A stretch of 21,360 nucleotides of DNA from a virus. Position 1 is the stretch's first letter. Every line of letters begins with the position of its first letter. This document shows positions 1 through 21,360 of the stretch, piece after piece. The stretch covers positions 1 through 21,360 of IMG/VR virus record IMGVR_UViG_3300027849_000072, one strand, 5' to 3'. Both the position numbers and the translations under genes were made by a program. The notes beneath the pieces are model-generated. The model was not told where the DNA came from and did not search any database. It worked only from the letters and a program-made list of their open reading frames with translations.

Positions 1-3000
1 CTTTAGCTCTTTTAGCTGGTTCCATCTTGTCTTTAGTAACTTCAGGAGCAGCGTCTTTAACGAGCATCTCAGTCACAACATTGACTAAACCAGCTTTTCT
101 TTTTTGAGTAAAAAACTCTTTAGCTTGTTCAAGTGTTGTAGGTAGTTTAGAGGACACTTTAGGACCAGACTGTAAGTTAGTATCTTTTGGTAGTAAACCT
201 CTGTTAACGGCTTCCCTAGCGTCTTTAACATTAAGCCTAGGACCTTGCTCTGCTAATACTTTTACTTTAGCTTCTCTTTCTAGTTTAACTAAGTCCGATG
301 CTGGTAAAGCTTTTAGTATTTCTAATATGTTCTTATTAAGAAACTGCTCATCAATAGCCTTTTCGGTACCCATAAGATCGGATACGGCTTTACGTAGTTT
401 ACTTTTTCTAGCTTCTTTATTTATAGCTGTCTTAACTTTTTTACCTGGTAGATCACTACTTAGTATTTCACCAGAAACTTCTTTAGCTAAATCGTATATA
501 GCGTCATCCTGTTTAATGCCAAGAACTCTTCTGAGTTTAGACGTAGTTGATTTAACTTTAGTTTCGTCTATAGAAACTTCATCAGCTAGCTGAGTTGTAG
601 CCTCTGGAGCGTCTAGTGATGTTTCTTGACTTGCCTTCTCACCTTCTTTAAACAATGCTTTTTTAGCGTCCATTTTACCAAAGTTAGTATTGGCAAATAT
701 AAATTCACCAAAACCTTCAACTCCAACTTTACCACCATCTTTTCTTGTAGCAGCAGGATCAAAATTTAACATTCTATCTTGTACAGATTCTATAGCTTTT
801 TCAGCTTCTTGCTTACTCGTAGATCTAGATCTTATGTAGTTGTTTATAGCGCCACCTTCGTTTATCAATGAGTTAAATACATTGTTGAATACTTTAGGAT
901 TTTGAAACTCTTCTTTAGTTTTAACTTCCGCTGGAACAAGTTCGTTTATAGCTTCTAATACAGTTGATCTAGAATCTTTTGTAATCTGTTCGTCTGTTTG
1001 TGTTTTGTCATCAACTAGCTTATCTTCACTTGCCTTTCTAGTCTTTAACTTAGAAGACTCAAGAGTAATATCAAGCTGTTTAAATTTAAACTTAGACACG
1101 TTGTCTTGATAATTTCTTATAAAATCAAAAACATCTTTACCTGTTTCTAGTTTAACACCCCCAAACCCTAGTCCGTTTAAAAACTTTTTTGTACTATTTT
1201 TTATTTTGTCAGAAAAAGATTCATTTATTACTATTTTCTCCCTAGCCACTAAATCAGAAAAAACATTAAAATACTCTTCCAAAGCTCCTTCTCTTATGCT
1301 GCCATCTTCGTTAGTGTAATTCGCATCAATACGCTCTTGAACTCGTCTATGGATATCAGGTTGAGTTTCTTTTAAATATTCCTTGAAGCTCTCAACAAGT
1401 GGAGCTACCGACTCGTTATCTGTTTCAAAAGCATTATTCGTTATATAATGCAAGAGCTCATGACCTAAAACATTTGTCTGTCCGGTTTGCTCAGCAATTC
1501 TTTTATTTACATATACAGTAGTTTTACCATCTACTGTTCTTTCAAATATAGCATCTTGCTCTCCGTCAGCGTCTTCAAGGTAAACTATTTTTAAATCTTT
1601 CTTTTTTATTCCTTTAGCTTTTTCTTCTGCTTCAGCTATTAGTTCTCTGTTTTTTAAAACTTTAGCTATATCTTCTTCGATTTTAGCATCAAACAACTCG
1701 GTGCCTACTAAAGCTTCATTTTTTTTAGTAGCTATTTCAAGTTCTTTCTGAGCGTCTTCTTGCTGACCTTTTGTGTATCTTCTATTTCCTATTTCACCAA
1801 GAGCATTATCTATAGTGCTTAAGTTTTCAGCATATTGTATTTTTTCTTTTTTAGTTAGTCCTTCAAAAGAGTTGTACAGCTGCTGTTTTTTTGTTTTAAT
1901 AATGTACTCAGTCTTTTTAATTTTTTTTCTAAATTTTTCTTTCTTACTTTCAGGAGCGTTATTTAAATTAAACTGAGCCTCAGCTAGCCTCATGCTTTGT
2001 TTAGCAAGATCTTGAGTCCATTTTTTTGGCGCAAGAAATTCTAAAGCCTGTTGCTTGCTGGCTATAGATTTAAACGCACCAGCTCCACCAATTGGAGCTG
2101 CTGACACCGCACCAACCAAACCTTCGTTTATAACATTTCTTACTGCAGATTTTAATCCTTGGTCGTCCTTATATACACCGTAGTCTATTAAAGCATCACC
2201 AATAACAGCTGAACCTTCTTCTATAAAATTAACAGCACCAGCTTTTGTCAACCCAAGACCAGCGTCTGCAGCTTTACCTAGATAAGTTTTTGTATATATA
2301 TCTACAGCTTTTTTATAGTCACTTGGATTTATAAGTTTACCAAGTTTATTTCTTTTACCTAAAACTTTTCCAATACCAGAATAACCTCTCAACAACCCAC
2401 CACCAATAAGATTAGTAGCAAACTCCACTCCTCCTTTTGCTAGTGAAGCTCCATAAATTTCAACTAAAGATTCTTCAGGTCTTTCCTTTAAAACTGTTGC
2501 AACCTCTTGACCAGTAACGGCAGCTCCTATCAAAGCGCTACCATAGGTGGGACTAGCTATGCTTAAGGCTAAATAAGGTGCAGCGCTAAAGCCTTGATTA
2601 GCAGCTAATTCAGCTGCATCAGCATAATTTCCTTGTTGTATAAGTCCATATAAATCTTGTTCATTACCCTCTGCGTCGTACTTTTTTAAAGTGTATTCTC
2701 TAAGTAAATTTGTAACATCTTCAATTGCTGAATAGTTTTCAATGCTAGCATTAACTTCTTTTCTCAATGTAGTGTCATATCCTAAAGCTTTTCCTATAGC
2801 GTAATTCATTGGAGCCACACCATATTTATCACCCACTTCTAAAAGCCCTTTGAATATGTCTACTGTAGTAGCAGCAAAGCCAGCTCCGGCGGTTATAACT
2901 GTTTCTGGAAGTTTAGAAGCTTTAGACAACTCTGATATAGCAATTTGAGAATCTCTAGCTTGTTTTTGTTTTGTTTTATCTTCACCAGTTACAATAACCT

Positions 3001-3373
3001 CTTCTAATTGCAAAGGTTCTAAAGTTCCTCCAGCTGTTTGTCTTAACTCTGCTCCTCCTTCTTTAGTGAATTCAGTGCCTTTTTTGTAAAAATCTTCATA
3101 CGGTTCTATATCTGTGTACGCCAAAGAACCATCTGCCGATGGCGATTCCGTATCGGACACTTTGGTTACATCCACAGTCGTGTCCGTTTCTGTGGTTGGT
3201 TTCTTTCCCTTTAGTTCAGTGGTTTCCACCACCGCCTCGTCTTTAACTTCAAATTCTGGATCTTCTTGTATATCTGGATTAGCTTCTAAAAAAGTTTGAA
3301 GATCTCTACCCGTTTCTTCAGCAAATTTCTTTGCTTGATCTTCAGTTAGTTTTTTACCGTTGAATATATACAT
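1..3373 (-). CDS. Giant virion protein with zincin (HELLH) metallopeptidase domain, C-terminus cut by window edge
   Basis: An uninterrupted minus-strand frame of 1124 codons runs off the left edge. ATG lies at 3371-3373, one base after the TAG of the upstream gene (TAG-T-ATG), so translation is probably coupled. Residues 1-35 form a short charged helical segment (MYIFNGKKLTEDQAKK...). Residues about 36-100 are an acidic Thr/Val/Glu-rich linker. Hydrophobic stretches lie near residues 155-180 and 262-290. Lysine-rich helical sequence follows. A zincin motif HELLH occupies residues 638-642 (bases 1448-1462), and Glu699/Glu700 in EEYFNVFSD could supply the third zinc ligand, as in gluzincin-type proteases. 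The remainder is charged and helical, with no domain I recognise. Its position after the tail and internal-virion genes suggests packaged or ejected cargo. crAss-like phages are known for giant late proteins that combine a zincin with other domains, including a virion RNA polymerase. Substrate and role (self-processing, cell-envelope digestion or other) are unknown. Confidence 0.85.
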   Translation of the reverse strand, partial: MYIFNGKKLTEDQAKKFAEETGRDLQTFLEANPDIQEDPEFEVKDEAVVETTELKGKKPTTETDTTVDVTKVSDTESPSADGSLAYTDIEPYEDFYKKGTEFTKEGGAELRQTAGGTLEPLQLEEVIVTGEDKTKQKQARDSQIAISELSKASKLPETVITAGAGFAATTVDIFKGLLEVGDKYGVAPMNYAIGKALGYDTTLRKEVNASIENYSAIEDVTNLLREYTLKKYDAEGNEQDLYGLIQQGNYADAAELAANQGFSAAPYLALSIASPTYGSALIGAAVTGQEVATVLKERPEESLVEIYGASLAKGGVEFATNLIGGGLLRGYSGIGKVLGKRNKLGKLINPSDYKKAVDIYTKTYLGKAADAGLGLTKAGAVNFIEEGSAVIGDALIDYGVYKDDQGLKSAVRNVINEGLVGAVSAAPIGGAGAFKSIASKQQALEFLAPKKWTQDLAKQSMRLAEAQFNLNNAPESKKEKFRKKIKKTEYIIKTKKQQLYNSFEGLTKKEKIQYAENLSTIDNALGEIGNRRYTKGQQEDAQKELEIATKKNEALVGTELFDAKIEEDIAKVLKNRELIAEAEEKAKGIKKKDLKIVYLEDADGEQDAIFERTVDGKTTVYVNKRIAEQTGQTNVLGHELLHYITNNAFETDNESVAPLVESFKEYLKETQPDIHRRVQERIDANYTNEDGSIREGALEEYFNVFSDLVAREKIVINESFSDKIKNSTKKFLNGLGFGGVKLETGKDVFDFIRNYQDNVSKFKFKQLDITLESSKLKTRKASEDKLVDDKTQTDEQITKDSRSTVLEAINELVPAEVKTKEEFQNPKVFNNVFNSLINEGGAINNYIRSRSTSKQEAEKAIESVQDRMLNFDPAATRKDGGKVGVEGFGEFIFANTNFGKMDAKKALFKEGEKASQETSLDAPEATTQLADEVSIDETKVKSTTSKLRRVLGIKQDDAIYDLAKEVSGEILSSDLPGKKVKTAINKEARKSKLRKAVSDLMGTEKAIDEQFLNKNILEILKALPASDLVKLEREAKVKVLAEQGPRLNVKDAREAVNRGLLPKDTNLQSGPKVSSKLPTTLEQAKEFFTQKRKAGLVNVVTEMLVKDAAPEVTKDKMEPAKRAK

Positions 3374-3374
3374 A

Positions 3375-4535
3375 CTAGTTAAATTGATCTACTGTTAATT
3401 CTTCTTCTACTACTTCTGTTGACTCAGGTTGTACTTCTTCTTTAACTACTTCTGTAGTCGCGCCAACTGCTACCGTAGGTAATAATGGTTTTAAACTTTC
3501 AAACATAAGCTTTTGAAACTCAACTTGTTGCTCTTCGTCTACGTTATTACCGTTAGGAGCTACTGTAAACCTTAAATCTTCAGGCATGCCGAAGTTATTT
3601 CTCCACACTCTATTAGCCTCAGTGTATACAGCTAACAAGGCTTCTGCTTTAGCTGAAGATCTAAATTTAGTGTCATTAAGAATTTTAGCCATATTAGCTG
3701 GCGTGAATTCAGTTTGACTTTTACCATCTTTACTTATTTCAACATATTTTCTGTCAAGCAGCAAGTAAGCATCGTTGTATTGAAGACTCTTGTCTAGTAT
3801 AGAAGTAGGTTCTCCATTGACGTCTAAAGCGCTAGGCTCTTGAAGCATTTTTATATTATCACCTCTTAAATCTAAAACTAAACCAGGATCATAAGACAAC
3901 CATTGTACAGCTGGTTTTTCCACTGTTTTTCCGTTTAATATACTACCTGTATATCTTAACCTTATATCTCCATCTTCTCCAGCGTAATACTCTTCTTTAG
4001 CATCATCTCCAGCTAAACCGCTTCTAATGCTCATGGTTTTACACCATTCTAAAGTATCTAAACCTACTAGAGCCATACCTCCTGGCTGTCCAGGATTTTT
4101 AGAATCTTCAAATCCAAAGTATTCTGACATAAACATCGCATCAGTTTCTTTTCCTAACTCTATTACAGCATAAAGCTCTTCAAGTGAATTAGATAATTTT
4201 TTTAAGGTAACACCAGCGTCTCTTCTTTGCTCTCTGTTTTTAGCGTTTTCAACTAAGGAATTAGTATTGTAAATTCCCCATATCAAACTATTCCCAAACT
4301 CACTTAAAGATGGGTTTCTAATTCCGCTTTTCTTAATGTTATTTATTGCAGATTCAGAATCGTCATACACTCTAGCAGACACGTCTCGCTGAACTTTAGC
4401 AGCTTCTTTTTGAGAAGAAGACATAGATTTGTAAGCATCAGTAATAGACTTAGATGTTGTTTCTTCTAAATCTGTGATGTACTTACTCCAAAAGCTGTTA
4501 GCTTCCTTGTTTATTTTATTAAAATTATCTGACAT
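3375..4535 (-). CDS. Unrecognised helical virion-cassette protein (possible internal virion/cargo protein)
   Basis: This is a 386-residue protein with no family I can name. It starts at ATG 4533-4535, six bases after the TAA of the upstream gene, behind an A/T-only leader. The N-terminal 130 residues are predicted helical and polar (NKINKEANSFWSKY..., then runs rich in Ser, Lys and Glu). The middle is mixed, with several Trp and Tyr residues. The C-terminus is acidic and low-complexity, with a repeated TEVV-x-EE pattern at about residues 361-379. There is no signal peptide or clear membrane segment. It lies between a probable ejection protein and the zincin giant, so it is probably a virion component carried inside the head, in the position of T7 gp15 or the crAss-like cargo proteins. 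That role rests on position only. Confidence 0.75.
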   Translation of the reverse strand: MSDNFNKINKEANSFWSKYITDLEETTSKSITDAYKSMSSSQKEAAKVQRDVSARVYDDSESAINNIKKSGIRNPSLSEFGNSLIWGIYNTNSLVENAKNREQRRDAGVTLKKLSNSLEELYAVIELGKETDAMFMSEYFGFEDSKNPGQPGGMALVGLDTLEWCKTMSIRSGLAGDDAKEEYYAGEDGDIRLRYTGSILNGKTVEKPAVQWLSYDPGLVLDLRGDNIKMLQEPSALDVNGEPTSILDKSLQYNDAYLLLDRKYVEISKDGKSQTEFTPANMAKILNDTKFRSSAKAEALLAVYTEANRVWRNNFGMPEDLRFTVAPNGNNVDEEQQVEFQKLMFESLKPLLPTVAVGATTEVVKEEVQPESTEVVEEELTVDQFN

Positions 4536-4541
4536 ATTTTA

Positions 4542-5363
4542 TTATTTTTTTGCCATTGCAAAAGCAGATACACCGTCTCCAACGGCTGATATACCTGATT
4601 GTATAGCTTGAGATTTAGCTGTTGCGGCGCTAGACTCCGCTTGAGCTGCACCGGTTATTTGAGCTTGTTTTCTAGACATCATTTGTTCATCTCTAGACTC
4701 CTGCGTTTCAAATTTATATATTTCACCTTGAACATCAGCTCGTCTCTGGTAGTCAGCTTCAGATATTAAAGTTGTTTGAACTCTTTTAGCTTCATCTAGT
4801 TGTACTCTTTGCAGTCTTTCTTCTCCAGACGCACGCATTTGATTGTTTTGAGCTTCTTGCTGCTGTATACTTGCTGATACGCCTTTCTTGCTTTCTAAAG
4901 CCATTCTAGCTAAAGCGGTTGCTCCACCGGCACTAGCGCCAGTAGCTCTTAAAGTGTCTAAAGTATTAGCTAAAGCTATGTCAGCTTCTTCTATCTGCAT
5001 TTCAGCCGCTCCAGTAGCTACAGTTAAATTAGCGAAAGGATTAGAAGATATACTACTTAAATCAGATACCATTTCAGATAAATCTGAAACATCTTCATAA
5101 GGATTTATAACGGTTTGTCTTTTTCTTTCTAATGTTTCAAGCTGGTTTGTGAGTTTTCTTTTTTCTTCTCTAGCTCTTTTTTCTCTCTTGCTAGCCGCGC
5201 TTGCTCCAAATATAGAAGCCCCAATACTAACAGCTGTACTTATACCTATAGCTATAGGCATTGCTCCTTGTTGTCTTTCTACTATAAGGTTATTCAATAC
5301 AACTTGAGTCGACTCCATACAAAGAGAATCGATCAAAGTTGTTATTTCATTTATTATTAACAT
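4542..5363 (-). CDS. Probable internal virion / DNA-ejection protein (T7 gp14-like position)
   Basis: This 273-residue protein has a short hydrophobic, Gly/Ala/Ser-rich segment at residues 35-55 (PIAIGISTAVSIGASIFGAS), followed by a basic helix (KREKRAREEKRK). A long Gln/Ala/Glu coiled-coil region then contains NPFANLTVATGAAEMQ and DTLRATGASAGGATALA, and the C-terminus is again Ala/Gly-rich. This layout resembles small internal virion proteins of marine podoviruses that enter the host envelope with the DNA. The longest frame starts at 5361-5363 and overlaps the cupin gene by 17 bases. A second possible start is Met35 at 5259-5261, preceded by AAGGAG only two bases upstream. Homologues that I recall begin near this hydrophobic segment, so the true start is uncertain. 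The family call is by pattern and position, not by search. Confidence 0.72.
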   Translation of the reverse strand: MLIINEITTLIDSLCMESTQVVLNNLIVERQQGAMPIAIGISTAVSIGASIFGASAASKREKRAREEKRKLTNQLETLERKRQTVINPYEDVSDLSEMVSDLSSISSNPFANLTVATGAAEMQIEEADIALANTLDTLRATGASAGGATALARMALESKKGVSASIQQQEAQNNQMRASGEERLQRVQLDEAKRVQTTLISEADYQRRADVQGEIYKFETQESRDEQMMSRKQAQITGAAQAESSAATAKSQAIQSGISAVGDGVSAFAMAKK

Positions 5364-5835
5364 ATTCCGTGTATTTTTCTTTATTAATGCAGCAATTGTA
5401 ATCCTGTAATAGGTCTATATCTTTTATATCTTTTGGGTTTTTAAATACATTTTGAAAGACTGATTCTTCATGAGCGTATATAACTCTTTGTATGCCTGAC
5501 TTTGAAAAACCTAAATAAGGAGCTTCATAGTCTTGCTCTCCGTCTTCACTTACAACGGTTACGTATCCTTTTAACAAAAACCAAGCGTGATCTCTTTTAT
5601 GCACAGCGCCTATAACTACAGCTTCTGCTTTCATAGTCATTTGTCTTAAATATATTCCAGGAGCAAAATCATGTTTGAAGGTAACCCACTCGCTATCTTG
5701 TTTGCAGATATTGCCATCGTTATGTATTAACAAATCATTAGATTCGTTTTTAATGATATTGTTGACTAGAGTTGAGACTTTATTATTGAAGCTTTTAGTT
5801 AAAATGTTTTTTTTAAATTTAATTAACGTATTCAT
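5347..5835 (-). CDS. Small cupin-fold protein
   Basis: This 162-residue protein has a single cupin domain at about residues 50-135. The first cupin motif is visible as PGIYLRQMTMKAEAVVIGAVHKRDH, followed by LLKGYVTVVSEDGEQDYEAP. The second motif is SGIQRVIYAHEESVFQNVF. Candidate metal ligands are His79, His83 and His122. Similar cupins (pattern PG-x-Y-x-R, H-x-x-x-H/E-H, G-x-v-t-V, AP, pG-x-x-R, hEds) recur in late operons of marine podoviruses, where their function is not established. Residues 1-48 are a basic helical extension. ATG at 5833-5835 lies five bases after the upstream stop, and the 3' end overlaps the next frame by 17 bases. It may be a minor virion protein or a sugar- or metal-binding accessory factor. 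Only the fold is supported. Confidence 0.78.
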   Translation of the reverse strand: MNTLIKFKKNILTKSFNNKVSTLVNNIIKNESNDLLIHNDGNICKQDSEWVTFKHDFAPGIYLRQMTMKAEAVVIGAVHKRDHAWFLLKGYVTVVSEDGEQDYEAPYLGFSKSGIQRVIYAHEESVFQNVFKNPKDIKDIDLLQDYNCCINKEKYTEYVNNK

Positions 5836-5840
5836 TTAAT

Positions 5841-7325
5841 TTAATATGATGATTCTACGTAATTAGAAGAAACGGCAAACAATTCTTTCATGCCTCCTGG
5901 ATCTGTAACTGAATCAGTAGATATCGTTACTGTTGCAAAGTACCCTTTTATACCTGTCATAGAATTACCCCAAACAACTTCACCTGCAGCTGCTGGACTG
6001 TTATTTATAAGGTTAGCCATGTATTTGTTTTCTTTTCTATCAAACCCAGCGTGATTTATAGGTGGTGTCATTTGAGCCGGATATTGATTTCCAAGGTCAT
6101 CGTAAGAACCTTGATTGTAACTATATACTTTTATAGGAAGAGGCTCTATATCTCCGTTAACAAGAGAGTTAGATCCTGTTATATCTCTAGTTTGACTAGC
6201 ACTGCTTAGTAGGTTTGGAGTATTTATACCTGTTATGTCAGAAGCAAATAAATCAACTTGCCATCCGTTGCCACCTTCATAATTAATCGTTTTAAACACT
6301 TTAGACATACTAACCTTAGGGTTGAATATGAAAGTTACACTTGACTTGTATTTAGTTCCATAGAACTCAGCTCTATCAGCCGACGGATCATAATGCATGT
6401 AAAGTTTACCATCTTTAAGTGTATAATAGTTGTTTTTCAAACTAACACCTTGATCTGGCTTATAACTAAAGAAGCTAGGAAATCCGTTTATACTATCGTC
6501 AAAAGCTAGTGTTGAGTATTTTGAATCTTCAGGAGGTTGAGTAGATACTACATATTGTTTGTTATGCACGTCCCAAGCTCCTATAATTTTACCTTCTGCT
6601 TGAGAAGTGTTTACAGTGGCAAAAGTGTCTCTAAAGTAATCAGTCATACCATAATTAGATATTTCCGTTAAACCATCTCTAGATAGCCTTAAAACAACGC
6701 CTCTGTCTTTGTCTGTAAAGTACTTTCTAAACCCGTAAATGGCAAAACTCTCTGGGTTTCTACTTATGCCGTATGTGCCACCTAAAGGTCTTATTGCTCC
6801 AATTACTAAATTAGAAGACGTAACAGTTCCGCCTCCTTCAGCAGAATATATAGCATCTTTATCTATTAAGGCTTGACTAACTTTAGACTCTTGAAATATA
6901 ATTAAGTTAGTATCTTCAGCGTATAGCCTCTGTATAGAACCATTAGCAGGATCTACACTTTTGACTATGTCATCACCTATTGAGAATACATTAGTATTAT
7001 TAACGCCTGTTCTAGAATTAAATATACCTGAATATATCATTGAGTTGATTCTAAAAGTGGCATTTGGTTCATTTTCAACTAAATAAGCTTTAACTCCGGG
7101 TTCTATAGACGTGTTGTTATATCCTCCTCTTATTCTAGCTTCTTCCACGGCCCAATTGCTGGTATTAACAACAGCGGGATCAGGCACATAATTATCGTTA
7201 TCAAAGGTGTTGTCACCTCTAGATCCGTTCCACATAGGTAGCAAAACACCATCAGGTCCATCAGCTGTTCCGTTGACTTTTTTAAGTACGAAACTGTTAA
7301 AATATTTAACTTCTATTACTCCCAT
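5841..7325 (-). CDS. Tail-hub/stabilisation protein, propeller-like half (muzzle-type)
   Basis: This 494-residue beta-rich protein has signatures I recall from tail stabilisation or muzzle-type proteins of crAss-like and marine Bacteroidota phages. These are GGYNNTSIEPGVKAYLVE (68-85), YSGIFNSRTGVNNTNVFSIG (98-117), SIQRLYAEDTNLIIFQESKV (130-149), YGISRNPESFAIYGFRKYFT (185-204), SRDGLTEISNYGMTDYFRD (215-233), IIGAWDVHNKQYVVS (247-261) and FPSFFSYKPD (282-291). The repeated D-x-x-N-x-x-Y-V and Y-x-L-K-D-G-K-L-Y units suggest propeller blades. ATG 7323-7325 lies 40 bases beyond the stop of the 1555-residue gene, behind GATAATATAAT. The two proteins together look like one larger family member divided between two genes. 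It probably forms part of the tail tip or barrel. Confidence 0.8.
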   Translation of the reverse strand: MGVIEVKYFNSFVLKKVNGTADGPDGVLLPMWNGSRGDNTFDNDNYVPDPAVVNTSNWAVEEARIRGGYNNTSIEPGVKAYLVENEPNATFRINSMIYSGIFNSRTGVNNTNVFSIGDDIVKSVDPANGSIQRLYAEDTNLIIFQESKVSQALIDKDAIYSAEGGGTVTSSNLVIGAIRPLGGTYGISRNPESFAIYGFRKYFTDKDRGVVLRLSRDGLTEISNYGMTDYFRDTFATVNTSQAEGKIIGAWDVHNKQYVVSTQPPEDSKYSTLAFDDSINGFPSFFSYKPDQGVSLKNNYYTLKDGKLYMHYDPSADRAEFYGTKYKSSVTFIFNPKVSMSKVFKTINYEGGNGWQVDLFASDITGINTPNLLSSASQTRDITGSNSLVNGDIEPLPIKVYSYNQGSYDDLGNQYPAQMTPPINHAGFDRKENKYMANLINNSPAAAGEVVWGNSMTGIKGYFATVTISTDSVTDPGGMKELFAVSSNYVESSY

Positions 7326-7365
7326 ATTATATTATCACTTATTATTACTATACATTACACTAAAA
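7326..7365 (-). promoter_or_regulatory. A/T-rich translation leader between the two tail-hub genes
   Basis: This 40-base spacer is the second-longest kind of gap in the operon. It holds no Shine-Dalgarno sequence and no recognisable terminator or promoter. The bases just before the ATG are A/T only except for one G (GATAATATAAT). The same style of leader precedes the portal-downstream gene and the 14065-14829 gene, which fits the SD-independent initiation known in Bacteroidota. Confidence 0.4.
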
Positions 7366-10300
7366 TCATGTAAAGTTAGCTGTTATAGGTACGGACGTTC
7401 CTTTTATTTTTTTAGCGTTTGAATCAAATTGAGCTACAAATCTTCTTAAAGCTTTAGGAACACTCGTAGTACCAGCAGGATCATAGTTGTTAGCTATTTC
7501 GTCTTGCCCGTATATCCATGAGTTTTCAGTACCGTTTTCATATACAAACTCAGCTTCGGTAGATGTGCTAGGGCTGTAACAGTAATATCCTGCTGCAAGA
7601 TTAGTTATAGGTGTAACTAACGTTGAATCGGTGTAAAATTGAGTAACATATCCCATTGCCCATTCTCTTGCCCAAACGGTTACGTTTAGAGTTTTAAAAG
7701 ATGCATCAATTGCACTTACGGATGGCGTAGTTGCTATTAAATAAGGATAAGAAGTTCTTGAGCCGGTAGTGCCTTGAGGATAGTAAAAATCACCATAAGC
7801 TAATTTTATTTTTAAATTTTGACTAGTACGAAAACTACCTCCTGATTTAAAAGGAGTAGTTGAGTTGTTCCAGTTGCTTGCAGGAGTAGGAACTACAGCA
7901 AAATTACCCGCGTAGCTAGCTGATTGAGGATATCTAATAACTAACCTGTATTCTCCAAATTTATCAGGAGTTTCTTCGTAGCCTTGATCTTTACCAAAAA
8001 CAAAAATCTTACTTAAAACAGATGTTGTTTGTTGTTGGGTATTTTGTGGCATGAAATCGTTGTAAGATGTAGCAATATCAATGCGCTCTCCAACTGTAGC
8101 CACATGACCTTCATCGGCATCATTTAAAAAACCTATGTCGTAAAAAGTAGAGCCCGGAGCCACAGAAGCACCGTTATTATCTTTATTGTAGTTTTTTTGC
8201 CATCCTCCGTAATTGATATTTTCTCCTTCTACATCAACAGCTGTGATCCAATTAGCTGAACCTACTGGTCTATACTGTAGGTAAGTAGGCCAACCTACGC
8301 CAAGCTGATCATTCGGAATGCTTGTTACTCCATTATTTGGAAACATTTTAAAGCTATAGTCAACTCTAATGTAAGCTGTCCCTTTGTCTAATGTATTATT
8401 AGAGTCAAAATCAGGCACTGTTGAATTTGGCTGAAAAGATAGCGGCTTCCTGTTAACGTTGATCCAAGCATATTCATTTCCTTGCGCATCTAAAAGGCCT
8501 GAGCCAGAGTAATCCAATATTTCCCTAGAGCTAGATTGTAATCCAGTATCAGAAAGCTCTAACCCAGGGTATGGAGCTCTACCAAGTGCATCTGTGTTTT
8601 TTACTTCCACAGGCACGTCGTCACCTCCAATTAAAGTAGAACTACTATAGTCAGCTCCCCAATAAAACCCTGTAGACGTAAGACCGTCACCTATATCTGC
8701 TGGAGTTGGTATGTTACCAAACTTAGCACTAGCTTCTTCTTGACCAAAAACAGCTGTCATGTTTCTAGTGTCTACATCTCCACCTGAGTCAATAACCTCA
8801 ACTGAAAACGTATAAGTGCCTTTAGCTGTGAGAGGAGCTCTAACTTCACCATTACTATTTATAGTTAATTCTGGTATTACGCTTGAAGGTGCTGGAATTT
8901 GGTTTGATATGGTCCACGAAAGATCATCTTGGTTAGTAAATTCAGTATTCGAACCAGTAGGCTCGTAACCGTTAACAGCTGTAAAAGTAGCTATTGGCTG
9001 CGTTTCTAATCTGTCAGCTGTTAGCGTAGGTAAAGGATTAGAAGGTGCGCTAGTATTTATAGTAGGAGCCACGTTAGCTATTTCTAAAAACAAAGTACTA
9101 GTAGTTGTTCCAGAAGCAGCTTGTGAAGGATTAACGTTAGCTTGAGCGCTTGTTTCAAATGTAAATTTAAATGTATTACTACCCTCTAAAGGTCTATGGT
9201 ATATAGACTGATTAACCGTCAACGTGTATTGATCAAAGGGCTCCACTGCTGTGATGTCGTCTTTATCTATTTTACCGAAAGTCCACAATGAACTAGCATC
9301 TTCTCCTGTTAAAACCCTTTCTACAGCAATTAAATTAACCGTACTATTGACAATAGGTATACTACTTATTCCTAAATTAATAATAGGGTTAAAAGTTTGA
9401 ATTCTAAGTCCAGATGGTGTTCCTTCGTTTTGAGCAGAATCTTTCCAACCGCTAAAACCGTCAGGAGATTCGTCTTGACCAGCGACAGCATTAAGATCTT
9501 CTACTAATCCAGTAGTCGATGTCTCATAGTATATATCTAATAAAGAAACTCTAGGATTTGTTTCAAAAACACCTAAAAGTATTCTATAAGGGTCTTTATA
9601 GTCAAGAGCCTGAAGAGATCCTATTGGATTTCCTGGGTTGTTACCTTGAGCTAGTCTAGCTAGATAAGGATCACTATCTTGCTCGTATACAGTAGAATAA
9701 GGCGGTCCAATTGAAGGGTTGGTTCCGGTGTCATCTTTAAACATATCATCTTGACTAGCTATAGTAGAAACCGTTTGTGGATTCGTTATAGGGTAGTATG
9801 GTATGTTTATGTCTGTAGAGCCAGTTGCTAAGATTACGGGCGGAGGCGTTACTCTTCCGTATAGCTTTACGTCACTTCTAAACTGATTTTGATTTCCGCT
9901 AATTTCATTTAAATCTCTTGGCACTTTATTTATATTATCACCAAGCAGCGTTATAAAAGCAACACTGTCTTCTGGAGAAGGTATGTTAGTGGCTCCGCTA
10001 CCATGGTCCGGATAACCATTTAATATTCCAGGCGCATATACATTGTAATATTCTAATTCAGTTTGTTTTACTACGATTTTATAAGAATACCAACCTAAAG
10101 GATTGTAATTGCTACTAGCTGAATCTCCGTTGTATATACCATTCCATCCGGAGCTATCGCCTGTTAAGGCATCTGGTAGTCGAGCGCTGTTAGTAGGCAC
10201 GGGAGGCGTGTTTACGGAAACTTTTAAAGAATCTCCACTCCAAGTGTTTATATTATTATCAGCTCCAGGGTCACTAGTGTATGGATGATAAAAAGTAGAA

Positions 10301-12033
10301 CCGCCAAAAGTAATTCCATCTTGTGTTTTACTTGATGGTTTTACTTTAGACAATATAGTGCTAGACTGTCTACCATATCTATCAGATAAAATAAAACCTA
10401 ATTGATAACTTCTATTTTGTTTAACGTTATGCTGAGGATACTCTACAGAGCTAGTAGTTTGTGAAGCTACTAAACCTGATTCTGAATAAGGTGATTTTTG
10501 ATTAACAACAACGTCGTAGTCGAATAAAGCAGGTGGAGTGTGTTTATCTTGAAAATTACTATAAACAACTCTATTTGATATTATTTCTTGACCAAAAGCT
10601 CTAACTGGAGTTTTATCGTAAACTCTAATTATTTCGCTTTCTGGTAATGTTTTATATGGTTTTCTTGACTGATAGCTGTATACGTATTGATTACTTGTAT
10701 CTGGATTACCGTCTTTTGTTTGAAAATCTTGATAACCTATTGTATCTAAAACTTTAACAGCTAAAGAATCAGACTCTTTAAATAGTATCTCTATTTCAGT
10801 TACACCTACCTCTTGTCTTATAGTGCTTGGAGATAAATCTATGTCTCCAGTTGAGTTCTTACCTAGAGGTATATATAGTCCAACGTTATTGACTTTGTTT
10901 TCCATAAACCCAACAATGCCACTAACTATAGCTTTTTCTTCATCACCCACTAAAAAGTAACCATCTTTTTTAGGTATAAAAGCTTCTTGAGTGAAAGGAG
11001 CCATGATTGACTTTTCACCATCCTCAAATGTGAATCTATAACTAAAAGAAACAAATTTATCTTCTAAGTATATAGGATCACCAGGCCAGCTACCGCCAGC
11101 TTCAACAGGAACTCCTAGTGGCTTGTCGTAAAAAGGGTTTTGAGAAAACACTAACACGGTGTTATCTGTTAAGGTTACTGTATTGTTTAACGTTACGTTT
11201 CCACCGAGGCTAGGAATAACATTAGGCGTCCAACTAACTACTTTAGTACCACTTGCGATACCATCACCCGTTACGCTGACTTCAGCTAGAGGCACATTTC
11301 CAATTATGTTGTTTATAGCTATTATATTGCCAGTAACTCCAGCTGGTTCGTTTACAAGAGCTTGACCGCCGTTTGGAAGATAAGGAGTAACTACGTCTTG
11401 CATAGAGCTATACGGAGTACCACCATCAACATAATAAAGATCTATAGTTTCATAAGGATTATACTTAGCTACTGATATAGTGTCTTCGTTTATGTATGAT
11501 TCGTAACCTCTGTCTATGTTTATCTTTCTAGGTTGATTTCTATTATCAGTCCAAAACAGTAAGTTTTCTAATAAGTTTATACCATATATAGGGTATTGTT
11601 GGCTAAAGTTTAAAAAAGCTCCTTCAGCTAATTTAACTACAGATTTAGTAACCCCGTTGTAAGAGTATATAAAGTTTTTAGCGTCAGAAGAGTAATTAAT
11701 GGTGGCAGCAGTTTCGCCAGTACCACTAACTCTAGGAAGGCTTTGATCTGTTAAAAATACAAATACACTAGAAGTTCCCTCATTAGCGTATGCACCTATA
11801 GATTTTAAAGTTCCAGTCGCTAGTCCAGACAAAACACTAAAATCTACATCAACATTAGTATTAAGTTTAGCTATTGAGTTTCCAGGAGCGTTTTCTAAAG
11901 CACCTACGTCTTCGCCTTCTGATTTACTAACTTGTACGTTTTGTCCATCACGATATTCACCTGAAGGTAGTAACCTACTATCAAGATCTTTATTCATTTT
12001 AGACTTTATAAAAGCATTTTTAACTTCTGCCAT
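7366..12033 (-). CDS. Giant tail-hub/stabilisation (muzzle-type) protein with Ig/cadherin-like insert
   Basis: This 1555-residue structural protein starts at ATG 12031-12033, five bases after the upstream stop. The N-terminus (FIKSKMNKDLDSRLLPSGEY, 8-27; then RDGQNVQVSKSEGEDVGALE to residue 47) is the signature of phage tail stabilisation proteins. Further family-like blocks are LLFWTDNRNQPRKINID (158-174), FSYRFTFEDGEKS (330-342), KTLPESEIIRVYDKTPVRAF (461-480), the block 486-506 containing NRVVYSNFQDKHTPP, QLGFILSDRYGRQS (544-557) and PRVSLLDIYYETSTTGL (827-843). Residues about 985-1097 look like a single Ig/cadherin-like domain (NVAPTIN..., LTINSNGEVRA, GTYTFSVEVIDSGGDVDTRN). Residues about 1100-1555 are beta-rich, with many Ser, Thr, Tyr and Trp, and are unrecognised. 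They could be a receptor-binding region. The product is inferred to sit at the distal tail and act with the 5841-7325 product. Confidence 0.82.
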   Translation of the reverse strand: MAEVKNAFIKSKMNKDLDSRLLPSGEYRDGQNVQVSKSEGEDVGALENAPGNSIAKLNTNVDVDFSVLSGLATGTLKSIGAYANEGTSSVFVFLTDQSLPRVSGTGETAATINYSSDAKNFIYSYNGVTKSVVKLAEGAFLNFSQQYPIYGINLLENLLFWTDNRNQPRKINIDRGYESYINEDTISVAKYNPYETIDLYYVDGGTPYSSMQDVVTPYLPNGGQALVNEPAGVTGNIIAINNIIGNVPLAEVSVTGDGIASGTKVVSWTPNVIPSLGGNVTLNNTVTLTDNTVLVFSQNPFYDKPLGVPVEAGGSWPGDPIYLEDKFVSFSYRFTFEDGEKSIMAPFTQEAFIPKKDGYFLVGDEEKAIVSGIVGFMENKVNNVGLYIPLGKNSTGDIDLSPSTIRQEVGVTEIEILFKESDSLAVKVLDTIGYQDFQTKDGNPDTSNQYVYSYQSRKPYKTLPESEIIRVYDKTPVRAFGQEIISNRVVYSNFQDKHTPPALFDYDVVVNQKSPYSESGLVASQTTSSVEYPQHNVKQNRSYQLGFILSDRYGRQSSTILSKVKPSSKTQDGITFGGSTFYHPYTSDPGADNNINTWSGDSLKVSVNTPPVPTNSARLPDALTGDSSGWNGIYNGDSASSNYNPLGWYSYKIVVKQTELEYYNVYAPGILNGYPDHGSGATNIPSPEDSVAFITLLGDNINKVPRDLNEISGNQNQFRSDVKLYGRVTPPPVILATGSTDINIPYYPITNPQTVSTIASQDDMFKDDTGTNPSIGPPYSTVYEQDSDPYLARLAQGNNPGNPIGSLQALDYKDPYRILLGVFETNPRVSLLDIYYETSTTGLVEDLNAVAGQDESPDGFSGWKDSAQNEGTPSGLRIQTFNPIINLGISSIPIVNSTVNLIAVERVLTGEDASSLWTFGKIDKDDITAVEPFDQYTLTVNQSIYHRPLEGSNTFKFTFETSAQANVNPSQAASGTTTSTLFLEIANVAPTINTSAPSNPLPTLTADRLETQPIATFTAVNGYEPTGSNTEFTNQDDLSWTISNQIPAPSSVIPELTINSNGEVRAPLTAKGTYTFSVEVIDSGGDVDTRNMTAVFGQEEASAKFGNIPTPADIGDGLTSTGFYWGADYSSSTLIGGDDVPVEVKNTDALGRAPYPGLELSDTGLQSSSREILDYSGSGLLDAQGNEYAWINVNRKPLSFQPNSTVPDFDSNNTLDKGTAYIRVDYSFKMFPNNGVTSIPNDQLGVGWPTYLQYRPVGSANWITAVDVEGENINYGGWQKNYNKDNNGASVAPGSTFYDIGFLNDADEGHVATVGERIDIATSYNDFMPQNTQQQTTSVLSKIFVFGKDQGYEETPDKFGEYRLVIRYPQSASYAGNFAVVPTPASNWNNSTTPFKSGGSFRTSQNLKIKLAYGDFYYPQGTTGSRTSYPYLIATTPSVSAIDASFKTLNVTVWAREWAMGYVTQFYTDSTLVTPITNLAAGYYCYSPSTSTEAEFVYENGTENSWIYGQDEIANNYDPAGTTSVPKALRRFVAQFDSNAKKIKGTSVPITANFT

Positions 12034-12038
12034 TTAGT

Positions 12039-13268
12039 TTAGTATTTTATCCATTTAGATTTACCTCTAGCTATCTGCACGAATTCATTTAATTTTATAT
12101 TTGACAATCTAATCTTAGCGTTTCTAAGCTTAGCGCTTCTTTCTCTTTTTAATCTTTGAATAACGTATTCAGGTTGATTAATTCTGGTGGATAATATTGC
12201 ATGGCTGATGTGAGCATATAACGCTTCCTCTGCTAGCTTAGGTATCTTCATATCAGCATCGTAACCTAATCCGTCTGATATATATTCTAATATTATTAGC
12301 CTATCTGCTAAGTCGCTAGAAAAAGACATCTTGCCACTTCTTTCGTTTATAGTAAACCAACCGTTAACTTGAGCTGTTTCTGGTTGTAGACCATATCTTT
12401 GGCCTATAAGGTTGTTGCCGGTCATACTACCATAACCCAAGCCTTCTGATAACAGTAAACCCGTTTCGTTGCTTTGAGCTCTGTTAGCTTCATCTAAGTT
12501 GTTTGAATTCCATCTAGTTTCTGTTAAAGAAGAAAACTCTAAATTTTGATCGTCATTACCCTGCATCGCTATACCTTCGTTATCTTGAGCTGGCACGTTG
12601 TATGGGTTGCTAGTAAGAGTGGTTGGGTATATTATGTGTTTAACACCTTGAGAATCAATCCAAGACATGTTAACATAATTAACGTAATCTTGAGGGATAG
12701 GCACACTTAAGTTGGCTGGTATATTTAACTCTTGAGATCTTATGCTTTTTAAAGTGTCATAGCTAAATTCTTGTAATCCTCTTTTAGCAAAAAACATTAC
12801 GTCTGTTGTTTTAGCGCTAGGTATTAACTTTCCAGCTCCAACGTAACCTATCATGAAATTAGTTATAACGTCTTCTAATGACGTGTAAGCATATCCGCCG
12901 TAGTTATCTTCCACGGTAGTTCCAAATGCATCTCTATCTCCGTACTGACCTCCAAATTGACTTAACAACTGAACTACAAAAGATTCAGTTCCAATAGGTG
13001 GTATAGCTGCTAAAGTTATAACATTATCTTCAACGGTGTATGCATTTATGTATTCTTGATATTGATTAGCTAATCCGTTAGGGCTTACGTATAATCTAAA
13101 GTTATTTAAATTATAAGTGTCCGTATTAGGATCATAATTACCAAACGTTAAGTCTGTATCGAAAGTAGTTGTTAGTTTAGTACTAACTATAGGCGCTTCA
13201 AAGGTTTGAGAACCAGAGTAATATTGCGCATTAGTTTCTGTTATTAAACCATTATTAGGTGTAGCCAT
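12039..13268 (-). CDS. Tail tube / ring protein with beta-rich N-terminal domain
   Basis: This 409-residue protein has two parts. Residues 1-110 are beta-rich (NNGLITETNAQYYSG; YDPNTDTYNLNNFRLYVSP; FVVQLLSQFGGQYGDRDAFG), resembling an appended decoration-type domain. Residues 125-409 carry a neck or tail-ring pattern: YTSLEDVITNFMIGYVGAGK (128-147), FFAKRGLQEFSYDTLKSIRS (159-178), VPIPQDYVNYVNMSWIDSQG (189-208) and IIYPTTLTSNPYNVP. The C-terminus is a basic helix (VIQRLKRERSAKLRNAKIRL, then SNIKLNEFVQIARGKSKWIK). I recall this block in uncultured marine and crAss-like phages next to the muzzle-type protein. ATG 13266-13268 lies 16 bases after the upstream stop. It probably forms a ring between portal and tail tip, with the added N-terminal domain exposed. 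Confidence 0.78.
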   Translation of the reverse strand: MATPNNGLITETNAQYYSGSQTFEAPIVSTKLTTTFDTDLTFGNYDPNTDTYNLNNFRLYVSPNGLANQYQEYINAYTVEDNVITLAAIPPIGTESFVVQLLSQFGGQYGDRDAFGTTVEDNYGGYAYTSLEDVITNFMIGYVGAGKLIPSAKTTDVMFFAKRGLQEFSYDTLKSIRSQELNIPANLSVPIPQDYVNYVNMSWIDSQGVKHIIYPTTLTSNPYNVPAQDNEGIAMQGNDDQNLEFSSLTETRWNSNNLDEANRAQSNETGLLLSEGLGYGSMTGNNLIGQRYGLQPETAQVNGWFTINERSGKMSFSSDLADRLIILEYISDGLGYDADMKIPKLAEEALYAHISHAILSTRINQPEYVIQRLKRERSAKLRNAKIRLSNIKLNEFVQIARGKSKWIKY

Positions 13269-13284
13269 TGTTTAACTTTTTTAT

Positions 13285-14010
13285 TTATGAGACTTCTTTC
13301 TGCGCGTCGGCTTGTACTAAAGCTGCGGCAGTCTGTACAATTTCGTTATCTCTTATTATTATACCAGCGTACAATAGTATCTTAAGTATGACTTCAGTTT
13401 GCTCTGATTCGTGAAGTTCAAAATCTACAGAAGCTAAATCATTATATTCGTACTGACCCAAACTACCTAATCTAATAACCCAATTTACATCTACAGGTTT
13501 ACGCACGTAATCAACTGTTATTTTTGAAACTATAGAAGTTGGTTTTATGAATAGCTTTTGATTTTCATAAAGATAAGCTGGATTTATTGTACTTGGTTTA
13601 GTTAATCTAGACTGATTAGCGTAATAGAATTCACGTCTGTCGAGCCTTTGAACAACCTTTTCATCGTTATAAAGCACATTACCTAATCTATAAAAATCAA
13701 CAAGAACATTATAAACATCTGATGTAGGCAATTCAAAATATGAGAGGCTGCCAGCAGTTTTATATGTTGCGTTGCCGAATGTTTTAAATATAGCTATTTT
13801 TTCGTCAATATTTTCTTGTCTATCAGCATAATCGGTATCCGCTTGAGGTATACGTAGTTGCTTATTAAGATCATCAAAATAATCTTCAAATATTTCTAAC
13901 TGAACTTGAGTTGCTACTTTATTGAACTCGGTTGGCGTCATGTAACCACGTTGTTCTTTATTAAGTATCATTAAGACAGTTTGATATACTGTATTTACTT
14001 TTATAGCCAT
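13285..14010 (-). CDS. Head-tail connector / ring protein (P22 gp4-like position)
   Basis: This 241-residue protein opens with a helical signature at residues 7-50 (VYQTVLMILNKEQRGYMTPT, 7-26, then EFNKVATQVQLEIFEDYF) that I associate with connector or ring proteins of marine Bacteroidota podoviruses and crAss-like phages. A beta-containing middle follows (YFELPTSDVYNVLVDFYRLG; KLFIKPTSIVSKITVDYVRK), then a helical, Ala-rich C-terminus. It is the first gene after a terminator-like hairpin and the first of the neck and tail genes. ATG 14008-14010 lies behind an AATAATAATAACAA leader. The likely role is to sit under the portal and attach the tail. An alternative reading is a tail-tube subunit. 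The ring assignment depends on recalled family patterns and gene order. Confidence 0.74.
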   Translation of the reverse strand: MAIKVNTVYQTVLMILNKEQRGYMTPTEFNKVATQVQLEIFEDYFDDLNKQLRIPQADTDYADRQENIDEKIAIFKTFGNATYKTAGSLSYFELPTSDVYNVLVDFYRLGNVLYNDEKVVQRLDRREFYYANQSRLTKPSTINPAYLYENQKLFIKPTSIVSKITVDYVRKPVDVNWVIRLGSLGQYEYNDLASVDFELHESEQTEVILKILLYAGIIIRDNEIVQTAAALVQADAQKEVS

Positions 14011-14017
14011 TTGTTAT

Positions 14018-14050
14018 TATTATTAAAATAAAGGAGGCGTTTGCCTCCCT
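14018..14050 (-). terminator. Rho-independent terminator-like hairpin
   Basis: On the minus strand, GGAGGC-AAAC-GCCTCC forms a six-base-pair perfect GC-rich stem with a four-base loop (plus 14033-14048). It is followed at once by TTTATTTTAATAATAA. It lies between the stop of the 14065-14829 gene and the start of the connector gene. It has the form of an intrinsic terminator but sits inside a co-directional operon, so it more likely gives partial termination or marks an mRNA end, lowering tail-gene expression relative to capsid genes. Confidence 0.65.
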
Positions 14051-14064
14051 TATAGTATTACATG

Positions 14065-14829
14065 TTAAGAGAACTTTTTCTCTATAGACTGAAAGACTTG
14101 AATGCCTTCGTCTGTCTTGAAGAAAGATGCCATAGCTGAGTATGGGTTTTCGTCAAAAGGCACTGTCATTAGTTTTCTGCCGTTAGAAGCCCAAGTAAAT
14201 GTTCTTTGGTCATCAGCTAGTTTAATTATCTTAGCTTCAGTCGCTCTAATTGCAAAATTTCTTAATTGTACGTTATCATCATTAGCTAGTGTAATAAAGA
14301 GTTTAGGGTTATGCTTAGCGAATAACAATAAATCTCTTTTAAGCTCCTTAGAACTCATGTCAGACACTTTAGATCCAATCTCAACTCTCATTATAGCTTC
14401 AGCTTGATCTACATCAATGTTCTGAGCTAGGTTTAATGCTTCGATTTCTAATTCTAAATCTAAAAGTTCATCTTTAGCTTCTTCCACTACGTCTAATTCA
14501 GAGTATATAACTCCTTTTAGTGGGTGATATAACGATAATATTTTTTGAAGAACTTGGTTCTTTTTTGGAACAAACAAGCTTCCTTCTTTAAAAACAATAT
14601 GCCCTAATGTTGCTTCTCCACCTTGCTCTTCTTTGAAGGGTGAGTTTTGATTAGTTGCATATCTTATTTCACGCTGCGTATTATTACTTTCATCGTAATG
14701 CAACAGAGCATGTCTCGTGTTGTGTCTTGATGGAATTTTTAATGTCAACGGTTTATTGTTCCCGGTTAGTAGATATGTTCTATCTTTAACTTCCCAAGAT
14801 ACATCTTGAATTACTTCTTTTTTAGCCAT
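14065..14829 (-). CDS. Conserved phage protein of unknown role downstream of the capsid gene
   Basis: This 254-residue protein has recognisable but functionally unassigned patterns. These are YLLTGNNKPLTLKIPSRHNT (19-38), REIRYATNQNSPFKEEQGGE (53-72), GHIVFKEGSLFVPKKNQVLQ (76-95) and SLYHPLKG, then an acidic helix (VVEEAKDELLDLELEIEALN). The C-terminal half contains SSKELKRDLLLFAKHNPKLF and LANDDNVQLRNFAIRATEAK, which may be a small helical or winged-helix-like domain. I recall similar proteins near capsid genes of Bacteroidota and T4-like phages, without a known function. It is flanked by two hairpins (14018-14050 and 14867-14893), so it could form its own short transcript unit. ATG 14827-14829 follows an AAATTTTATTATATT leader. 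It could be a minor head protein or completion factor. Confidence 0.72.
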   Translation of the reverse strand: MAKKEVIQDVSWEVKDRTYLLTGNNKPLTLKIPSRHNTRHALLHYDESNNTQREIRYATNQNSPFKEEQGGEATLGHIVFKEGSLFVPKKNQVLQKILSLYHPLKGVIYSELDVVEEAKDELLDLELEIEALNLAQNIDVDQAEAIMRVEIGSKVSDMSSKELKRDLLLFAKHNPKLFITLANDDNVQLRNFAIRATEAKIIKLADDQRTFTWASNGRKLMTVPFDENPYSAMASFFKTDEGIQVFQSIEKKFS

Positions 14830-14850
14830 AATATAATAAAATTTAATAGT
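14830..14850 (-). promoter_or_regulatory. A/T-only translation leader
   Basis: The bases before ATG 14827-14829 read, on the minus strand, as A and T only (AAATTTTATTATATT) for more than 15 positions, with no Shine-Dalgarno sequence. The leader is close to that of the 16344-17552 gene (TTTTTATTATATTATATT). I see no Bacteroidota-type promoter (TTTG then TAnnTTTG) here. Confidence 0.4.
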
Positions 14851-14866
14851 TTAATAAAGGTAAGAA

Positions 14867-14893
14867 TTACCCCCGTAGATTCAACGAGGGTAA
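14867..14893 (-). other. Stem-loop after the major capsid gene
   Basis: On the minus strand TTACCCTCG pairs with CGGGGGTAA around a nine-base loop (TTGAATCTA). This gives nine pairs with one G-T wobble. It begins 15 bases after the capsid-gene stop at 14908-14910. The sequence that follows (TTCTTACCTTTATT) is only partly T-rich, so it is a weaker terminator candidate than the hairpin at 14018-14050. It may instead protect the 3' end of the capsid mRNA or mark a processing site. Confidence 0.55.
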
Positions 14894-14907
14894 GTCTACC
14901 AATTTGT

Positions 14908-16332
14908 TTATGCTCCTTTGAACAATACAAAGTTGTTAGCAGCTTGAACTACTAAACATCTTTCAGATAAGAAGTTAACGTCCATTGCATCTAAACTAGA
15001 AGTGAAAGCACCACCAGCAGATCCAGTTAACCAAGACTTCATACGACGATCTTCTGTTTGAGAAGCTCTGTATCGCACGTGTAAGAATGGTCGACGGATG
15101 TTAGTTCCTAAAATTTGATCGTAAACAGTAGAAGTTCCAGCTGGTACTAATACTCCTTCAATAGAAGAGATTCCAGTTGTTGCTCCACGAGTTGACGCAT
15201 CATTTAGATATTTCCAGTCTGTTTTATAGAAATCGTAAGATCCTCTACGGAAACCGCTAAACCCTAGGTTTAATGCCATTTCTTCAGAGTTTTCAAACAA
15301 TCCAAAAGCAGTACCTCCGTTAGCTCCTGCGGAAACACCAGCTAGCATATCATCAATTTCTAATGAAGTTGTACGATCTAAGAAAAGCATGTTCTCTTCA
15401 ATTGCTCCTTGAGTATCTAAATTTTTCAAGATATTATCAAAGTCAGTTAAGTTAGCTCCACTAAACGCTGTTTCAACGTTACCTCTAGCTTCTACAGCAG
15501 CAAATAAACCTTGCGTACCTTTAAATCCTCCAGCTAAAGCTCCAGATCCTGCAGCAGCAAGTTCTCCTTCAACTACACTCATTTCTAAGTAGTCTTCAAA
15601 ACGTAAACGAGTTTCAGATTCTGCTTTTAAATACCATAAGTATCCAGAAGTTCCGTCTTCAGTTGCAACTTCAACCCAACCGATTTGAGCCATGTCAGAT
15701 CCATTGATAGTGTAATTGCTACGAATAATAATTGGTGAATTGCTAAATTGAGTAAACGTAGGGTCGATACTAACATTAGTAGTTCCTGTGATTGCTCCAG
15801 CAGCTCCGTCCCAGTTAGTTGTTTGAGATCCTTTGTTAAATTCAGAACCGTATACAAATATCTTAATTCCAGTCGCAGCAAGCGCAGCGGTAGTAGCAGC
15901 AGTATAAGGAGCTACGATTAAAGCGCCAGTTCCTGGGTTTGAAGATGTAACTACAGCTTTCAACTCAACACCAGCGGCGTCCATAAGAACGATAGTTTGG
16001 CCAGGAGAAATAACATTTACGATACCAGCTGCTACTGGAATTCCAATTCCGTTTGCGTCATCATTGGTACATCCGTCGTAAGCAACGTGTAATCTGTTTT
16101 GTTCTGACCAAATAACTTGATCCGACGTCATTGGCATTTCAGCTCCAACCATACGTAAGAATCCAGATAGTGTTCTGTTTCCATAACGCTCTACTTCTTG
16201 TTCGTAGATTTCAGGTAGATACTGCTGAGCAAAGTCAGACGTACTATTGTTGAACTGTAAGTAGTTCGATTGTAATAATTGTTGTGACTGCGATGGTACA
16301 ATCGAGCCAAATGTTGGGTTTAATGTTCCCAT
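14908..16332 (-). CDS. Major capsid protein (HK97-fold type)
   Basis: This 474-residue protein is identified as the major capsid protein by its place after portal and scaffold and by its sequence style. An N-terminal arm (GSIVPSQSQQLLQSNYLQFN) is followed by DFAQQYLPEIYEQEVERYGN, which resembles the capsid proteins of marine Bacteroidota phages. Later blocks are TRLRFEDYLEMSVVEGE, LDRTTSLEIDDMLAG, FGLFENSEEMALNLGFSGFR, YDFYKTDWKYLND and a C-terminal TEDRRMKSWLTGS...NFLSERCLVVQAANNFVLFKG. Residues about 95-200 are Gly/Ala/Thr-rich and may be an inserted domain or extended loop. Length suits HK97-fold capsid proteins. Codon use is distinctive: many AAC, TTC, TAC and CGT codons compared with AAT, TTT, TAT and AGA in the tail genes, as expected for a highly translated gene. 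ATG 16330-16332 follows AAAATTAAAAATT. Confidence 0.88.
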   Translation of the reverse strand: MGTLNPTFGSIVPSQSQQLLQSNYLQFNNSTSDFAQQYLPEIYEQEVERYGNRTLSGFLRMVGAEMPMTSDQVIWSEQNRLHVAYDGCTNDDANGIGIPVAAGIVNVISPGQTIVLMDAAGVELKAVVTSSNPGTGALIVAPYTAATTAALAATGIKIFVYGSEFNKGSQTTNWDGAAGAITGTTNVSIDPTFTQFSNSPIIIRSNYTINGSDMAQIGWVEVATEDGTSGYLWYLKAESETRLRFEDYLEMSVVEGELAAAGSGALAGGFKGTQGLFAAVEARGNVETAFSGANLTDFDNILKNLDTQGAIEENMLFLDRTTSLEIDDMLAGVSAGANGGTAFGLFENSEEMALNLGFSGFRRGSYDFYKTDWKYLNDASTRGATTGISSIEGVLVPAGTSTVYDQILGTNIRRPFLHVRYRASQTEDRRMKSWLTGSAGGAFTSSLDAMDVNFLSERCLVVQAANNFVLFKGA

Positions 16333-16343
16333 AATTTTTAATT

Positions 16344-17552
16344 TTAATTGTTAAATTTTCTTGTTTTAATTTTAAGTTTTGAAGAGTCTTGCCCGCTAAT
16401 AGCTTTTACTTTAAATCCATTTACAAATACATTACCATCTTGTGTTTTTCTAGGTTCTGTAGTTATGTTCTTGTCCTTAGCAATCTGTCCTTTTATGGCG
16501 TCTGTTTTTCCTTGCTCATAAAAGTGTTGTGCAATAGTGTCTGCGTTTCGCGCTGCGTACAAAGCTTTGTGATAACCTTTTGTATCGACGACTTCTCCTT
16601 TATCATTCAAGAACGTCTTGATGAACGTGGAAATGTCTTTTTGATTATCTGCAACCTTAACTGGATCTTTAACGCCATATCTAAACTTTTTCTCTCCAAC
16701 TTTAAAATCAAAACCTTTGAAATCGTTGTTAAGAAGCTCGTCCGTTTGGCTAATAAATCTGTCTTGGTTAACTTTGGTAGCTGCCTGCTCCTCGTTGTAT
16801 CGGTTGAAAAAGTCAGTAGCTTCTTGTTGCTCTTGATTAACTCCAGGTCTCAACTTGATCTCTGCGTAGTATTTATCTTTAAGCGAATCCAAATAGCTTT
16901 TGGCTTTTGCAACTTCTTCTTTATATGCAAGTTTTTTCTTTCGAATATCCCTTGCTTCGTCTAAATCCTCATCAAAACTAAAAGAGTCTTCAATAACGAA
17001 GTCAATCTCTTCTGAGTCTAAATGTGGTTTAGCTTGTTTGTAATATTCTTTTAATAATGCTCCTCCGTCAACGTCGCTATAATCAGCGTTAAGCCTAGCA
17101 TAGTCGTCAATAGTTCCACCAGTTTCTTTCATAAACTCAATAAGTTTATCTACATTTTCTGGGTAGTCTTGTGTTTGAGCTTGCGGTAGTACTTCTTTTT
17201 GTTCCTGTGAGGTGTTGGGACTTTCAGTGCCTCCAACCATTGTGATCTCTTCAGAGTTATCATTTTCATCTTCTACTAATTCTAAAGGTGATTCTACTTT
17301 TTCTTTGAGATCAATTTTAGTAACTTCACCGGAGTTGTCCCGTACTTCTTTTTCCACTTCTGGTAAATCTCTGGCTTGTTTATCATTAACCACTGTTTCT
17401 GTTTCTCCGACTTGAATGGCATCTTCTTCTGTTTTTTTACTTAAATCTATTTTAGTAACCTCAGGAACTGTGTTACCTTGACCTTTGATTTTTGGAGTCT
17501 TCTTTTTGAACTTAAATTCTCCTTCTGATTTTACTTCTTTTGTTTCTGACAT
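16344..17552 (-). CDS. Probable scaffold / head-assembly protein
   Basis: This 402-residue, strongly charged protein lies between portal and major capsid genes, the usual scaffold position in podoviruses. Residues 1-125 are disordered and acidic and contain the repeated heptapeptide EVTKIDL at 31-37 and 76-82. The middle is helical (YADVDGGALLKEYYKQ-type segment; EARDIRKKKLAYKEEVAKAK; LDSLKDKYYAEIKLRPG). The C-terminal part contains FRYGVKDPVKVADNQKDIST and YHKALYAARNADTIAQHFYE, and it ends in a basic tail (SKLKIKTRKFNN) that could bind capsid protein. I recall close patterns in marine phage genomes next to the capsid gene. ATG 17550-17552 lies 29 bases after the portal stop. A scaffold role is inferred; a head-completion or packaged protein is possible. 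Confidence 0.74.
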   Translation of the reverse strand: MSETKEVKSEGEFKFKKKTPKIKGQGNTVPEVTKIDLSKKTEEDAIQVGETETVVNDKQARDLPEVEKEVRDNSGEVTKIDLKEKVESPLELVEDENDNSEEITMVGGTESPNTSQEQKEVLPQAQTQDYPENVDKLIEFMKETGGTIDDYARLNADYSDVDGGALLKEYYKQAKPHLDSEEIDFVIEDSFSFDEDLDEARDIRKKKLAYKEEVAKAKSYLDSLKDKYYAEIKLRPGVNQEQQEATDFFNRYNEEQAATKVNQDRFISQTDELLNNDFKGFDFKVGEKKFRYGVKDPVKVADNQKDISTFIKTFLNDKGEVVDTKGYHKALYAARNADTIAQHFYEQGKTDAIKGQIAKDKNITTEPRKTQDGNVFVNGFKVKAISGQDSSKLKIKTRKFNN

Positions 17553-17581
17553 AATATAATATAATAAAAATTAATAATTCC
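17553..17581 (-). promoter_or_regulatory. A/T-only translation leader after the portal gene
   Basis: The spacer reads on the minus strand AATTATTAATTTTTATTATA followed by TTATATT directly before ATG. It has no G near the start and no Shine-Dalgarno sequence. It matches the general pattern of this operon and of Bacteroidota phages. No promoter or hairpin is seen. Confidence 0.4.
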
Positions 17582-19993
17582 CTATCTTGGGGTAAACTGC
17601 TCTAATCCAAATCCATCTAAGTTGTCATTACCTGATGATTCGAAGTTCTTAGGCAGTAGATCGTTTTGTCTTTGATCTATAAGTTCACTCTGTTGAGTGC
17701 CTTGCATTTGTAGTCTTTTGTCTTTTCTGTCCTCTATTTGAGCTTCTTTTTGAGAATTAGCTTTAGCATGCATTTCTGCTAGTTTCATTTGATATGAAAA
17801 CTCTTCAGCCATTAGACCTCTTTTTATTTCAGCCTCTTGCTCCATGCGTTGTATTTCAAACTGAGACTTAGCTTGCTCTATTTGAACAGTTGTCTGAGCT
17901 AATGCTTGTTGCTTTTGTACTTCAGCCTCAGCAGCTTTTTCAGCGGATTCACTATTAGCTTGAGCTTGAGCTTGAATGTTTTGCATTTGAGCAGCTCTTT
18001 CAGCTTCTTGATTTTCAGTTTGTCTAAACTTTAAGTATGTATTAGCAAGCTTTATGTTTCGTATCTCTCTTATATCTATAGCATCTGAAAGTTTTATAGC
18101 TCCAGATTGTAATGCTATTTGTATACTCTTTTCTAATTGAGCTTTATCTTCTTCATCTGGTTCTAAATCTAAGAATATACCAAAGTCATGTAAGTGTAGA
18201 TCGTCTATCTCGCTTAACGTTGCTACATTGAAAGCGTTTATACTATTAAGTAAAGATGCTTTTGTTAACGGAAACTGCAATACATCAGCCACTCTTAGAC
18301 TTATATTTTCACATGTTCTAATTGTTATGTACATTAGAGACTGTAATATGTGTCTTGTAGCTGTGTTAGAATTAGCTGCCGCTAGTTTCTGTAAACCTAC
18401 TAAAGCGTTTTTATCTGGAGAACTTCCATCTCTAGCTTCATTTAATCCAGTTACATCTCTAATCATTTGCAAGTAATACTGATACGTCTGTATCATTGCT
18501 TGTATTTTAGATATACCAGAAGAACTCTGAAGTTCTTGAATCGGTACTTTACCACGATTGATTTCACCGTCTTGAGTTAATGATCTACCTACTATCGTTC
18601 CAGTTTGGAAGTACATATTTAATGCTTCTGCTGGATTATAGTTTGTTCCATTGCCTAAATCAACTTCAGCTAACCCGTCTACGTCTACGTAAACTCCATC
18701 AGGAACCATACGAGCTAAGACTTGCTGTAGTTTTAAATGCGTTAACTGAATCATGTCGGCAAAGCCTGTTGTTCTACTAACTATAGACTCTATACGTCCT
18801 TGATACATTCTAGGAGCTGATATACAGTAATTCATATTAACCTTAGTAGTGTCAGCGTAAGGTCTTGTCATGTTCTCAGCTAACTTCCACTCTAGCATAG
18901 TATCTCCCATACCTAGAACTTTCGCTCCTGTATATAATACTTCAATAGATCTAAACGCTCTTTCAAAGTTATCACTTGGAGGAGGATTGAACGTATCTTG
19001 CTTTTCTAATGTTTTTTCTAAACCTTGTTCAGTTTGCTTTATTTTAAATACTTGATCTTGATATGTTTTATATTCAAAAAACAAAACTTGATGTTTCTCC
19101 GTATCGCTATTTACCTGCCAATCGCTTTGAGCGTAATTTTGTCTACCTGGATACTTCTGTATAGTCTCTAACTCTTCGTTAGTTAGATTAGGAAATAATC
19201 TTTTTATTTCAGGTAAAGTTAAAGCTTTAATTTCTCCAACATAGTATATGTCTTCAAAATTAGGATCATCTGTAGCTGAATAAACTAAATTAGCTGGATC
19301 TACATAATGAGTTGTTATGCCTTCAGAAAGATTAAAGCTAGTTTTACTAGCTGCAATACCTAAAACGGTAAGATCATAAGCTAGTCTTTTTTTAGTTTCA
19401 TCAAATTTATTATACTTAAGCACGTTGCCAACTACCTCTTCTTCAGCTATCTCTACACTTAATTTGTAGTTTAGCTGTAGCATTAGGTCTAATTCGTTCT
19501 TATCTCTAGGTATATTTTCTGGATCAGTAGAAGCATAGAAGTTTTGACCAGTGGCTTGAGATAATCTATCTATAGCTTGCTTGTTTTCTATGTCTCTTAA
19601 GGCGTTAGCAGCGAAATCAGTACGTTGTTTTAAAGCAAATGGGTCTGAAGCAAAAGCTTTCATTTCATAACCTTTCTCAGTCATACCATTAACTACTATA
19701 TCTACAAATTTAGAAAGAACTGGTATTGGCTTCCAGTCTAAATTCAGATAAGACAAATCACCATTATTAGATAATTCATCTTTATATTTCTGTACAGGCT
19801 GTTCACCTCTAGCGTATAATCTTAGTCTATTGAAGTTCTGGAAATTATAGGAAAACCTATCTTGACCACTGTTATTTCTAAACCATTCTTGTTCAATAGC
19901 GTTTCCAACAGCTAAACCATATTCAAATGATTTCTTTTCTTCTTCAGGTACCACCTGATCTGGAAAGATGCTATTATTAGTATTGTAGACCAT
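17582..19993 (-). CDS. Portal protein with long C-terminal coiled coil
   Basis: This 803-residue portal is the dodecameric ring at the DNA-entry vertex. It is supported by order (directly after terminase, three bases apart), by length (crAss-like portals are near 800 residues) and by sequence. Residues 53-100 hold FNRLRLYARGEQPVQKYKDE and LNLDWKPIPVLSKFVDIVVN. Residues 184-220 hold an EEEVVGNVLKYNKFDETKKR segment that leads into LGIAASKTSF. HYVDPANLVYSATDDPNFED (229-248) is in the wing region. YQYYLQMIRDVTGLNEARDG (504-523) precedes ALVGLQKLAAANSNTATRHI, the likely helical stem and crown region. Residues about 655-775 form a Gln/Ala/Glu coiled coil of some 120 residues, longer than a minimal portal needs, which could form a barrel inside the head. 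The start ATG 19991-19993 follows ATAATATAATAA, which includes the terminase stop. Confidence 0.87.
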   Translation of the reverse strand: MVYNTNNSIFPDQVVPEEEKKSFEYGLAVGNAIEQEWFRNNSGQDRFSYNFQNFNRLRLYARGEQPVQKYKDELSNNGDLSYLNLDWKPIPVLSKFVDIVVNGMTEKGYEMKAFASDPFALKQRTDFAANALRDIENKQAIDRLSQATGQNFYASTDPENIPRDKNELDLMLQLNYKLSVEIAEEEVVGNVLKYNKFDETKKRLAYDLTVLGIAASKTSFNLSEGITTHYVDPANLVYSATDDPNFEDIYYVGEIKALTLPEIKRLFPNLTNEELETIQKYPGRQNYAQSDWQVNSDTEKHQVLFFEYKTYQDQVFKIKQTEQGLEKTLEKQDTFNPPPSDNFERAFRSIEVLYTGAKVLGMGDTMLEWKLAENMTRPYADTTKVNMNYCISAPRMYQGRIESIVSRTTGFADMIQLTHLKLQQVLARMVPDGVYVDVDGLAEVDLGNGTNYNPAEALNMYFQTGTIVGRSLTQDGEINRGKVPIQELQSSSGISKIQAMIQTYQYYLQMIRDVTGLNEARDGSSPDKNALVGLQKLAAANSNTATRHILQSLMYITIRTCENISLRVADVLQFPLTKASLLNSINAFNVATLSEIDDLHLHDFGIFLDLEPDEEDKAQLEKSIQIALQSGAIKLSDAIDIREIRNIKLANTYLKFRQTENQEAERAAQMQNIQAQAQANSESAEKAAEAEVQKQQALAQTTVQIEQAKSQFEIQRMEQEAEIKRGLMAEEFSYQMKLAEMHAKANSQKEAQIEDRKDKRLQMQGTQQSELIDQRQNDLLPKNFESSGNDNLDGFGLEQFTPR

Positions 19994-19996
19994 TTA

Positions 19997-21360
19997 TTAT
20001 ATTATTTTTGAATTTTGACCTGAATTGTTATATTTTCTAAAACCTAAAGATACTTTAGATATTATTCTTTGCGCAACAGGCGTGTATCTATGTTTATTAC
20101 AAGCCATCATAGCTAAACCAGAGCTTATAGATGCATCGTGTTTAGTTCTATTGTTTATATTAAATTTTGCCCAATCTTCTAAAGTTCTTTGAAAGTACAT
20201 ATTACCATAACCTTCGTTTAGTAAACCAATGTGGTTTTCTATATAATCCTCTATAGCTGCCGCGTGAGCTTGCTTTATGTCTTCACTTGAATTAGGTATT
20301 CCACCTATTTCTTTTTCTGTTACAGATAATTTATGCATAACCTTGTCAGGTCTATTCATAGAGTAACCTCTGTAACCTCTTCTTTTCATATAATATAAGA
20401 GTCTTGGCTTGTTGTTCTCTGCTAGTATAGGCATACCATAAAAAACCAAAGCCATTAAAACATCTTCAAAAAATATATCAGCCGTCTGTGGTCTAGCTAT
20501 ATATTCTAAAAAAAATAAGTTAGGCGGTACGTCTTCCATTGAAAACTTAGTTAAACCGTGTAAAGATCCTTTAGAGCCTTTACCGTCTACAGTACCAGAT
20601 ATATCGTAACTATCACAACCGAAAGCACCGCAGTGTTCATTTCCCGGGTATTTTATATTATTCTTTATATTGTATCTATTCTGTAATCCAATTGGAGGAA
20701 CCCAACTAACAAAGAATCTACCGTTTTTATTAGGTACGAACAGTACTCTAGTATCTTTAATCCCACCTTCCCACTGGAAATTACCCTGTGTTACAACATT
20801 AGTGTTGCGTAGATCTTCATTATAGTCTATTTGCTCGTATATTTTACTTAAATTAAACAAAGATTCTTTAGCCTCGTCTCTAAACGCGTGTTTCTCTGTT
20901 CTTGGAAACTGTCTATAGTATTCGTTTAAACCGTCTTGGTCGTCATGTAGTCCGTCTACTTCGTTTTCCCAATGTGATATTACACCAATGTCGATGTCTT
21001 CATTGTCGATACCTTTGATTGGTTTTTTTGGAGTGTCGAATACAGGTAGTCCATAAGAATCAATGTATCCCTCGTAGTTCCATTCCATAGGTACGAACAA
21101 ACTATATAATCCTGAGCTAGTCTGACCGTTACGGTTTCTTTTGTTGACGTCCGAAGACTCGTATAGTTTTTTAAAGTTTTCTCCACCTTTGTCTAATGCG
21201 TTTGAAGTAGAACCCATCATACATTTACCTACGATTCTTCTACCTAATCTTAACGTTGTCTTCGTGACCCTCCAGTTGTTGAGGATGTTGTCCGGTCTCT
21301 CCCATTTACCCGATTCATCGTGGACGAGGAGCTTGAGTTTCTCTCCATCGTACGAGTTGT
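19997..21360 (-). CDS. terL: Terminase large subunit, N-terminus cut by window edge
   Basis: The frame is open to the right edge and gives 453 residues. An in-frame ATG at 21218-21220 is internal, because conserved ATPase sequence lies upstream of it. The Walker B motif is LKLLVHDESGKW, with Asp-Glu at bases 21314-21319. The coupling motif MGSTSN lies about 30 residues later (21200-21217). The P-loop (Walker A) lies outside the window. The RNase H-like nuclease domain follows, with CGAFGCDSYDISG (Asp at about residue 203 counted from the internal ATG), LVFYGMPILAENN (Glu268) and TKHDASISSGLA (Asp362) as likely metal ligands. The enzyme translocates DNA through the portal and cuts it. Codons in the first 35 visible residues are GC-richer (CTC, AAC, ATC, GTC) than those downstream. 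Confidence 0.9.
   Translation of the reverse strand, partial: NSYDGEKLKLLVHDESGKWERPDNILNNWRVTKTTLRLGRRIVGKCMMGSTSNALDKGGENFKKLYESSDVNKRNRNGQTSSGLYSLFVPMEWNYEGYIDSYGLPVFDTPKKPIKGIDNEDIDIGVISHWENEVDGLHDDQDGLNEYYRQFPRTEKHAFRDEAKESLFNLSKIYEQIDYNEDLRNTNVVTQGNFQWEGGIKDTRVLFVPNKNGRFFVSWVPPIGLQNRYNIKNNIKYPGNEHCGAFGCDSYDISGTVDGKGSKGSLHGLTKFSMEDVPPNLFFLEYIARPQTADIFFEDVLMALVFYGMPILAENNKPRLLYYMKRRGYRGYSMNRPDKVMHKLSVTEKEIGGIPNSSEDIKQAHAAAIEDYIENHIGLLNEGYGNMYFQRTLEDWAKFNINNRTKHDASISSGLAMMACNKHRYTPVAQRIISKVSLGFRKYNNSGQNSKII

Follow-up and report, generated by a model that had tools for sequence, protein, structure and literature searches.

Giant ejected phage proteins that combine several domains with a zincin are already known from phage N4, from phage P1 and among the polyvalent proteins (Iyer et al. 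2017, PMC5512222; PMC12633501). The polyvalent proteins with a zincin-like MPTase are large and multidomain, carry the zincin in mid-chain, pair its HExxH (or a variant HExxxH) with a glutamate on a second helix, and have been proposed to be delivered at infection (PMC5512222). In the Crassvirales, PhicrAss001 encodes its muzzle protein gp44, then the cargo proteins gp45 and gp46 and the giants gp47, gp49 and gp50, all of them virion proteins by mass spectrometry (PMC10172136). Its gp47 (2341 aa) and gp076 of phi14:2 (1421 aa) exemplify the large to giant cargo proteins that mass spectrometry finds in virions of this order. Among crAss-like phages and their relatives that infect Bacteroidota, the start of transcription is understood solely where a virion RNA polymerase (vRNAP) is present; a relative lacking one, with a sigma-2-like domain in a protein at the cargo position, would have solved this problem in another way.

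The window analyzed here is an entire IMG/VR record of 21,360 bp, with all main genes on its minus strand. Their order is terminase large subunit (TerL), portal, a 402-aa protein and the capsid protein, followed by proteins of 254, 241, and 409 aa, a muzzle divided over two ORFs, proteins of 162, 273, and 386 aa, and finally a giant ORF that runs into the record edge (Table 1). TerL, portal, capsid protein, and a muzzle with Pfam crAss_MUZ_C bear out the crAss-like structural block suspected in the first-pass annotation. The capsid protein shares 53% identity with that of a spring-water podovirus (MW202828), 48% with Maribacter phage Panino, 45% with Flavobacterium elemo phages, 40% with Cellulophaga phage Calle_1, and 25% with Pachyviridae such as phi18:3. 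By these matches the source of the record is an uncultured, marine-type crAss-like podovirus, the host of which probably belongs to Flavobacteriia.

Table 1. Features of the giant ORF and of the genes upstream of it, in window coordinates.
Feature	Coordinates	Strand	Evidence
Giant ORF cut off by the record edge, 1124 aa; front half of a ~2.3 kaa protein	2..3373	-	ATG start; complete homologues L002, L008
Conserved N-terminal leader, residues 1-75	3149..3373	-	87% identity to L003 (residues 1-46); similarity to L002 (residues 1-149)
Variable region; four hydrophobic Gly/Ala-rich segments (first residues 159, 268, 378, 419)	2063..2899	-	Hydropathy scan
Zincin-like domain, residues 585-773	1055..1621	-	Family HMM E=2.7e-43, 65/68 homologues; AlphaFold core pLDDT ~76-95
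HELLH, residues 638-642, in model helix 61-74	1448..1462	-	Alignment and AlphaFold
Glu700, predicted third zinc ligand, 65/65, in model helix 123-138	1274..1276	-	Alignment and AlphaFold
Sigma-70 region 2-like domain, divergent version, residues 811-935	569..943	-	hhalign to canonical family profile; PDB matches of that profile; window model
Conserved block M4, residues 947-1113, near-unchanged among relatives by recombination	35..535	-	99% aa identity to L002, L005
386-aa protein in the place of crAss001 cargo protein 2, next gene upstream of the giant	3375..4535	-	Synteny in relatives and crAss001 comparison
273-aa possible ejection protein; N-part hydrophobic and Ala/Gly-rich, with a coiled region	4542..5363	-	Synteny and N-terminal pattern common to most relatives
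Muzzle protein C-terminal part, separate ORF	5841..7325	-	Pfam crAss_MUZ_C E=6.7e-14
Muzzle protein N-terminal part, separate ORF	7366..12033	-	PHROG 14478 positions 1-177, E=3e-37

The 1124-codon open frame reported earlier holds, with an ATG start and no stop up to the record edge, and since the window is the whole record, it is this edge that truncates the protein. Complete homologues of similar make-up in L002 (2259 aa, stop at L002:16780) and L008 (2313 aa) predict a full length of about 2260-2310 aa and vindicate the idea of a truncated giant protein with further domains past the window edge. Relatives gathered with the window protein, its end, and the L002 C-terminal domain make up a set of 68 non-redundant giant proteins, the complete members of which mostly have 2100-3300 aa. 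Direct family searches (Pfam, PHROGs, NCBIfam) with the window protein and the complete homologues gave no match, and matches were obtained solely with profiles built from relatives. The domain order is leader, hydrophobic variable region, zincin, sigma-70 region 2-like domain, and M4 (or, in about half of the family, another block), then a second variable cassette and a constant C-terminal domain of ~650 aa. The sigma-70 region 2-like domain downstream of the zincin had been missed in the first-pass annotation. Its "two hydrophobic stretches" ahead of the zincin do exist as hydrophobic segments, but there are four of them, Gly/Ala-rich, and with Kyte-Doolittle means of 1.04-1.41 their 19-mers stay under the usual threshold, giving no confident transmembrane helix in the variable region.

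HELLH and the Glu699-Glu700 pair lie exactly where they had been placed before. The occurrence of HExxH in the family exceeds chance: it is present in 58 of the 68 giant homologues, never more than once in each, and shuffled sequences hold 0.18 such motifs in total over the whole set. An iterated HMM of the zincin region aligns 65 of the 68, detecting no such domain in L016 and L074, and although overall identity among the zincin lineages is only ~25%, Glu639, His642, and Glu700 are invariant (65/65 each) and His638 is kept in 59/65, which points to selection on a metal site. Position 699 is variable, with Glu in 38 and Asp in 19 of the 65 aligned proteins; the third ligand, previously left as "Glu699 or Glu700", would therefore be Glu700, 57 residues past His642. 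His638 is replaced in six homologues (EELFH in L021, L023, L029, and L064; QEVGH in L051 and L052), and L042 has HExxxH in place of HExxH. The outcome named beforehand as speaking against a zincin, HELLH lying off a helix near Glu699/700, did not appear at the level of helix placement: an AlphaFold model from a 52-sequence alignment puts both on confident helices. VIA-align matches of this model are few and weak, mostly zincin folds, with anthrax lethal factor at the top (lethal/edema factor chains, Z 5.2-3.3; SprT, 2.8; MATCAP, 2.4); Foldseek gave no PDB match with E < 0.001, and the zincin profile found no zincin relative among PDB sequences. Conservation and model together identify a zincin-type (gluzincin-type) domain, with Glu700 as its predicted third ligand, in a putative protease.

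Directly after the zincin, another iterated HMM finds a ~120-residue domain in 61 of the 68 proteins. A profile of its canonical version (43 members, A3) matched 53 PDB sequences, nearly all of them sigma factors aligned on region 2, including SigA, RpoS, RpoD, SigB, FliA, WhiG, and T4 gp55 (best E=7.8e-4), and the zincin, M4, and C-terminal profiles from the same proteins showed no such sigma-factor bias against the PDB. The profile-level E-values are modest, and a Pfam run member by member reports Sigma70_r2 in one member only; homology to region 2 is likely for the family. The window carries a divergent version, as do L010, L037, L076, and L082-L087, which hhalign, the one link at the sequence level, aligns with the canonical profile (82% probability, E=1e-5), the F-D-P motif being in register. 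In structure comparisons of an AlphaFold model of window residues 800-1124 (pLDDT 83), RpoE, SigH, WhiG, and another Mycobacterium sigma chain match the first 117 residues, sigma chains taking ranks 2, 3, 5, 6, 9, 12, and 14 (Z 5.0-3.9), interleaved with unrelated helical proteins. Foldseek gave no significant PDB match for this model, and its top hit among viral models is a single uncultured-virus protein with probability 1.00 but E=0.014. Alignment and model make region 2 homology probable for the window's own copy. Pfam matched no Sigma70_r4 (region 4, which recognizes the -35 element) in the giant proteins scanned, and neither region 4 nor another promoter-reading part was found in the giant protein; we therefore speak of a sigma-2-like domain and not of a full sigma factor.

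The back half of the giant gene has a different history from its front. Fourfold-site divergence between the window and L002 is 0.15 in M4 versus 0.42-0.56 in neighboring genes, and the giant genes of L003 and L007 share two DNA blocks of 96-98% identity versus ~70% in the genes upstream, so the constant blocks were recently exchanged through homologous recombination. L003 and L007 are 99% identical in the sigma-like domain, in M4, and in the C-terminal domain but 22% in the zincin, and L003 and L009 are 100% and 99% identical in the sigma-like domain and M4 but 28% in the zincin; the N-terminal half, zincin included, has therefore been replaced as one unit. The giant gene is thus a mosaic in which an unchanging back half receives exchangeable zincin cassettes, a pattern visible from sequence alone. 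The record's edge falls within the M4 block common to the relatives, and this is probably why the assembly broke there. Between M4 and the C-terminal domain (47-87% identity among 27 members) lies the second variable region, and 26 of the 68 proteins carry a HAD phosphatase-like motif set. The M4 profile matched nothing in PDB or PHROGs, and the C-terminal domain has no relative in Pfam, PHROGs, or PDB and none among phi14:2 gp076, gp077, and gp078 and crAss001 gp47. An apparent M4 relative in crAss001 gp50 (E=1e-5, 13-protein set) was dropped, hhalign giving it 1.7% probability.

The genomic slot argues for a cargo role. In nearly all relatives the muzzle gene is followed by those for a small protein, for a protein of ~190-330 aa (its N-terminus usually hydrophobic), for another of ~370-680 aa, and for the giant, an order that matches gp44-gp45-gp46-gp47 of crAss001. 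The phi18:3 proteins in this slot, gp120, gp121, and gp123 (1935 aa), carry virion annotations based on MS/MS, although gp123 has no HMM match to the window-family domains. This cargo position, downstream of the muzzle among ejection proteins, agrees with the packaged protein suggested in the first-pass annotation. Near-identical back halves joined to quite different protease domains also suggest a cargo protein injected with the DNA, which by analogy with crAss001 the giant protein probably is. In L002 the giant gene is followed by two likely lysis genes, one for a 125-aa protein that has a hydrophobic segment and the other for an M15 peptidase.

Weighing these observations, we lean towards a reading in which the ORF encodes the front half of a giant cargo protein that is packaged and ejected with the DNA and has a sigma-2-like role in early transcription and an exchangeable protease head. 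The protein would be packaged in the virion and pass out of the capsid by way of the tail, together with the two small proteins whose genes lie immediately upstream. Once in the cell, its sigma-2-like part might contact host RNA polymerase, promoter DNA or both and help to start early phage transcription, replacing the virion RNA polymerase of Crassvirales. The zincin would act as the exchangeable head, cutting a host protein or else a site within the N-terminal half that is swapped along with it.

The first alternative places the host target at the center: the zincin would be a diversifying effector, delivered with the DNA, that cleaves defense, RNA polymerase or envelope proteins. It is the zincin and the N-terminal half that are swapped and divergent, as expected of a part facing a changing target, and Iyer et al. 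list a host target as an option for polyvalent zincins (PMC5512222). However, no secretion or envelope signal was found, and variants with a lost histidine exist, so that we regard this account as possible, if doubtful. Natural pairs such as L003/L007 make the targets of phage-borne zincins directly testable.

A self-processing polyprotein, which the first-pass annotation had considered, appears rather unlikely; on this view the zincin would split the giant protein into separate working parts, either ahead of packaging or once it has been ejected. Such processing was proposed for polyvalent proteins with reference to the processed DdrB of P1 (PMC5512222), and the short motif KFSK is enriched in the family (58 versus 5.3 expected), often at domain joints, for instance right before the C-terminal domain and beside the HAD-like domain. 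Against this, zincins ~22-28% identical sit on ~99%-identical constant halves; if zincins only 22% identical are interchangeable, a protease cutting fixed sites in the constant half is not expected. The first catalytic histidine is lost in the six homologues named above, two more lack the domain, and the N4 vRNAP is packaged unprocessed. KFSK itself was set aside as a cleavage site and kept as a lead only, since it is uncoupled from an intact zincin motif, occurring in L021, L023, and L064, which have lost the histidine, and missing from several proteins in which the motif is intact. Simple self-processing of the constant half is on these grounds unlikely, and it is easier to see the zincin acting on a changing target or on sites within the co-swapped N-terminal half.

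Seven of the 65 aligned proteins keep the zincin domain without a canonical HExxH, and the C1 subdomain of the N4 vRNAP has an HExxH for which the accessible part of the source reports no activity (PMC12633501). Both would suit a structural or scaffold role, with the zincin fold as an inactive building element within a large ejection protein, but the retention of His638, Glu639, His642, and Glu700 in most lineages makes it improbable. Scarcely credible is the remaining idea, also from the first-pass annotation, of a DxDGD-bearing virion RNA polymerase in the missing half: crassvirus vRNAPs do lie near this slot (crAss001 gp50, DFDVD; phi14:2 gp077, DFDID), yet D-x-D-G-D was not found in the complete L002 homologue or the near-complete one of L003, the contigs of four relatives (which may be incomplete) showed neither a second giant ORF nor a polymerase-type DFDxD motif in their large ORFs, the C-terminal halves match no known family, and a search of 20 relatives with the phi14:2 vRNAP gave no match, itself a weak test because these polymerases diverge fast.

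The four contigs represent genomes of ~64-70 kb, G001 being two such genomes joined, and each genome has one giant ORF, in two adjacent pieces in the second copy on G001. In G005 (66 ORFs, Pfam), no RNA polymerase is among the best 25 of 30 families, and a stand-alone ORF encodes a sigma factor with Sigma70_r2 over the curated cut-off (4e-8) and a weak region 4; ORFs with a similar start are present in G001, G002, and G003. With a sigma-like domain and a stand-alone sigma factor, and with no virion polymerase detected, this lineage seems to work by way of its host's RNA polymerase. Much more tentatively, one may picture that a sigma-like factor, ejected and joined to an exchangeable protease head, has here taken the place of the ejected virion RNA polymerase, so that a virion protein would capture host RNA polymerase on entry and the head would be swapped among near-identical giant proteins to follow a changing host target.

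How does the family compare with the systems described so far? Like the window protein, crAss001 gp47 and phi14:2 gp076 are encoded downstream of the muzzle and have one HExxH each (HEAFH at 2157; HEIMH at 245); they differ in having no significant similarity to the zincin, sigma-like or C-terminal profiles, and their phages carry a vRNAP, which the window lineage apparently does without. Closer is the giant structural protein of Flavobacterium phage elemoE (3694 aa), which has a zincin of the same family (HMM E=4.4e-14, HEIFH at 1543), the same genomic slot, an annotation as a structural protein, and a related capsid protein in its phage; it differs in containing DUF3293, and the sigma-like, M4, and C-terminal domains were not found in it. 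With the polyvalent proteins the window family shares its size, its many domains, the mid-chain zincin with its second-helix glutamate, and, in L042, the HExxxH variant, and as a large multidomain phage protein joining a zincin to unrelated domains it corresponds to their definition, whereas no Pfam LPD or known polyvalent domain was found in the window protein, L002 or L003. A sigma domain goes unmentioned in the text of Iyer et al. 2017 (PMC5512222). Our literature search, which covered subscription literature in part, returned no paper joining a zincin and a sigma factor in an ejected protein, and within that scope the combination of a swappable zincin with a sigma-2-like domain appears undescribed, as does the swapping. 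The vRNAP of phage N4 (3500 aa) is likewise giant and ejected, with an HExxH domain (PMC12633501) and a role at the start of transcription; N4, however, delivers a polymerase, whereas the window family has a sigma-2-like domain and no polymerase. By its sequence, then, the giant protein would be a variant of the ejected multidomain phage protein.

Among the relatives' giant proteins, the zincin domain carries EELFH (L021, L023, L029 and L064) or QEVGH (L051 and L052) in place of HExxH at several loci, and HExxxH at one (L042). The domain is otherwise conserved, and these variants are probably pseudo-proteases or altered metal sites. A KFSK motif is enriched elevenfold in the giant proteins of L002-L081, frequently at domain joints, and could be a processing site or a linker signal. 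The giant proteins of 26 relatives also contain a HAD phosphatase-like domain with the motif set DFDDTLA ... LTAR ... DD, which in the two tabulated examples is directly followed by the constant C-terminal domain.

Coordinates of features in the window and in related loci and contigs
Feature	Location	Match
HAD phosphatase-like domain	L025, residue 2079	
HAD phosphatase-like domain	L028, residue 713	
Giant gene of second G001 genome, split between two ORFs	94900-98571 and 98507-102280	
Stand-alone phage sigma factor	L108:7321-8070 (contig G005)	Sigma70_r2 4e-8, region 4 weak
Small gene after muzzle, fibre/adhesin-like	window 5347-5835	PHROG 12032
Muzzle protein, two adjacent ORFs	window 5841-7325 and 7366-12033	

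ORFs resembling the stand-alone sigma factor of G005 are present in contigs G001, G002 and G003. G001 (129,537 bp, locus L022) contains two related phage genomes in tandem, each of ~64 kb, and is probably a joined assembly. The 47-67 kb region of G005, and its relatives, show matches to GroES-like and GroEL-like proteins, and repetitive, tail-fibre-like long ORFs; GroEL/GroES genes are also found in the Flavobacterium elemo phages, the Cellulophaga phage Calle_1 and the spring-water podovirus MW202828. Metagenome bins with labels such as Woesearchaeota, Aliivibrio and Caldiserica include fragments of these phages (L113-L133, genome_contigs), which likely reflects binning contamination.

The slot after the muzzle gene holds a swapped accessory gene: in many relatives (e.g. 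L002 and L003) it is occupied by a different, acetyltransferase-like gene, and the neighbour in MW202828 is annotated as an acetyltransferase. The muzzle protein itself, gp44 in crAss001, is there a single ORF of 1371 aa, whereas in the window and in relatives L002, L003, G002, G003 and G005 it is divided into two.
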